NCBI GenBank assembly: GCA_021773795.1
Contig: JAJFJT010000012.1
Location: 124,001 to 188,000 of the forward strand
From: Gammaproteobacteria bacterium
GTDB taxonomy: Bacteria > Pseudomonadota > Gammaproteobacteria > HK1
Direction: 5' to 3'
Length of the DNA: 64,000 nucleotides
Each line of letters starts with the position of its first letter. Position 1 is the stretch's first letter. The notes under the pieces are model-generated. The model was not told the origin of the DNA, made no database searches, and saw only the letters and a program-made list of their open reading frames with translations. Below are positions 1 through 64,000 of the stretch, one piece after another. The position numbers and the translations under genes are program-made.

Positions 1-269
1 AGCGCGTATTCGTCATCGTCCAGTGGCCCCGGTTTCGAGAGGATCTCTGCCGGCGTTCCCATTTTGCCAATATCGTGGACATCACCGGCCAAGCGCAGAC
101 CAATCAGGCGATTGGTGTCAAGCCCGGAGGCATCACCGAGGGCAACGGCTAGTTGGCTCACCCGCTTTTGGTGGGCCACTGTGTAAATATCCCGAATCTT
201 GATTGTCCGGGAGAGGGTGGAAAACAGCTTTTCAATACATTCAGTGCTGCAGTTTTCGTGGGTGGACAT
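1..269 (-). CDS. HD-GYP domain protein (partial, N-terminus only)
   Basis: The reverse strand from the ATG at 269 encodes an HD-GYP-type phosphohydrolase start; the rest lies beyond the left edge. About 90 residues are visible. They include an N-terminal helix with IRDIYTVAHQKRVSQLA and the metal-binding stretch GDVHDIGKMGTPAEILSKPG, which is the spacing and wording of HD-GYP domains (cyclic-di-GMP phosphodiesterases). A GAGG Shine-Dalgarno sits about 6 bases before the ATG. The HD-GYP core begins almost at the N-terminus, so any sensory domain would have to be C-terminal or absent. Whether the GYP motif and the full set of metal ligands are present cannot be seen. Confidence 0.8.
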   Translation of the reverse strand, partial: MSTHENCSTECIEKLFSTLSRTIKIRDIYTVAHQKRVSQLAVALGDASGLDTNRLIGLRLAGDVHDIGKMGTPAEILSKPGPLDDDEYA

Positions 270-460
270 GGATGCCTCATCACAATAAATCACTCGCCCG
301 CCACAGCGGCAGACGCAACATTCCATTCCTTGGGGGTTAACTTGTAGCAAACCTTTAACAGCAGATCGCTAGTGCTCTGGCGCTCCCCACTGTCTGTTGG
401 TTATGATGGCTGCGGGCCAGGATGGCCTGCTGTAATCACCTACAAAGGGGAGGGACACCC

Positions 461-1423
461 GTGAGAGACTACCTGTTGTTTCCATCTATTGCACTATTTT
501 CAATGGTGCTTTGTATGCCAGTCGATGTTTCTGCGTTGTTAATCAATGAGATCCGGGTGGACCAACCGGGATCAGATACCGATGAGTATTTCGAGTTGTC
601 CGGAACGCCTGGTGAATCACTGACCGGTTTTAGCTATCTGGTGCTTGGAGATCGCACTGCGGCCCAGGGCAGTGGTGTGGTGGAAGCGGTGATTGATCTC
701 GATGGCTTGCTGATGCCGGCGACTGGCTATCTGCTGGCGGCGGAGAGCTCCTTTTCAGTCGCTACGGCTGATCACACCACAGCACTTAATTTTGAAAATT
801 CCGACAACGTCACTCATCTGCTCGTTGCGGGATTTAGTGGCAGTTTGAATGCCGATCTTGATGCTAATGATGACGGGGTGCTGGATGTACTGCCCTGGAC
901 TGCGCTGATCGACAGTGTGGCGCTGATGGATATGCTTGGCGGTGGTGAGCGGGTCTACAGTAACCGTCGAGTGGGACCCGTGACTGGCGGCGCGCCCTTT
1001 CATGTCTACCGCTCTCCCGATAGTTTGGGTGCTTTTGTCGTGGGCAACGTGAGTCCTGGCTTGCCCGGGGAGACACCGGGCGCGGCCAATCCGGGGCAAA
1101 CAGTCCCTGAGCCAACTGCCTTGCTGCTCTACGCCTTGGGGCTGCTGTTTATGTGGTTTGGGCGCGGCTCCCTTACACTATCGATCTTTGTGCTCCCATT
1201 GAATCTGTCCCTATGGAATATGCCTCTCCGCTGGTCGAAGGTCGTTTGCTGCGCCGCTATAAGCGTTTTCTCGCCGACGTGGAGTTGGCGGACGGCCGCC
1301 GGCTCACCGCCCACACGCCCAACACCGGTTCCATGTGCGGCTGTGCCGAGCCCGGTTCGCGGGTGTGGCTGCGGGATACCGGTAGCAGTACCCGCAAATA
1401 TCCCTTTAGCTGGGAACTGGTAG
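461..1423 (+). CDS. PEP-CTERM protein with lamin-tail-like domain; C-terminus runs into sfsA
   Basis: Secreted protein. I choose GTG 461 because AAAGGGGAGG lies just upstream and a signal peptide follows (hydrophobic LLFPSIALFSMVLCM, cleavage near DVSA). The mature part starts LLINEIRVDQPGSDTDEYFE, which resembles lamin-tail domains of secreted bacterial proteins. Near residue 220 is a PEP-CTERM sorting tail: VPEP, then a hydrophobic helix (TALLLYALGLLFMWF) and a short Arg stretch. In this family the protein ends a few residues after the helix. Here no stop follows; the frame continues about 80 low-complexity residues and overlaps sfsA by 211 bases. A +1 shift after the helix would reach a TGA at 1200-1202, just before the sfsA start. 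The N-terminal part is secure; the reported 3' end is probably a frameshift or sequencing artefact. Confidence 0.7.
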   Translation: MRDYLLFPSIALFSMVLCMPVDVSALLINEIRVDQPGSDTDEYFELSGTPGESLTGFSYLVLGDRTAAQGSGVVEAVIDLDGLLMPATGYLLAAESSFSVATADHTTALNFENSDNVTHLLVAGFSGSLNADLDANDDGVLDVLPWTALIDSVALMDMLGGGERVYSNRRVGPVTGGAPFHVYRSPDSLGAFVVGNVSPGLPGETPGAANPGQTVPEPTALLLYALGLLFMWFGRGSLTLSIFVLPLNLSLWNMPLRWSKVVCCAAISVFSPTWSWRTAAGSPPTRPTPVPCAAVPSPVRGCGCGIPVAVPANIPLAGNW

Positions 1424-1917
1424 AGGCGCGGCCCGGGGTGTTGGTAGGCATTAATACACTCCTCAGTAACGGGCTGGTACGCGAGGCCATAGAAAATGGT
1501 GTGGTGCGAGAGCTGACGGGCTACCCGGATATTCGTGCCGAGGTGCGGTATGGACAGGAAAATAGCCGTATAGATCTGCTGTTGGAAGGCGGTGACGCAT
1601 CCTGCTATGTGGAAGTGAAAAACGTCACCTTGGTGGACGATGGAGTGGCGATGTTTCCCGATGCGGTGAGTGTGCGCGGCACCAAGCACTTACGTGAATT
1701 GGCCGGGGTGGTGTGCAACGGTGGCCGTGGGGTGATCTTCTATTGTGTACAGCGCGAAGATGTTCGTGAGCTGCGGCCAGCGGATGCCATCGATCCCGCT
1801 TACGGCGAGCAATTGCGTGTATCCCTGGATGCCGGTGTTGAGGCTCTGGCCTACGTAGCGAGAGTGACTACGGAAGGTGTTGAACTTCGACACTCACTGC
1901 CGATTCATTGCCCGTAG
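1213..1917 (+). CDS. sfsA: SfsA family DNA-binding/sugar fermentation stimulation protein
   Basis: A complete SfsA homologue of 234 residues, the usual family length. ATG 1213 gives the typical start MEYASPLVEGRLLRRYKRFL; an upstream GTG in frame adds a non-conserved tail. Recognisable family segments are HTPNTGSMCGCAEPGSRVWL, the RIDLLL stretch and EVKNVTLVDDGVAMFPDAVS near residue 135, and RGTKHLRELA. SfsA has a nuclease-like fold with an OB-type N-terminal domain; its cellular role is poorly defined despite the name. It follows the PEP-CTERM gene, whose open frame overlaps its start, and overlaps or abuts the next gene. Confidence 0.93.
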   Translation: MEYASPLVEGRLLRRYKRFLADVELADGRRLTAHTPNTGSMCGCAEPGSRVWLRDTGSSTRKYPFSWELVEARPGVLVGINTLLSNGLVREAIENGVVRELTGYPDIRAEVRYGQENSRIDLLLEGGDASCYVEVKNVTLVDDGVAMFPDAVSVRGTKHLRELAGVVCNGGRGVIFYCVQREDVRELRPADAIDPAYGEQLRVSLDAGVEALAYVARVTTEGVELRHSLPIHCP

Positions 1918-1930
1918 TTCAATATTTCCG

Positions 1931-2413
1931 GTGCTGTACAAAGTCATTTCAGGTGGGCAAAGCGGGGTGGATCGTGCGGCACTGGATGCGGGCCTCGCCC
2001 ATGGTTTCGATATTGGTGGCTGGTGTCCGCGTGGACGGCGAGCGGAAGATGGGACCATCAAAGCTTGTTATCCGCTACGCGAAACCCCGGCTCGGGCCTA
2101 TAGTCAACGTACGGAGTGGAATGTGCGTGATAGCGACGGCACGCTGATTCTTGCCCCCGGAAAACCCGTGGGCGGTACGCTACTCACTGTTCGGCTGGCA
2201 CGTCGCTATGGGCGGCCGCTGTGCGCGGTTGACCTGGACAAAGAGGGCGAGATTGCGAGGGTGTGTGACTGGCTGGTGGAACACCGCATCGCAATACTCA
2301 ATGTGGCGGGTCCGCGTGCCAGCGGATGTGCGGGAATACAGGCCCGGGTTACAGATTTTCTTGCCAGGGTTTTTTCTGGCAGCACCCCTCAGGGCCGGGA
2401 AAACAAGGCGTAA
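1931..2413 (+). CDS. Putative molybdenum-carrier-like (SLOG superfamily) protein
   Basis: About 160 residues starting VLYKVISGGQSGVDRAAL, the nucleotide-binding loop typical of the 'putative molybdenum carrier' family (PF12694), a branch of the SLOG/DprA-like Rossmann fold. Further family segments are GGWCPRGRRAEDG, YPLRETPARAYSQRTEWNV, DGTLIL and GKPVGGT. The GTG at 1931 puts the conserved motif at the N-terminus; the frame stays open upstream to 1877 inside sfsA. The ligand is unknown; the family name comes from a structural resemblance, not from shown molybdenum transport. It lies 13 bases after sfsA and ends tail to tail, overlapping the minus-strand membrane protein by 25 bases. Confidence 0.75.
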   Translation: MLYKVISGGQSGVDRAALDAGLAHGFDIGGWCPRGRRAEDGTIKACYPLRETPARAYSQRTEWNVRDSDGTLILAPGKPVGGTLLTVRLARRYGRPLCAVDLDKEGEIARVCDWLVEHRIAILNVAGPRASGCAGIQARVTDFLARVFSGSTPQGRENKA

Positions 2414-2739
2414 AAAAACGGACCCCAACAGACAAACAGGGCGAGGATCAGTGCACCATTCATGCGGATAATAGTGGTGTAATGGGCGCACTCAGATGCC
2501 GGTTTGGCACTCCGAAATACGGATGCCATGATGATGTCGAGCAGCAGTCCCCAGGCCATGAAGGTAACCAGCCCCGGGGCCACATATACCGGCAGGATGG
2601 CCCAGCCAACGGGGTTCAGATCTTGCATCCAGGCCATGGGAAGCGTGGAGATCACCATGGCGGCAAGGAGCAAGCGAATCACGCCAATGCGGACAAAAAA
2701 ACCTTCTTGTGCGGTGGTGGAGATGTTGTCTGTAGGCAA
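2389..2739 (-). CDS. Small integral membrane protein, unknown function
   Basis: A 116-residue protein with three clear hydrophobic stretches: about residues 15-36 (VIRLLLAAMVISTLPMAW), 45-75 (two closely packed segments around ILPVYVAPGLVTFMAWGLLL) and 92-112 (ALILALFVCWGPFFYALF). The N-terminus and the loops carry basic residues. I do not recognise a family with confidence. The coding assignment rests on the coherent membrane pattern and an uninterrupted ATG-started frame; it converges with the preceding plus-strand gene with a 25-base overlap. Confidence 0.6.
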   Translation of the reverse strand: MPTDNISTTAQEGFFVRIGVIRLLLAAMVISTLPMAWMQDLNPVGWAILPVYVAPGLVTFMAWGLLLDIIMASVFRSAKPASECAHYTTIIRMNGALILALFVCWGPFFYALFSRP

Positions 2740-2968
2740 GGCGGTCGGTTCCTGTGATCAGTGGTGGCGGCAGTGTAGGAGCGCTGCCTGTCGTGTGCAA
2801 ACCTTGTTCTATGCTTGGAGGTGGCGGAGCGGGTCAACCCATGCTCTGTTCATGCGTTGAAGAGGGTATGGAATTTGTGGCTTCTTTGGCAGTCCCAGCT
2901 GGCAGGGAGTCGCTAGAATTGATCGTCATTCCAGTCGGTTCAGGAAGTCATTTTTGAGGAGGTGTGTG

Positions 2969-3415
2969 GTGAAAGTTCAATTGGCGCTGATAATGCTGGC
3001 AATGATCGCTCTTGGCGGCTGTCAGGAAGTGCGTAATCAGGAGGCTGGTGCGGTGGTGGGTGGTGTCCTTGGTGGCGTGCTGGGTTCCCAGGTGGGTGGT
3101 GGCCGGGGCCAGATCGCGGCAACCATTGCGGGCACTATGATCGGTACGATTATTGGTGGCCGGGTCGGCGCTTCCATGGATGAGGCCGACCGGCAGCGTG
3201 CCAATCGCAGCTTTGAGACGACTCGAACCGGCGAGACCGAGAGCTGGAAAAATCCCGACAGTGGCAATCAATACGAGGTGACACCGACCAAGACCCATGG
3301 TTCATCGGAACGACCGTGCCGTGATTACACTACCGACGCAGTAATCGACGGGCGCAAGGAAACCATACGTGGCACTGCCTGCCGCCGCTCAGACGGGACC
3401 TGGGAGACCATTTAG
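2969..3415 (+). CDS. Glycine-zipper lipoprotein, 17-kDa surface antigen-like
   Basis: GTG 2969 is preceded at good distance by TGAGGAGG (2955-2962). The product has a lipoprotein signal (LIMLAMIALGGC, lipobox LGGC, Cys about residue 18), then a glycine-zipper region (GAVVGGVLGGVLGSQVGG and TMIGTIIGGRVG) that can form a membrane hairpin, and a C-terminal domain with NQYEVTP and two cysteines in RPCRDYTTD and GTACRRSDGTWE. This matches the rickettsial 17-kDa surface antigen/OmpA-associated lipoprotein family common in Proteobacteria. It is probably an outer-membrane or periplasmic lipoprotein with an envelope role that is not well known. Confidence 0.88.
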   Translation: MKVQLALIMLAMIALGGCQEVRNQEAGAVVGGVLGGVLGSQVGGGRGQIAATIAGTMIGTIIGGRVGASMDEADRQRANRSFETTRTGETESWKNPDSGNQYEVTPTKTHGSSERPCRDYTTDAVIDGRKETIRGTACRRSDGTWETI

Positions 3416-3500
3416 GCCTCTGCATCCGCTATGGGTGGACCATGTCTGCCTTAGCTTCGCTACACCACTGCAATGGTGACTGCAGCCCGCCCTACCCCCC

Positions 3501-3664
3501 CGTCATTATCCGTGGAAACGGGTAATCCAGGGAACAAAGGCAGTGCAAACAGCCAAGCCCTAGCCCGGATGGAGCAGTAGCGAAATCCGGGGATATGGAG
3601 ATAACGTTGGTTGTTGCGGTTGAATGGAGCTTTCCCGGATTCCACTTCGTTTCATCCAGGCTAC
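3501..3664. repeat. REP-like intergenic inverted repeats
   Basis: In the 380-base gap before the next small frame, 3561-3592 (tagcccggatgg...atccgggg) is matched in reverse complement by 3634-3664 (cccggattccac...aggcta), giving an imperfect arm of about 30 bases. A second, smaller palindrome (attatcc...gggtaat, 3505-3525) lies just upstream and resembles dRS3-like repeats. Similar words occur as dispersed extragenic repeats in many proteobacterial genomes. Nothing coding is seen here. Confidence 0.6.
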
Positions 3665-3795
3665 GAGACCGCGACTGCCTTCAGACTCATTTCACGTTGG
3701 AATGACGCTGCCCCTTCTGGCTCATGTGTCATTGGACAAGGCTTCGGCAGAAAGCCCGCGAAAACAGTCCTATACTCAGGGCAGAGGAGGTCTCT

Positions 3796-4177
3796 ATGCT
3801 TGAGTTTTATCTCGATCTTTCCGTAACGATTGTAGCCATCTTTCTACTAGTTTCACTCCCGATAAGTACTGGGGCACAGACCATTTGCCGAGAATCGAGA
3901 GCATCTGATGGAACATCAAGCGTTATAAGGGTGCAACGACTTAATCACAAGATTTTTGGGAAGTGATGGGGAGACCTATTACTGGTCCCCCCGATCTCGA
4001 AGGTACTGCTGCAAGAACAAATATGGCAACGAACGATGCCTTCAGAAATGGCGACTACAGGGAGTCGTGTGCCACGAGGAAAAGGACGTCACTAAGTGTG
4101 AACTTTGGGTATCTGTTATAAGCACCGCCGCTTTCCCGTCATACCCGCGGGGGCAGCTAAGGTTATCCGTTTCCTAA
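3796..4177 (+). pseudogene. Small secreted Cys-rich protein, probably frameshifted
   Basis: ATG 3796 follows a strong GCAGAGGAGG ribosome site at 3781-3790. The first frame encodes a hydrophobic signal-like N-terminus (VTIVAIFLLVSLPISTGAQ) and then stops at 3964-3966 after HKIFGK. The overlapping frame continues with a coherent Cys-rich sequence: GETYYWSPRSRRYCCKNKYG, then a single Cys in ERCLQKW, VVCHEE and TKCEL. Dropping one A from gggaagtga (about 3958-3963) would join them as IFGSDGETYYW. So this is either a disrupted gene for a small exported protein with about six cysteines, or a sequencing indel. The last 20 codons of the second frame look non-coding. No family recognised. Confidence 0.4.
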
Positions 4178-4284
4178 TCCGATCCTTTTTTTCATTAACC
4201 CTGCAGATTACACGTCCACGCTGAAGTGCAGAAAGAGTAAAAGCCCTTTCCTCAAAAGTCCGCGGTGAATAAATCCGAGTTTTC

Positions 4285-5106
4285 CTAAATATTCCGCAGC
4301 AGCTCGTTGATCCCCACCTTGCTGCGGGTTTTCTCATCCACCTGTTTGACGATGACGGCGCAGTAGAGACTGTGGGTGCCGTCCTTGGATGGTAGGTTTC
4401 CTGATACCACCACCGAACCCGCGGGTATCCGTCCGTAGCTGATCTCACCGGTAGCGCGGTTGTAAATGCGGGTGCTCTGGCCGATGTAGACCCCCATGGA
4501 GATGACCGCGCCTTTCTCCACCACCACGCCCTCAACCACCTCCGAACGGGCGCCAATGAAGCAACCGTCTTCGATGATGGTGGGGCCGGCCTGCAGGGGT
4601 TCCAGCACGCCGCCGATGCCCACACCACCGGATAGGTGTACGCCCGCGCCAATCTGGGCACAGGAACCCACCGTGACCCAGGTGTCTACCATGGTGCTCT
4701 TACCGACATAGGCGCCGATGTTCACATAGGAGGGCATGAGCACCACATCCGGGGCGATATAGGCACCGCGGCGCACACTGGCCGGGGGGACTACCCGGGC
4801 TCCGATCTGCCGGAATGCTGCCTCGCCCATGCCGGCGAATTTCATCGGCACCTTGTCGAAATAATTGCTGACCCCGCCGGGCATCGTGACACTGTCATTG
4901 AGGCGGAAGGAGAGTAATACCGCCTTCTTGACCCACTGGTTGACTTGCCAGTCACTCCCCACTTTTTCCGCCACCCGGAGTTCGCCGCAGTCGAGTTGTG
5001 TGATGACTTCTTCTACGGCCTCGCGTATCGGCACCGTGGCAGTGTCAGGGCTCAGGCTAGTGCGGTTTTCGAAGGCGTCTTCGATGGTCTGTTGTAGATC
5101 ACTCAT
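4285..5106 (-). CDS. dapD: 2,3,4,5-tetrahydropyridine-2,6-dicarboxylate N-succinyltransferase
   Basis: Lysine/diaminopimelate pathway enzyme: transfers succinyl from succinyl-CoA to tetrahydrodipicolinate in the cytoplasm. The product is 273 residues, the usual DapD length, with an N-terminal helical domain ([15 protein letters not shown]) and a C-terminal left-handed beta-helix made of hexapeptide repeats ([59 protein letters not shown]). ATG 5106 is chosen because it gives the family start; the frame extends upstream into queG without conservation. It overlaps the 3' end of queG by 8 bases, so the two are probably co-transcribed. Confidence 0.95.
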
Positions 5107-6220
5107 GGGTTGCTTCTCTGATGCGGGAAAGACGGCGAAGTATAGGAGATTCCGGGGCGGTCTCCAAAGTGATCTGCCGCAAGGCCCAGGCAACGTGCTC
5201 TCGTACCAGTTCGGATGGGTGGTCTGCACGGCTTTGCAGGCTTTGGATGATTTCAGGTTCTGAAGTTGCATTGCCCAGCGCGACGGCGATATTTCGCAGC
5301 CAGCGCTGGTAGCCAATGCGACGGATGGGGCTGCCTTCGGTTTTATTCAGGAATTCTTCTTCAGTCCAGGCGAATAAAGTACAGAGGTGGGCACCATCGA
5401 GATGGTGGCGGGGCAGAAAGTCGGCCTCGGGGGTAGGGGTGGCGTAACGATTCCAGGGGCACACCAGTTGGCAGTCATCGCAACCGTAAATGCGGTTGCC
5501 AATGAGTGGCCGCAGGGGTTCCGGGATGGGGCCGTGCAGCTCAATGGTGAGGTAAGAGATACAGCGTCGTGCATCCAGTTCGAAAGGCGAAAGGATGGCT
5601 TGGGTGGGACAGATATCGATACAGGCGGTACAGCTGCCGCAATGGCTCGTGAGTGGCTGGTCTGCTGGCAGGGGCAGATCGGTATAGATCTCGCCGAGAA
5701 AAAACCAGGAACCTGCATCCCGGCTAAGCAGATTCGTGTGCTTGCCGATCCAGCCGAGTCCGGCATTGCGAGCTAACGCCTTTTCCAGCACCGGGGCACT
5801 GTCCACAAATACCCGATGGGTGGTGGATTCTGTGGCTTCATTGATCTGCAGGCTCAGGCGCTTGAGGCGATTGCGCATCAGCTTGTGGTAATCACGGCCA
5901 AGGGCGTAGCGGGAAACAAAGGCTGCACAGCTATCGCTAAGAATTTTGTCGGCGCTGCTAATGCCTGGCGGAAAATAGTTCATGCGTACTGAGATCACCC
6001 GCAAGGTGCCCGGAAGCAGCTGCTCTGGCCGGCTACGCTTGTGGCCATGGCGTGCCATATAGGCCATTTCTCCATGTTGGTTGGCGGCGAGCCATGCCTG
6101 TAGATGGGTTTCGTCTGCAGCGAGATCCAACGCGGAAATTCCAGCCGCTTGAAAGCCCAGTTCTTTAGCCCAGACCTTGATGCGTGCGGCAAGTGCCGAA
6201 TAGTCCACCGAACCTTTCAT
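5099..6220 (-). CDS. queG: Epoxyqueuosine reductase QueG
   Basis: Last step of queuosine synthesis: cobalamin-dependent reduction of epoxyqueuosine in tRNA. The 373-residue product shows two ferredoxin-like cluster motifs, [16 protein letters not shown] (about residue 193) and [12 protein letters not shown] (about 245), plus QueG-specific stretches near the N-terminus ([14 protein letters not shown]) and [18 protein letters not shown], and a C-terminal HEAT-like segment ([14 protein letters not shown]). ATG 6220 is the first start; leuD is divergent with a 94-base shared upstream region. It precedes dapD on the same strand with an 8-base overlap. Confidence 0.95.
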
Positions 6221-6314
6221 TGCCGATCTGAACTTTCCGTTCCGGGCGCGCTAGTGCGCTGTTCCCGGGAAAAAAGATGGGATATCCTTACCCGCTTTCG
6301 ATATTGGTTTTGAA

Positions 6315-6962
6315 ATGGACGCATTTTCTCGTTTGACCGGCCTCGTTGCGCCCCTGGATCGGGCAAATGTGGATACTGACGCCATTATCCCCAAGCAGTA
6401 CCTCAAGTCGATTAAACGTAGCGGCTTCGGCCCTAATCTGTTTGACGAATGGCGCTATCTGGATATCGGGCAGCCGGGGCAGGACTGTTCGCAGCGGCCT
6501 CTCAACCCGGATTTCGTGCTCAATCAGGCACGTTATCAAGGGGCCGAAATCCTGTTGGCACGGGACAACTTTGGTTGTGGCTCGAGCCGTGAGCATGCTC
6601 CGTGGGCGTTGTTGGATTATGGGTTCAGGGTGGTTATTGCTCCTAGTTATGCGGATATTTTTTATAATAATTGTTTTAAGAATGGCATTTTGCCAGTAAT
6701 TTTAGCGGAAGCTGAAATCGACCAGCTCTTTGCCGAGGTGGAATCGACTCCGGGATATCGGCTTGTCGTGGACCTCGAGGCACAGACTGTTGGCAGCGAG
6801 GCAGGGAGCCATTTCAATTTTGAGATTGATGCCTTTCGCAAACAGTGTCTGCTGGATGGGCTGGACGAGATAGGGCTGAGCCTGCGGCGTGCCGAGGATA
6901 TTCGTGCTTACGAGGCACGTCGTCGTCGTGAGGCACCCTGGCTGTTTGCAGCGCCGGAGTAA
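6315..6962 (+). CDS. leuD: 3-isopropylmalate dehydratase small subunit
   Basis: Small swivelling subunit of isopropylmalate isomerase (leucine synthesis). The 215-residue protein has the family start [20 protein letters not shown], the [10 protein letters not shown] stretch and the active-site loop [16 protein letters not shown] near residue 80. It begins the leuD-leuB-asd group, 8 bases before leuB. The large subunit leuC, normally just upstream, is not here: the gene upstream is queG on the opposite strand. Confidence 0.96.
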
Positions 6963-6970
6963 GCGGGAAT

Positions 6971-8044
6971 ATGAGTAAGAAGATACTGATTCTGGCTGGC
7001 GATGGCGTAGGGCCCGAGATCACCCGCGAGGCCCGCAAGTTGCTGGATGCGCTTGTCGATGCCGGTGATCTGGCGCTGGAAATTGAGTTGGGAGCATTCG
7101 GTGGCGCGGCCATTGATGAGCATGGCGTGCCCCTGCCGGATGCTAGTTTAGAGCTGGCGCGGGAAGCCGATGCGGTGCTATTAGGTGCCGTGGGTGGACC
7201 AAAGTGGGAGGCCATCGAGCGTGTCCGGCGTCCGGAGCAGGGGCTGTTAGCCTTGCGTGCCGAGCTGGGAGTGTTTGCAAATCTGCGGCCGGCGGTACTC
7301 TACCCGGGGCTGGAGGCAGCCTCGACCCTGCGTCCTGAGGTGGTGCAGGGCCTGGATATCATGATCGTGCGTGAGTTGACCGGGGGGATCTACTTCGGTG
7401 AGCCGCGCGGGATTACAGAAAATGCTGAAGGTGAGCGGGAAGGTCGTAACACCCTGATCTACAGCGAGGGTGAAATTGAACGCATTTGCCGGGTTGCCTT
7501 TGAAATTGCGGCCAAGCGCAATGGGCGAGTGTGTTCTGTGGATAAGGCCAATGTGCTTGAGGCTACCGAGCTTTGGCGTACGGTGGCGACTGAAGTGGGA
7601 GTGGGCTACCCGGAAATCAGTCTGAGCCATATGTATGTGGACAATGCGGGCATGCAATTGGCGCGCGAGCCACGGCAGTTTGATGTGATGGTGACCTCTA
7701 ATCTCTTTGGTGACATCCTCTCGGACCTCGCGGCTATGCTCACTGGCTCTATAGGCATGTTGCCTTCGGCCTCACTGGATGCCAATAACAAGGGGGTCTA
7801 TGAGGCGATACACGGCTCCGCCCCGGATATTGCCGGCAAGGGCATAGCCAATCCATTGGCGACCCTGCTTTCGGTGGCTATGATGTTGCGTTACAGCCTT
7901 GAGGCCTCGGAACTGGCGGATCAGGTAGAGGCTGCGGTTTCAACGGTATTAAAACAGGGTTTGTGTACTGCGGATATCATGTCTTCCGGTTGTCGGGAGG
8001 TGGGTACTGCGGAGATGGGTGATGCGGTTATTGCTGCGTTGTAA
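6971..8044 (+). CDS. leuB: 3-isopropylmalate dehydrogenase
   Basis: Oxidative decarboxylation of 3-isopropylmalate with NAD+, leucine pathway. 357 residues, the expected length. Visible family motifs are [13 protein letters not shown] at the N-terminus, [11 protein letters not shown] (about 75), the substrate-contacting [22 protein letters not shown], and the signature [20 protein letters not shown], followed by [19 protein letters not shown] for NAD binding. It lies 8 bases after leuD and 30 bases before asd. Confidence 0.97.
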
Positions 8045-8074
8045 TTAATTTTTCAGAGTGCAGGGCTTAATGAA

Positions 8075-9109
8075 ATGAGTAGTGGAGAAAATAAAAAGTT
8101 TGGTGTGGCCGTTGTGGGTGCTACCGGTGCTGTTGGCGAGACCATGATGGCGATTCTTGAGGAACGTGATTTCCCCGTGGACCAGCTTTATCCGGTCGCG
8201 AGCAGCCGTTCAGCGGGCAGCAAAATCACCTTCAAGGGCAAGCAAATTACGGTAGAAAATATCGAGAATTTTGATTTCTCCAAGGTTCAGATCGGACTAT
8301 TCTCTGCTGGCGCTGGAGTATCGGAAGTGTATGCACCCAAGGCCGTGGCGGCAGGCTGCGTGGTGGTGGATAACACCTCGCAGTTTCGCTACGACGACGA
8401 TATTCCGCTGGTGGTGCCAGAGGTGAATCCGCATGCGGTAGCGGGTTACAAGGGGCGTGGAATCATTGCCAATCCCAATTGCTCCACCATCCAGATGCTA
8501 GTGGCACTAAAGCCCATCTATGATGAGGTGGGAGTGGAGCGGATTAACGTGGCGACCTATCAGGCGGTTTCCGGAACCGGTAAGGAAGCGGTAGAGGAGC
8601 TGGCCAGCCAAACGGCTGCGCTACTTAATCTCAAGCCAGTGGAAACCAAGGTTTACCCGAAGCAGATCGCCTTCAATGTGCTGCCCCATATCGACGTCTT
8701 CATGGATAATGGTTACACCAAGGAAGAGATGAAGATGGTCTGGGAAACCCGGAAGATCTTTGAGGATGACTCTATCCAGGTGAACCCCACCACAGTGCGG
8801 GTGCCGGTATTCTATGGACACTCCGAGGCGGTGCATCTGGAGACGCGGGACAAGATTACCGTGGAACGGGCGCGGGAATTGCTGGGTTCCTTCCCGGGTA
8901 TTGAACTGATGGACGAACGAGAGGATGGTGGTTATCCCACCGCCGTCACCGAGTCTGCTGGCCACGATCCGGTGTATGTGGGAAGGATTCGTGAGGATAT
9001 CTCTCATCCGCGTGGACTGGATCTTTGGGTGGTGTCGGATAACGTCCGCAAGGGTGCCGCGCTGAATAGTGTTCAAATAGCGGAAATTCTGGTAAAAGAG
9101 TATCTGTAA
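8075..9109 (+). CDS. asd: Aspartate-semialdehyde dehydrogenase
   Basis: Makes aspartate 4-semialdehyde from aspartyl phosphate with NADPH, feeding lysine, threonine and methionine. 344 residues. The NADP loop VVGATGAVGETMM is at the N-terminus, the catalytic Cys is residue 136 in NPNCSTIQ, and the substrate/phosphate residues lie in FYGHSEAVHLET near 250. The sequence is of the shorter asd type, common alongside leuB and fimV in pseudomonads. It is followed by a 233-base gap with a weak terminator-like hairpin. Confidence 0.95.
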   Translation: MSSGENKKFGVAVVGATGAVGETMMAILEERDFPVDQLYPVASSRSAGSKITFKGKQITVENIENFDFSKVQIGLFSAGAGVSEVYAPKAVAAGCVVVDNTSQFRYDDDIPLVVPEVNPHAVAGYKGRGIIANPNCSTIQMLVALKPIYDEVGVERINVATYQAVSGTGKEAVEELASQTAALLNLKPVETKVYPKQIAFNVLPHIDVFMDNGYTKEEMKMVWETRKIFEDDSIQVNPTTVRVPVFYGHSEAVHLETRDKITVERARELLGSFPGIELMDEREDGGYPTAVTESAGHDPVYVGRIREDISHPRGLDLWVVSDNVRKGAALNSVQIAEILVKEYL

Positions 9110-9131
9110 GCTATAGTTACTGGGGAATTGT

Positions 9132-9154
9132 AAAGCACATTCGGAGCTTTTTTT
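9132..9154 (+). terminator. Weak terminator-like hairpin after asd
   Basis: aaagc (9132-9136) pairs with gcttt (9146-9150) and runs straight into a T tract. The stem is short (5 bp plus possible inner pairs), so this is a tentative end for the leuD-leuB-asd transcript. Confidence 0.35.
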
Positions 9155-9289
9155 CAGTGCCGAGAATCGGCCTTCCGTTTGCTCATCCGGGCCTTGGGCA
9201 ACAGCTTTTTCAGTGCAGATTGTTGTTGTCGGCCGGGTGATAAGTGGAATGGATCCCCGCACAAAATCATGTGATTGACCGTAGTGTAA

Positions 9290-9315
9290 AGGCCGCTCCA
9301 TAGGTGGAGTGGCCT
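9290..9315 (+). promoter_or_regulatory. Leader hairpin just upstream of fimV
   Basis: aggccgctcca (9290-9300) pairs with tggagtggcct (9305-9315): an 11-bp stem with one G-U pair and a 4-base loop, ending 11 bases before the ACGGAGG ribosome site of fimV. No T tract follows, so it is more likely an mRNA leader structure or protein site than a terminator. Its function is not known. Confidence 0.5.
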
Positions 9316-9342
9316 GGTCCTAAAGACGGAGGTTGGGAACCG

Positions 9343-12300
9343 GTGATTAAGCGTATAACGGCGTTGGGTAGTGTCCTTTTGCTGAGCGCCTTGCCGGTCT
9401 GGGTCGGCGCTCTGGGGCTTGGGAACATCGACCTAAAATCGGGACTCAACCAACCCCTGGAAGCACGAATTCCACTGAGTTCGCTACAGGCCGGGGATCT
9501 CGAAAGTCTGCACGTAGGGCTTGCCGCCCCGGAGCACTTTCAGCGGGCCGGGGTCGATCGCCCGTTTTTTCTTGCCAAGCTCAAGTTTAGTGCGCAGACA
9601 GGGACCGATGGAACTTCTTTCATCAGGGTTTCCTCCCGGCAACAGGTTAGCGAGCCATTCCTTAATTTCCTCGTAGAGGTGAGTTGGCCCCGGGGACGGG
9701 TTATTCGGGAATATACCTTGCTACTGGATCCACCGGTTTACGGTGCTGCAATTTCCAGAGCGGTTAAGACAACGGTAGCGGCGGTTGCCAAGGCCCCGGC
9801 AGTGGCGAGTAAACCACTATCCCCCGCGGCTGCTCCGGTGGTGGCGGCTACCCCCGCTGCGTCATCTGCTGCCGTGCCTGTGGCCACTGGCGGCTCCTAC
9901 GGACCGACCACGCGTAAAGATACCCTGTGGTCTTTGGCCCGGCGTTTTCGCGGTGACCCGACGGTCAGCATCCAGCAGATGATGTTGGCCATATTGGGTG
10001 CAAATCCCGAGGCATTTTCCAAAAACAACATCAATACACTGCGTGCCGGAGTGGTGCTGCGGGTTCCAGGGAACTCGGACGTCGAGGCATTGAGCAAGCG
10101 CGAGGCACTCGCTGAGGTAAAGCGCCAAGAGATTGAGTGGCGGGAGATGCGCCAGGGGCAGGCTGCACGGGTAGCCAAGGCTCCTGTAGGCAAGCCGGTT
10201 GCCGGTGGTCAGGGGGTGGCAAAGAATGGTGTCGAAGCCAAGGCGGATGAGGCACGCCTGAAGCTGCTAAGCGCCGGGCAGGGAGCGGGTGCTGGTACCG
10301 CTGCCAAACCAGTCGCGGATGTGGCGGTTCTGCGTGACGAACTCAATGTTGCGCTGGAGGATGCAGATACCAAGCGCGTGGAAAATGAGAATCTGCAGAC
10401 CCGTCTTGCAGAAGCAGACGCCCTGATTGCCGATCTCAAGCGCCTGGTTGAACTGAAAGACGACAATATTTCGGCGCTGCAGAACAATATTGCCGAGTCA
10501 AGTACCGCCGTGGCAGTGGCCGAAGCGGCGCCGCCGCTGAAGGTGGCAGCGGTTGACCCTGCCACCCCCGACTCTCCTCCAGAAACTTTTCTTGACACTC
10601 TGCGAGATGCCTTGCCGGTGGATCCGGTTCTCCTTGGCGGGGGCATCGGTCTGTTGCTCCTTCTTGTTGGTGCCTCATCCTGGTTACGTCGGCGACGTGC
10701 TGGCAGTGCTGTTGCCGAGACTGTAGCTGAGCCGGTTTCCTCTGGGGACGTGACTGAATTAGCTGGCTTCGAGGAAGAACCAGAGGTGGCCGAGGCCGAA
10801 GTGCCTGCGGTTACAGACGAGTTGGCAGAGGTGACAGAGGCCGAGGCGGAGGAGTCTGCCCCGGTGGCAGAAGCTGCGACTGAGGAAGACCCACTGGCTG
10901 AGGTTAATGTTTATCTTGCCTATGAGCGTTTTGACCAAGCCGAGGATTTGGTGCGTGGTGCAGTTGAGAAATATCCGGAGCGTCACGAGTACAAACTTAA
11001 ACTGCTTGAAATTTTCTGTGCTGCGCGGAGTGTTGAGGCTTTTGAAACCACCGCAATGGCTTTGCAGGAGGCCGTTGGTGCCGACCATGCCTTGATGGAA
11101 AAGGCTCACGCCTGGTGGGCTGAGCTGTCACCAGAGCGTGCGCTCTTTGCGCCGCTTAGTGAGGAGACACCAGCAGAATTTTCAGAAACTCATGTTGGTG
11201 ATGCTGATAACGAGGCGGTTTTCGATGTCACTGAGGGTGATGAGGTCGCGGAAGGAATGAGCGACACCGTCAAGATGGATAGCACCGATTTTGACCTTGG
11301 TTTTGGGGAGGAGTCGGAGGCTGTGGAAGGGACGGAAGAATCCCTGGCGGCAGCTACCAATAGTGACCTGGATTTTGACCTTGGCTTTGGTGAGGAAGCT
11401 GAAGACGGGGGGCAGGATACAGCGGAACAAGATCCCGTGGGTTCTGACAGTGTGGTGGATTTCGATCTCGGTTTTGAGATGGACGCCGGTGAGGCCGAAG
11501 ATAGTGCTGCCGAGGCTTCGCTGCCAGGCTCAGACAGTGATGTGGATTTTGACCTTGGGGCTGCCTCTGATGAGTCGTTGGAGATTGCCACTGCAGCGAC
11601 TGACGATGAAGGACTCGACGTTGTACTGGGTGAGGCAGAGGGTGATGGCAGTATAAGCCTGGATGATGAGCCGGTAGCAGAAGTGCTTGAGGTTGAGGCT
11701 GCTGAAGTGGCGGGGGATGTTGAAGGGGGATTGCTGGATACCGTCGTCCTGGACGAAGCAGAGGACACCAATGAATCGGGAGCGGAAGATGAGACCACTG
11801 AAGTTGTGGAATTGGAACCCGATAGTGACTTCGCGGCCCTTTTCGAAGAAGAGGCACCTGCCGGGGATACCGGTCCGGATGATGAGCCCGTAGCAGAATC
11901 GCTGGAAGTCGAGGCTTCTGAAGTAACGGAGTTTGACGGGGGGCTGGACCTCGTCCTGGATGAAGTAGAGAGCACCAGTGAATCAGGGTTGGAAGATGAG
12001 ACAGCTGAGGCTGAGGAATTGGAAACCGATAGTGACTTCGCGGCACTTTTTGAAGAAGAGGCACCTGCTGAGGACACCGGCCTGGATTTTGATCTGGGTG
12101 AAGGATCTGAAGTAGCGGATACCATTGTGATGGAAGTTCCCATGGAGGTGGATGAGCCAATGGTTTCGGCTGACGACACCGCGGTGGCAGGCGAGTTGCC
12201 GGAGGTGGACGATGATCTCGCGGCCCTGTTTGAATCCGATGAAGAAAGTGCACCAGTGAGTGATGAGGTTACAGCTGCTGCCCCTGAAAGTGAGGAGGCG

Positions 12301-12759
12301 GGAGCGGAGGACGATGGATTGGCGTCATTGTTTGATGTGGAGTCTTCAGATGATGGTGATGACAGTCTCGAGCTTGAACCGGATGTAGCTGATTCCGAGG
12401 GGGAGACAGACACTGATTTTGGCGCGCTGTCTGAGGAAGATAGCCCGGCCGAGGATTCAGCTTTAGATCTCGACCTGTCTGAAGCAGATGATAAAGGCGA
12501 GGACGCATCTGCTGACTTTGAATCAACCCAATATGCGCTGCAGGACGCCCCGGCGGCGGATACAGCTTCGGTTTCAGCGGATGAAGATCTCAGTATTCCC
12601 ATGGATGAAACCCAGGCAAAACTTGATCTGGCTCAGGCCTACGTGGATTCTGATGATCAGGAGGGCGGGCGTGGCATCCTTGAAGAGATTCTGGCGGAAG
12701 GGAATGAAACCCAGAAGCAAGAGGCCCAGGCGCTACTTGATCAGATGGCGGGTGGTTGA
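9343..12759 (+). CDS. fimV: FimV/HubP-like polar hub protein
   Basis: Large inner-membrane protein with periplasmic peptidoglycan-binding and cytoplasmic acidic parts; in pseudomonads and vibrios such proteins organise the cell pole and support type IV pili. GTG 9343 is preceded by ACGGAGG (9327-9333) and starts a signal sequence (ALGSVLLLSALPVWVGA). Then come the FimV N-terminal domain (LGLGNIDLKSGLNQPLEARI), a LysM-like segment (about 190-250, DTLWSLARRFRGDPTVS), a coiled coil (about 330-385), one membrane helix (about 430, LLGGGIGLLLLLVGASSWL) and a long Asp/Glu-rich tail with repeated DFDLGF words and a tandem duplication of about 70 residues (DNA 11662-12084). The extreme C-terminus (KLDLAQAYVDSDDQEGGRGI) is the conserved FimV C-terminal domain. 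1138 residues. Confidence 0.93.
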   Translation: MIKRITALGSVLLLSALPVWVGALGLGNIDLKSGLNQPLEARIPLSSLQAGDLESLHVGLAAPEHFQRAGVDRPFFLAKLKFSAQTGTDGTSFIRVSSRQQVSEPFLNFLVEVSWPRGRVIREYTLLLDPPVYGAAISRAVKTTVAAVAKAPAVASKPLSPAAAPVVAATPAASSAAVPVATGGSYGPTTRKDTLWSLARRFRGDPTVSIQQMMLAILGANPEAFSKNNINTLRAGVVLRVPGNSDVEALSKREALAEVKRQEIEWREMRQGQAARVAKAPVGKPVAGGQGVAKNGVEAKADEARLKLLSAGQGAGAGTAAKPVADVAVLRDELNVALEDADTKRVENENLQTRLAEADALIADLKRLVELKDDNISALQNNIAESSTAVAVAEAAPPLKVAAVDPATPDSPPETFLDTLRDALPVDPVLLGGGIGLLLLLVGASSWLRRRRAGSAVAETVAEPVSSGDVTELAGFEEEPEVAEAEVPAVTDELAEVTEAEAEESAPVAEAATEEDPLAEVNVYLAYERFDQAEDLVRGAVEKYPERHEYKLKLLEIFCAARSVEAFETTAMALQEAVGADHALMEKAHAWWAELSPERALFAPLSEETPAEFSETHVGDADNEAVFDVTEGDEVAEGMSDTVKMDSTDFDLGFGEESEAVEGTEESLAAATNSDLDFDLGFGEEAEDGGQDTAEQDPVGSDSVVDFDLGFEMDAGEAEDSAAEASLPGSDSDVDFDLGAASDESLEIATAATDDEGLDVVLGEAEGDGSISLDDEPVAEVLEVEAAEVAGDVEGGLLDTVVLDEAEDTNESGAEDETTEVVELEPDSDFAALFEEEAPAGDTGPDDEPVAESLEVEASEVTEFDGGLDLVLDEVESTSESGLEDETAEAEELETDSDFAALFEEEAPAEDTGLDFDLGEGSEVADTIVMEVPMEVDEPMVSADDTAVAGELPEVDDDLAALFESDEESAPVSDEVTAAAPESEEAGAEDDGLASLFDVESSDDGDDSLELEPDVADSEGETDTDFGALSEEDSPAEDSALDLDLSEADDKGEDASADFESTQYALQDAPAADTASVSADEDLSIPMDETQAKLDLAQAYVDSDDQEGGRGILEEILAEGNETQKQEAQALLDQMAGG
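11662..12084 (+). repeat. Tandem intragenic duplication in fimV acidic tail
   Basis: Two consecutive in-frame copies, 11662-11877 and 11878-12084, both begin with gatgatgagcc and encode DDEPVAE...LEVEA...EV and end with DSDFAALFEEEAPA. About 72 and 69 codons. The copies differ at many positions, so the duplication is not recent. Shorter DFDLGFGEE-type units precede it. Confidence 0.8.
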
Positions 12760-12845
12760 GGGATCGGTTGTTGGCTACTGCCAGGCGGGGCGAGAACTCC
12801 AGGTCTGGTCACTGATTCTTTAAGGAACTTCCGTCAATCTGCTGT

Positions 12846-13634
12846 GTGTATCCAGTGAATCGATATGCGCTAGGCGTTGAGTACGATGGTAGCCATTTCC
12901 ATGGCTGGGAGACCCAGTCAAATGGGTATACCGTACAGACCTGTATCGAGGCCGCTCTGTCCCAGGTTGCCGCCCACCCCATAAAAACCATTTGTGCCGG
13001 GCGCACTGACGCTGGGGTGCATGCCGTTTCTCAGGTCATTCATTTTGATAGTCTGGTGACGCGCAAATCCGCAGCGTGGGTGTTGGGGAGTAATACCCAT
13101 TTACCGCATCACGTGCGGGTACTCTGGGCGCGGCCGGTAGCGGATGATTTCCATGCGCGTTTCAGTGCGCGCAGTCGCCATTATCGCTATGTGATATCGA
13201 ATCGCCCCATCCGTCCTGCACTACTGAATCGGCAACTGTCCTGGGAGTATCGACCCCTTAATGTGGAGAGCATGGGGATGGGTGCCGCTTACCTGCTGGG
13301 CAAACATGACTTTTCCTCCTTTCGTTCTTCGCGTTGCCAGGCTCGCCATGCGGTGAGAACCTTGCACCGCTTGGATGTCGAACGCCACGGCGAGTTAGTT
13401 TGCCTGAATGTGGTGGCTAACGGATTCTTGCACCACATGGTGCGTAATCTCGCCGGTGTGCTCATGAGTATCGGTGCGGGGGAGCGCGACCCGCGTTGGG
13501 CGCAGGCGGTGTTGGAGGCGCGGGACCGGTGTCAGGGGGGCAAGATGGCTTCCCCTAACGGGCTTTATTTTATGGGGGTAGAGTATCCGGATGAATACGC
13601 CATACCCAGGGTTCCCCCTCCCCAATGGGTCTGA
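12846..13634 (+). CDS. truA: tRNA pseudouridine(38-40) synthase
   Basis: Modifies uridines in the anticodon stem-loop. The 262-residue product has the TruA opening YALGVEYDGSHFHGWETQ, the catalytic Asp in AGRTDAGVHAVSQVIHFD (about residue 60), and HDFSSFRSS and HHMVRNLAGVLM further on. The start is a GTG; a second GTG at 12855 is equally possible, and no strong ribosome site decides. It follows fimV by 86 bases and precedes trpF, as in pseudomonads. Confidence 0.95.
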   Translation: MYPVNRYALGVEYDGSHFHGWETQSNGYTVQTCIEAALSQVAAHPIKTICAGRTDAGVHAVSQVIHFDSLVTRKSAAWVLGSNTHLPHHVRVLWARPVADDFHARFSARSRHYRYVISNRPIRPALLNRQLSWEYRPLNVESMGMGAAYLLGKHDFSSFRSSRCQARHAVRTLHRLDVERHGELVCLNVVANGFLHHMVRNLAGVLMSIGAGERDPRWAQAVLEARDRCQGGKMASPNGLYFMGVEYPDEYAIPRVPPPQWV

Positions 13635-13667
13635 TAGTCTGCCGCTCTTTCGCCGGACTAAAGTGAC

Positions 13668-14330
13668 ATGCCGGGGGTCAAAATGAATATGAAAGAGGCC
13701 CCCAAACGGCGAACGGGGATCAAAATCTGTGGCATAACCCGCAGATCGGATGCCATGGTCGCGGCGGAACTCGGGGCGGATGCCATTGGTTTGGTATTCT
13801 ATCCACCCAGTCCTCGGGCAGTGACTATCGAACAGGCCCGCGAGCTGGTGCTGGATCTGCCGCCGTTTCTCAGCCTCGTTGCCCTGTTCGTCAATGCCGA
13901 GCCGGCTTATATACGCCAGGTATTGGACGCCTTGCCCATTCATCTCCTGCAGTTTCACGGGGATGAAAATCCGGCCGTTTGTGAGGATTGGGGGCGGCCT
14001 TATATCAAGGCGGTGGGGGTTAGTGAGGAAATCGACCTTGCCATCTGTTCCCGGCGTTACCGGCGGGCCAGTGCGCTGTTGCTGGACACCCCGGCGGGTA
14101 CGGCGCGTGGGGGTAGTGGAAAGTGTTTTGATTGGGGGTTGGTGCCGGAAAATATTGCTAAGCCACTGGTGCTTGCGGGGGGGCTGAATGTGGACAATGT
14201 GGGCGATGCCATCCGTCGACTACATCCCGCCGCGGTCGATGTGAGCAGTGGGGTGGAATTAACCAAGGGCATCAAGGACGCAAAAAAAATAGCGGCGTTT
14301 ATTCGCCAGGTAAATGATAGTGAGACATGA
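13668..14330 (+). CDS. trpF: Phosphoribosylanthranilate isomerase
   Basis: Third-step isomerase of tryptophan synthesis, a TIM barrel. Motifs: [20 protein letters not shown] at the start, [26 protein letters not shown]...[21 protein letters not shown] and VDVSSGVE. The start could be ATG 13668 or ATG 13683, the latter having a GGGGGTC at better distance. Its stop overlaps the trpB start (ATGA), so trpF, trpB and trpA are translationally coupled. Confidence 0.95.
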
Positions 14331-15547
14331 ATAAAGACCAGCACCAGACCATCATTGGTAGTCAGCCCGATTCCCGTGGCCACTTTGGCCCCTACGGTGG
14401 CATCTTCGCCTCCGAGACCCTCATGGCTGCCCTGGAGGAACTGCGGCAAGCCTATGAGCATTATCTCCAGGACCCTGCCTTTATTGCGGAGCTGGACGAC
14501 GATTTGCGGCATTACGTCGGTCGGCCTTCACCGCTTTATTTCGCTGAGCGTTGGAGTGAGCGTGTTGGCGGGGCGCGTCTTTATCTGAAACGCGAGGATC
14601 TCAATCACACGGGTGCCCATAAAATTAATAATACGGTGGGTCAGGCCTTGTTGGCCAAGCGCATGGGCAAGCGCCGTATTATTGCCGAGACCGGTGCCGG
14701 GCAGCACGGTGTCGCGACCGCGACGGTGGCGGCTCGTCTGGGCCTGGAGTGTGTGGTTTATATGGGCGTGGAGGATATCCAGCGCCAGGCCATTAACGTG
14801 TATCGCATGAAACTCCTCGGTGCCCGGGTGGTGGGGGTGACATCGGGTTCTCGTACCCTCAAGGATGCACTTAATGAGGCCATGCGTGACTGGGTTACCC
14901 ACGTGGATGACACTTTCTACATCATTGGCACGGTGGCCGGGCCTCATCCTTACCCGGCTATGGTGCGGGACTTTCAAGCCATCATCGGCCGTGAGGCGCG
15001 TGCCCAGATCCTGGATCAGGCGGGTCGTTTGCCGGATGCCCTGGTGGCCTGCGTTGGCGGTGGTTCCAATGCCATGGGGTTGTTCTATCCATTTTTGGAT
15101 GATGCTGAGGTCGCCCTGCATGGTGTGGAAGGGGGGGGTGAGGGACTGAAAACGGGCCATCATGCCGCGCCCTTGTGCAAGGGCCGGGTTGGGGTGTTGC
15201 ATGGTAATCGGACCTATCTGATGGAGAATGAGGATGGCCAGATCAACGCCACCCATTCCATTTCCGCTGGTCTTGACTATCCTGGGGTTGGCCCCGAGCA
15301 CGCGTGGTTGAAGGATAGCGGGCGCGCGACTTACCACGCGGCGACCGATGATGAAGCCCTGTCTGCCTTCCATGAACTGACCCGCATTGAGGGCATCATG
15401 CCGGCACTGGAATCGAGCCATGCGCTTGCCTATGGTGCCAAGCTGGCGCGGCAGATGACGCCGGAGAACATCATCATCGTTAATCTTTCTGGTCGTGGTG
15501 ACAAGGATATTCATACCGTTGCCGAGATCGAGGGGATGACGCTGTGA
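14327..15547 (+). CDS. trpB: Tryptophan synthase beta chain
   Basis: Condenses indole and serine with PLP. 406 residues. The PLP lysine is in [10 protein letters not shown] (about residue 95), the phosphate-binding glycine loop is GGGSNAMG (about 245), and [17 protein letters not shown] is present. The start overlaps trpF and the end overlaps trpA, each by 4 bases. Confidence 0.97.
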
Positions 15548-16353
15548 GCCGTATCAGTCGACGTTTTGATGAATTGAAGCAGAACAGCCGGCGAGCATTG
15601 ATTCCTTTCGTTACTGCGGGTGATCCTAATCCGGCGGTGACCGTTCCCTTGTTACATAAAATGGTGGCGGCGGGGGCCGATGTATTGGAGTTGGGCGTGC
15701 CTTTTTCCGATCCCATGGCCGACGGCCCGGTCATTCAGCGGGCCAGCGAGCGTGCCTTGGCACAGGGGATTTGTCTGCACCGTGTATTGGAGATGGTCAG
15801 CGAGTTTCGTGAGCGCGATGATGAAACACCGGTGGTGCTCATGGGCTATCTGAATCCCTATGAGGCCATGGGTTATGAGGCCTTTGCCGAGGCTGCGGGT
15901 GCAGCCGGGGTGGATGGTGTTTTGACTGTCGATCTGCCACCAGAGGAAGCGGATGGATTTGTCCACGCCCTGGATGCTGTTGATATCGATCCGATTTTTC
16001 TCATTGCTCCCACTACGACACCACAGCGGGTTGCGGCAATCTGTGCTCGGGCACGTGGATTTGTCTACTATGTTTCGTTGAAGGGTGTGACTGGAAGCCA
16101 GATGGCGGATGTTGATTCAATTGCGGAAAAAGTTGCGGAGATAAAGGCCCATACCCGGTTGCCGGTGGGGGTCGGATTTGGTATTCGCGATGGCGCCTCG
16201 GCGGCGCGGGTTGCCCAGGTGAGTGATGCCGTGGTTATCGGTAGTATTCTGGTGCAGCAGCTCGAGGCATTAGAACAAAAGCCGGAAGAGATTTCTCACA
16301 AAGTGCCAGCTCTGGTGGCTGAAATTCGAGCCGCCATGGATGCCGTCAGCTAG
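15544..16353 (+). CDS. trpA: Tryptophan synthase alpha chain
   Basis: Cleaves indole-3-glycerol phosphate. 269 residues. Family motifs: FVTAGDPNP, the catalytic Glu in [18 protein letters not shown] (about residue 50), the catalytic Asp in [21 protein letters not shown] and GFGIRDG. GTG start overlaps the end of trpB. Its TAG stop lies at the exact edge of the palindromic repeat element at 16352-16516, which separates trpA from accD. Confidence 0.97.
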
Positions 16354-16516
16354 GGAGTTTGTCGGACTTAGGACTGCTCTGCTGCGGAAAAGCCCTATTG
16401 GCCATATTTCGCGCTCTTTTTCGTCTAATAGACTGACTATTATCCTTAAATGACCGAAAAATCTATCTCAAAATGGCTTTCCCTCGCTACGAGCGCCTAA
16501 GCCCGATAGGCTCCTA
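16352..16516 (+). mobile_element. Palindromic MITE-like element, copy A
   Basis: About 165 bases filling most of the trpA-accD gap. Its reverse complement matches the element at 38085-38247 over its length, including ctgctaggagcct, taggcgct, cgaggga, cattttgag, tttcggtcattt and ttccgcagcag. Ends are imperfect inverted repeats (agggagtttgtcgga at left; ataggctcct at right). It holds a 16-codon frame at 16450-16500 beginning MTEKSISKWLSLATSA. No transposase; presumably moved by one in trans. Confidence 0.75.
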
Positions 16517-16544
16517 GCAGACTCCCAACCTAACAGGGTGATTT

Positions 16545-17405
16545 ATGAACTGGTTTGAAAAATTATTGCCGGACCGGATTCGTCTTCAGGGGCGGAGCAA
16601 GCGGAATATCCCGGAGGGGCTGTGGACCAAGTGTCCTGCCTGTAGTGGGGTGCTGTATCGGGCCGAATTGGAGCGTAATGCCGAAGTTTGCCCTAAGTGT
16701 GACCACCATATTCGTCTCGCCGCACGCCGCCGTCTCGAGCTATTTTTGGATCCGGAGCCCAGGGTGGAGATCGGTGCCGAGATTAGGCCCGTTGATCCAC
16801 TAAAATTTCGTGATAGTCGGCGCTACCGTGAGCGTTTGTCGCAAGCGCAAAAGAGCACCGGAGAAAAGGACGCGCTGGTGGTGATCATGGGGCGGGTACT
16901 CAGCGTGCCGGTGGTTGCAGCGGCCTTTGAGTTTGGCTTTATGGGCGGTTCCATGGGCTCCGTCGTGGGTGAACGCTTCGTGCAGGCGGTAGACCGCTGC
17001 ATAGAGGATGGCTTGCCCTTGATTTGTTTCTCTGCCAGTGGCGGTGCCCGCATGCAGGAAGGGCTGTTATCGTTGATGCAGATGGCCAAAACCAGTGCCG
17101 CTTTACGTCGCCTCGGTGAACACAAACTTCCCTTTATCTCGGTGCTAACCGATCCCACCATGGGCGGAGTTTCTGCCAGCTTGGCGATGCTTGGAGATAT
17201 TAATATTGCAGAGCCCAATGCCCTGATTGGATTCGCCGGCCCACGAGTGATCGAGCAAACCGTGCGCGAAACTTTGCCAGAGGGCTTTCAACGCAGTGAA
17301 TTTCTCCTTGAGCATGGCGTCGTTGATATGATTGTTTCCCGTGCAGAACTGCGGGAACGTATTGCGGCCCTGTTTTCCATGCTTACCCACCAGCCAGCCG
17401 CCTGA
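16545..17405 (+). CDS. accD: Acetyl-CoA carboxylase carboxyltransferase subunit beta
   Basis: Beta half of the carboxyltransferase that makes malonyl-CoA. 286 residues. The N-terminal zinc ribbon is [13 protein letters not shown]...CPKCDHH (about residues 28-52). The crotonase-like core shows [28 protein letters not shown] and [23 protein letters not shown] start, and folC follows 36 bases later, the order seen in many gammaproteobacteria. Confidence 0.97.
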
Positions 17406-17440
17406 CCACGCCCGCCTCAACAAATAGGCCAGACCACCCT

Positions 17441-18718
17441 GTGGAACAGCATGGCTGGGGGCTTAACGACTGGCTGGCGTGGCAAGAAAGGCTGCATCCG
17501 CGCAGCATAGATCTCGGGCTGGAGCGCTGTCAGCGGGTAATACCGGCTATGGCTTGGCCTTCAGCACTCCCTTTTCCCGTCATCTCGGTTGCTGGTACCA
17601 ATGGCAAGGGTTCATCCGTGGCCATGCTGGAGGCTATTTTTGGGGCTGCGGGTTTTCGCACCGGCGCCTATACCTCGCCGCATCTGCTGCACTATAACGA
17701 GCGCATTCGCATTGCCGGCACCCCGGCGTCCGACGAGACTTTGATTGCCGCCTTTGAAAAACTTGAATCGGCACGCGCTGACACTAGCCTCAGCTATTTT
17801 GAATTTGGCACGCTCGCGGCCATGGAGATCTTTCTGGATGAGGGTGTAGATGCAGCCATTTTAGAGGTGGGTCTGGGCGGACGTCTGGATGCGGTGAACC
17901 TGTTTCCCGCGGACGTGGCTCTGGTTACCAATATTGCTCTGGATCACACAGAGTGGCTGGGGGCGGATCGCGAGGCCATAGGTCGGGAGAAAGCGGGGAT
18001 TTTTCGCCGCCATCATCCGGCTGTTGTCGGTGAAGCTTCTCCTCCTGCGAGCCTGGGGCAGTATGCGCAACAAATTGGTGCTCCCTTGTACCGCTTGGGG
18101 CAGGAATACAAGTATCGTCGTAGCGGCCCCACCCGTTGGTCTTGGCAGGGGCCGGATCGTGACCTTGAAGACTTGCCTTTGCCGGCTTTGAGCGGTGAGT
18201 TTCAGTTAGACAATGCGGCGGCGGTATTGATGGTGCTGGACAGACTGGCCCCGCAGCTCCCTGTCTCGCCAAAGGTGATGCGACAGGGGCTCACAGGCAT
18301 TCAGTTGCCGGGGCGTTTTCAGGTGCTCAAGAGTGCCTCGATAGAATGTATCGTCGATGTTGCTCATAATCCTGCTGCGGCCACGGTGTTGGCCAAAAAT
18401 CTTGGGCAGCGGGCCTGCAAGGGCCGTACCCTGGCGGTGGTGGGCATGCTTGCAGACAAGGCGATTAGCGAGGTTCTTTCCATAATGACCCCCGTTATTG
18501 ACAGTTGGTATCTCGGAGGCATTGAAGCACCGCGTGGCGCGAACAGTGAGATGCTGGTGGCGGCACTGGGGACGGTGGATACGGATAAGCTCTGTCGCCC
18601 CGTTGCTAGCGTGGAAATGGCTTATCAGGTGGCGTTGGCCGACGCTGGGCCCAATGATCGAATTATCGCCTTCGGTTCTTTCCTGACTGTCGGCACCATA
18701 TTGCAGCTTGCAAGTTGA
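17441..18718 (+). CDS. folC: Bifunctional folylpolyglutamate/dihydrofolate synthase
   Basis: Adds glutamate to dihydropteroate and to folates. 425 residues. P-loop SVAGTNGKGSSVAMLE near residue 50, the Mur-ligase-like TSPHLLHYNERIRIAG, EVGLGGRLDAVNL and NIALDHTEWLG follow, then the C-terminal domain with VDVAHNPAAA. GTG 17441 is the first standard start; the frame stays open upstream to the accD stop, and the extra residues read [15 protein letters not shown], so the true start is not certain. Confidence 0.94.
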   Translation: MEQHGWGLNDWLAWQERLHPRSIDLGLERCQRVIPAMAWPSALPFPVISVAGTNGKGSSVAMLEAIFGAAGFRTGAYTSPHLLHYNERIRIAGTPASDETLIAAFEKLESARADTSLSYFEFGTLAAMEIFLDEGVDAAILEVGLGGRLDAVNLFPADVALVTNIALDHTEWLGADREAIGREKAGIFRRHHPAVVGEASPPASLGQYAQQIGAPLYRLGQEYKYRRSGPTRWSWQGPDRDLEDLPLPALSGEFQLDNAAAVLMVLDRLAPQLPVSPKVMRQGLTGIQLPGRFQVLKSASIECIVDVAHNPAAATVLAKNLGQRACKGRTLAVVGMLADKAISEVLSIMTPVIDSWYLGGIEAPRGANSEMLVAALGTVDTDKLCRPVASVEMAYQVALADAGPNDRIIAFGSFLTVGTILQLAS

Positions 18719-18742
18719 GCCTATCCACCGGACACTTTTCCC

Positions 18743-19285
18743 ATGGATGAGCAACTGAAACGACGTCTGGTGGGCGCGGTGGTGCTGGTATCCCTCGGGG
18801 TGATCTTTATCCCCATGTTACTGGAGGGGCCGTCAGGGTCCGGGAACCACCAAAAGGTCGCGGAGATCCCTCCTCCACCGGCAAGTGATTTTATCTCGCG
18901 CATCGTGCCGCTGGGGAAAGTACTCAAGAGCGATGTACATACAACTCTCAAGCAATCCCTGGTGAAGCTGGAAAGCAAGGGAAACGCTGCACAGTCAGCA
19001 GATGCAGGGAGCCCTGCGGCCAAGAAAAGTCAGCAACGTCTGGGCCTTTCGGCCTGGGCGGTGCAACTGGGAAGCTTCGCCTCGGAAGCCAACGCCCTGG
19101 CTCTTAGGAACCGCTTGCAGAAAAAGGGTTATGCCGCCTTTAGCGAGCGCGTCGCCACTAAATCAGGCTCGGTAATGCGAATTTATGTGGGCCCCGAGTT
19201 GCTGCAGAAAAACGCCGAGAAGATTCAGCGCAAGCTCAAGAAAGAGGTCAGGCTGGAGGGCATAGTCCGGCGCTATCCTGGCTAA
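18743..19285 (+). CDS. dedD: SPOR-domain protein, DedD-like
   Basis: Cell-division protein of the DedD type. 180 residues: short cytoplasmic basic N-terminus, one membrane helix (about 9-28, LVGAVVLVSLGVIFIPMLL), a linker, and a C-terminal SPOR domain (about 105-180; WAVQLGSFASEANALALRNR, VMRIYVGPE) that binds denuded septal peptidoglycan. In related genomes the next genes are cvpA and purF; here a minus-strand stator operon lies between. Confidence 0.87.
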   Translation: MDEQLKRRLVGAVVLVSLGVIFIPMLLEGPSGSGNHQKVAEIPPPPASDFISRIVPLGKVLKSDVHTTLKQSLVKLESKGNAAQSADAGSPAAKKSQQRLGLSAWAVQLGSFASEANALALRNRLQKKGYAAFSERVATKSGSVMRIYVGPELLQKNAEKIQRKLKKEVRLEGIVRRYPG

Positions 19286-19302
19286 CGGCCTGTTAGCAAC
19301 GG

Positions 19303-19902
19303 TTACTTCGGATTTGGCAGGGATTGATTTGCCTCACGCAGCATCTGCGCCTGTTTCTGCAATACGTGTTTGACCATCAGTTCGCGATCCTCTTCCTGAA
19401 TATGTGAGAAATCCGCACTTACCCTGTAGGGAAAGTCGGGTTCTCCGTCGTCGTCGCGTTGGCAGTGAACGACGGTTCCGTAAGTCAGAATGCTGACAAA
19501 GGATGGAAACAGCATCAATTTAATTTCGAGGATGCTTCCCACGGGAATTTCACTTTCTCCACGGAAGGCGATGCCACTCGCGCTCAGGCTCACCGCGTGG
19601 GAGGGACGATCGGACAGGCCTTGTTCATTGGCTGCAAGTAGACGGACGAGCACATCCAGTTTTTCATTAATGTGCTTAAGGCAGGTAGAGAGATCTGCAT
19701 CCCGGTGGCGGACATTTTCAATGAGGTGTTTCATCTGATTGCTGGTGGAGGCGAAGGTTGAGCTCAGGGCAATTTTGTCGGGAAACCCTGCTTGGCTTTC
19801 CCGCAAGATCTGGACAAATTCGTTTTTTGTGAGGCACCGATATTTCATCGAGACTTCATCGTCAATCCGAAAATATCGTCTACGGTCTTTGCTCATCTTC
19901 AT
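19303..19902 (-). CDS. PilZ-domain protein, third gene of the stator operon
   Basis: 199 residues. The N-terminus has the c-di-GMP-binding arginines of PilZ domains (DRRRYFRIDDEVSMKYR), and further on is LSASGIAFRGESEIPVGSIL, the partner segment of the D/NxSxxG motif though without the leading acidic residue, followed by the beta-barrel with VVHCQRDDD. Between them lies a helical insert of about 80 residues (20-105). It begins 6 bases after pomB on the same strand and so probably couples c-di-GMP level to motor function, like YcgR-type brakes. Binding of c-di-GMP is inferred. Confidence 0.78.
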   Translation of the reverse strand: MKMSKDRRRYFRIDDEVSMKYRCLTKNEFVQILRESQAGFPDKIALSSTFASTSNQMKHLIENVRHRDADLSTCLKHINEKLDVLVRLLAANEQGLSDRPSHAVSLSASGIAFRGESEIPVGSILEIKLMLFPSFVSILTYGTVVHCQRDDDGEPDFPYRVSADFSHIQEEDRELMVKHVLQKQAQMLREANQSLPNPK

Positions 19903-19908
19903 ACCACC

Positions 19909-20898
19909 TTATTGTTCTGTGCTGACGGGGGTTGGTGGAAGGGATGCTGGGTCTGCAGGCACGCTCACTTTTTCTGCATCTCCAGCCTGTTTTAAGGCCT
20001 CAATCACATCAGACTCTATGTCGTCACCCTTAATAATGATTACCTCCACGCGACGGTTGCGGGCACGATTTTCCCGAGTGTCGTTTGGTAACAGTGGGGC
20101 CTTGTCCGCATGCCCTTCAAGCACGAAGCGTTCTTCCTTGAGGTTTTTTGCCTGCATCAAATAGTTCATTACCGTTGCCGAGCGGGCAGCCGATAGCTCC
20201 CAGTTGGAGCGAAAGCGGCCTCGGGTGATGGGAATATTATCAGTATGCCCAGCGACGATGATTTGCCCTTCAATGTCTGCGAGCACATTGCCAATCTCAG
20301 TAATGACCGGCTCAAATTCCGGCATTAAGCGTGCGCTGCCCGAGGGAAAGGAGCCTTTCTCGTGGATTCGTACGATCACCCGACTTTTATCCGTGGCGAC
20401 CTCCAGCAGGCCATCGTCAATCTGTTTACGAAAGGCCTGTTTGATCTCGGTGGCATCAGCTTCTACCTCTACCTGTACTTCCTGTATACGGATTTCAACC
20501 TGCTTTTTCTTTTCTGCCTCTGCCTCATCTTTCTGCTTCTGTGCTTCATTCTCACCGCTATCCTGTTTTCCACCGTCGGGGACATCAAGGTTGCGTCTCA
20601 AATCTTCGGTAGTGTGCTGACGCACTACTGGCAAGACAGAGGGGTCAGGTCGGCCGGAGCTGAATTCCTTCATTATGATGCTCGTGCCCTTAGGGATTTC
20701 CTTGGCCTTGATCTCCCGCTGTACGCCAAAGGCTTTCTCCATGGAGCCCGCCAGCTGCTTGAATTTGGCTACATCCATTTCAGAAAAGGACAGTAACAGC
20801 ACGAAGAAACACATCAGCAAGGACATGAGGTCCGCAAAGGTCATCACCCATGCGGGCAGGCCTTCGTCTTGTGGTGGCGGTGGTGGTGCGTCAGACAT
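19909..20898 (-). CDS. pomB: Flagellar stator protein, MotB/PomB type
   Basis: Stator subunit anchored to peptidoglycan. 329 residues: Pro-rich N-terminus, one membrane helix (about 17-37) with the ion-binding Asp23 in WVMTFADLMSLLMCFFVLLL, a long charged linker (about 105-150), and a C-terminal OmpA-like domain with VAGHTDNIPI, ELSAARSATVMNYL and NRARNRRVEV. It follows pomA by 30 bases. Whether the motor uses Na+ or H+ cannot be read with confidence, but the partner resembles PomA more than MotA of Escherichia coli. Confidence 0.9.
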   Translation of the reverse strand: MSDAPPPPPQDEGLPAWVMTFADLMSLLMCFFVLLLSFSEMDVAKFKQLAGSMEKAFGVQREIKAKEIPKGTSIIMKEFSSGRPDPSVLPVVRQHTTEDLRRNLDVPDGGKQDSGENEAQKQKDEAEAEKKKQVEIRIQEVQVEVEADATEIKQAFRKQIDDGLLEVATDKSRVIVRIHEKGSFPSGSARLMPEFEPVITEIGNVLADIEGQIIVAGHTDNIPITRGRFRSNWELSAARSATVMNYLMQAKNLKEERFVLEGHADKAPLLPNDTRENRARNRRVEVIIIKGDDIESDVIEALKQAGDAEKVSVPADPASLPPTPVSTEQ

Positions 20899-20928
20899 AT
20901 AGCGCTCGTGACGTGATATCCATGGGGG

Positions 20929-21699
20929 CTATTCTGCGGCCTTCTCTTCGCCATCTCCGCGCTGACTACCCGGGAGATAGGTCTTGAGCAGGGATTCCAG
21001 TACCCGGGGATTCAGGCCCTCCTGAATACCGCTGATAGTCTCCAGGATCAAATTCTTGTTGGTACGCTCCTCAATGCTGCGGAAGCTGAGCTTCTCGGCG
21101 ATGGGCAGGGCAAAGGCGGTGGCTATGACCGCGCCGTAGAGGGTGGTAAGCAGGGCGACTGCCATAGCAGGGCCAATGGATTTTGGGTCGGACATATTGG
21201 CTAGCATCTGCACCAGACCAATGAGGGTGCCGATCATGCCCATGGCGGGGGAGGCGTCGCCGATAGCCTTGAAAATTTTCTGCCCCGTTTCGTGCCGTTC
21301 AATAGTCAGATTCACATCCTTGGAGAGCATACGTTTTACGAAGGCCGCATCGTGCCCATCAATACAAAGCTGGATCCCCTGGGATAGAAACTGGTTCCTG
21401 ATCTCTTGGCCTTCTAGCGCCAGCAGGCCGCTTTTGCGTGCGATGGCAGCCAGTTCCATGGCCTCTTCAATGAGTTCCCTGGCACTGTCTGGTTTGCTGA
21501 AGAAGGCCTTCATGGCGACCTTGAAGGCACCGAGAAAATTGGAAAGCGGGAATTTCATCAAAGTGGCGCCAATGGTGCCTCCAACGACGACCACCAGCGA
21601 GGGACCATTGACGAACTGGCCAAAGTCACCGCCCATGGCGATAGAGCCAGCGATGACACCGAGCGCCGCCAAGAGGCCAAGAAGGGTAGCGAGATCCAT
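20929..21699 (-). CDS. pomA: Flagellar stator protein, MotA/PomA type
   Basis: Four-helix stator channel subunit. 256 residues. N-terminus MDLATLLGLLAALGVIAGSI is typical of PomA. Charged cytoplasmic loop residues are present around IRNQFLSQGIQLCIDGHD and the conserved SPAMGMIGTLIGLVQMLANM and ALLTTLYGAVIATAFALPIA helices follow. First gene of the pomA-pomB-PilZ operon; a sigma-28-like promoter lies about 90-115 bases upstream. Confidence 0.92.
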   Translation of the reverse strand: MDLATLLGLLAALGVIAGSIAMGGDFGQFVNGPSLVVVVGGTIGATLMKFPLSNFLGAFKVAMKAFFSKPDSARELIEEAMELAAIARKSGLLALEGQEIRNQFLSQGIQLCIDGHDAAFVKRMLSKDVNLTIERHETGQKIFKAIGDASPAMGMIGTLIGLVQMLANMSDPKSIGPAMAVALLTTLYGAVIATAFALPIAEKLSFRSIEERTNKNLILETISGIQEGLNPRVLESLLKTYLPGSQRGDGEEKAAE

Positions 21700-21785
21700 G
21701 ATTATCCTCAGGTTTTCAGTATGTTCTGCGTGTTAGGGATGAGGCGCCAGCGTGAGCCAGCTTGCATCCAGCAATGCCGCGCTAT

Positions 21786-21814
21786 CTTAGTCGGTAATAC
21801 AGCTGATTTCTTTA
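21786..21814 (-). promoter_or_regulatory. Candidate FliA (sigma-28) promoter for pomA
   Basis: On the reverse strand TAAAGAAA, an 11-base spacer and ACCGACTAA are seen. Sigma-28 consensus is TAAAGTTT-N11-GCCGATAA; this has the TAAAG box, correct spacing, and CCGA-TAA with one extra base. It is the best promoter-like match in the 309-base divergent gap between pomA and cvpA. I see nothing else clear in that gap. Confidence 0.4.
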
Positions 21815-22008
21815 GCGTACCAACGAGGGATTCTGCCATACCGGGTCGGGTGGGTCTGGTTTGTCAGTGCTACACCACGAGATCAAGGCCTTGGATATTA
21901 GTTCTCTGGCGACTCACCGGACGCGTGCGGCAACAGTAGTTATTTTCGGGCAGGCTTTGTACAATCGCGCTCCCTCCCTACCAGAGCGGACGATAGTCCC
22001 GCACTGAC

Positions 22009-22497
22009 ATGATTTGGGTAGATTACGCATTGCTCGTGGTGATAACCCTTTCGGCGCTCTTTAGCCTGCTGAGGGGCTTTGTGCGCGAGGCCATTTCGCT
22101 ATTTGGCTGGATTCTGGCCTTTTGGGTGGGCCTGAGTTTCAGCCATCCGGCCGCGGTCTATCTTGAGGCCTACATCGATATTCCCTCGGTGCGTCTGGCT
22201 GCCGCCTTCTTTGCCCTGTTTCTGAGCGTGCTGTTGTTAACCGCCATTGCTAATTTCATTGCCGGCAAGCTGGTGGACAAGACCGGTATATCCGGGACTG
22301 ACCGGGTGTTGGGTATGGTGTTTGGCGCCGCGCGCGGGGCGGTCATTGTTGCTGTACTGGTGCTGTTTGCCGGGCTCACTGCATTACCGCAGGATCCATG
22401 GTGGAAGGACGCGTTATTGCTTGGGTATTTCCAGCGTGTGGCGGTGGAAATACGCAGTTATCTACCCGCAGATCTGGCGGTGTATTTTAATTTCTAG
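22009..22497 (+). CDS. cvpA: CvpA family membrane protein
   Basis: 162 residues with four hydrophobic helices (about 5-22, 28-48, 62-82, 100-122). Start [20 protein letters not shown] and the [19 protein letters not shown] segment are characteristic of CvpA, and [15 protein letters not shown] precedes the last helix. Inner-membrane protein required for colicin V production and envelope stress tolerance; the mechanism is unsettled. It lies just before purF, as in other gammaproteobacteria. Confidence 0.93.
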
Positions 22498-22553
22498 GGG
22501 ATTCGCTGTTCGGCAGCGAGCCTGGCTATACGAGCCGTGTGGGAGTCAAAACT

Positions 22554-24065
22554 ATGTGTGGCATCGTTGGTATCGTTGGACGTTCCGGGGTTAATCAGAT
22601 CATCTATGATGCCCTGACCGTACTCCAGCACCGGGGACAGGATGCCGCCGGAATCGTGACCGCTGAGAAACATGGCGTGCATTTGCGTAAGAGTAATGGG
22701 CTGGTACGCGACGTGTTCCGCACCCAGCATATGCGCAGGCTAACGGGCAACATGGGTATTGGCCATGTGCGCTACCCCACCGCCGGGTGCGCCTCTTCGG
22801 CTGAGGCTCAACCCTTCTACGTGAACTCTCCTTATGGCATTGCCCTTGCCCATAACGGCAATCTCATCAATGCCGATGCGCTACGACGCGAGCTTTTTGA
22901 GGAGGATCTGCGCCACGTCAACACCGATTCAGATTCAGAGGTGTTACTCAATGTCTTTGCCCATGAACTCCACAAACAGGGCAAGCTGAAGCTAGGTAAA
23001 GAAGAGATATTCAAGGCGGTGGCAGCGGTGCATCGTCGTTGTCGAGGTGGTTACGCCGCGGTGGCGATGATCATCGATCACGGTGTGGTGGCCTTTCGTG
23101 ACCCGATGGGGATACGCCCGGTGGTGTTTGGCAAACGTGAGACCCCGGAGGGCGCGGAATATATGGTGGCCTCCGAGAGTGTCGCCTTGCAGTCTCTTGG
23201 TTTTAGTGTGGAGCGGGATCTGCAGCCTGGTGAGGCGTTATTTTTCGATACTGAGGGGAATCTGCACACCCGTCAATGTGCCGAGCATCCGGCTTACGCC
23301 CCCTGTATTTTCGAGCTGGTTTATCTGGCACGCCCGGATTCCATTATTGATAAGGTTTCCGTATACAAGGCACGCTTGCGTATGGGCGAGTATCTGGCGG
23401 ACAAGATTCTCCGCGAATGGCCTGATAACGACATTGATGTGGTTATTCCCATCCCCGATACCAGCCGCACCGCAGCTTTGCCACTGGCCTACAAGCTGGG
23501 GGTGAAATACCGCGAGGGTTTTATTAAAAACCGCTATATCGGGCGCACCTTCATAATGCCTGGGCAGGGCGAACGTCAGCGTTCAGTGCGCCACAAGCTC
23601 AACGCGATTGATCTCGAGTTCAGAGACAAGAATGTGCTGCTGGTGGATGATTCCATTGTGCGTGGTACTACCTCGAAGCAGATCATCCAGCTCGCCCGTG
23701 AAGCGGGTGCGCGTCGGGTTTACTTTGCCTCTGCGGCACCGCCGGTGCGCTATCCCAATGTCTACGGTATCGATATGCCGGCGGTCGATGAGCTGGTTGC
23801 CCACAATCGCAGTGACGAGGAGGTGGCGGTGGCCATTGGTGCGGATCGCCTGATCTTTCAGTCCATGGAGGATCTGGTGGCCGCCGTGCAGCAAGGTAAT
23901 CCCAGTCTGAAGCACTTTGATACCTCATGCTTTACCGGGGAATACGTGACGGGTGAGGTGACCCCCGCCTATCTGGCTGAGCAAGAGAGCTTACGCTCAG
24001 ATGGCAGCAAAACCCGAGCTCAGGTAAGCGAGGCGGAAACCCTGGAGATTCATAATGTTTCCTGA
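22554..24065 (+). CDS. purF: Amidophosphoribosyltransferase
   Basis: First committed step of purine synthesis. ATG 22554 places the nucleophile Cys at position 2 ([15 protein letters not shown]), as required for the glutaminase after removal of Met. The glutaminase domain shows [11 protein letters not shown] and HNGNLINA, and the PRPP-binding loop is [14 protein letters not shown] near residue 365. 503 residues. Upstream in-frame start codons only add a non-conserved leader. A Rho-independent terminator follows about 110 bases downstream. Confidence 0.97.
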
Positions 24066-24176
24066 ACATCGGGGCACATTTGACAGGCAGGATCGCTTTC
24101 ACTAGTCTCACTAATCACAGCGCCGATTTGAGTTTCAGCTTGCGGGCGCTTTATAAATTCGGCTAAAGAGAGGGGA

Positions 24177-24213
24177 AACCTGCTTTGGCCTTGAGCTGCA
24201 AGCGGGTTTTTTT
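24177..24213 (+). terminator. Rho-independent terminator after purF
   Basis: aacctgctt (24177-24185) pairs with aagcgggtt (24200-24208), a 9-bp stem with one G-U pair, followed by a run of seven T. It separates the cvpA-purF unit from metZ. Confidence 0.75.
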
Positions 24214-24236
24214 GTGTGCGTATTAAGGGACAGACG

Positions 24237-25439
24237 ATGGCGGACGAAGACAAAGATAGCTCGACACCCGGTTTTGCGACGCGGGCGGTGCGGGCAGGGC
24301 AAATACGCGGCATAGAAGGGGAGCACAATGACCCCATCTATACGACTTCAAGTTATGTGTTTGCCAACGCTGCCCAAGCGGCGGCACGCTTTACCGATCA
24401 GGAGGCGGGCAATGTGTATTCCCGTTTCACCAATCCCACGGTACGGACCTTTGAGGAGCGTCTGACGACGCTGGAAGGTGGTGCGCGCGGGATTGCGACG
24501 GCCTCCGGAATGGCGGCCATCCTTAGTACTTGTCTTGCCCTGCTGAAGGCCGGAGATCACATTGTGGCTTCGCGCAGTCTGTTTGGGTCCACGGTAAATT
24601 TATTCAACAAGGTGCTTGGTCGTTTTGGGGTGGAGACCACTTTTGTCTCGCTAACCGAGTTGGATGCCTGGAAAAATGCCCTGCGCCCCAGCACCTGCTT
24701 GTTGTTCCTGGAAAGCCCATCCAATCCACTTTCCGAGGTGGCGGATATTCCGGCACTGGCAGCGATTGCTCACCAGGCCAACGCCTTATTGGTAGTTGAT
24801 AACGTGCTCTGCACCCCGGCACTGCAACGCCCCCTGGAACTGGGTGCTGACGTGGTGGTGCACTCGGCTACCAAGTATCTGGATGGCCAGGGGCGCTGCA
24901 TTGGTGGTGCGGTGGTGACCGCGGATGAGGCCATCGGGGCGGAGGTCTTTGCCTTCCTGCGCATTGCCGGCCCCACTATGAGCCCGTTCAATGCCTGGGT
25001 ATTCCTGAATGGTCTGGAAACCCTGGCGCTGCGTATGCGTGCCCACAGCGCCGCGGGTCTAGAGTTGGCTGCCTGGTTGGAGGCACACTTGGCGGTGCGG
25101 CGCGTGTATTACCCGGGACTCAAGAGCCACCCACAGCATGCCTTGGCGGCAAGCCAGCAGTCTGACTTTGGCGGTATCCTTGCCTTTGAGGTCAATGGCG
25201 GGCAGGCGGAGGCCTGGCGGGTAGTGGATAGCACTCGCTTGATCTCCATTACCGGAAATCTCGGGGATGCCAAGACCACCATCACCCACCCGGCCACCAC
25301 CACCCATGGGCGTATCACCCCGGAGGAACGTGCCGCGGCGGGTATCGAGGACGGCTTGTTGCGTATCGCGGTGGGTCTGGAGGATATTGAGGACATTAAG
25401 GCAGATCTGGCCCGGGGTCTGGATGCCATTGGGGCTTAG
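24237..25439 (+). CDS. metZ: O-succinylhomoserine sulfhydrylase
   Basis: PLP enzyme making homocysteine from O-succinylhomoserine and sulfide. 400 residues from ATG 24237, which follows AGGGACAG. Cys/Met metabolism motifs: FATRAVRAGQ at the start, YSRFTNPTVRTFEERL (about 60), the PLP Lys in VHSATKYLDGQGRCIGG (about 205), and GNLGDAKTTITHPATTTHGR near 350. The position after purF is as in Pseudomonas. Confidence 0.94.
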   Translation: MADEDKDSSTPGFATRAVRAGQIRGIEGEHNDPIYTTSSYVFANAAQAAARFTDQEAGNVYSRFTNPTVRTFEERLTTLEGGARGIATASGMAAILSTCLALLKAGDHIVASRSLFGSTVNLFNKVLGRFGVETTFVSLTELDAWKNALRPSTCLLFLESPSNPLSEVADIPALAAIAHQANALLVVDNVLCTPALQRPLELGADVVVHSATKYLDGQGRCIGGAVVTADEAIGAEVFAFLRIAGPTMSPFNAWVFLNGLETLALRMRAHSAAGLELAAWLEAHLAVRRVYYPGLKSHPQHALAASQQSDFGGILAFEVNGGQAEAWRVVDSTRLISITGNLGDAKTTITHPATTTHGRITPEERAAAGIEDGLLRIAVGLEDIEDIKADLARGLDAIGA

Positions 25440-25460
25440 TAAATAAAGAGAGGTAATGCT

Positions 25461-26984
25461 GTGCGTGTGATTCAGGCGGAACATTTGATCGAGAGCGTCG
25501 CCGACGCCCTGCAATATATTTCCTATTACCATCCCCTGGACTATATCCAGGCCCTGGGTGCGGCCTATGAGCGGGAGGGATCTCCCGCCGCCCGCGATGC
25601 GATCGCCCAGATCTTGCTCAATTCCCGCATGAGCGCCGAGCATCATCGACCGATCTGCCAGGATACGGGAATCGTGGTGGTCTTCCTCCGCGTGGGCATG
25701 GAACTTCGCTTTGAGGGCGGAATGTCTATCGACGAGATGGTCAACGAGGGCGTGCGCCGCGCCTATACCCATCCGGATAATGTGTTGCGCGCCTCGGTGG
25801 TTGCACCGCCTGTGGGGGCACGAAAGAACACTGGGGATAATACCCCGGCGGTGATTTACACTGAGCTGGTGTCGGGCGATACCCTTGACGTTCGCCTAGC
25901 GGCCAAGGGTGGCGGTTCCGAGAACAAGGCCAAGTTTGCCATCCTCAATCCCTCAGAGAGCGTGGCGGATTGGGTGGTGGAAACGGTGCCGAAACTGGGT
26001 GCGGGCTGGTGTCCACCGGGCATACTCGGTATCGGCATTGGTGGCACCGCCGAGAAGTCTATGCTGCTGGCCAAGGAATCATTATTGGCGCCAGTGGATA
26101 TGCATGAACTGCGCGAACGTGGACCGTCGACTCCTATCGAGGAATTGCGCCTGGAGATTTTTGACCGGGTCAACGCGCTTGGCATCGGCGCCCAGGGCTT
26201 AGGTGGTTTAACCACCGTCCTGGATGTGAATATTCTTGAATATCCGACCCATGCGGCCTCGTTGCCGGTGGCACTCATTCCTAACTGTGCGGCGACCCGT
26301 CACCTGCACTTTAGCCTTGATGGCAGCGGCCCGGCCGAGTTAACCCCGCCACGCCTTGAGGACTGGCCGCAAGTGAGCTGGGAGCCGGGTGATGATGCCT
26401 TGCGGGTTGATCTCGATAAGCTTGATCGCGAGGAAACCCGGAACTGGAAACCGGGTCAGCGACTGCTGCTCTCGGGGCGCATTCTCACCGGACGCGATGC
26501 CGCCCACAAGCGTCTTAAAAGCCTGCTGGACCAGGGTAAGCCCTTGCCCGGGGGAGTAGATTTTCGTGATCGCTTCATCTATTACGTAGGTCCGGTGGAC
26601 CCGGTTGCCGGCGAGGCGGTGGGTCCCGCAGGACCTACTACCGCCACCCGCATGGATAAATTCACCGACCAGATGCTGGGTGAATTGGGGCTCATGGGGA
26701 TGATTGGCAAGGCGGAACGAGGGCCTGAGGCCATCGAGTCTATCCGCAAACACCGGGCGGTCTATCTCATTGCCGTGGGTGGTGCCGCGTATCTGGTCTC
26801 CAAGGCCATCCGCAAGGCACGGGTACTGGCCTTCGAGGATCTTGGTATGGAGGCGATCTATGAATTTGAGGTGGTGGATATGCCGGTTACTGTGGCTGTG
26901 GATAGCCGCGGGGAATCGGTGCATCAGAGCGGTCCCGCAACTTGGCGGGCCCACATTGCTAACATTCCTGTAGTCGCCGGATAA
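25461..26984 (+). CDS. fumA: Fumarate hydratase, class I
   Basis: Iron-sulfur fumarase with the alpha and beta parts in one chain of 507 residues. Cluster cysteines are likely Cys66 in RPICQDTGIVVVF, the Cys in GWCPPGILGIG (about 188) and the Cys in NCAATRHLHF (about 275). Further signatures are NTGDNTPAVIY, GGGSENKAKF, GIGGTAEKSML, and in the beta part GPTTATRMDKFTDQML and VGGAAYLVSKAI. GTG start after AGAGAGG. Which of the class I paralogues (FumA/FumB type) is not decidable; the symbol is for the class. It sits alone between metZ and the amino acid importer. Confidence 0.9.
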   Translation: MRVIQAEHLIESVADALQYISYYHPLDYIQALGAAYEREGSPAARDAIAQILLNSRMSAEHHRPICQDTGIVVVFLRVGMELRFEGGMSIDEMVNEGVRRAYTHPDNVLRASVVAPPVGARKNTGDNTPAVIYTELVSGDTLDVRLAAKGGGSENKAKFAILNPSESVADWVVETVPKLGAGWCPPGILGIGIGGTAEKSMLLAKESLLAPVDMHELRERGPSTPIEELRLEIFDRVNALGIGAQGLGGLTTVLDVNILEYPTHAASLPVALIPNCAATRHLHFSLDGSGPAELTPPRLEDWPQVSWEPGDDALRVDLDKLDREETRNWKPGQRLLLSGRILTGRDAAHKRLKSLLDQGKPLPGGVDFRDRFIYYVGPVDPVAGEAVGPAGPTTATRMDKFTDQMLGELGLMGMIGKAERGPEAIESIRKHRAVYLIAVGGAAYLVSKAIRKARVLAFEDLGMEAIYEFEVVDMPVTVAVDSRGESVHQSGPATWRAHIANIPVVAG

Positions 26985-27250
26985 GATAGCGCATAGAGTG
27001 ACGCGGCTGAGTAATCCCCCTAAGCGATGTTTGCTACCTGAGTTTTATCATCTCATCGTGTTATTTTGGAACCGAAGGCCTCAATTGCAGTCACACTTTC
27101 GGGGCTGCAATTTCTTGCTGCTTGTGATTTCAGCGGCAAAGCATCAGTATCCGAAGGGCGGATGAGGGTTCTCATGGTCCCACCGTGACTGAGTTGCCTC
27201 ATCTTTTTGGATGTAGATGGATTTTTTCTAACAGGCTGGAGGAATTCAAA

Positions 27251-28264
27251 ATGAAAAGAATAACCATTGGTTTGCTCGGTGCGGCGGTGTCGTTATCCAT
27301 GACACTTGGCAGTGTGCAGGCGGGTACGCTGGACGATGTAAAGAGAAAGGGACATCTTACCTGCGGAGTTAGCACGGGCTTACCCGGGTTTTCCAACGCC
27401 AATAGCAAGAACGTCTGGTCGGGTTTGGATGTAGACGTCTGCCGTGCGGTGGCAGCAGCAGTGCTGGGGGATGCAGGCAAGGTGAAATACACACCACTGA
27501 CTGCCAAGGAGCGTTTTACCGCCCTTCAGTCCGGCGAGATCGACATGCTTTCGCGTAACACCACCTGGACCCATACCCGTGACACCTCTCTCGGCATTAA
27601 CTTTGCCGGGGTCAATTACTATGACGGTCAGGGCTTCATGGTTAGCAAGGGGCTCGGGGTCAAGAGCGCCACAGAATTGAATGGTGCTGCTGTCTGCATC
27701 CAGGCGGGCACGACTACTGAGCTGAACCTGGCTGACTACTTCAGCGAGAAAGGGATGAAGTACAAGGCTGTGGTGTTTGATACCTCAGACCAATCGGTTA
27801 AGGGATTTGAGTCAGGCCGCTGTGACGTATTGACCAGTGATCAATCCCAGCTTTATGCCCTGCGTATCAAGTTAGTCAATCCTGGTAACGCGGTTGTTTT
27901 GCCCGAGGTGATCTCCAAGGAGCCCTTGGGTCCAGTGGTCCGCCAGGGTGATGATGCCTGGTTTAACGTCGTGAAATGGTCCTTGTTTGCCATGGTCAAC
28001 GCAGAGGAAATGAGCATTACCTCCGCCAATGTGGACAGCAAGAAATCGTCTTCAAATCCGGGTGCCAAGCGTCTGCTTGGTGGTGATGCGGGTGGAAAAC
28101 TGGGCCTCAGTAGTGACTGGGCCTACAACATCATCAAACAGGTGGGTAACTATGGTGAGGCCTTTGAGCGCAACGTAGGCAAGGGCTCTCCGCTGAAAAT
28201 CGGGCGTGGCCTGAATGCCCTTTGGAGCAAGGGCGGCTTGCAGTACGCACCGCCTGTCCGCTAG
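27251..28264 (+). CDS. aapJ: Polar amino acid ABC transporter substrate-binding protein
   Basis: Periplasmic binding protein of the general L-amino acid importer (AapJ type). ATG 27251 follows CTGGAGG and begins a signal peptide (MKRITIGLLGAAVSLSMTLG, cleavage near VQA-G). The mature protein starts TLDDVKRKGHLTCGVSTGLP and has the AapJ stretches FSNANSKNVWSGLDVDVCRA, RNTTWTHTRDTSLGINF and DQSQLYALRI. 337 residues. It is the first gene of aapJQMP; a strong hairpin follows it. The 266-base gap upstream carries no feature I can name. Confidence 0.93.
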   Translation: MKRITIGLLGAAVSLSMTLGSVQAGTLDDVKRKGHLTCGVSTGLPGFSNANSKNVWSGLDVDVCRAVAAAVLGDAGKVKYTPLTAKERFTALQSGEIDMLSRNTTWTHTRDTSLGINFAGVNYYDGQGFMVSKGLGVKSATELNGAAVCIQAGTTTELNLADYFSEKGMKYKAVVFDTSDQSVKGFESGRCDVLTSDQSQLYALRIKLVNPGNAVVLPEVISKEPLGPVVRQGDDAWFNVVKWSLFAMVNAEEMSITSANVDSKKSSSNPGAKRLLGGDAGGKLGLSSDWAYNIIKQVGNYGEAFERNVGKGSPLKIGRGLNALWSKGGLQYAPPVR

Positions 28265-28279
28265 GGTAATACAACCAGC

Positions 28280-28311
28280 TTCCGGTGATGCTCGATGGGG
28301 CATCACCGGAA
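28280..28311 (+). terminator. Intercistronic hairpin between aapJ and aapQ
   Basis: ttccggtgatgc (28280-28291) and gcatcaccggaa (28300-28311) form a perfect 12-bp stem with an 8-base loop. It is followed by only a short T-rich stretch, so it probably works as a partial terminator or RNA stabiliser that keeps the binding protein more abundant than the membrane subunits, as is common in such operons. Confidence 0.8.
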
Positions 28312-28343
28312 ATCTTTTGGCTTAGGGATGGGATAGCCTGCAT

Positions 28344-29525
28344 ATGCCACCAGCTGACCACGGTACGCAAAAGGTCGCACCCTGGAACGACCCCAAGGTT
28401 CGTTCCATCGTCTTTCAGTTTATCGCCCTGGTTTCTTTAGGGTTTTTCTTTTACACCATTTTTCAGAACACCCTTGCCAATATGGAACGGCGGGGGATCA
28501 CCACGGGTTTGGCTTTTCTTGGCCATGAGGCAGGTTTCGGGATTCTCATGAGCCTCATACCCTATGATGAAACCTATACCTATGGCCGGACCTTTTTTGT
28601 AGGCTTGCTGAATACCCTGCTGGTGGCGGGGTTGGGTATAGTACTGGCAACTGTCATCGGTTTTGCCCTCGGTGTTGCCCGACTTTCCAATAACTGGATC
28701 ATTGCCAAGGCGGCGATGGTTTATATCGAGGTACTGCGCAACATTCCCTTATTGCTGCAGATATTCTTCTGGTATTTTGCTGTCTTGCAGGCTTTGCCGG
28801 CACCTCGCCAGAGCATTCCCTTTGGCGGCGTTTTTACGCTTAATAATCGTGGTCTGTATTTTCCGGCTCCTGTTCCTGAGTCCGGGTTTTCCTATGTGCT
28901 TGCGGCACTGGTAGCAGCCATTATCGGGGTGGTATTGCTGGTTCGCTGGGCGCGCCGCCGCCAGGAGATTTCCGGTCAGCCCTTTCCCGTATTTCGGGTC
29001 TCGCTGGCCCTGCTTGTGCTGGTGCCGCTACTGGTTTTCGTGGCCATGGGGTCACCACTATCCTGGGATCATCCCGAGTTGCAGCGTTTTAGTTATGGTG
29101 GTGGTGGGCGCCTGATTCCAGAACTTATGGCCCTGTTGTGGGCGTTGACCATGTATACCGCCGCCTTCATCGCCGAAATCGTGCGTGCTGGGATCCAGTC
29201 GGTCAGCCATGGTCAGACCGAGGCGGCACGCGCATTGGGTTTGCGTAATGGGCCAACGCTGCGGTTGGTGATCATTCCCCAGTCCATGCGCGTCATCATC
29301 CCGCCACTCACCAGCCAATATCTGAATCTCACCAAGAATTCTTCCTTGGCTACCGCCATTGGCTATCCGGATCTAGTCAGCGTTTTTATGGGTACCACCC
29401 TCAACCAGACCGGCCAGGCGGTGGAAATTGTTGGTATGACCATGGCTGTCTATCTCACCATTAGTCTGACGATTTCCATGGTGATGAATGCCTATAACAA
29501 AAAAATTGCGTTGACTGAAAGATGA
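28344..29525 (+). CDS. aapQ: Amino acid ABC transporter permease AapQ
   Basis: Membrane subunit, 393 residues, with about eight hydrophobic helices. The ABC-permease coupling loop is EAARALGLRNGPTLRLVIIP (about residue 292). The long insertion between the early helices (about 135-235) is typical of AapQ/BztB. The stop overlaps the aapM start by 4 bases. Confidence 0.92.
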   Translation: MPPADHGTQKVAPWNDPKVRSIVFQFIALVSLGFFFYTIFQNTLANMERRGITTGLAFLGHEAGFGILMSLIPYDETYTYGRTFFVGLLNTLLVAGLGIVLATVIGFALGVARLSNNWIIAKAAMVYIEVLRNIPLLLQIFFWYFAVLQALPAPRQSIPFGGVFTLNNRGLYFPAPVPESGFSYVLAALVAAIIGVVLLVRWARRRQEISGQPFPVFRVSLALLVLVPLLVFVAMGSPLSWDHPELQRFSYGGGGRLIPELMALLWALTMYTAAFIAEIVRAGIQSVSHGQTEAARALGLRNGPTLRLVIIPQSMRVIIPPLTSQYLNLTKNSSLATAIGYPDLVSVFMGTTLNQTGQAVEIVGMTMAVYLTISLTISMVMNAYNKKIALTER

Positions 29526-30616
29526 CGGATCTAAAAAATCCATCACTGGCGCCGCCTGTTACCACGGTCGGAATAATGGGATGGATGCGTCAGAATCTAT
29601 TCTCCACGCCACTCAATAGTGGACTCACCGTGCTCGCTGTAGCTTTCATCTACTTGCTGCTGGTGCCGTTCTTCCAATGGGCCGTATGGAATGCGGATTG
29701 GACTGGTTCGGATCAGAGCGCCTGCACCTCCGGTGGCGCATGCTGGGTTTTTATTAACGCCCGCATGGAACTCTTTATCTACGGATTTTTCCCCACCTCC
29801 GAGTATTGGCGCGTCGATCTGGTATTTGCCCTGTTGGCGGTGCTGATTGTGCCGCAGTTCTTCGAACGCTTTCCACATAAAGGCTGGATCGGTTTTTTTA
29901 CCCTCACCGGTTTTCCGGTGCTTGTCTATTTCCTGCTGGTCGGCGGCAGCTTTGGTCTGGAGCCAGTGGAAAGCGGCAAGTGGGGTGGTTTGATGTTGAC
30001 GCTGGTGCTTGCATTTGTGGGCATTGTTGCGGCCCTGCCTATTGGCATTTTGTTGGCCCTTGGTCGGCGTTCAGAGATGCCCGTCATCCGCACCATTTGT
30101 GTCTGTTTTATTGAACTCTGGCGGGGTGTGCCACTTATCTCCGTGCTCTTTATGGCCTCGGTGATGTTGCCGCTGTTTCTCCCCGATGGAGTCAATTTCG
30201 ACAAATTATTGCGGGCGCTTATCGGTATTGTGTTGTTTCAGTCGGCCTATATGGCCGAGGTTATTCGGGGTGGTTTACAGGCTATCCCCAAGGGTCAGTA
30301 TGAGGCAGCGCGGGCACTGGGTTTGGGTTATTGGAAAAGCATGAGCCTGATTATTCTTCCCCAGGCATTGAAGTTGGTGATTCCGGGTATTGTTAATACC
30401 TTTATCGCTCTGTTCAAGGACACTACTCTGGTGCTCATTATCGGGCTATTGGATATTCTTGCTTCGGTACAGTCGGCTATCGTGGATCCGGCTTGGGGGA
30501 GTGTGTCCACCGAGGGTTATCTGTTTGCCGCATTCTCGTTCTGGATCTTCTGTTTCAGCATGTCTCGTTACAGTCAGGCCCTGGAGCGGAAATTGGAAAC
30601 GGGCTATCAACGCTAG
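29522..30616 (+). CDS. aapM: Amino acid ABC transporter permease AapM
   Basis: Second membrane subunit, 364 residues, predicted to pair with AapQ. The coupling loop is YEAARALGLGYWKSMSLIIL (about 260). A loop with CTSGGACWVF near residue 70 is a known AapM/BztC feature. ATG overlaps the end of aapQ, so the two are translationally coupled. Confidence 0.92.
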   Translation: MTDLKNPSLAPPVTTVGIMGWMRQNLFSTPLNSGLTVLAVAFIYLLLVPFFQWAVWNADWTGSDQSACTSGGACWVFINARMELFIYGFFPTSEYWRVDLVFALLAVLIVPQFFERFPHKGWIGFFTLTGFPVLVYFLLVGGSFGLEPVESGKWGGLMLTLVLAFVGIVAALPIGILLALGRRSEMPVIRTICVCFIELWRGVPLISVLFMASVMLPLFLPDGVNFDKLLRALIGIVLFQSAYMAEVIRGGLQAIPKGQYEAARALGLGYWKSMSLIILPQALKLVIPGIVNTFIALFKDTTLVLIIGLLDILASVQSAIVDPAWGSVSTEGYLFAAFSFWIFCFSMSRYSQALERKLETGYQR

Positions 30617-30651
30617 GGATTTAAAAAAAAGAGAGCCTTTTCATTCTGGAG

Positions 30652-31431
30652 ATGTCAGTGACCGAAGCGATTGATCAAGCATCAACGGCCGACAATGGGC
30701 TGATGATAGAGATGGCGGATGTGCACAAGTGGTACGGTGATTTCCATGTCCTGAGAAATATCAATCTCGAGGTACAGAAGGGAGAGCGGATCGTGATCTG
30801 CGGACCCTCCGGATCTGGGAAATCCACCATGATCCGCTGCATCAACCGCCTCGAAGAGCATCAGCGCGGGCGCATTTCTATCAGTGGGGTGGAGCTTACC
30901 GGTGACCTCAAGAATATTGAGCGCATTCGCCGGGAGGTCGGCATGGTATTTCAGCATTTCAACCTGTTTCCACATCTCACCGTGCTCGAAAACCTTGCCC
31001 TTGCGCCCATTTGGGTGCGCAAGACGCCGCGGGCCGAGGCTGAAGAAATTGCCATGAACTATCTGGAGCGGGTCAAGATCCCGGAACAGGCCGGGAAGTA
31101 TCCGGGGCAGCTTTCCGGTGGTCAGCAGCAACGCGTCGCCATTGCCCGATCGCTGTGCATGAACCCCCAGATCATGCTGTTTGATGAGCCTACCTCGGCG
31201 CTTGATCCGGAGATGATCAAGGAAGTCCTGGACGTGATGGTGGAGCTGGCGCAGGATGGCATGACCATGCTCTGCGTGACCCACGAGATGGGGTTTGCCA
31301 AGACCGTTGCCAATCGTGTGATCTTCATGGATGAAGGGCAGATCATTGAGGAAAATGAGCCGGAGGAGTTTTTCACCCGGCCACAGCACGATCGCACCAA
31401 GCTCTTTCTCAGTCAGATCCTCGAACACTAA
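30652..31431 (+). CDS. aapP: Amino acid ABC transporter ATP-binding protein AapP
   Basis: Cytoplasmic ATPase of the importer, 259 residues. Walker [10 protein letters not shown] (about 52), Q-loop in [11 protein letters not shown], signature [15 protein letters not shown], Walker [16 protein letters not shown] and the switch His in [16 protein letters not shown] touches ATG 30652 directly, so GTG 30658 may be the real start. Confidence 0.96.
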
Positions 31432-31448
31432 GGACGCGGGAGCTCCTC

Positions 31449-31730
31449 ATGCCGGAACCCAAAAGGCCTATGAACATCCGCCAGCACGCGGAGGATGCGG
31501 CACAGCGTATCTGCGGTGGCCTCGGTTTGTCGCCATCCACCGAGGAATTAGCGGGGATAGCGGATACCATTGAAAAGGCTATCGTGGTGAATGTACTGGA
31601 GGCCAGAAATCGCTGCGCCGGCGTGGCGATGAAGCAAAGTGCCAAGGAGCACGATCTCGCCCACCAGATTTCTCAAAAGATCCGGCGCGCTAACGAGGTG
31701 TTGGTCGCCAATCTTTCCAGTCTGCGCTGA
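31449..31730 (+). CDS. Small helical protein, unknown function
   Basis: 93 residues, charged and probably all-helical, with heptad-like spacing in AHQISQKIRRANEVLVANL. A single Cys-pair region (RICGGLG and RNRCAGVAMKQ) is noted. A shorter start at ATG 31470 (MNIRQHAEDAAQRIC) is possible. It follows aapP by 17 bases, so it may be the last cistron of the aap operon. No family recognised. Confidence 0.55.
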   Translation: MPEPKRPMNIRQHAEDAAQRICGGLGLSPSTEELAGIADTIEKAIVVNVLEARNRCAGVAMKQSAKEHDLAHQISQKIRRANEVLVANLSSLR

Positions 31731-31751
31731 TCCCGGGTTTGGCCCGTTCCG

Positions 31752-32072
31752 TTATTCCTTGCGGTAATTCCGTACCTGAACCATGCCGTTTTCAATTCTT
31801 ACGGGATAGGTGGCGATGGCTTCGTAGGCCGGGGGAGAGAGGGCTGCACCGGTCTTGATGGAAAAGCGGGCACCGTGCATGGGGCAGTGGATTTCATCAT
31901 CCCTTAGCTTGCCATCGCTCAGGGTGCTCTCGGCATGAGAGCACAGGTCCTCAATGGCGTAGAAGCCATCGCTCAGGCGAAACACCGCAATTTCAAGTTC
32001 GTCCACTTCCACTACGTGAAAGCTGCTGGGTGCAAAGTCCCCTTCGGGAGCAACATCTAGCCAGTCAGACAC
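31752..32072 (-). CDS. Rieske [2Fe-2S] ferredoxin-like protein at end of suf operon
   Basis: About 106 residues. The Rieske cluster motifs are CSHAE (about 41) and CPMHGARFSIKTG (about 63), giving the Cys-x-His...Cys-x2-His ligand set. It resembles the small ferredoxin subunits of non-haem iron oxygenases and the Rieske proteins that end many sufBCDSU-sufT operons. GTG 32072 gives a conserved-like start 5 bases after sufT; ATG 32105 would overlap sufT. A role in electron supply to cluster assembly is plausible but not shown. Confidence 0.85.
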   Translation of the reverse strand: MSDWLDVAPEGDFAPSSFHVVEVDELEIAVFRLSDGFYAIEDLCSHAESTLSDGKLRDDEIHCPMHGARFSIKTGAALSPPAYEAIATYPVRIENGMVQVRNYRKE

Positions 32073-32076
32073 GACG

Positions 32077-32400
32077 CTAGAGTAATCCCAGTTGCAGCTT
32101 GGCATCCTCAGTCATACGGTCCTGGGTCCAGGGAGGATCCCAAACTACTTCAACATGCACTGTGCTGACCTCCGGAATTTGCTCAACAGCCGTCTCAATG
32201 ATCCCGGGAAAAGTCTCGGCAACCGGGCAACCTGGCGCCGTGAGGGTCATCTCGATCTCCACCGCGCCGTCAGCCTCGATATCTATGCCGTAGATTAGCC
32301 CGAGATCGTGGATATTGACCGGGATCTCCGGGTCGTAAATGCTCCGCAACACCTCAACGACGTCTGTGTGAAGGGTATGGCTGTCTATCTGTGTGTCCAT
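32077..32400 (-). CDS. sufT: SufT, DUF59/MIP18 family Fe-S assembly protein
   Basis: 108 residues from ATG 32400. The DUF59 family motif is IYDPEIPVNIHDLGLIYGID (about residue 21) and the conserved Cys sits in LTAPGCPVAETFPG. SufT helps in maturation of Fe-S proteins under high demand. It lies between sufU and the Rieske gene. Confidence 0.92.
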   Translation of the reverse strand: MDTQIDSHTLHTDVVEVLRSIYDPEIPVNIHDLGLIYGIDIEADGAVEIEMTLTAPGCPVAETFPGIIETAVEQIPEVSTVHVEVVWDPPWTQDRMTEDAKLQLGLL

Positions 32401-32416
32401 GGGAAAAAGCACCCCC

Positions 32417-32881
32417 TCACTCGGTGGTGCTGTCTTTCTCTCCAAGCAGGGCAGCGTGCATGGTATGCCAGGCGAGGGTCGCGCATTTTACCCGCATGGG
32501 GTATTCCTTAACCCCTTTAAGCACACTGAGCTTGCCAAGTACGTCCTTGTCTGTGTGTTGCTGTTCACCGTTTTCATCGTCATCAGTGAGTAAATGGCGG
32601 ACCTGGCTAAACAGTTCATCCGCTTTCTCTACCTGCATGCCAATGATTGCCTCCGTCATCAGCGAGGCCGAGGCAGTGGAAATAGCGCAGCCAGCACCCT
32701 CGAAGCCGATGTCCTTGATGACTCCATCTTCCACAGTGAGGTTAACGATGAATTCATCGCCACAGAGAGGATTATGGCCGTGGGCGGTACAGTTGCAGTC
32801 CGTGGGCTTTTTGGGATAGTTCCGCGGGTTACGGTTGTGATCGAGGATTAATTCTTCGTAGAGGTCGCGCATATCATTCAT
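32417..32881 (-). CDS. sufU: SufU-type Fe-S scaffold/sulfur acceptor
   Basis: 154 residues. Start DLYEELILDHNRNPRN, then Cys in NPLCGDEF, GAGCAISTASASLMTE and VKCATLAWHTM, the three cysteines of SufU/IscU proteins. The family insert between the second and third Cys (about 90-120), typical of SufU, is present (DDDENGEQQHTDKDV). It overlaps sufS by 4 bases and so is coupled to the desulfurase it accepts sulfur from. Confidence 0.93.
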   Translation of the reverse strand: MNDMRDLYEELILDHNRNPRNYPKKPTDCNCTAHGHNPLCGDEFIVNLTVEDGVIKDIGFEGAGCAISTASASLMTEAIIGMQVEKADELFSQVRHLLTDDDENGEQQHTDKDVLGKLSVLKGVKEYPMRVKCATLAWHTMHAALLGEKDSTTE

Positions 32882-34152
32882 GACTGAAAAATCTCTTTAA
32901 CCTTGCCGATGCCTGCCACCAGGGCGTCTACATCCTCGCGGTTATTGTACAGCGCAAAGGAGGCCCGGGCGGTAGCTGACAGGCCATAGTGGGTCATCAC
33001 CGGCATGGTGCAGTGGTGACCGGCGCGAATGGCGATGCCCTCGCCATCCAGAATGGTGCTAATGTCGTGGGGATGCACTCCCTCGATACAAAAGGAGAGG
33101 ATGCTTGCCTTGGCCGCTGCGGTGCCAATAAGGCGGATACCGGGAAGGGCCTGCAGTTGTGTCGTGGCGTAGTGGAGCAGCTCGTCTTCATGGGCGCCAA
33201 TGGCCGCCATATCGAGCTGCTCAAGATAATCCAGCGCGGCTCCCAAGCCGATAACTCCCGCGATATTGGGCGTTCCTGCCTCGAACTTGTAGGGTAAATC
33301 GTTATACAGGGTTTCCTCAAAGCTGACCCGGGAGATCATGTCGCCACCCCCCTGATAGGGTTCCATGTCGGCTAGCAGGGCCTCCTTGGCGTACAGCACG
33401 CCGATACCCGTGGGGGCAAACAACTTATGCCCGGAGCAGGTATAGAAATCACAGTCCAGTGCTTGTACATCCACTTTGCGGTGGGCCACGGCCTGGGCGC
33501 CATCTACTAACACGGGCACCTCCAGCTGGTGTGCGGCGGCAATCATTTCGGCCACTGGATTGACCGTTCCCAGTGAATTGGACACATGCACAACGGCGAC
33601 TAGCCGGGTTTTCGGTCCCAGCAGTTGGTGGTAGGCGTCGAGATCCAGCTCTCCGGCCTCGTTAAAAGGCACTACCTTGAGGCTGGCTCCCGTCTGCTGG
33701 CAAAGAAGCTGCCAAGGCACGATATTGGAATGGTGCTCCATCTCGGTGATGAGGATCTCGTCACCAGCGGAAAAGCGGGGCCGGCCATAGCTCTGGGCTA
33801 CCAGATTGATGGCCTCGGTAGTACCGCGTACGAATACGATCTCGCGGATACTGGCGGCGTTAAAGAAATTACGAACCTTCTTTCTAACCCCCTCATAGGC
33901 CAGCGTCGCACGCTCACTAAGGGTGTGTACCCCTCGGTGGACATTGGAATTATCGCGCTCGTAATAGTGGCGGATGGAATCGATGACCGCGCGTGGCTTC
34001 TGGCTGGTGGCGCCGTTATCCAGGTACACCAGTGGGTGTCCCCGGACCTCCTGATACAGCGCCGGAAAGTCGGCACGCAAGGCTTTGGGATCGAGCGCTT
34101 GCTCGGGATCGACCGTAAAATTTCGTTCCAGCATATGTGGGCTGCTATTCAT
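32878..34152 (-). CDS. sufS: Cysteine desulfurase SufS
   Basis: PLP enzyme that supplies sulfur. 424 residues. N-terminal YLDNGATSQKP, the PLP Lys in CSGHKLFAPTGIG (about 242), the catalytic loop Cys in RAGHHCTMPVM (about 378). The upstream stop of sufD overlaps its ATG by 4 bases. Fourth gene of the operon. Confidence 0.95.
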   Translation of the reverse strand: MNSSPHMLERNFTVDPEQALDPKALRADFPALYQEVRGHPLVYLDNGATSQKPRAVIDSIRHYYERDNSNVHRGVHTLSERATLAYEGVRKKVRNFFNAASIREIVFVRGTTEAINLVAQSYGRPRFSAGDEILITEMEHHSNIVPWQLLCQQTGASLKVVPFNEAGELDLDAYHQLLGPKTRLVAVVHVSNSLGTVNPVAEMIAAAHQLEVPVLVDGAQAVAHRKVDVQALDCDFYTCSGHKLFAPTGIGVLYAKEALLADMEPYQGGGDMISRVSFEETLYNDLPYKFEAGTPNIAGVIGLGAALDYLEQLDMAAIGAHEDELLHYATTQLQALPGIRLIGTAAAKASILSFCIEGVHPHDISTILDGEGIAIRAGHHCTMPVMTHYGLSATARASFALYNNREDVDALVAGIGKVKEIFQS

Positions 34153-35489
34153 TTTAGGCTTTTCATCCCATCGGATTGGGACAGAATGTCAGTGATTTTT
34201 TGTTCCAGCTGTACGGATAGCGGTTTTAGCGGCATGCGGTCCAGCAGCTCGCGGGCAAAACCCAGGGTGAGCAGGCCACGCGCCGCATCCTCCGGTAAGC
34301 CACGACTGCGCAGGTAGAATATCATGTCCTCATCCAGTTGCCCGACCGTGGCGCCGTGGCTGCAACGCACGTCATCGGCGTAGATCTCAAGCTCTGGCTT
34401 GGTGTCTGCCTCGGCATTGGCAGATAGCAGCAGATTGTGGTTTGACTGCTCCGCATTGGTCTGTTGGGCCTGGGGATGGACATAAACCCGGCCATTGAAC
34501 ACCCCGCGGGCACGGCCGTCGAGTATCCCCTTGTAGGCCTGATGGCTGTCAGTGCCAGGATGTATATGTCGGACCTGGGTATGGCAATCTGCGTGCTGGC
34601 GCCCGTTCCCCAGATACAGCCCGTTGAGCGTGCAGTGGGCGCCTTCGCCATTGAGGTCCACATGCAATTCGTGGCGCGCAAGGGCCGCGCCGAGGGACAG
34701 CAAATGGGACTCAAAATGACTGCCGCTGTTCTGCTGTACCTGCAGGTTGGCAATGTGGTAGCTGTGCCGGTTTTCCTCCTGCAGCTTGTAGTGATGTAGT
34801 TGGGCATCGGCTTCCAGGATGATGTCACTACAGCTATTGGTGAAACAGGCGGCCTCACCCAGAGAGTGATAGCTCTCCAGCACCACGGCCTGACTGCCAG
34901 CCCCGGCTAGAATCAGATTGCGCGGCTGGGAACAGCTTTCCTGGCCCTCGCCGGCAGACAAGAACAGCAGGTGCAAGGGTTTATCGAGTTGCGTATTCGG
35001 AGCCAGATGGAGACAGGTGCCGTCGCGTAGCAAGGCCGTATTGAGGGCATTGAAAGCGTGCTCTAGCGGCAATTTACGGCCACCGATGAAGGGTTCCAAT
35101 TGCTCTGGAGTTTGCGCCAGTGTGGTGGCGAGGTTTTCCAGGATGACTCCGTCGGGCAGTGTGCCGATTTCGGAGAGCTCTGGGGCATGAATGCCGTTTA
35201 TAAATACCAGCCGATGACTATCGATATCCGGATAGAGGAAGGGCTCAATAGCATTCGGATCGACTGAAATCCCACTGTTGGCGAGTTCAAAAAAACGCCG
35301 CTGCAGTGCCCCTACATTGGTGTAATGCCAAGCTTCCTGCAGGCGGGTGGGGAATCCGAGGCGGGCGAAATCATCCCGAGCCTTGTTTCGTATTTGTTGA
35401 ATCCATGGCACTTCGGCGGCGGGCAGAGTGGGGGCAATACTTGCCAGCTCTCTGCAATAGCGATCCACCATATCAGCGGCAGTGTTCAT
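34149..35489 (-). CDS. sufD: Fe-S cluster assembly protein SufD
   Basis: 446 residues. Beta-helix partner of SufB; C-terminal conserved part includes DDVRCSHGATVGQLDEDMIF and YLRSRGLPEDAARGLL. The region just upstream of ATG 35489 is the edge of a repeat element (35498-35752), so its ribosome site is weak (gggctagtgccac); translation may depend on ribosomes arriving from sufC. Confidence 0.93.
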   Translation of the reverse strand: MNTAADMVDRYCRELASIAPTLPAAEVPWIQQIRNKARDDFARLGFPTRLQEAWHYTNVGALQRRFFELANSGISVDPNAIEPFLYPDIDSHRLVFINGIHAPELSEIGTLPDGVILENLATTLAQTPEQLEPFIGGRKLPLEHAFNALNTALLRDGTCLHLAPNTQLDKPLHLLFLSAGEGQESCSQPRNLILAGAGSQAVVLESYHSLGEAACFTNSCSDIILEADAQLHHYKLQEENRHSYHIANLQVQQNSGSHFESHLLSLGAALARHELHVDLNGEGAHCTLNGLYLGNGRQHADCHTQVRHIHPGTDSHQAYKGILDGRARGVFNGRVYVHPQAQQTNAEQSNHNLLLSANAEADTKPELEIYADDVRCSHGATVGQLDEDMIFYLRSRGLPEDAARGLLTLGFARELLDRMPLKPLSVQLEQKITDILSQSDGMKSLK

Positions 35490-35497
35490 GTGGCACT

Positions 35498-35752
35498 AGC
35501 CCGCATATTGCGCCAGCATCTGGGATGCTGGCGCAGGAAAGGTGCGACCAGATGCCGTGCTGGAGCGACAGCCATAGTCGTTCTATGGCTGGAGTGAAGC
35601 ACAAGTCTGGTCGTGCATGGACCAGCCAGGGCCGGGATAGGACTCGGGTTGGTAACAAACTGTACCCATCGAGTTTTCCGGAATATTGCCATTTCAAATA
35701 ATTCACACATCTTCGTTCAAGCCCCGGGGCCGGCTGGTGCAATATGCGGGCT
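35498..35752. mobile_element. MITE-like element with 20-bp inverted ends between sufC and sufD
   Basis: agcccgcatattgcgccagc (35498-35517) and gctggtgcaatatgcgggct (35733-35752) are inverted copies with one mismatch. Inside are a 9-bp hairpin (cgccagcat...atgctggcg, about 35511-35533) and a nested structure: cgaccaga/tctggtcg (35545-35552 with 35605-35612), gtgct/agcac, and agccatag/ctatggct (35570-35577 with 35583-35590). No coding frame. The right end encodes the last residues of SufC. Confidence 0.65.
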
Positions 35753-36493
35753 CTTTTCCTTGAGCCAGCCATAACCCTTTTCTTCCAGCGTCAGGGCGAG
35801 TTCACGACCGCCGGAACGGACGATGCGTCCCTCCGAGAGGACGTGCACGTAGTCCGGGACGATGTAGTCCAGCAGGCGTTGATAATGGGTAACCAGGATC
35901 ACTGAGCGCTCAGGGTCGCGCAGTGCATTCACGCCCTCGGCGACAATCCGCAGGGCATCGATGTCGAGGCCAGAATCGGTTTCATCAAGGATTGCGAGGA
36001 TCGGTTCCAGCACGGCCATCTGAAAGATTTCATTGCGCTTTTTTTCGCCACCGGAGAAACCTTCGTTTACCGAGCGCTGTAACAGGGATTCATCCAGCCC
36101 CACCAGCTTCGCTTTCGTTTTCGCCATCTGAATGAAATCGAAGGCATCCAGTTCATTTCTCCCCTGTACTACCCGGCGGGCATTAATCGCCGCCTTGAGG
36201 AAGTACATATTGTTGACCCCGGGGATCTCTACCGGATATTGAAAGCCCAGGAACAGGCCGGCGTGGGCACGTGCCTCGGGGCTGAGATCGAGCAGGTTGT
36301 TGCCCTGATAGAGCACCTCGCCTTCAATAACCTCGTAGCCCTCGCGGCCGGCAAGCACATGCGAGAGGGTGCTCTTGCCGGAGCCGTTGGGCCCCATGAT
36401 GGCGTGTACCTCTCCCGGCTTAACTGCCAGATCAATGCCATTGAGGATGGTCTTTTCACCAACACGGACGTGTAGATTGTTGATTTTTAACAT
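35717..36493 (-). CDS. sufC: SufC ATPase of the SufBCD complex
   Basis: 258 residues. Walker A MGPNGSGKSTLSHVLAG (about 34), Q-loop LGFQYPVEIPG, signature GFSGGEKKRNEIFQMAVLEP, Walker B ILDETDSGLDIDAL. The C-terminus after GYGWLKEK is SPHIAPAGPGA; these residues are encoded by the inverted end of the element at 35498-35752, so the original tail has probably been replaced. Confidence 0.95.
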   Translation of the reverse strand: MLKINNLHVRVGEKTILNGIDLAVKPGEVHAIMGPNGSGKSTLSHVLAGREGYEVIEGEVLYQGNNLLDLSPEARAHAGLFLGFQYPVEIPGVNNMYFLKAAINARRVVQGRNELDAFDFIQMAKTKAKLVGLDESLLQRSVNEGFSGGEKKRNEIFQMAVLEPILAILDETDSGLDIDALRIVAEGVNALRDPERSVILVTHYQRLLDYIVPDYVHVLSEGRIVRSGGRELALTLEEKGYGWLKEKSPHIAPAGPGA

Positions 36494-36536
36494 TTAATAT
36501 GGCTCGTTATTAATTTGGATCATGCGATCTGGCAGG

Positions 36537-36640
36537 GCTCGTCGCTGCCCGTGCCCGGTGGTCTGGCGACATATACCCCGTCCATGGGGCTCGTCGTCGC
36601 CCGTTCCCGACGGCCTGGCGACATACACCCCATCCATGGG
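36537..36640. repeat. Two 52-bp tandem repeats between sufB and sufC
   Basis: 36537-36588 and 36589-36640 both read gctcgtcg...cgccc or tgccc...ctggcgacata...ccc...tccatggg, with about 8 differences. They fill the space directly downstream of the sufB stop. They form no convincing gene. Confidence 0.75.
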
Positions 36641-36641
36641 G

Positions 36642-38150
36642 CTAACCAATGGAACCTTCCAGGCTGAGCGCCAACAGGTTTTGTGCTTCCACCGCAAACT
36701 CCATGGGTAGCTCACGAAACACCTCTTTACAGAAACCGTTGACGATCATGGAGACTGCGTCCTCTTCGGAGATCCCGCGCTGCCGACAGTAGAACAGCTG
36801 ATCCTCGCCGATACGTGAGGTGGTGGCCTCGTGCTCTACCCGGGCGCTGGGGTTTTTCACTTCCATATAAGGGTAGGTATGGGCGCCACAGCGGTCTCCC
36901 ATGAGCAGGGAATCGCAGCGCGTGTGATTACGTGATGCGCTCGCGTTCTTGCCCATATGCACCAGACCCCGGTAGATATTCTGCGCCTGGCCGGCGGAGA
37001 TTCCCTTGGAGACGATGGTGCTGCGGGTGTTTTTTCCAAGATGAATCATCTTGGTGCCGGTGTCTGCCTGCTGGTGGTGATTGGTGACCGCGATGGAGTG
37101 GAATTCGCCAATGGAATTATCGCCACGCAGCAGACAGCTGGGATATTTCCAGGTGATGGCTGAACCGGTCTCTACCTGGGTCCAGGAGATTTTGGAATGA
37201 TCGCCGCGGCAATCGCCGCGCTTGGTGACGAAGTTGTAGATGCCACCAACCCCGTTCTCATCGCCGGGATACCAGTTCTGCACAGTGGAATACTTAATCT
37301 CGGAATCTTCCAGAGCAATGAGCTCTACCACCGCGGCGTGTAGTTGGTTTTCATCACGCTGGGGTGCGGTACAGCCTTCCAGGTAGCTTACGTAGCTTCC
37401 GGCCTCGGCAATGATCAGGGTGCGTTCGAACTGCCCGGTATTGGCGGCGTTGATGCGGAAATAGGTGGATAACTCCATGGGGCAGCGCACCCCCTTGGGG
37501 ATGAATACAAAGGAGCCATCAGTAAAGACGGCCGAGTTGAGGCTGGCGAAATAGTTGTCGGTGGTGGGCACCACGGAGCCGAGATAGCGCTTGATCAGCT
37601 CCGGATGCTTCTGTACCGCCTCGGAAAATGAGCAAAAAATGATGCCTTCTTTGGCGAGTTTGTCCTTGAAAGTCGTGGCTACAGAAACGCTGTCGAACAC
37701 CGCATCCACTGCCACCCCGGCCAGTGCGGCACGTTCTGCCAGTGGGATACCGAGTTTCTCGTAAGTCTCAAGTAGCTTCGGGTCCACCTCATCCAGACTT
37801 TTGGGGCCATCTTTCTCGGTTTTGGGGGCCGAATAATAGGAGATCGCCTGATAGTCGATGGGGTCGATATTCAACTTCGCCCAGTTGGGCGCGCGCTGGG
37901 TCAGCCAGTGGCGATACGCATCCAGGCGCCACTCCAGCAGAAAGTCCGGCTCGTTTTTCATGCGCGAGATATGGCGGATGACGTCTTCGTTCAGCCCTGG
38001 CGGCAGCGTATCGCTCTCTACATCCGTGGTGAAACCGTGTTCGTAGTCTTTGCGGAGGTGAGTATTAAGTTCTTCGGTACTGCTAGGAGCCTGTCCGGGA
38101 ATAGGCGCTGTCGCGAGGGAAGGCGATTTTGAGCTATTTGTTTCGGTCAT
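36642..38150 (-). CDS. sufB: Fe-S cluster assembly protein SufB
   Basis: 502 residues, scaffold of the SufBC2D complex. Family segments: [58 protein letters not shown], the [19 protein letters not shown] region and [20 protein letters not shown] near the C-terminus. The N-terminus before about residue 25 is not SufB-like: it is encoded inside the palindromic element at 38085-38247, and the native part lacks any usable start codon until MKNEP. So the start codon is supplied by the element. No good Shine-Dalgarno is seen. First gene of the suf operon. Confidence 0.95.
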
Positions 38151-38247
38151 TTGAGGCGAATATTGGGCATATTTAACGAAAATTAGCGGAAAAAAGAGCC
38201 AATATGGCGTTTCCGCAGCAGGTGTCCTACTTTCCGGACAGGCTCCT
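38085..38247 (-). mobile_element. Palindromic MITE-like element, copy B, overlapping the sufB start
   Basis: 163 bases with near-perfect inverted ends, aggagcctgtccggga (38085-38100) and tttccggacaggctcct (38231-38247). It matches the reverse complement of copy A (16352-16516) along its length. The sufB ATG (38150) and codons 1-22 lie inside it. Long self-complementarity suggests that the RNA folds into one large hairpin in the 5' region of the suf mRNA. Confidence 0.8.
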
Positions 38248-38297
38248 GAGCATGGGAATAAATATCTCGCCCTTTGGGAGCCGTGACTGAAGACTGA

Positions 38298-38330
38298 ATG
38301 CTAAAGTACCCGAGTAAAATGGTCAAGAAT
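38298..38330 (-). promoter_or_regulatory. suf promoter with IscR-like operator
   Basis: Reverse strand: TTGACC (38326-38321), 17-base spacer, TAGCAT (38303-38298), a good sigma-70 promoter. The spacer and -35 together read cttgaccattttactcgggta, closely like known IscR type 1 sites (TTGACC...TACTCGGGTA). Binding of Fe-S IscR here would block RNA polymerase, so the operon should be induced on cluster shortage. No iscR gene is in the operon. Confidence 0.65.
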
Positions 38331-38366
38331 TAATGAGCCCATAATTCAGCCAGGAAAAGGGCGCTA

Positions 38367-39977
38367 TTATGCCGCATCCAGGTCCAGGGCGGCAGCTAGC
38401 AGGCGGCGGGTGTAGGCCTCGCGGGGTTGGCTGAATATCTGCTCCGCAGAACCTTGCTCCACCACCTTGCCTTCATGCATAACGATGAGCTCATCACTGA
38501 GTGCGCGCACGACCTTGAGGTCGTGGCTGATGAACAGGTAGGCGAGGCTGTGGCGGGCCTGCAGTTCACGCAACAGATCGACGATCTGGGCCTGTACCGA
38601 GACATCCAGGGCCGAGGTGGGTTCGTCGAGGATCACCAGGCGGGGCTTAAGTATCATGGCGCGGGCTATGGCAACACGCTGGCGTTGGCCGCCGGAAAAT
38701 TCGTGTGGATAGCGTTCACGGCTGGCCGGATCCAGGCCCACCTCTTGCAGCGCCTGGATCACCAGTTCATCTCGCTCAAGGGCGTTAGCACCGATGCGGT
38801 GAACAAGCAGGCCTTCTTCGATGATCTGGCCTATGGACATACGTGGATTGAGGCTGCCGTAAGGGTCCTGAAAGACGATCTGCATCTCGCGGCGGAGTGG
38901 ACGCAGGGCGCGGGTGCGCAAATCCTGGATTTCCTGGCCCTGAAATTCAATATTGCCCTGGCTTTGTTCCAGTCGGAGCAAGGCAAGCCCCAAGGTGGTT
39001 TTGCCGGAACCACTTTCACCCACCACGCCCACGGTGTGGCCTTCGCGGATACGTACACTGATGTCATCTACCGCCTTCACATGACCAGTGACCCGGCGCA
39101 GTAAACCTGTCTTGAGGGGGAACCAGACCCGCAGATTTTCCGCACTAAGGATGACGGATGCATCCGCCGCTGCCGGCACTGGCGCACCCTTGGGCTCCGC
39201 CGTAAGCAAGGCTTGGGTATAGGGATGGGACGGATGAGCAAACAGGGTCTCCACCTCGCCGTTTTCCACCACCTCTCCAGCACGCATGACATAGACCCGT
39301 TGGGCCAGTTTGCGCACGATGGCGAGATCATGGGTAATCAACAGGATGGCCATGCCAAGGCGCTGGTTCAGCTCCCTGAGCAGCGCCAGGATTTGCGCCT
39401 GGATGGTAACGTCCAGCGCCGTGGTGGGTTCATCGGCGATGAGCAAATCGGGCTCGTTGGCGAGTGCCATGGCGATCATCACACGTTGCCGCTGGCCACC
39501 GGACAATTGATGAGGAAAGGCGCCCAGGCGTGTTTCCGCCTCTGCCAGACCCACCAGTTCCAGCAGCTCCACGATGCGCTTATGTGCGGCCTTTCCCTTT
39601 ATCCCACGGTGCAGGGCGAGAGATTCACCGATTTGTCGCTCGATGGTATGCAGTGGATTCAGGGAGCTCATGGGCTCCTGGAAGATCATGCTGATCTTGC
39701 TGCCGCGCAACTGGCGCAGCCGCTGTTGCGATGCACCAATGATCTCTTCATCGGCATAATGAATACTGCCCGATGGGTGGTGAGCCGGGGGGTAGGGCAA
39801 CAGTTGGGTCACCGACAGGGCAGTGACGGTTTTTCCAGAGCCACTTTCACCCACCAGGGCGACGATTTCGCCGCGCTCTATGTGCAGGGAGGCGCCTCGT
39901 ACCGCCTTGACCTCCTGTGCCCCGGAGCCAAAGGACACCGAGAGATTTTCGATCTCAAGCAAGCGTTGTTCAGACAT
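38367..39977 (-). CDS. yejF: Peptide ABC transporter ATP-binding protein, duplicated ATPase
   Basis: 536 residues with two ABC domains in one chain. First Walker [15 protein letters not shown] (about 38), signature [15 protein letters not shown]; second Walker [17 protein letters not shown] (about 318), signature [15 protein letters not shown]. This double layout is that of YejF, the ATPase of the YejABEF microcin C/peptide importer. It overlaps yejE by 8 bases. Confidence 0.94.
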
Positions 39978-41013
39978 TCAGGGATTCCCCGCTTTTGCGT
40001 GGGTCAAAGGCATCGCGTGCCGCCTCGCCGATGAAGATCAGCAGGCTCAGGGTAAAGGCCAGCACACAGAAGGCGGTCACCCCGATCCACGGTGCGTGCA
40101 AATTGGCCTTGCCCTGGGCCAGCACCTCACCCAGTGAAGCTGAACCCGGGGGCAGGCCGAAACCGAGAAAGTCCAGCGAGGTGAGGGTGGTGATGGAGCC
40201 ATTAAGGATAAAGGGCATAAAGGTCAGGGTCGCCACCATGGCATTGGGCAGCAAGTGGCGAAACATGGTGGTCCATTGGTCAACGCCCAAGGCGCGGGCG
40301 GCGCGGACGTATTCTAAATTGCGCGCACGCAGGAACTCGGCACGCACCACGCCTACCAGCGTGGTCCAGCTAAACACCAGCAGCAGGCCCAGCAGCCACC
40401 AGAAATTGGGTTCTACTACGCTGGCCAGGATGATTAGCAAATAAAGCACTGGCAGCCCGGACCAGATTTCAATGAAACGCTGGAATAGCAGGTCGGTCCA
40501 GCCACCAAAATAGCCCTGCACGGCCCCGGCAATGACGCCGATGATGGAGCTGAGGATGGTTAGGGTGAGGCCAAAGAGCACCGAAATACGGAAGCCGTAG
40601 AGCACCCGCGCGAGGATATCCCGCCCCTGATCATCGGTACCGAGCCAGTTCTCTGCAGAGGGTGGGGCGGGAGCGGGAACCGGCAGATCGAGATTGATGG
40701 TGTCGTGGCGATAACGGATGAGAGGCCAAATCATCCAGCCCTTGGTGGTGATGAGTTCGTGTACATAAGGGTCGCGGTAATCAGCCTCGGTCTCGAATTC
40801 GCCACCGAAAACGGTCTCTGGATAGCTGTTAAGCACCGGTACATACAGCTCGTCCTCATAGCTCAGCAGCAGTGGCCGATCATTGGCGACGAATTCTGAA
40901 AACAGGCTGATGCCAAATAGTACGCAGAAGATCCACAGCGAGTAATAACCCCGCCGGTTACTGCAAAACAGATGCAGGCGGCGTTGATTAATGGGGCTAA
41001 GGGCTCGCTTCAA
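39970..41013 (-). CDS. yejE: Peptide ABC transporter permease YejE
   Basis: 347 residues, six membrane helices predicted. N-terminal NQRRLHLFCSNRRGYYSLWI and the NWLGTDDQGRDILARVLYGF stretch are typical of YejE; the coupling loop is YVRAARALGVDQWTTMFRHL. In other genomes yejE follows yejB directly; here yejB ends at 58914, so the operon is interrupted just upstream of this ATG. It must use another promoter or read-in from the island. Confidence 0.94.
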   Translation of the reverse strand: MKRALSPINQRRLHLFCSNRRGYYSLWIFCVLFGISLFSEFVANDRPLLLSYEDELYVPVLNSYPETVFGGEFETEADYRDPYVHELITTKGWMIWPLIRYRHDTINLDLPVPAPAPPSAENWLGTDDQGRDILARVLYGFRISVLFGLTLTILSSIIGVIAGAVQGYFGGWTDLLFQRFIEIWSGLPVLYLLIILASVVEPNFWWLLGLLLVFSWTTLVGVVRAEFLRARNLEYVRAARALGVDQWTTMFRHLLPNAMVATLTFMPFILNGSITTLTSLDFLGFGLPPGSASLGEVLAQGKANLHAPWIGVTAFCVLAFTLSLLIFIGEAARDAFDPRKSGESLNV

Positions 41014-41155
41014 AATAATTTTACCGTTCTGAGCACCGCTGCTTTCTGCAGCAGAGCGATGTTAAATCCAACACGGTCCTGAGTGGCAGGGCCGGCAGAT
41101 GGCGATAGGATAACGGCTTCAGCCCCTGACCGCGATGGGGTGGTAGGCTTGCTAT

Positions 41156-41171
41156 AAACAAACGTTTGTTT
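41156..41171. promoter_or_regulatory. Palindromic TetR-type operator
   Basis: AAACAAACGTTTGTTT is a perfect 16-base palindrome 42 bases before the tetR ATG. TetR/CecR regulators bind such sites, so the repressor probably controls its own operon (efflux genes downstream). Confidence 0.75.
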
Positions 41172-41212
41172 GAAACTGCGTTCTGGTGATTTGGAAGAGC
41201 AGAGAAAGGCCT

Positions 41213-41863
41213 ATGGCCAGACCATCGCTAAGCGCAACTAGAGACAGTGAATCGACCCGTGCCCGCCTGTTGGCAGTTGCTGCGGCCTGCTTTTCCGAGC
41301 ATGGCTACCGTGGTACTTCCGTGCGCGACATTACCGTGCGGGTGGGCTGCAATGTATCCGCCGTTACCTATCATTTCGGTGGCAAGAAAAAACTGTATCA
41401 GGCGGTTTTTGAGCAGCGTTTTGCGGAACTCACCGAAGGCCGCGTGGGTGCCATGAAGGCACTGCTGGATAAGGGCGAGGTGGATTTGGAACGGGTCATT
41501 ACGACTTTTTCCGAGGCCTTTCTGGAACCCTTGCGCGGTGGTGCCCATGGCCAGGAGAGCATGTTGTTGCTAATGCGTGAGATGGTGGATGCGCAGCTGC
41601 CGGCACCCCTGCTTCGTGAACGTTTATTTGGACCTACGTTGACGGCACTCATGGATGCGCTCAATCGTGCCTGTCCGGGGTTGCCATCCGAATCCATGGC
41701 CCTGTGTTGTCACTCACTCATATCCCAACTGGTGCACGTGTTGCATATGCAAGGTCTGGGCGAGCGTGCCCCAGCGGGGCCAGTACCTGGGCTCGCGGCT
41801 ACGGTTGCGCACATCACGCGTTTCACTGCCGCCGGGATACGCGCGTCTGGCGGGCCGTCATGA
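41213..41863 (+). CDS. TetR/AcrR family transcriptional regulator, CecR-like
   Basis: 216 residues. The HTH is TSVRDITVRVGCNVSAVTYH (about 36-56) and HFGGKKKLYQAVFEQRF follows, as in TetR proteins; the C-terminal part (RGGAHGQESMLLLMREM) resembles the DUF1956/CecR ligand domain. ATG 41213 follows AGAGAAAGG. The TGA overlaps the start of the outer-membrane gene, so the regulator heads the efflux operon. Confidence 0.92.
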   Translation: MARPSLSATRDSESTRARLLAVAAACFSEHGYRGTSVRDITVRVGCNVSAVTYHFGGKKKLYQAVFEQRFAELTEGRVGAMKALLDKGEVDLERVITTFSEAFLEPLRGGAHGQESMLLLMREMVDAQLPAPLLRERLFGPTLTALMDALNRACPGLPSESMALCCHSLISQLVHVLHMQGLGERAPAGPVPGLAATVAHITRFTAAGIRASGGPS

Positions 41864-43290
41864 AGGGCTTGCTTGCTGTGGTGATGCTGCTGATGAGCGG
41901 TTGTAGCAATTTACTCCCATTACAGAGTGAGCTAGCGCAAAGCGGGCTCAAAATTCCGTCACAGTGGTCCCAGCAAAAGGTGCTGTCCTCGGTACCGCAG
42001 CCCTGGCTTGCCGATTTTGAGGCGCCATTGCTCGAAGCGCTGATTCGGGAGGCGGTGGATACAAACTTTGACCTTCAGAGTGCGGCAGCGCGCCTGCGCA
42101 TGGCGCGGGCACAGGCCGACATTGTGGCTGCTGACCAAGGTTTGCAACTGGGCGCTACCGGGGCTGCCAGCCGCCGTGGTGCACCAACGGGCAGGGGACG
42201 GCTGACTGAAAACAGTTTTGATGCGTCGCTGAGTGCTGTCTGGGAGACTGATATCTGGGGAACCCTGGCACATCGCACCCGAGCCGCGGTGCTGGACGCC
42301 CGGGCCAGTGAGAAGAATTTGGCGGCGGCGCGGTTATCCCTGGCCGCCAATGTGGCCAGGGCGTGGTTCGATGCGGTAGAGAGCCGTCAGCAGGTAGAAC
42401 TGGCCCGTCACACGGCGCAGAATTTCAGTGAAAATCTGCGCATAGTCGAACAGGCCTATCGCCGCGGCTTGGGCAGCGCCCTGGATGTACGTCTCGAACG
42501 TGCCAATGTCGCTGGTGCACAAGCACAGTTGGCGGCGCGCCAGGTGAGCGATGACGCAACCCTGAGGGTCCTCGAAGTCCTGTTGGGTCGCTACCCGCGA
42601 GCAGAGCTGGAATTGGTCGTGCAATTGCCGGCACTCAAGCGTCGGGTGCCCGCGGGTCTGCCGGCGGAAATTCTTCAGCGCAGGCCTGATATTCGGGCCG
42701 CGGCGTTCCGGCTCGCCGCCAGCGACGAGCGTTTTAATGCAGCACGCAAGAACCGTCTGCCTGATATTTCCTTAAGTGGCGCAGGCGGCCTCAGCAGCAA
42801 TGAGCTGCGTAGTCTGCTCGATTTCAATTCCCTGCTATGGAATATCGCAGCCAACCTCACTGCCCCGATATTTCAGGGAGGACGGTTGAGTGCTGCCCGG
42901 GAGCTGGCGCGTTCCGAAAGTGGCGCGGCACTCAACGATTATGCCCAAGTGGTGCTGGTTGCTTTCCGTGAAGTGGAGACGGCGTTGGCCGCCGAGGATC
43001 TGCTGGATGGACAGGAGCAGGCCTTGCATAACGAAGCTAGGGAGCTGGATGCAGCGGTGGAGTTGGCCCTCAAGCGGTATCGCAGTGGCCTCATTGATCT
43101 GATCACCTGGCTGGAGGCGCGCCGACGTGCCTTTCAGGCCCACAGCGCTTTACTGGCGATACAGAACCAAAGATTGCAGAACCGCGTTGCCCTCTATCTG
43201 GCGCTTGGCGGTGAATTTACTCCGGCCAACGATATGGCCACCCACATGCAGACCGCCAAACCATCGCTCCATCCCGGTAAACAACCATGA
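41860..43290 (+). CDS. Outer-membrane efflux channel, NodT family lipoprotein
   Basis: 476 residues from ATG 41860. Lipoprotein signal MKGLLAVVMLLMSGCSN (Cys15), then two OEP repeats with the TolC-like helical hairpins; conserved pieces include SFDASLSAVWETDIWG, YRRGLGSALDVRLERANVAG, LQRRPDIRAAAFRLAAS and APIFQGGRLSAARELA. TolC-type exit duct for the RND pump. Overlaps its neighbours by 4 bases on both sides. Confidence 0.93.
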   Translation: MKGLLAVVMLLMSGCSNLLPLQSELAQSGLKIPSQWSQQKVLSSVPQPWLADFEAPLLEALIREAVDTNFDLQSAAARLRMARAQADIVAADQGLQLGATGAASRRGAPTGRGRLTENSFDASLSAVWETDIWGTLAHRTRAAVLDARASEKNLAAARLSLAANVARAWFDAVESRQQVELARHTAQNFSENLRIVEQAYRRGLGSALDVRLERANVAGAQAQLAARQVSDDATLRVLEVLLGRYPRAELELVVQLPALKRRVPAGLPAEILQRRPDIRAAAFRLAASDERFNAARKNRLPDISLSGAGGLSSNELRSLLDFNSLLWNIAANLTAPIFQGGRLSAARELARSESGAALNDYAQVVLVAFREVETALAAEDLLDGQEQALHNEARELDAAVELALKRYRSGLIDLITWLEARRRAFQAHSALLAIQNQRLQNRVALYLALGGEFTPANDMATHMQTAKPSLHPGKQP

Positions 43291-44480
43291 AAAAACTATT
43301 CAAAGCTCTGTTGCCCGTGCTGGTACTGGTGACCGCCGGCACCATTGCCGCCTATAGCGTATCCAATCGGGAAACGCCGACGCGGCGAGTGGTGTGGCCA
43401 GTGCTCCCGACGGTGGATGTGATGTTGCTGGCACGCAGTGATTATCCGTTGCGGTTACAGACTCGGGGCACGGTGCGTGCCCGTACCGAAAGCACCCTGA
43501 TTCCCGAAATATCCGGCACCGTGGTACGCATCTCTCCACAGCTGCGCGCGGGCGAGTTTTTTGAGGCCGGCGATGTACTGCTGGAAATCGATCCGCGGGA
43601 CTATCGCGCCGAGGTGATGGTGGCCGAGGCCAACCTGGAACAGGCCCGCGCCGCTGAAGTGGAGGAGCAGGCCCGCGCGGCCCAGGCGGCGGCAGAGTGG
43701 CAGGGTCTTGGCGAAGCTGCCGAGCCGGATCCGCTGGTGTTACGCAAGCCACAACTTGCCAGCGCCCGGGCATTGATTAAATCCGCCGAGGCCCGGCTGT
43801 TGCGGGCGCGTCTGAGTCTTGAACGGACGGTCATTCGTGCGCCCTATGCTGGCCGAGTGCTGGAGCAGGGTGTCGATGTGGCCCAGTACGTAGCACCAGG
43901 TACGGTGTTGGCGCGGATATATGCGGTGGATTATGCCGAGATTCGCTTGCCGCTGAGTAACCGCCAGCTTGAATTTGTCGATCTGCCTGAGCGTTATCGC
44001 GGTAACGGAGCGGGGGTAGAGACCGCGCCGCAACCCAGGGTTTGGCTGAGTGCACGCATTGGCAGCAAAACCCATACTTGGGCTGGCCGGGTGGTACGCA
44101 CCGAGGGGGCTATCGATACCCAGAGCCGCCAGCTCTTCGTGGTGGCTCAGGTGGATGACCCCTATGGCAAGGGACCTGTCGGGCGGCCACCGCTCAAGTT
44201 GGGGCAGTTTGTAGAAGCCGCTATCGAGGGGCGGGAGTTCAAGCAGGTATTTGTTATTCCTCGGGCAGCGCTGCGTGCCGGTGGCCGGCTGCTATTGGCG
44301 GATGCGGATGATCGCATTCAGAGCCGAATGGTGAAGGTCCTTTGGCAGGATGCAGAAAACGTCGTGGTGGGCGACGGTCTGGCCGAGGGAGAACGCCTGG
44401 TACTGACGGCGCTCGGTGGTGGTATGGAAGGGGTCAAGGTGCGCCCCAACAACCGTGCGGCAGCGGGTGACAGGCCATGA
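43287..44480 (+). CDS. RND efflux periplasmic adaptor (HlyD/MFP family)
   Basis: 397 residues. N-terminal membrane anchor (LLPVLVLVTAGTIAAYSV), lipoyl half motifs (TRGTVRARTESTLIPEISG and TVIRAPYAGRVLEQGVDV), a coiled-coil hairpin (about 115-190), and a beta-barrel domain. It joins the outer-membrane channel to the pump. ATGA overlaps on both sides. Confidence 0.93.
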   Translation: MKKLFKALLPVLVLVTAGTIAAYSVSNRETPTRRVVWPVLPTVDVMLLARSDYPLRLQTRGTVRARTESTLIPEISGTVVRISPQLRAGEFFEAGDVLLEIDPRDYRAEVMVAEANLEQARAAEVEEQARAAQAAAEWQGLGEAAEPDPLVLRKPQLASARALIKSAEARLLRARLSLERTVIRAPYAGRVLEQGVDVAQYVAPGTVLARIYAVDYAEIRLPLSNRQLEFVDLPERYRGNGAGVETAPQPRVWLSARIGSKTHTWAGRVVRTEGAIDTQSRQLFVVAQVDDPYGKGPVGRPPLKLGQFVEAAIEGREFKQVFVIPRAALRAGGRLLLADADDRIQSRMVKVLWQDAENVVVGDGLAEGERLVLTALGGGMEGVKVRPNNRAAAGDRP

Positions 44481-47400
44481 TTGCCTGGTTTGCCCGCAAC
44501 GGTGTAGCGGCCAATTTGTTGATGGCGGTGATCGTGCTGGTTGGGCTGTATTCACTGACCTTGCGTACCCCGCTGGAGGTATTCCCGGAATTTGAACTCG
44601 ATATCGTCAATATCAAGATCCCCTTCCGGGGCGCAACGCCGACGGATGTGGAGGAGGGAGTGGTGTTGCGGGTCGAGGAAGCAGTTTACGACCTCCAGGG
44701 CATCAAGGAATTGCGCACCGAGGCCGCCGAGGGTTTTGCCAGTATCACTATCGAGGTGGAAAAGGGGGGTTCACCACGCAACCTGCTGGATGATGTCAAA
44801 AATCGTGTCGATGCCATCAGTACCTTTCCGGCGGAGACCGAGCGCCCCATTTATAGTGTGGCCACCCGTCGGCGGGAGGTGATCAGCGTGGTCGTCTCCG
44901 GGGATCTGCCCGAGCTGGAATTGCGCCAGTATGGTGAACGGGTGCGTGACGACATCTCGGCGATTCCCGGTATTACCCAGGTGGCTCTGGAGGCGGTGCG
45001 CCCCTACGAGATTGCCATTGAGCTGGCCGAGAATACGCTCCACACCCACGGTCTCAGCTTTGAAATCGTGGCGGATGCGGTGCGTCGTGCCTCCCTTGAC
45101 CTCTCGGCCGGCAGCATCAAGACTCGTGGCGGCGAGATCCTGCTGCGTACCAAGGAACAGGCCTATGTGGCCACGGATTATGCCGATATCGTGGTGCTCA
45201 CTCGTGATGATGGCACCCGCCTGACCCTGGGCGATATCGCCGAGATTCGTGACGACTTCGAGGAAAACCCCATCCAGGTGCGTTTCAATGGCAAACCGGG
45301 GGTCATGATCGAGGTCTATCGGGTCGGCGATCAAAATGCCATTGAACTGGCTAATAAGGTCAAGGACTACGTCGCGAGCGCTAGCACTCGCTTCCCGCCC
45401 GGGGTGAGTTTGAGCTACTGGCGGGACCGTTCCCGCATCGTTAAATCCCGCCTTAATACCCTGCTGAGAAGCGCTGCCCAGGGCGGCTTATTGATCTTTC
45501 TTTTGTTGGCAATATTTCTGCGTTTTTCCGTGGCGCTGTGGGTGTGTATCGGTATCCCCGTGGCCTTTACCGGGGCACTCGCCTTTTTGCCGATGCTGGG
45601 AATCACCATCAATATCGTCAGCCTGTTCGCCTTCATTCTGGTGCTGGGTGTGGTGGTGGATGACGCCATCGTGACCGGTGAAAACATCTATACCCACCTC
45701 AAACGTGGCGAGCCCGGCAGCGACGCGGTGGTGCGCGGTACCCTGGAAGTGGCACGTCCGGTGACCTTTGGGGTGCTAACCACAGTGGCGGCCTTCCTGC
45801 CTCTGCTGATGATTGAAGGGATACGCGGCAAGATCTTTGCACAGATTCCGATGATTGTGATTCCGGTATTGCTGTTCTCACTGGTGGAATCCAAGTTGAT
45901 CCTGCCGGCACACCTTTCCCATCTGAACGTGTGGCGTAAGGAGAATCGTTTCACCCTGGCCCAGCAGCGCATAGCCCATGGCCTTGAGCAGGCCATTATC
46001 CGTTTCTATCAGCCGCTACTCGCGGCCACCCTGAGGCAACGGTATTTCAGCCTTTCCCTATTTCTAGCGGTGTTTATCATTGTTGGCGGCTTGATCGTCA
46101 GCAATTCTATCCATTTCGTATTTTTTCCACGGGTACAGAGCGAAACCGCGCGGGCAACTCTGGTGCTGCCGGCGGGCACCCCTTTTGAAGTCACCCGGCG
46201 ACAGGTGGCGCGGATTGCCCGTGCCGCTGAGGCCATCCGCGACAAATACGTGGACCCGGCCAGTGGCCAGAGCGTGGTCAAGGATATTCTGGCGCTCAGC
46301 GGATCGGCCGGCGGGACTGGTACCGGGGTCTCCCATATCGGTCGCGTCCGTTTCGAAATCGTCTCACCCGAGCAGCGTACCGTGGCGGTTACCAGCCGTG
46401 AACTCGTGCGCGAATGGCGCGAGGCCATAGGCATCATTCCCGGTGCTGAATCGCTGACCTTCCGGGCCGAGATCGGGCGGGGTGGTGCACCGCTGGATGT
46501 GCAGCTCTCGGGCAATAATTTTGCTCAACTGGCGGCCATGGCGGAGGAGCTAAAGGGTCGGCTGCGGGAATACCCGGGAGTCTTCGACGTGGAGGATAGT
46601 TTTGAGGAGGGTAAGGAGGAGGTGCAGCTCGCCATCCGGCCTGAGGCGGAACTGCTGGGGCTCAGTGCCTCTCACCTTGCACGCCAGGTGCGACAAGCCT
46701 TCTTTGGAGAGGAGGCGCAGCGGATCCAGCGCGGTCGTGACGATGTGCGGGTGATGGTGCGCTATCCCCGTAATGAGCGTCATTCCCTGGCCGATTTGGA
46801 ATCCATGCGTATTCGTACCCCGGAGGGTGCCGAGGTGCCCTTTACCGAAGTAGCGAGTGCCAGTATTGGCCGCAGTTATGCGCGCATCAAACGGCTTGAC
46901 CGCAGGCGGGTGGTGGACGTGACTGCGGATGTGAACAAGGAAAGTGCAAACATAGAGGCAATCAAGACCGACCTGCTGGACTATCTCGCCAGCATTGAGA
47001 GCCGCTACCCGGATGTGCGCTACGGCCTGGAAGGCGAGGCGCGGGAACAGCGGGAAACCTTTCGCAGCCTGGGTTTGGGGCTCGGTTTTGTGCTCTTTAT
47101 CATCTATGGATTGCTGGCGATTCCGTTCAAGTCCTACCTGCAGCCCTTCATCGTGATGTCGGTGATCCCCTTCGGTGCAGCGGGTGCGGTGCTCGGCCAC
47201 ATGCTGCTCGGCATGAGTCTTAGCGTCATGAGCCTGATGGGAATGCTAGCGCTCACCGGGGTGGTGGTGAACGACAGCTTGGTACTGGTGGATTACATCA
47301 ATCGCCAGCGGGCGCAAGGGATATCTACAGGGGATGCGGTGCGCAGCGCCGGAGTCGCCCGCTTCCGCGCCGTGGTGCTAACTTCGCTCACTACTTTTGT

Positions 47401-47590
47401 CGGCCTGACCCCGCTAATTTTCGAGAAATCTACCCAGGCACAATTCCTGATTCCCATGGCGGTATCGCTGGGGTTCGGCGTACTCTTCGCCACCTTCATC
47501 ACCCTGCTACTGGTACCGATTAATTATCTGATTCTTGAGGATCTGACACGGCCTTTTCGCGCTGTGCGCAAGGCGGCTGAATCGGCCTGA
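44477..47590 (+). CDS. RND efflux pump permease (AcrB/MexB-like superfamily)
   Basis: 1037 residues with the RND layout: first helix (GVAANLLMAVIVLVGLYSL), large periplasmic loop, helices 2-6, second loop, helices 8-12. TM4 carries the proton-relay Asp pair in GVVVDDAIVTGENIYTHL (about residue 400). Start MIAWFARNGVAANLLMAVI is typical of the branch that includes efflux pumps of unknown substrate. Last gene of the operon; substrates cannot be inferred. Confidence 0.94.
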   Translation: MIAWFARNGVAANLLMAVIVLVGLYSLTLRTPLEVFPEFELDIVNIKIPFRGATPTDVEEGVVLRVEEAVYDLQGIKELRTEAAEGFASITIEVEKGGSPRNLLDDVKNRVDAISTFPAETERPIYSVATRRREVISVVVSGDLPELELRQYGERVRDDISAIPGITQVALEAVRPYEIAIELAENTLHTHGLSFEIVADAVRRASLDLSAGSIKTRGGEILLRTKEQAYVATDYADIVVLTRDDGTRLTLGDIAEIRDDFEENPIQVRFNGKPGVMIEVYRVGDQNAIELANKVKDYVASASTRFPPGVSLSYWRDRSRIVKSRLNTLLRSAAQGGLLIFLLLAIFLRFSVALWVCIGIPVAFTGALAFLPMLGITINIVSLFAFILVLGVVVDDAIVTGENIYTHLKRGEPGSDAVVRGTLEVARPVTFGVLTTVAAFLPLLMIEGIRGKIFAQIPMIVIPVLLFSLVESKLILPAHLSHLNVWRKENRFTLAQQRIAHGLEQAIIRFYQPLLAATLRQRYFSLSLFLAVFIIVGGLIVSNSIHFVFFPRVQSETARATLVLPAGTPFEVTRRQVARIARAAEAIRDKYVDPASGQSVVKDILALSGSAGGTGTGVSHIGRVRFEIVSPEQRTVAVTSRELVREWREAIGIIPGAESLTFRAEIGRGGAPLDVQLSGNNFAQLAAMAEELKGRLREYPGVFDVEDSFEEGKEEVQLAIRPEAELLGLSASHLARQVRQAFFGEEAQRIQRGRDDVRVMVRYPRNERHSLADLESMRIRTPEGAEVPFTEVASASIGRSYARIKRLDRRRVVDVTADVNKESANIEAIKTDLLDYLASIESRYPDVRYGLEGEAREQRETFRSLGLGLGFVLFIIYGLLAIPFKSYLQPFIVMSVIPFGAAGAVLGHMLLGMSLSVMSLMGMLALTGVVVNDSLVLVDYINRQRAQGISTGDAVRSAGVARFRAVVLTSLTTFVGLTPLIFEKSTQAQFLIPMAVSLGFGVLFATFITLLLVPINYLILEDLTRPFRAVRKAAESA

Positions 47591-47649
47591 GCTGATCTTT
47601 GCTGCCTGTCGGGTTGTATTCCGTAACGTAACGCGATACATTTTGTCTG

Positions 47650-47928
47650 ATGATAAAGAGCTTTCGGCACAAGGGAATCAAAAGGTTTTATGCCACCGGT
47701 TCAATGTCTGGAATCCAGTCTACTCATGCGTCCAGATTGGCACGCCAATTAGCGCGATTGAATTGGGCAACGACTCCGGCCGATATGAATGTTCCCGGCT
47801 GGAAACTACACTCATTAAAAGGCCGGCTTGCAGGCCAATGGGCGGTATCAGTCAATGGTAACTGGCGCCTGATCTTCAGGCTCAGAAACGGTGATGCGTT
47901 CAACGTTGATTATGACGATTATCACTGA
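47650..47928 (+). CDS. higB: HigB-type toxin (RelE superfamily mRNA interferase)
   Basis: 92 residues. Start [18 protein letters not shown], then [13 protein letters not shown], the [20 protein letters not shown] segment and [20 protein letters not shown] end, all as in HigB toxins that cleave mRNA on the ribosome. It is followed 11 bases later by its antitoxin, the toxin-first order of higBA. Confidence 0.93.
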
Positions 47929-47939
47929 GGAAAAATGAA

Positions 47940-48212
47940 ATGAATCATATGTTTAATCCACCACATCCCGGTGAAACGCTACGGGAAGATGTGCTGCCTG
48001 AAATGGGCCTGACGATTACCGAGGCGGCCAAACAACTGGGCGTTAGTCGTGTCGCTTTATCCCGGGTATTGAATGGTCATGCAGCCATATCTCCTGAAAT
48101 GGCATTACGAGTGGAGGCATGGCTCGGTGTGGAAAACGGCGGTAGTGCTGATGTCTGGCTTGGTCAGCAGATGACCTATGATTTATGGCGGGCCAGGCAG
48201 AGAGTGGCTTGA
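47940..48212 (+). CDS. higA: HigA-type antitoxin, XRE family
   Basis: 90 residues with an HTH ([20 protein letters not shown], about 27-47) and the family start [16 protein letters not shown]. The C-terminal YDLWRARQR ends as in HigA. ATG 47940 has TGAGGA upstream. It neutralises HigB and represses the pair. Confidence 0.93.
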
Positions 48213-48296
48213 CTAATTTGTAGCGACGAGTTGAAAGAGCATCCTATCCTTGCAGGTAGTTTGGACTGCCTGGGGCAATAAAGAGAAATGAGTATT

Positions 48297-48811
48297 GATC
48301 CTCCCCCGGGATACCGGACACTGAGTTAAGAATTATATAATGATTCAAAACGAGGTGACAGATGAGCAGACAACGAAGGAATCACGGACCAGAATTCAAG
48401 CGTGAAGCGGTGGCACTGGTGGTTGCGCGAGGCTACAGCTGTGCGGATGCAGGGCGCAGTTTGGGTGTCAATGGCTCTTTAATCGGGCGCTGGAAACGGG
48501 AATTGGAAAACCACGCCGTTGAGGCGTTTCCCGGTAAGGGTAAACGCACACCGGAGCAGCAGCGTATTTACGAACTGGAAACAGAGAATCGCCGGCTGCG
48601 GATGGAGAAAGAAATATTAAAAAAAGCCACGGTGCGTTCAATGGGTCAATGCAACACTCTGTATTCTGGCAAAGAAAGGCGGAGTGTAATTCATGGCGTT
48701 CTGGATGACTGCGGGAGGCAGAGCGACGCAGGATCCCACGCCGAAAATACGGCATCGCAGCCAGAACACTTTTGTCAAGAATTATTACACGTTCGAAGCA
48801 GGCTTAATTAA
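48297..48811 (+). mobile_element. IS3-family remnant, left copy (orfA fragment)
   Basis: The element starts at tgatcctcccccgggataccgg (48297 onward), a terminal repeat. orfA begins at ATG 48362: MSRQRRNHGPEFKREAVALV, an IS3 OrfA HTH start, then GRSLGVNGSLIGRWKRELEN and a coiled-coil (YELETENRRLRMEKEILKKA). After KKATV (about 48635) the frame loses similarity, and orfB (DDE) is absent. The first 135 bases are repeated inverted at 56909-57046. Confidence 0.85.
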
Positions 48812-49078
48812 CTGAAAAATGGCGAAAATCCTGGTGTACTAGCCGCAATCGGCGGGGAAATGCCGCCGATACTGTCAATAAACTTTACACTTACGTCTCA
48901 AAATGGACGGGGCATCGCTGCGGTTCTATTCATAACTAATTGTAAAAACTATAATTATTAATAAACCACAAGTTTGGTATTATTCAACAACGTCTAACCA
49001 GTCGCTACAGTGTGCAGCATCGCGCCGCAGCGGTCGTGCCTCATGGTGCGTTGCTGAAGTTTAACGGGAGTAAATTCG

Positions 49079-50014
49079 ATGATGTCAAAGGACGACGCGG
49101 ACCAGAAAACACGAAAACAGGACGACAGAGCCAAGCGATGGTTCAGTTACCTCATCAGCACCAGTGCGGCCGTGACCGCCGGCCAGGCCAACGCCACCAT
49201 TATGTACTTCGACCCGTTTCCCGATCTCGTCGCCAGCGATACTGACGTCGACGTGGAAAGCGGGGTGCAACAGATTAATGTCACGTTTCAACGCGATTAC
49301 CCCTTTGCCGTCGGCGGCGGGAGCCACGACAGCGGCATGCCCAACAAAAGCGACCCCGACTTTTCCCGCCCCGTCTTTTCATCCAACGCCTGGGTCAGCG
49401 GGGCGGCGCAGCCCGGGCCCGATGGACTGATCCTGAGGCCAAGGGACATGGGCGGGGACACCGCCTCAAAATCTGATCCCCAGGATCCGACCGGGAAAGC
49501 CGGCGACGCGCCGGGTTCCGTTATTGGGGGTGCCAACGTGCGGGCGGCGCTGGGGTTGAGTATGGGTGATCTGATCGGCCCTGCTCTCGATTGGACGGCG
49601 CGCGGGACCGACAAAGACGGGCAGGGTCAGCCCATGGGGGCCGGCAATAACCAATATCTCGGTTTTCAGTGGGCGGCAGGCGGCAAGGGTAGTGTTGGTC
49701 CTGCGGGCTTCAACTACGGCTGGCTGAACTATTCGTATACGGAGAACTTCCCTTCGTCCGATCCGCCAAAAGGGGGAGGGGGCAGCCCAAAAGGGGGCGG
49801 CTCCATCACCTCCGTCAGGGGGCTCAGCAGTGTAACGTTGCACGATTATGCATTTGAAACTGATTTGGACACGCCGATAAGCGCCGGCGCAGGACGACAG
49901 GTAAGTAGCGTAGCGGAACCCGGTACCCTGGCCCTCCTGAGTCTCGGCGCCTCGGGGATTGTGGCGCTGCGGCGACGGCGACTGGTTCGAGCAAAGGCCA
50001 ACCAGGCGGCCTGA
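49079..50014 (+). CDS. PEP-CTERM exported protein, unknown family
   Basis: 311 residues. The N-terminus is charged (MSKDDADQKTRKQDDRAKRW) followed by a hydrophobic segment (FSYLISTSAAVTAGQANA) that serves as signal peptide. The middle is Gly/Asp/Pro-rich with no known domain. The C-terminus is VAEPGTLALLSLGASGIVAL then RRRRLVRAK: the PEP-like motif (EPGT), a hydrophobic helix and a basic tail, the layout used by exosortase. Tyr-rich acidic stretch FNYGWLNYSYTENF near residue 220. First gene of the sulfotransferase cassette; GGGAG precedes the ATG. Confidence 0.85.
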   Translation: MMSKDDADQKTRKQDDRAKRWFSYLISTSAAVTAGQANATIMYFDPFPDLVASDTDVDVESGVQQINVTFQRDYPFAVGGGSHDSGMPNKSDPDFSRPVFSSNAWVSGAAQPGPDGLILRPRDMGGDTASKSDPQDPTGKAGDAPGSVIGGANVRAALGLSMGDLIGPALDWTARGTDKDGQGQPMGAGNNQYLGFQWAAGGKGSVGPAGFNYGWLNYSYTENFPSSDPPKGGGGSPKGGGSITSVRGLSSVTLHDYAFETDLDTPISAGAGRQVSSVAEPGTLALLSLGASGIVALRRRRLVRAKANQAA

Positions 50015-50084
50015 GCGGTCGCCGCACAGGCGCCCGCCCGAGGCGTTTCCATAGCGGTCATTGCCGGCAGGCTGTTGAAAAATC

Positions 50085-52781
50085 ATGGCGAAAGTAGTGC
50101 TCATTGGTTGGCCGGGCGCGGATTCGGCGCCGCTGAACGCATTGATCGATGCGGGCGAGATGCCGTGCCTGACGCAAATTGTCGACCAGGGCGCGATCGG
50201 ATCCCTCGCCGGAAACCGCCCCGTCGTCGCCCCGCTGGTGTGGAATTCAATCGCCACCGGTACGCGTGCGTACCAGCATAGAATACTGGGTCTGCACACC
50301 GTCGATGAACGCTCGGCCGAGGTTGCCCCGATCAGCGCCGCGACCCGTGGCGTACCTGCGATTTGGGAAATCCTGGCGATGTACGGCCTGCGCTGCGGTG
50401 TCGTTGGTTGGTGGGCGACGCACGGCAGCCGGCTGGCGGATTCCTGTGTCGTTTCCGAAGCGTTCGGCCACCCCGCGCTGGCCGCCACTGCGGAGCTGAC
50501 CGAGCGCTCGATCCACCCGGCCAGCTTACACAATGTGCTCGCGCCGCTATGGGTCCACCCCGAAGAAATGGACAAGGACGCAGTGTCGTTCTTTTTCCCG
50601 GATGATTTCGACTTATCTCGGGTACCCCGGCCCGTGCTGACGGCTGTCGCCGAGGCGCTGGCCTTTTCCGCCTCCCGACATGCCGCGTTCACGAAGCTGA
50701 TCAGTGACGAAACCTTGGATTTCGCCGCCGTCTGTTTGCCGCTGCTGGAGTCGTTCGCACCTGCTCTGGTGAGTTATGGCCCTGTCTTGAAACACAATAA
50801 GGAAGCGGGCGAACTGGTGCGCTACGCGCTGAACGCCGGATACAAACTGCTTGACCAATTCCTCCAGCGCACGCTGGAACTGTGTGGAAAGGATGTCACG
50901 GTGCTGCTGGTGTCGCCATACGGGGCGAAATTCGGCGCCCGGGAACGGGTGCCGCCGCATCTGCGTCCTAACGGGATCCTGATCGCCGCCGGCTCCACGA
51001 TCGAAAAAGACAGCATAATCCACGGCGCCAACGCGCTGGATATCGCGCCCACGTTGCTTCAGCTTTTTGACCTGCCTGTTGGGCACAAAATGGAAGGTCG
51101 CGTCCTGGCCGAGCTTTTTCGCGAACCGCGGACTACGACCATCGCGACGTCGTGGCCCGAGCAGTATCCTCTTACCGGCAACCAGGAATCAGGTCCCGAC
51201 GACCCGGTTTCTTTAGACACCATAGGTCGAACACTGGCGGCGCATTTTGCGCGACTTCAAGTCGTCGATTCCATGATTCCCATGCGTCCCGACGTACGCC
51301 GTGTACGAGAGCGAATGCGTTGGTATCTTGCGCTGAGTTTCCTGGATGGGCGAAACCCTTCCCGGGCGTTGCCGCTGCTGGAAGAACTCAGTCATGAAGA
51401 ACCGGAAAGTGATTTGTATGCCTTGCGTCTTGCCGGCTGTCAGCTCCAGCTGAACATGCTTCAGGAGGCGCGCGCGTCGGTCGATCTCGTGCTGGCGATG
51501 TCACCGGATTCTACCGCTGCGCGCATGCTTCTCGCCCGATTGGAGCAGCGCTCGGGTCACGCCGAACCCGCGCTCAGGCAACTTCAGGAGCTCGAGCGCA
51601 TGAATCCGGGCGGCGTTTTTCTGTACGACCAGATGGGCCTGGCCTATTTACGATTACGCCACTGGCCGCAGGCGATCGAGCAGTTCCGCAAAGCCCTGGA
51701 ACTGGAGCCGGACGACGCCGCGGCGTATCTGGGGGTTGCGCGCGGGTCGCTTGGCGCACGCTGCTACGAAGACGCGGCCGACGCCGCCCTGAGCAGCATC
51801 GGGATAAGCTATCAGCAACCGGTGGCGCACTATATCCTCGGCTTGGCTCTCGCGAGGCAGGAAAAGACGGAACAAGCGCTAAAAGCGTTTGAAGTAGCCG
51901 CGGTCTTAGCGCCCGAATCGCCCAGGGCGCATTACCAACTCTTACGATTCAAACGCTCGCTCGGCGCCAGCGAAGCCGAGCTTGCACCGCATCGCCGCGC
52001 AGTTGCGGGGATGACCCGTGGCAAACGAGAAATCCAGGCGCAGATCAGCGAGCAGGCCGAACGACGCGAAGAACAGCGCCGGGCGTTAACCGCGGCGCGC
52101 CGTCAGCGCGACGCCTCGGAGTGGGAGGAAGCAGTACTCGCCGGGTATCCGGACATGCCGCGCGACAGCACGCCAATGAACCTTACTGTGGTATCCGGGC
52201 TCCCGCGCTCCGGGTGCTCGCTCGTCGCGCAAATGCTTGCTGTGGGCGGCCATGAGCTGCACAGCGACAAGCCGGGCGACCCGACGGTCAGCGACTGGCT
52301 GGCGCTGCGGCAACTACCGCGCAAGCCCGATGTTCTGGACGAGGCACGGGGCAAAGCCGTCAAAATCTTGTCCCCGCTGCTGTCGGCCTTGCCTCAGGTA
52401 CATCATTACAAAATCCTGTTCGTGCACCGGCCGCTCGCGGAAATAGTCATGTCGCAGCAACAGGTTCTGCAACAGTGCGGACGGGATCTCGACATGACGT
52501 TTTCAGCGGCGGAAGGGGCTCGCTTATTGGCACGGCACCGCAGTGCTGTTCTTGGCTGGCTGCGCATCGCGCCGAATATCGACCTGCTGGAACTCGATTA
52601 CCCCAAATTGTGCGAGGAGCCCGCTGTATACATCGACCAGATTGTAGACTTCATCGGCCAGGATCGGCTGCCGTTTTTCCAGAACATGAGCGCCGTTGTC
52701 GACGATAGCCGACATCGTGTTCGTCTCGATAGCGATAGTATCCCGGACGAGCTGCGATTCAATCTGCTGTTTGCCACCTGA
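50085..52781 (+). CDS. Pseudo-alkaline-phosphatase / TPR / sulfotransferase-like fusion
   Basis: 898 residues in three parts. (1) About 1-355: alkaline phosphatase/phosphodiesterase fold (VVLIGWPGADSAPLNALIDA, VAPLVWNSIATGTRAY, VLLVSPYGAKFG, GANALDIAPTLLQLF). (2) About 400-620: TPR-like repeats (ALPLLEELSHEEPESDLYAL, FLYDQMGLAYLRLRHWPQAI, PDDAAAYLGVARGSLG). (3) About 705-898: a sulfotransferase-like domain with the 5'-phosphosulfate loop LPRSGCSLVAQML and the 3' segment FVHRPLAEIVMSQQQVL. In the first domain the expected metal and nucleophile residues are missing, so it is probably not a phosphatase. ATG 50085 lacks a strong ribosome site. Confidence 0.85.
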   Translation: MAKVVLIGWPGADSAPLNALIDAGEMPCLTQIVDQGAIGSLAGNRPVVAPLVWNSIATGTRAYQHRILGLHTVDERSAEVAPISAATRGVPAIWEILAMYGLRCGVVGWWATHGSRLADSCVVSEAFGHPALAATAELTERSIHPASLHNVLAPLWVHPEEMDKDAVSFFFPDDFDLSRVPRPVLTAVAEALAFSASRHAAFTKLISDETLDFAAVCLPLLESFAPALVSYGPVLKHNKEAGELVRYALNAGYKLLDQFLQRTLELCGKDVTVLLVSPYGAKFGARERVPPHLRPNGILIAAGSTIEKDSIIHGANALDIAPTLLQLFDLPVGHKMEGRVLAELFREPRTTTIATSWPEQYPLTGNQESGPDDPVSLDTIGRTLAAHFARLQVVDSMIPMRPDVRRVRERMRWYLALSFLDGRNPSRALPLLEELSHEEPESDLYALRLAGCQLQLNMLQEARASVDLVLAMSPDSTAARMLLARLEQRSGHAEPALRQLQELERMNPGGVFLYDQMGLAYLRLRHWPQAIEQFRKALELEPDDAAAYLGVARGSLGARCYEDAADAALSSIGISYQQPVAHYILGLALARQEKTEQALKAFEVAAVLAPESPRAHYQLLRFKRSLGASEAELAPHRRAVAGMTRGKREIQAQISEQAERREEQRRALTAARRQRDASEWEEAVLAGYPDMPRDSTPMNLTVVSGLPRSGCSLVAQMLAVGGHELHSDKPGDPTVSDWLALRQLPRKPDVLDEARGKAVKILSPLLSALPQVHHYKILFVHRPLAEIVMSQQQVLQQCGRDLDMTFSAAEGARLLARHRSAVLGWLRIAPNIDLLELDYPKLCEEPAVYIDQIVDFIGQDRLPFFQNMSAVVDDSRHRVRLDSDSIPDELRFNLLFAT

Positions 52782-52800
52782 ATCAAATGAGGACACGTGG

Positions 52801-53295
52801 ATGTTTTATGATCCCGGAATCGTAAGTGCGACGAAAGTACTGCAGGATAGCTATATCGCGATCCGGGAAGAGCTCGATACCTTACTTTCGACCCAGTTCG
52901 TGAAGTGGCCTGAACATTCACTCTACACCGGGGATTGGACCGTGTTCGGATTCTACGGATTCGGCCGCAGGTTGCATGAGAACTGCCAACTGTGTCCGCG
53001 GACTGCCGCCATCGTCGATAGCATTCCTGATAAGAATATGGCCGGTTTTTCCAAACTCGCGGCAGGGACGCGTATAGGATCGCATTGTGGGCGCCCGAAG
53101 TCGCAGCTACGTTGCCATCTCGCGCTGAAAATTCCTGCCGGCGATGTTGGTCTGCGCGTCGGCCCGGAAGTTCGCCGGTGGACGGAAGGCGAATGCCTGC
53201 TTTTCGACGACACCAAGGAGCACGAGGCATGGAATCTCGCCGAAGAGGATCGCATCGTGCTGCTGGTCGACGTGCAGAAGCCGGTCGCCGCATAA
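52801..53295 (+). CDS. Aspartyl/asparaginyl beta-hydroxylase-like protein
   Basis: 165 residues from ATG 52801 (GAGGA upstream), 20 bases after the fusion gene. The family core is present: SKLAAGTRIGSHCGRPKS, LRCHLALKIPAGDVGLRV, and GECLLFDDTKEHEAWN. His in SHCG and His in KEHEAWN match the two Fe(II)-binding histidines and the Arg in LRCHL/VRRW the 2-oxoglutarate side. These enzymes hydroxylate Asp or Asn in peptides or act on other substrates. Here it lacks any membrane anchor, so it is cytoplasmic. Confidence 0.83.
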   Translation: MFYDPGIVSATKVLQDSYIAIREELDTLLSTQFVKWPEHSLYTGDWTVFGFYGFGRRLHENCQLCPRTAAIVDSIPDKNMAGFSKLAAGTRIGSHCGRPKSQLRCHLALKIPAGDVGLRVGPEVRRWTEGECLLFDDTKEHEAWNLAEEDRIVLLVDVQKPVAA

Positions 53296-53410
53296 CCGAT
53301 AAATGATATGTCATCGTCACGCTAATGGTTGCTCGTAATTGGGCGGACTTTGATCGCACCGATCATCGATCTCGCAGATCTCGGGCGTACCAATTAGCAG
53401 AGAATCCAGC

Positions 53411-54370
53411 ATGGCATCGCGCAGTCATCAGCGAGAACTTTCGGTGACGGATACAGCGATCGATTTTCGGCCGGCCTGGCCCGACGAATATGCCCGCGTG
53501 AGTCGATTGTTTGCCCGGCCGATCCCCCATGCTCAGGGCATTCGAGCGCTGGTAGCGGTGCGCACCGAACCGCGTGAGCAAATCCTTTCCGCCGCGGTTC
53601 TGCTCCCGTACAAGCAGCCGGATTTCGACACGAGCCTCGGGGTACAGGGACGCCTGAGGTGGGCGTCACATGCCACTTACCGAGATTCCGAAGTAGAGCT
53701 TGGATTGCTTCGTTATACCTGTAAGGAGGCCGAACGCCGGGGGTTGGCAAAGCTGGTAACCGATTCATTTTTCAGCGAAGGCGACGCGGCCATCGATAAT
53801 CTTCGCGCGCTCGGATTCAATAGGTCCGAGACGATCGAGGAATACGAGGCTGACTTTGATGTCGTCTGGAGCCGGTGCTCGCGAATTTGTGAAAGGCTAC
53901 GGCTGAAAGGATCGATTCCGGCGGACGCACGGATCACTGGCGTGGAACATTCTATTGTAGGCGATGTCCGCCGGCGACTACATATGGAACGAATCATGGA
54001 TACGTTCGATTTCGACTCCAGGTTAATGCCGGGGCACCCACAACCCGCCGACCTTGAAAGGAGTACGGCCATACTTCTCGATAACCGTCTGGTTGGCGCC
54101 ATGGTCGTCGCGCCGTTGACAGGCGAAGGCGGCTATCTCGTGATTGGACGTTGGGTCGCGCCCGAATTTCGTCGCGGCTGGTTGAACGCCGTCCTCATCC
54201 ACAATTCGGTGCGCCAGGGTGTTGAGATGAACCTATCTTTCGTACGTTTTGTGGCGAATTCTCGCTTTCACTCTGAGACCAGAGCGCTCGCCCGAAGGTT
54301 GGGCGGGCGCAGCGCCAATATACGTCATCGGTATACGCTGGAGAGCGCGGCGACGCCAACTGATCCTTAA
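53411..54370 (+). CDS. Tandem GNAT-like protein
   Basis: 319 residues. Two parts resemble acetyltransferase folds: about 20-150 (YTCKEAERRGLAKLVTDSFF, NLRALGFNRSETIEEYEADF) and about 205-305 (TAILLDNRLVGAMVVAPLTG, VIGRWVAPEFRRGWLNAVLI, SRFHSETRALARRLGGR). The second keeps a VAPEFRRGWLNAVLIH segment similar to the acetyl-CoA binding V-x-x-x-x-R-x-x-G. The acyl acceptor is unknown. It ends tail to tail with the sulfotransferase on the other strand, overlap 4 bases. Confidence 0.6.
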   Translation: MASRSHQRELSVTDTAIDFRPAWPDEYARVSRLFARPIPHAQGIRALVAVRTEPREQILSAAVLLPYKQPDFDTSLGVQGRLRWASHATYRDSEVELGLLRYTCKEAERRGLAKLVTDSFFSEGDAAIDNLRALGFNRSETIEEYEADFDVVWSRCSRICERLRLKGSIPADARITGVEHSIVGDVRRRLHMERIMDTFDFDSRLMPGHPQPADLERSTAILLDNRLVGAMVVAPLTGEGGYLVIGRWVAPEFRRGWLNAVLIHNSVRQGVEMNLSFVRFVANSRFHSETRALARRLGGRSANIRHRYTLESAATPTDP

Positions 54371-55218
54371 TCCGAAACTCGCAGTTGTTCGACATTCCAG
54401 CCGACCGCTTGTGAACGTGATATCGGATAACCGAGCGCCTTGATAGCGGCACCCGCGATCTGTGCGACCGCACGAACTTGCGAGTCGTCGAAATATTCCA
54501 TCCAATTTCCCCAACCGCCACGAAAAACGTGATCTGGTTGCCGCGCGCGCGTCCGGTCGAGTTGATGGTCCGCCGCAATCCGTTCGATTTGTGCGTCTGC
54601 AAGTCCGAGCTTGAGGTAGCGCACGAGCCGCGCAAGCTCACCGACGGTATCGGCTACCAGACGTTCGTAAAAAATGACGTGGGGTCGCGCATCGGCGTGG
54701 CCCTTGATCAAATGGCCGACTGTGTGTTCCAGCCATGCTTGCACAATGCCCGCGAATCTATGTTTGAGAAATTCGTCCGGTCCGGAAAAGGGAGCAGGGG
54801 CGTGCAGAAGATTAAAGGGCGTAAACATGAACCGAGAGAAGGAAACGGCAACATCTCTCGGATCGCGCAGAATCAGGATGCGATGCGAGAACGCCCTGTA
54901 CTGGTCGGCACAAGAAGGGTGCCATGGAGAATGGCATAGCACCAAGTTCGTTCTTGAAGCATATTCTGCCAGATCTTCGACGGGCCATCGGAATACTTCG
55001 CCAATCTTGAAAAAGGATCCGGCAGGATCGATCGTTATGTCATCGGCGTTGTTTTGGCCGCGAATTCCAAACTGCTCGCGGTCGAGCGCTTCCGCTACTG
55101 GATTGCCATCTATCGCCTGATGACACTCGCCAGTCGCCACTTCGACGGCTGACCGTATCAGGTAGTTCAACCATACATTTCCGCTTTTCGGATAACCGAG
55201 GGACAGGACGCTTACCAT
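54367..55218 (-). CDS. Sulfotransferase (PF00685-type)
   Basis: 283 residues. PAPS-binding loop LGYPKSGNVWLNYLIRSAVE at the N-terminus (Lys and Ser in PKSGN contact the phosphosulfate), 3'-phosphate segment HRILILRDPRDVAVSFSR (about 117), and the C-terminal GGWGNWMEYF motif (like RKGxxGDW). A catalytic base His is likely within FKIGEVFRWP...LCHSPW. Sulfates a hydroxyl or amino group on carbohydrate, lipid or peptide. Its start is only 22 bases from the start of the divergent 100-residue gene. Confidence 0.9.
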   Translation of the reverse strand: MVSVLSLGYPKSGNVWLNYLIRSAVEVATGECHQAIDGNPVAEALDREQFGIRGQNNADDITIDPAGSFFKIGEVFRWPVEDLAEYASRTNLVLCHSPWHPSCADQYRAFSHRILILRDPRDVAVSFSRFMFTPFNLLHAPAPFSGPDEFLKHRFAGIVQAWLEHTVGHLIKGHADARPHVIFYERLVADTVGELARLVRYLKLGLADAQIERIAADHQLDRTRARQPDHVFRGGWGNWMEYFDDSQVRAVAQIAGAAIKALGYPISRSQAVGWNVEQLRVSD

Positions 55219-55240
55219 TGCACGGACACAAGCTTAGACG

Positions 55241-55543
55241 ATGCAAATACCGGTGCCGCACTATTACAGTGATACGCGGAACTCGTTTCAAACATTCGAA
55301 GGTGTCACAAAATTCTCCCCGACCCTGTTTTTACGACCAGGCCTGGACAAACCGCAAGGTGCGCATCCATCGGCGCGTAAGTATTCATTACCCGGCCATT
55401 TATGCTGCGACCCGTTCCAGCCAAAGCATGTTCCATGGTCGCAAAGACACGTGTGGCATTACGATCTGGAGTATCCTTGGAACGATACGGAATTTTCAGC
55501 GAACCGGGACCTGATGCGTAATTATAATGGATTGCCAGTGTGA
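55241..55543 (+). CDS. Tyr/Trp/His-rich small protein coupled to sulfotransferase 2
   Basis: 100 residues, no known domain. Contains VPHYYSDTRNSF, PSARKYSLPGHLCCDPFQPK and WHYDLEYPWNDTEFSANRDL. Tyrosines next to acids (HYDLEYPWNDTE) resemble tyrosine sulfation sites. Its TGA overlaps the GTG of the next gene (gtga), strong support that it is real and translated. It could be a substrate or an accessory subunit. No signal peptide seen. Confidence 0.55.
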   Translation: MQIPVPHYYSDTRNSFQTFEGVTKFSPTLFLRPGLDKPQGAHPSARKYSLPGHLCCDPFQPKHVPWSQRHVWHYDLEYPWNDTEFSANRDLMRNYNGLPV

Positions 55544-56439
55544 CGACTGACTGCCAATGCCCCGAACCGCATATTCTGTACGCTGGAATGATAAATAGCG
55601 GCAACCGGTTATTACACGAGCTGCTCAACGACTATTTACCGTTACTGGGAGTTTCCGCCGCGCAGTTCATCGCGAACCATCCTGTTGCTCAGATCCTCGT
55701 TCGCGAAGATCTTGGCGTTCCGGATATATCGACGATCGATTGTATCGACATCCAACCCCTTCGATGCTATTTCAGTATCCTCGATGTATTCCGCTGGCCA
55801 ATCGAAGATCTCGAAACATACGTAGCGAGGTCTACCCATGTGGCGACTCATTCACCCTGGAACACTTTTTCCGCAGAAGTGTTCGATAAGTTCACGCATC
55901 GCATTTACATCATACGCGATCCTCGTGATGCGGCGCTTCGTACGGCCCGAATTGCGTGCACGCCCGCCTTCAGGAAACATCGTCCACAACCATTCGATAC
56001 CGTCGGCGAATATATTGATTACCACCTCGCCTCGTTGGTTCGTTTATGGTTAAGGCATGTGATTGACCATGTCCGAAATGCCAGTGCTTCTCGAATACAT
56101 TTCGTTTTTTACGAGCACATGATCGACGACGAGCGACAGTTCATGGAGCACTTACGGGAGTATCTCGGTTTTACGGTGGACAAAGCCGGTATCGAACGGC
56201 GCCCAGCTGCGGCCGACCTCGGCCCGGCAAAGGGGGGCGCCACACGTAACGTATTCGAAGGCGGTTGGGGAGAGTGGCGAGAAATGCTCACCAACTACCA
56301 AATCAAAAACGTCGCGAATATCGCGGGTGACGTATTGGGAGCCCTCGGCTACCCGCCAACCGTGGAGGAAGCTCTGGACTGGGACAGCAGTTCTTTGAAC
56401 ACCGAGTTCCTGACCGGATATCTCCAACCGATCGCATAG
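55540..56439 (+). CDS. Second sulfotransferase-like protein, degenerate PAPS loop
   Basis: 299 residues, clearly related in layout to the gene at 54367-55218: FSILDVFRWPIEDLETYVAR, HSPWNTFS, RIYIIRDPRDAALRTAR and GGWGEWREMLTNYQIKN are shared. The N-terminal loop is LYAGMINSGNRLLHELL, where the usual PKSGN is INSGN, so the PAPS lysine is replaced by Asn. It may be weaker, inactive, or a binding partner. Start GTG overlaps the 100-residue gene by 4 bases. Confidence 0.82.
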   Translation: MTTDCQCPEPHILYAGMINSGNRLLHELLNDYLPLLGVSAAQFIANHPVAQILVREDLGVPDISTIDCIDIQPLRCYFSILDVFRWPIEDLETYVARSTHVATHSPWNTFSAEVFDKFTHRIYIIRDPRDAALRTARIACTPAFRKHRPQPFDTVGEYIDYHLASLVRLWLRHVIDHVRNASASRIHFVFYEHMIDDERQFMEHLREYLGFTVDKAGIERRPAAADLGPAKGGATRNVFEGGWGEWREMLTNYQIKNVANIAGDVLGALGYPPTVEEALDWDSSSLNTEFLTGYLQPIA

Positions 56440-56631
56440 TACGCCGGCGGCGACGGTATAAGTCCACGCAGAATAAACGCTTTTTCGTCACCAGCCATCG
56501 GATCAGTGACGGTCGAGGAAGGGCCATACGCCCGGGCGCCAAACCGAAAGTTTTTGCGGTTCTTCGCATTCGATCCAGCCATCTTCGCTTGCCCGTCCCC
56601 TAATTGCGCAGTTCCCCAGGCTCTGCCCCAT

Positions 56632-56790
56632 TCATTGCCAGTGGCAGTCGATCAGTTGCGCGCCAATCTCGCCGGTGTTTTCGATCGTGATGGTATAAGC
56701 GAACATATAACGTTCGGCTTCCCGGTTGGACTGTGCCCCGACGTCGGTCGTGGTGTTTGTGACGTGGATGGCGTACCTGGAGTTATTCAT
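56632..56790 (-). pseudogene. apaG: Truncated apaG (ApaG/DUF525 domain, N-terminal half)
   Basis: From ATG 56790 the frame reads NSRYAIHVTNTTTDVGAQSN, ERYMFAYTITIENTGEIGAQ, LIDCHWQ and stops. This is the N-terminal half of ApaG (the AQSxxxxxRYxFAYTITIxN motif is clear), but it ends where the domain would continue with the I-I-T-D-A-N-G strand. So it is a broken gene left at the island edge; upstream it fuses in frame with IS3 orfA remnant DNA. Confidence 0.78.
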
Positions 56791-56908
56791 CGGGATGCTT
56801 TGATCTTCAACGTCTGGCGGATACGCGATCCGCTTGTGTACGTCCGGCGCCGAGGGGACGGTCCAGTGTACGCAGGCTGATAGCCTCGCCAATGTGTACC
56901 TCACCGAT

Positions 56909-57046
56909 GCCTTGCGCAACCACCAGTGCCACCGCTTCACGCTTGAATTCTGGTCCGTGCTTCCTTCGTTGTCTGCTCATCTGTCACCTCGTTTTGAATC
57001 ATTATATAATTCTTAACTCGGTGTCCGGTATCCCGGGGGAGGATCA
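56909..57046 (-). mobile_element. IS3-family remnant, right copy (inverted)
   Basis: Reverse complement of 48297 to about 48432 with few differences: the terminal repeat tgatcctcccccgggatacc (ending at 57046) and the orfA start at ATG 56980. Similarity stops near 56910 where the sequence switches to apaG-side DNA. Only the left end of the IS is left. Inverted with respect to the left copy. Confidence 0.85.
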
Positions 57047-57123
57047 GTATTGCAGGTCTTGGGGCTGCGAGAAGACGCTTTAAGGTTAGCAGCTCACAAT
57101 AACCTAATCTCTCTATGACTTAT

Positions 57124-57268
57124 CACTGCTGTCCCGTTAACTCCCTCTCCCTGAGGGAGAAGGAACGCAGTCTTCGTATTTCATGTCTGACAGATAACTC
57201 GGGATCCTAACTGGCTTTGTATTCAACAACTTACGTATATGTAGGCAATCGTTAACGGGACAGCAGTG
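57124..57268. mobile_element. Mini-element with 18-bp perfect inverted ends
   Basis: cactgctgtcccgttaac (57124-57141) and gttaacgggacagcagtg (57251-57268) are exact inverted repeats, 145 bases end to end, with a smaller ctccctctccctgagggag palindrome inside. Inserted next to PIN-domain DNA: the toxin sequence ...GCDAIVT stops exactly at the inner edge. No transposase inside. Confidence 0.7.
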
Positions 57269-57700
57269 GGTCACGATAGCATCGCAGCCACAAGCCTCTG
57301 CAACGGCGTAGACCACCGTATCTTCGAACAAATCAGGGGGCAGAATACCTGTTTCTGCCAATAGGATCTTATTTGCCGACGAACGAGGCGAAGGAGAAAT
57401 AATTTTCGCTAGCTCCTGCTTGGAAGCACCAAGAGCGAGTAGTGAGCGCATCAGGAGGTCGATTGAAACGGTCGGATCACCGGCTTCCATTTTTGCCACG
57501 CGGGACTGGCTGGACCTCATCAGTTTGGCCAGTTGAACCTGAGTGAGCTTTCTACGAACGCGTCATTTCCGGAGATTATCAGTCAGCTCAAGCTTCATGT
57601 CGATATATGCAGATTCTTCTGGGGAAAGATCAAGAAACTCATCGGTGCTGCCAAGCTTCCAGCCCTTTGATTCCAGGCGCTTTGTTTTTGCCTTACGCAT
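57137..57700 (-). pseudogene. Decayed XRE antitoxin with internal TGA, fused to PIN remnant
   Basis: From ATG 57700 the frame encodes an XRE antitoxin: KAKTKRLESKGWKLGS, DLSPEESAYIDMKLEL, then a TGA at codon 46 (57563-57565), and directly after it in the same frame KLTQVQLAKLMRSSQSRVAK and SIDLLMRSLLALGASKQELA, the rest of the HTH. After SPSPRSSAN comes a PIN-domain piece (DLFEDTVVYAVAEACGCDAIVT) that ends at the mini-element. So it is two truncated genes joined plus one nonsense change. Overlaps the upstream toxin gene by 8 bases. Confidence 0.75.
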
Positions 57701-58025
57701 TGTCGTATTCCTTCAATCGTCGTTTTGCACTTGCCTTGACTGCCTCCGGTGTACGAGCTGTTTTCTGGTTGAAAATTTCAACGATCACGATGGCGTCTTC
57801 GTCCGTTCTGTAGTTGATGCACCAAGTCGCGCCGGCATCGTTAATGCGAAGCTCGTGGCACCGTGAGCCAACGGTTCGCATAGGTCTGGATTGAGGAAGA
57901 GACAATTTGTTGCCCCGTTGCAAGCTACGCAGAAGAAAGCCGGCTTCCAGCCTTGCTTCCCGTGAGAACGGCGGCGATTTCACCTTTTCATTGAGCCAGA
58001 CAAGCGGCCCATCCTTTGGGCTCAT
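57693..58025 (-). CDS. HigB-like (Gp49/PF05973) toxin
   Basis: 110 residues. SPPFSREARLEAGFLLRSLQ, PQSRPMRTVGSRCHELRIND, GATWCINYRTDEDAIVIVEI and FNQKTARTPEAVKASAKRRL match the phage-derived Gp49-like toxin family of higBA-like modules. Toxin first, antitoxin second (57700 down), as normal in this type. The antitoxin reading frame has a TGA, so either the toxin is also non-functional or the short antitoxin piece is enough; unclear. Confidence 0.8.
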   Translation of the reverse strand: MSPKDGPLVWLNEKVKSPPFSREARLEAGFLLRSLQRGNKLSLPQSRPMRTVGSRCHELRINDAGATWCINYRTDEDAIVIVEIFNQKTARTPEAVKASAKRRLKEYDNA

Positions 58026-58134
58026 GGGACTGAAAATTAGAAAGTCAGAGCCAAGTCTAGATTTAAAGCTTTCCTCACTATGAGGTGGAAGCTGCGAGCA
58101 CGAGGAAATACGGGAATAAAGGCGACGTTACCCA

Positions 58135-58284
58135 TCAATGCGAATTTTGTTTCTCGCTTTCAAGATGCATCAGGAATTCTTCAGGTGAGAGGGCCCGCAC
58201 CGGCGATTTTTTAAAGTCACCCAGGTTTCGGGCCACGATAGCATCGCAGCCACAAGTTATGACGAGAGAAAGCGCAGTCCCAAT
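58135..58284 (-). pseudogene. PIN-domain toxin remnant (VapC-like C-terminus)
   Basis: The reverse strand encodes LENIGTALSLVITCGCDAIV, ARNLGDFKKSPVRALSPEEF and LMHLESEKQNSH before the stop at 58135. This is the C-terminal third of a PIN domain (GCDAIVARN-DF-SPEEFL). The upstream half is gone; parDE sits there. gatagcatcgcagccacaag is also present at 57275, so two PIN fragments share ancestry. Confidence 0.65.
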
Positions 58285-58306
58285 ATTTTCCAGTCTTGAG
58301 TTGGAT

Positions 58307-58336
58307 ATGGTGCAATATCGTGTAATTATGCACCAT
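58307..58336. promoter_or_regulatory. Palindromic operator upstream of parDE
   Basis: atggtgca (58307-58314) and tgcaccat (58329-58336) are perfect inverted 8-mers with a 14-base spacer, 24 bases before parD. Toxin-antitoxin operons are usually repressed by the antitoxin through such sites. Confidence 0.55.
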
Positions 58337-58360
58337 ATGGTTACTTATTGGAGTCGGGAA

Positions 58361-58615
58361 ATGCCGAGACAATCCATCACTTTCAGCGATCCTAATCACA
58401 GTTGGATAATTGAAAAACTCGAAAGTAAAGAGTTTAAAAGCAACAGTGAGGTGGTTAATGACGCGCTTAGAAAAATTCGGGCGCTGGAACAAAGCCAGGT
58501 TGAAGCGATCCGCGCTGCTCTCGACATCGGCGAACAAAGTGGCACCAGCCACCGCACCGCAGACGAAATTATCAAGACCGTGATCAAGCGCAAGAAAAAT
58601 AATGGCGAGCTATGA
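58361..58615 (+). CDS. parD: ParD-type antitoxin
   Basis: 84 residues from ATG 58361. Ribbon-helix-helix start MPRQSITFSDPNHSWIIEKL, then ESKEFKSNSEVVNDALRKIR and a charged C-terminus with TADEIIKTVIKRKK. Overlaps parE by 14 bases. The open frame extends upstream but that part is PIN-remnant DNA. Confidence 0.9.
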   Translation: MPRQSITFSDPNHSWIIEKLESKEFKSNSEVVNDALRKIRALEQSQVEAIRAALDIGEQSGTSHRTADEIIKTVIKRKKNNGEL

Positions 58616-58889
58616 GTTAGCTAATGCCGCCGCTGATGATTTCGAAAATATCCTTGATTTCGGGATTGATACATTTGGCCTTGAGCAGGCATTGAAGTAC
58701 CAGAATGGTATGACACAGCGTTTTGCTGAGCTGGCAGAACAGCCAGCGCTTTACCCTACCGTTGATCATATCCGCAAGGATTACCGCCGCAGCGTTTACC
58801 ATTCGCATTCAATTTATTATCGGATTGAAGCAAAGCGAATTTTCATCGTGCGGATTCTAGGCCGGCAAGATGCTGGAAAGGTGTTTTAG
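58602..58889 (+). CDS. parE: ParE-type toxin
   Basis: 95 residues of the RelE/ParE fold: YELANAAADDFENILDFGID, FGLEQALKYQNGMTQRFAEL, and YRRSVYHSHSIYYRIEAKRI then VRILGRQDAGKVF. Gyrase-targeting toxins have this pattern. Looks intact. It ends 24 bases before the convergent yejB stop, at the right edge of the island. Confidence 0.92.
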   Translation: MASYELANAAADDFENILDFGIDTFGLEQALKYQNGMTQRFAELAEQPALYPTVDHIRKDYRRSVYHSHSIYYRIEAKRIFIVRILGRQDAGKVF

Positions 58890-58913
58890 GAGGCTATCCA
58901 AACGGAGTTGGAA

Positions 58914-60011
58914 TCAGCCCCGCGTTTCAAAATCGATGCGGGGATCGATCACCATGTACATCAGGTCGCCGGCGAGGTTGAGGAGCAGGCCCAGCAGGGT
59001 GAAGAAGTACAGGGTGCCGAACATCACCGGATAGTCACGGTTGACCGCTGCCTCGAAGCCCAGCAGTCCGAGGCCGTCTAGGGAGAAGATGACCTCGATG
59101 AGCAGGGCGCCGGTGAAGAGGATGCCGATAAAGGCGCTGGGAAAGCCGGCGACGACGATGAGCATGGCATTGCGGAAGACATGGCCATAGAGCACTTGGC
59201 GCTCATCTGCGCCCTTGGCGCGGGCGGTGACGACGTATTGTTTGTTGATCTCTTCGAGGAAGGAGTTTTTGGTCAGCATGGTGAGTCCGGCAAAGCCGCT
59301 GATCACCAGCGCCATTACCGGCAGGGTGATGTGCCAGAAGTAGTCCAGTACCTGAGCACCAAGACTCAACTCACTCCAGTTTTCGGAAACCAGTCCGCGT
59401 AAGGGAAACCAGTCGAGATAACTGCCACCGGCAAACAGTACGATGAGCAGCACCGCGAAGAGGAAACCTGGGATCGCGTAGCCGATGATAATCAGGCCGC
59501 TGCTCCAGACATCAAAGCTGGAGCCGTCCCGCACTGCCTTGGCGATGCCCAGCGGGATGGAGATGAGGTAAACCAGCAGGGTGGTCCAGAGCCCCAGGCT
59601 GATGGATACCGGCATCTTTTCCAACACCAGATCGACCACCGAACGGTCGCGGTAAAAACTGTCACCGAATTCAAAGACCAGGTAATTCCCCATCATCTGA
59701 AGGAAGCGCTCATGGGCCGGCTTGTCGAAGCCATAGAGCTTCTCGATCTCGGCGATCAGCTCCGGATCGATCCCTTGGGCACCGCGATAACGGCTGCTGG
59801 ATTCGGTGGTGACGGTCGTTTTACGGGCGGCGTCACCCTGGCCACTGCCGCCGAGGCGTGCCGTGGCCGCAATATCATGCCCCCGCAGGCTGGCAATGAG
59901 CCGCTCTACCGGGCCGCCGGGAGCGGCCTGAACGATGGCGAAGTTCAATACCATGATGCCTAGCAGGGTGGGGATCATGAGTAGCAGTCGGCGGAGAATG
60001 TAGGCGCTCAT
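58914..60011 (-). CDS. yejB: Peptide ABC transporter permease YejB
   Basis: 365 residues, six membrane helices predicted. [20 protein letters not shown] and [18 protein letters not shown] at the start, coupling loop [20 protein letters not shown], and [20 protein letters not shown] near the end, as in YejB. It overlaps yejA by 4 bases. The next operon genes yejE and yejF are found about 17.9 kb away at 39970-41013 and 38367-39977. Confidence 0.94.
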
Positions 60012-61834
60012 TTAGATGTCGGCGCTTCCAGTGCAGCGGCCTTGGCGGTGTCCAGCCACCAGGTATCCAGGCCGAGGGCGTACTTGGGGATTACCTTTGG
60101 GCGGCCGAAAATGTCCCAGTAGGCGACGCGGAAGCTGCGTATATGCCAGTGGGGGATGACGTAGTGGCCCCATAGCAGCACCCGATCCAGGGCGCGGCTG
60201 CGCTGGATCAGGGTTTTGCGATCCGGGGCAGTAACCAGTTGGGCTATAAGTTCGTCCACTACCGGGTCCTTGACGCCCGCCAGATTGCGGCTGCCGCGTA
60301 TGTCCGCCGCCTTGGCGGACCAGAAGTCCTGTTGCTCATTGCCTGGTGACAGGGACTGGCCCCAAACGTAGACGCTCATATCAAAATCGAAGGCCTCCAG
60401 ACGTTTTTCGTATTGGGCGCTGTCCACGGTGCGTACCCGCATCTCTATGCCGAGACGAGCGAGGTTGCGCTTGAAGGGAAGCACGATGCGTTCGAAGGCG
60501 GGGCTGACCAGCAGCATCTCAAAGTTAAAGGGTTGTCCGGTTTTTGCATGCACCAGATGCTGGTCGCGCACCACCCAGCCGGCTTCGCGTAGCAGCCGCG
60601 CCGCAGCACGTAAATTGCTGCGCTTGGCTCCTTTGCCAAGGCTGCTGGGAACTGTATAGGCGCGGTTGAAGAGCTCATCGGGAACTTTGCCCCGGTAGCC
60701 TTTCAGTATTCGGATCTCTTCGCCTTGGGGGAGACCGGTAGCTGCCAATTCAGAGTTGGAGAAATAGCTCTTGGTTCGGGTGTAAGCACCATAAAAGAGA
60801 TTGCGATTGGTCCACTCGAAATCAAAGGCATAGGCCAGGGCCTTACGTACCCGGCGGTCGCTAAATAGGGCGCGTCGGGTATTGTAGACGAAACCCTGCA
60901 TACCGGTGGGGCGCTGGTGGAAGATTTCCTCCTGGCGCATTTTTCCCGATTCCAGGGCGGGGCTGGCATAGCCGGTGGCCCAGAGCTTGGAGGTGTTTTC
61001 CAGCCGCAGGCTATATTCCCCGGCCTTGAAGGCCTCCAGCGCCACCGTGGTGTCACGGTAATAGTCGTGGCGAATAGTATCGAAGTTATGCCGTCCCACG
61101 TTGACCGGAAGCTTTGCCCCCCAATAGTCGGCCACCCGTCGATAACGTATGAAACGCCCGGACTCCACCGCGTCAATTTGGTAGGGACCGCTGCCCACCG
61201 GTGCCTCCAGCGTGGTCTTGCCGAAGTTATGATTACGCCAGTATTTTTCCGATAGTACCGGCAGCTGACCAATGGTTAACGGCAGTTCACGGTTATTGCG
61301 TACCCGAAAATGAAATTTCACCCGGTGCGGGCCAAGGGCCTCGGCTTTTTCAACCGGGGCGTAGTAGGAGCGATAAAAGGGGTGTCCCCGTTCCTTCAGG
61401 GCCTCGAAGCTGAAGATCACATCGGCGGCAGTGATGGGGCTGCCATCTTGAAAACGGGCCTCGGATCTGAGGTTGAAGATGACCCAAGCGTGATCCGGCG
61501 CTACCTCAATGCTCTCGGCGATGAGGCCGTATTCAGAAAAGGCCTCATCGTTGCTGTTATAGGTGAGGGTGTCATGCAGGCCGGAGATGCCGGCCGGGGC
61601 GATGCCCTTGAGAATGAAGGGGTTGAGGCTATCGAAGGTGCCGATCTCGGCGAGGCGCAACTCACCGCCTTTGGGAGCCTCGGGATTGACGTATTGCAGA
61701 TGGCTGAAGCCGACGGGATATTTCAATTCGCCGTGCAAGGACAGTCCGTGGGTGCCCACAGGTCCCGCAGCGGTAACCTGCATAAAGGTCAGCAGCAAGA
61801 GCAGATGTAGCAAATTTTTCAGCGTGCGAGCCAT
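60008..61834 (-). CDS. yejA: Peptide ABC transporter substrate-binding protein YejA
   Basis: 608 residues, solute-binding protein family 5. Signal peptide ([20 protein letters not shown]), then [39 protein letters not shown], and later [20 protein letters not shown] and the [17 protein letters not shown] segment typical of YejA. Binds peptides for import through YejB/YejE with YejF. First gene of the split operon. Confidence 0.95.
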
Positions 61835-62142
61835 CCGGGTTTCCCGTCAGTTTTCAATTGTTCTCGGCATTCTAGCAGCCTGCGGGAAAACACTTCGCCA
61901 TGGTGTGCTAATGAATGTGGATTACATCTATCTTCAGTTGAAAATGGCCATGGCCACCTTTATAGTGTTTCGAGTTTCAGGCCCATACTAGAGAGACAAC
62001 AAACAGGGTCTACGCACGGGGCCAGAGGATCGGCACCTAACCGTCCATTCAGTAGGATTGCAGGGTCGTTTCGACCGTTCTGTAACGCGGCGTCTCGGAA
62101 CTCTCTCGGCAACTCCTGCTTGACCAGGAAGGCGATTACTTC
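61835..62142. other. 308-base divergent gap between yejA and pntAA
   Basis: Contains the upstream regions of two divergent operons. No clear promoter match and no repeat family seen. Confidence 0.5.
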
Positions 62143-63288
62143 GTGAAAGTCGGGATTCCAAAGGAAACTGTGTCGGGAGAGGGGCGCGTCGCCACCACTC
62201 CGGATATCGTCAAGCGCCTGTGCGCCAAAGGCTTTGAGGTTTGTGTTGAGCGTGGTGCCGGACGCAAGGCGGCCTACGCCAATGCCGCCTACACCGAGGC
62301 TGGTGCCACCATGGTGGATGCCGCCACAGCACTTGCTGCGGATGTGGTGCTCATGGTTCGGGCTCCGGACAGTAAGCAGATTGCTGCACTCACCGAAGGA
62401 GCCGTGCTACTGGCTCTGCTGGATCCCTGGGGCGGGGGTGAGGGCTTCAAGGCCTTGGCAAAACAGGGCATCAGCGCCTTCGCCCTGGAACTTATTCCGC
62501 GCATTTCCCGCGCCCAATCCATGGATGCGCTCTCCTCCCAGTCGAATATTGCAGGCTACCGCGCGGTAATTGAGGCCTCGGCCCGCTACGCACGTTTCTT
62601 TCCCATGATGATGACCGCTGCCGGTGCCGCGCGTCCGGCGAAGGTGATCGTGCTTGGCGCTGGTGTTGCCGGTTTGCAGGCCATCGCTACGGCCCGTCGT
62701 TTAGGTGCTGAGGTGGAAAGTTTTGATGTACGGCCCGAGGTGAAGGAGCAGATAGAATCTCTCGGTGCCAAATTTATTGAACTGGATATCGGTGAGAGCG
62801 CGTCGGGTGAAGGCGGCTATGCCAAGGAGCTCAGCGAGGAGGCCAAGGAACGCCAACAACAGGCACTTACTGAATATCTGGGAACCGCCAATATCGTAGT
62901 TTCCACGGCGCTGATTCCAGGTCGCCCGGCACCAGTGCTGATTACCGAAGATGCCCTGAAAGGCATGGCCGAGGGCACAGTGGTGGTGGATATGGCAGCG
63001 GCCAACGGTGGTAACTGCCCACTAACCAAGGCCGACAAGGTGAGCACCAAGCACAGCGTTACTCTGGTGGGCTACACCAATTTCCCCTCCATGGTGGCCG
63101 GTGACGCCAGTGCCTTCTATGGCCGCAACCTCTTCAACCTGTTGAACCTGATGGTTGAGGAAGTGGAAGAAGAGGGAGATGCCTCGGAAGCGGGGCTGAA
63201 ATTCAAGGATTTCAGTGAGGACGAGGTCACGGCCGCGAGCCTGGTGACCCACAAGGGTGAAGTTCTGTTTCCACCGAAAAAGGCGTAG
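62143..63288 (+). CDS. pntAA: NAD(P) transhydrogenase subunit alpha part 1
   Basis: 381 residues, dI component that binds NAD(H). Start [23 protein letters not shown] loop [20 protein letters not shown] (about 167), [11 protein letters not shown], and [14 protein letters not shown] near 285. GTG 62143 follows AGGAAGG. The membrane part is in a separate gene, as in the three-gene pnt type. Exports reducing power from NADH to NADPH using the proton gradient. Confidence 0.95.
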
Positions 63289-63292
63289 AACA

Positions 63293-63577
63293 ATGTCAGA
63301 AACGATGGTTGCTGTTTATGTGTTCGTGCTGGCCTGTTTCATTGGCTACTGGGTGGTCTGGGGAGTCACTCCGGCACTGCACACACCGCTAATCTCCCTC
63401 ACCAATGCCATCTCCGGCATCATCGTCATCGGTGCGCTGCTGGTGGCGGGCTCCGAGATGGGTGGATTTGCTGAAGGCAGCCTGGGCTTTATTGCGGTGC
63501 TGCTTGCCACTATCAATATTGTCGGTGGCTTCATGGTCACCCAACGCATGCTCGCCATGTTCAAGAAGAAAAGGTAG
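63293..63577 (+). CDS. pntAB: NAD(P) transhydrogenase subunit alpha part 2
   Basis: 94 residues with three membrane helices (about 7-23, 41-60, 64-85). [20 protein letters not shown] and [15 protein letters not shown] match the small alpha-2 subunit (dII). ATG 63293 is 4 bases past the pntAA stop. Half of the proton channel, with PntB. Confidence 0.94.
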
Positions 63578-63586
63578 GCAAAGACC

Positions 63587-64000
63587 GTGATGACGACTAA
63601 TTTCCTGGCGCTTGTATACCTGATCTCCGGTTGCCTTTTTATCTTTGGCCTCAAGGGCCTGACCTCACCCGCCACCGCACGGCGCGGTAACTACCTGGCC
63701 ATGGCCGGCATGGCGCTGGCGGTCATTGCGACGCTCAAGAGCCCTGTAGTTTCCGGGCTCGGGGTGATTATTCCCGCGGTTATCATCGGTGCTGCCATTG
63801 GTGCGGTGGTGGCGAAGCGTATCGAGATGACAGCCATGCCACAGCTGGTGGCGGCGTTGCACAGCTTCGTCGGTCTTGCGGCGGTGCTGGTGGCCATCGG
63901 CACCTATCTCAATCGCGAGGCAGCGGGGGCTCTGAATGGTGTCCTCATGGGGGAACTGGCGGTCGGGGCGATCATAGGCGCCATCACCTTTACCGGTTCT
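63587..64000 (+). CDS. pntB: NAD(P) transhydrogenase subunit beta (partial, cut by window end)
   Basis: About 138 residues visible. Start candidates GTG 63587 and ATG 63590. N-terminal helices (FLALVYLISGCLFIFGLKGL, VVSGLGVIIPAVIIGAAIG), VVAKRIEMTAMPQLVAALHS and FVGLAAVLVAIGTYL are PntB membrane-domain segments. The NADP(H)-binding dIII domain lies beyond the edge. Confidence 0.93.
   Translation, partial: MMTTNFLALVYLISGCLFIFGLKGLTSPATARRGNYLAMAGMALAVIATLKSPVVSGLGVIIPAVIIGAAIGAVVAKRIEMTAMPQLVAALHSFVGLAAVLVAIGTYLNREAAGALNGVLMGELAVGAIIGAITFTGS

Follow-up and report, generated by a model that had tools for sequence, protein, structure and literature searches.

Gene content of the locus

The stretch of DNA analysed here (64,000 nucleotides in all, hereafter the window) contains a block of seven genes (Table 1) that looks like an undescribed toolkit, i.e. 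one exported surface protein together with several cytoplasmic modifying enzymes that probably decorate this protein before export. All the open reading frames that an earlier note had described in this DNA are present, position for position. Its domain calls are borne out by a Pfam search, which finds a PEP-CTERM tail, a fusion of alkaline phosphatase superfamily (AP), TPR and sulfotransferase-like domains, an Asp_Arg_Hydrox domain and two PF00685 sulfotransferases. No glycosyltransferase was found within the block, either in the list of open reading frames or in the Pfam search, and a hydropathy scan detected no signal peptide or membrane helix in any of the enzyme gene products.

Table 1. 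Positions of the genes and sequence features in the window.
Feature	Position	Strand	Remarks
Left arm of 141-nt inverted repeat	48293..48433	+	97% identity; 5' end of IS3-type element
PrsR box (PEP-CTERM motif 1) TGTCAATAAACTTTACA	48873..48889	+	YGTC-N7-TTTACA match
PEP-CTERM protein, presumed substrate	49079..50014	+	311 aa; PF07589/TIGR02595
Pseudo-phosphatase (AP superfamily)/TPR/sulfotransferase-like fusion, presumed scaffold	50085..52781	+	898 aa; Phosphodiest + TPR
AspH-type 2OG/Fe hydroxylase	52801..53295	+	164 aa; PF05118; His95, His141, Arg151 kept
Tandem GNAT-like protein	53411..54370	+	319 aa; homologues' matches and profile-profile alignment
ST1, stand-alone sulfotransferase	54367..55218	-	PF00685; Lys, catalytic His, Ser kept
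Small Tyr-containing ORF	55241..55543	+	100 aa; doubtful coding status
ST2, sulfotransferase paralogue	55540..56439	+	PF00685; probably inactive (Lys->Asn19, Ser->Arg134)
apaG remnant, truncated	56635..56790 (approximate)	-	ApaG domain; adjoins right IS arm
Right arm of 141-nt inverted repeat	56909..57049	-	97% identity to left arm

The inverted repeat that brackets the block corresponds to the 5' portion of an IS3-type element (orfA at 48362-48811; HTH_Tnp_1, E 1.4e-11), and the apaG remnant just inside the right arm covers only positions 2-35 of the 87 in the ApaG profile. The region 48293-57049 looks like an IS-bounded island. The codon adaptation of the block is below that of its neighbours, and horizontal transfer is the likely route of its acquisition. 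A HigB-like toxin and HTH antitoxin pair lies to the left of the island (47650-48212), and a probable second toxin-antitoxin pair, recognised by sequence only, lies to the right of it (58085-58889; RHH-like and RelE/ParE-like ORFs).

The exosortase substrate and the host genome

The PEP-CTERM protein has a C-terminal PEP motif followed by a hydrophobic stretch and a basic end; its tail matches PF07589 (E 3e-4, Pfam) and scores above the cut-off of TIGR02595 (NCBIfam). The host genome (2.56 Mb, 99% complete) encodes exosortase A (TIGR03109, 245 bits versus a cut-off of 208), PrsK and PrsR, both above cut-off, an XrtA chain-length gene and approximately 18 PEP-CTERM proteins. These results agree with the previous claim that the block includes an exosortase-substrate gene. 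Two APS kinases are also encoded, so the genes for PAPS synthesis, on which the earlier proposal of a modification pathway depended, are present, as is the exosortase that it had suggested looking for. Elsewhere in the same genome (locus L019, G000:C21, 2243-11775), one TPR-sulfotransferase gene and several TPR-methyltransferase genes form an unusual array amid near-identical porin-like genes.

The PEP-CTERM gene is preceded, at a distance of 190 nt, by a PrsR box, the 17-nt motif described in PMC1569441. YGTC-N7-TTTACA has this single match in the 64-kb window, where 0.10 matches are expected, and most other PEP-CTERM genes of the host genome and those of several relatives have such a box upstream. 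No clear sigma-54 (-24/-12) site was seen upstream of the PEP-CTERM gene of the block.

Tyr is not enriched in the presumed substrate and Cys is absent from it. No Pfam or NCBIfam family spans this PEP-CTERM family as a whole, and AlphaFold models of the PEP-CTERM protein and of the GNAT-like protein, each modelled alone, reached pLDDT values of only 31-35, too low to be informative.

Conservation of the catalytic sites

The hydroxylase, for which ATG 52801 is the probable start, matches PF05118 with an E-value of 1.7e-44 and the catalytic domain of mammalian AspH in the PDB with 1e-20. Aligned to AspH, it keeps the two iron-binding histidines and the 2OG-binding arginine, and it scores far under the NCBIfam cut-offs for LpxO and OlsC. 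When genome contigs were scanned with the hydroxylase, the only matches were two loci from Streptomyces, whose neighbouring genes were uninformative. Plasmid and viral collections yielded no useful relatives.

In the fusion protein, Pfam detects a Phosphodiest domain (E 1.6e-5), then TPR repeats and a weak sulfotransferase C-terminus; the corresponding values in an intact relative (L042) are 1e-25 for Phosphodiest and 1e-9 for Sulfotransfer_3. The Thr/Ser nucleophile and the metal-binding Asp/His residues of active AP-superfamily phosphodiesterases are present in L017, L018, L041 and L042. The window protein lacks them: the nucleophile Thr is replaced by Asn54, a metal-binding Asp by Pro10, and SDHG reads SPYG. 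The label pseudo-phosphatase was thus well chosen, and the domain looks catalytically dead. The AP site is degraded in L016 and L043 as well, and partly in L040 and L049. The P-loop of the fused sulfotransferase is intact in the same four loci with an intact AP site, kept in the window and lost in L016.

ST1 and ST2 match PF00685 with E-values of 1.8e-13 and 1.1e-10, respectively. PAPS sulfotransferases have Lys/Arg in the 5' motif, Ser in the 3' motif and a His/Glu base (PMC6637879). All three are found in ST1 (Lys11, Ser126 and His96), which also matches sulfotransferases in the PDB; its gene converges on the GNAT gene. In ST2 the PAPS-binding Lys/Arg and Ser are lost, their positions being taken by Asn19 and Arg134, and judging by these replacements it is probably inactive. 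The small ORF overlaps the start of ST2 by 4 nt and has the lowest codon adaptation among the genes of the block. It had been taken for a small exported protein, a suggestion that finds no support here, as the ORF has no hydrophobic export segment, no homologue in the loci compared and no Pfam or NCBIfam family.

The GNAT-like protein of the window has no direct Pfam match. Nevertheless, its description as a tandem GNAT is upheld by its full-length homologues, which match Acetyltransf_1, and by a profile-profile alignment over 287 columns (E 2.4e-13). The first half carries an RxxGxG/A-type motif in L040 and L049; this canonical acetyl-CoA motif is missing from the first half in the window and in L016. 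In the PDB, the GNAT profile comes closest to protein N-acetyltransferases such as RimI (E 6e-4). The tandem protein as a whole is covered by no Pfam or NCBIfam family, and no NCBIfam model of an exosortase-associated acyltransferase gave a match, searched to an E-value of 1 for the window protein and to 0.01 for its relatives.

Co-occurrence of the genes in other genomes

The search with a fusion-protein profile covered 369 genomes of the class and 398 genomes of the phylum; the samples overlap somewhat and comprise approximately 700 genomes. The phosphatase-like part was found in nine full-length loci from eight genomes and seven families, namely the window, L016 and L017 (both G031), L018 (G002), L040 (G328), L041 (G254), L042 (G370), L043 (G317) and L049 (G702); three further genomes had the sulfotransferase part only. 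In all nine loci a PEP-CTERM-like gene is next upstream on the same strand, either directly or with the GNAT gene in between. We note that the tails of the PEP-CTERM-like proteins in G031 have no clear PEP motif.

The linked PEP-CTERM proteins were compared using leave-one-out HMMs built without the tail. They were recognised with E-values of 1e-4 to 1e-14 (2e-14 for the window protein), whereas other PEP-CTERM proteins of the host genome gave 0.003 to 0.2 as a rule. In the weakest case, L043, the protein is truncated by the end of the contig, and its value does not stand clear of its best negative (0.00014 versus 0.0003). As the recognition does not depend on the tail, the linkage concerns one specific protein family and not the sorting signal alone.

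The tandem GNAT is adjacent to the AP/TPR protein in six of the nine loci. Conversely, the GNAT profile gave six strong matches in the sampled genomes (E below 1e-10), every one of them beside an AP/TPR protein. G328 was recovered independently by the fusion and the GNAT profiles; the GNAT of G702 was seen first as a neighbour and was afterwards put into the GNAT profile. Taken together, the two linkages define a conserved core that consists of the PEP-CTERM protein, the AP/TPR protein with or without its sulfotransferase (ST) part, and the GNAT. The recurrence of the gene set, which was the other point on which the earlier proposal hung, is seen in at least seven families, in the form of this core.

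The serial order of the genes varies: PEP-GNAT-AP/TPR in G328, G702 and G317, PEP-AP/TPR/ST-GNAT in G002, PEP-AP/TPR/ST in G254, G370 and the second G031 locus, and GNAT-ST-PEP-AP/TPR/ST-HYD (HYD, hydroxylase) in G031. Many of the junctions are overlaps of 1-7 nt or gaps of less than 20 nt, for example GNAT/ST -4, PEP/AP -4 and AP/HYD +1 nt in G031, GNAT/AP -4 nt in G702 and PEP/AP +11 nt in G254. Among twelve genomes searched, the AspH-type hydroxylase and sulfotransferases of the ST1/ST2 type occur only in the window genome and in the distant G031:C40; the hydroxylase and the stand-alone sulfotransferases are add-ons to the core. The module is absent from G001, a genome of the same genus as the host, in searches with both the fusion and the GNAT profiles.

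Two neighbours of the G031 loci may be mentioned. Beside L017 there is an LpxO-like hydroxylase, which was treated as unrelated because of its opposite strand and different subtype. A carbamoyltransferase gene (L016, 5210-6937) lies a few genes from the G031 cluster, also on the opposite strand.

Comparison with known systems

Searches of open-access literature for PEP-CTERM proteins in connection with sulfotransferases or the alkaline phosphatase superfamily turned up no account of this module. The PEP-CTERM/exosortase A (EpsH) system with PrsK, PrsR and PrsT (PMC1569441) shares with it the PEP-CTERM substrate, XrtA, PrsK, PrsR and the PrsR box, but the text of that paper mentions no sulfotransferase, phosphodiesterase, acetyltransferase or hydroxylase. 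Moreover, PrsT is a TPR lipoprotein, whereas the TPR protein of the block shows no N-terminal export signal in the hydropathy scan and carries AP and sulfotransferase domains.

The RaxX-RaxST-RaxAB system (PMC6637879) is similar in that a cytoplasmic sulfotransferase gene lies beside an exported substrate and PAPS comes from housekeeping genes. RaxX, however, is a 60-residue double-glycine peptide with type I export, and the presumed substrate of the block is the 311-residue PEP-CTERM protein; the block has neither a small double-glycine substrate nor a RaxA/RaxB exporter. Mammalian AspH has the same His/His/Arg catalytic domain with TPR on the same chain; in the block the TPR is on a partner protein and the hydroxylase is a free 164-aa domain. 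Since the presumed substrate has no Cys it has no EGF-like domain, unlike the mammalian case. Finally, the N-acyl amino acid synthases reportedly linked to PEP-CTERM systems resemble the block in having an acyltransferase gene beside PEP-CTERM genes, and differ in that the GNAT of the block has tandem domains outside the exosortase-associated acyltransferase model.

A putative modification module

These data are best explained if a conserved PEP-CTERM/exosortase A accessory module has undergone a lineage-specific expansion in the block. In our preferred reading, which we consider about as likely as not, the cognate PEP-CTERM protein is modified in the cytoplasm before export, with the TPR protein as a scaffold. 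PrsK and PrsR would switch on the operon, and the TPR protein would bind the newly made PEP-CTERM protein in the cytoplasm and present it to the GNAT for acylation, a reaction suggested by the protein N-acetyltransferases among its PDB relatives. In the window lineage the protein would also be presented to the AspH-type hydroxylase and to the PAPS-dependent ST1, and the modified protein would then leave the cytoplasm through Sec and undergo processing by XrtA. Hydroxylation and sulfation by stand-alone enzymes are possible, on sequence grounds, for the window lineage and G031 only. As the phosphatase domain and ST2 lack catalytic residues, the fusion would in the window lineage be mainly a scaffold or substrate-binding protein. 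Wherever stand-alone enzymes joined the module, the fusion protein may have decayed towards a scaffold.

Such a modification is favoured by how closely a single PEP-CTERM family is linked to cytoplasmic enzymes and a TPR scaffold. The match of the hydroxylase to AspH, a protein hydroxylase, with His/His/Arg kept, also counts for it, as do the PrsR box, XrtA, PrsK, PrsR and the two APS kinases. Against it count the catalytic decay in several parts, which does not suit an active multi-step pathway, the unremarkable Tyr and absent Cys content of the presumed substrate, and the G031 tails without a clear PEP motif. A pathway that modifies an exported PEP-CTERM protein, along the lines of the earlier idea, is thus a good lead as regards the co-occurring genes, the APS kinases and the exosortase. 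The sulfotransferases and hydroxylase stressed in the note lie outside the conserved core, ST2 looks dead, and Tyr/Ser sulfation and Asp hydroxylation are no more than candidate reactions.

The modified molecule could instead be a glycan, a lipid or a small molecule, e.g. by sulfation or acylation of exopolysaccharide, with the PEP-CTERM protein as a co-expressed surface carrier or anchor. PEP-CTERM systems are associated with exopolysaccharide (PMC1569441), the host has the XrtA chain-length gene, and the Asp_Arg_Hydrox relatives include the lipid hydroxylases LpxO and OlsC. G083 and G144 have a related sulfotransferase domain and AP-type proteins amid apparent glycosyltransferases and no PEP-CTERM gene (L044 and L045), which suits a glycan target and speaks against protein modification. 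We consider a non-protein target rather unlikely all the same, given the absence of a glycosyltransferase from the block, the closeness of the hydroxylase to AspH rather than LpxO/OlsC, and a first partner that in every case comes from the same particular PEP-CTERM family. The clusters in question (L044, 134-9179; L045, 4386-11195), with their stand-alone sulfotransferase domain, phosphatase-like proteins, apparent glycosyltransferases and further enzymes, possibly belong to a related glycan system.

The lost or partly lost AP sites, the dead ST2 and the degraded GNAT motif would all make sense if the AP/TPR protein and the GNAT were mainly a dedicated chaperone or scaffold for PEP-CTERM export or sorting, with little or no covalent chemistry. 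This is improbable, as no key residue is missing from the hydroxylase or ST1, and the AP site and the fused P-loop are intact in four loci. It is very improbable that the GNAT acts as an N-acyl amino acid synthase and that the block produces an acyl amino acid bearing sulfate or hydroxyl groups: the link of such synthases to PEP-CTERM systems is given by the title of Craig et al. 2011, cited in PMC8776678, but the GNAT falls outside the exosortase-associated model and is closest to protein acetyltransferases. The inverted repeat around the block could point to a chance assembly by insertion sequences, which we regard as hardly credible; for the core it is ruled out by the recurrence in seven families (crude chance estimate 1e-9 or lower), although the small ORF and ST2 may have arrived by chance.

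To our knowledge, little has been established about the roles and the processing of PEP-CTERM proteins. A module that always accompanies one PEP-CTERM family and brings its own modifying enzymes offers a concrete substrate-enzyme pair, and pre-export modification of this protein would mean a further maturation step in exosortase sorting and would extend bacterial protein sulfation beyond RaxX. A full pre-export line built on the TPR/pseudo-phosphatase protein, which adds acyl, hydroxyl and sulfate groups to an exosortase substrate, is unlikely on present evidence; it would be the first system for protein modification with a link to PEP-CTERM sorting, and perhaps also the first in which AspH-type hydroxylation of a bacterial protein is coupled to sulfation.
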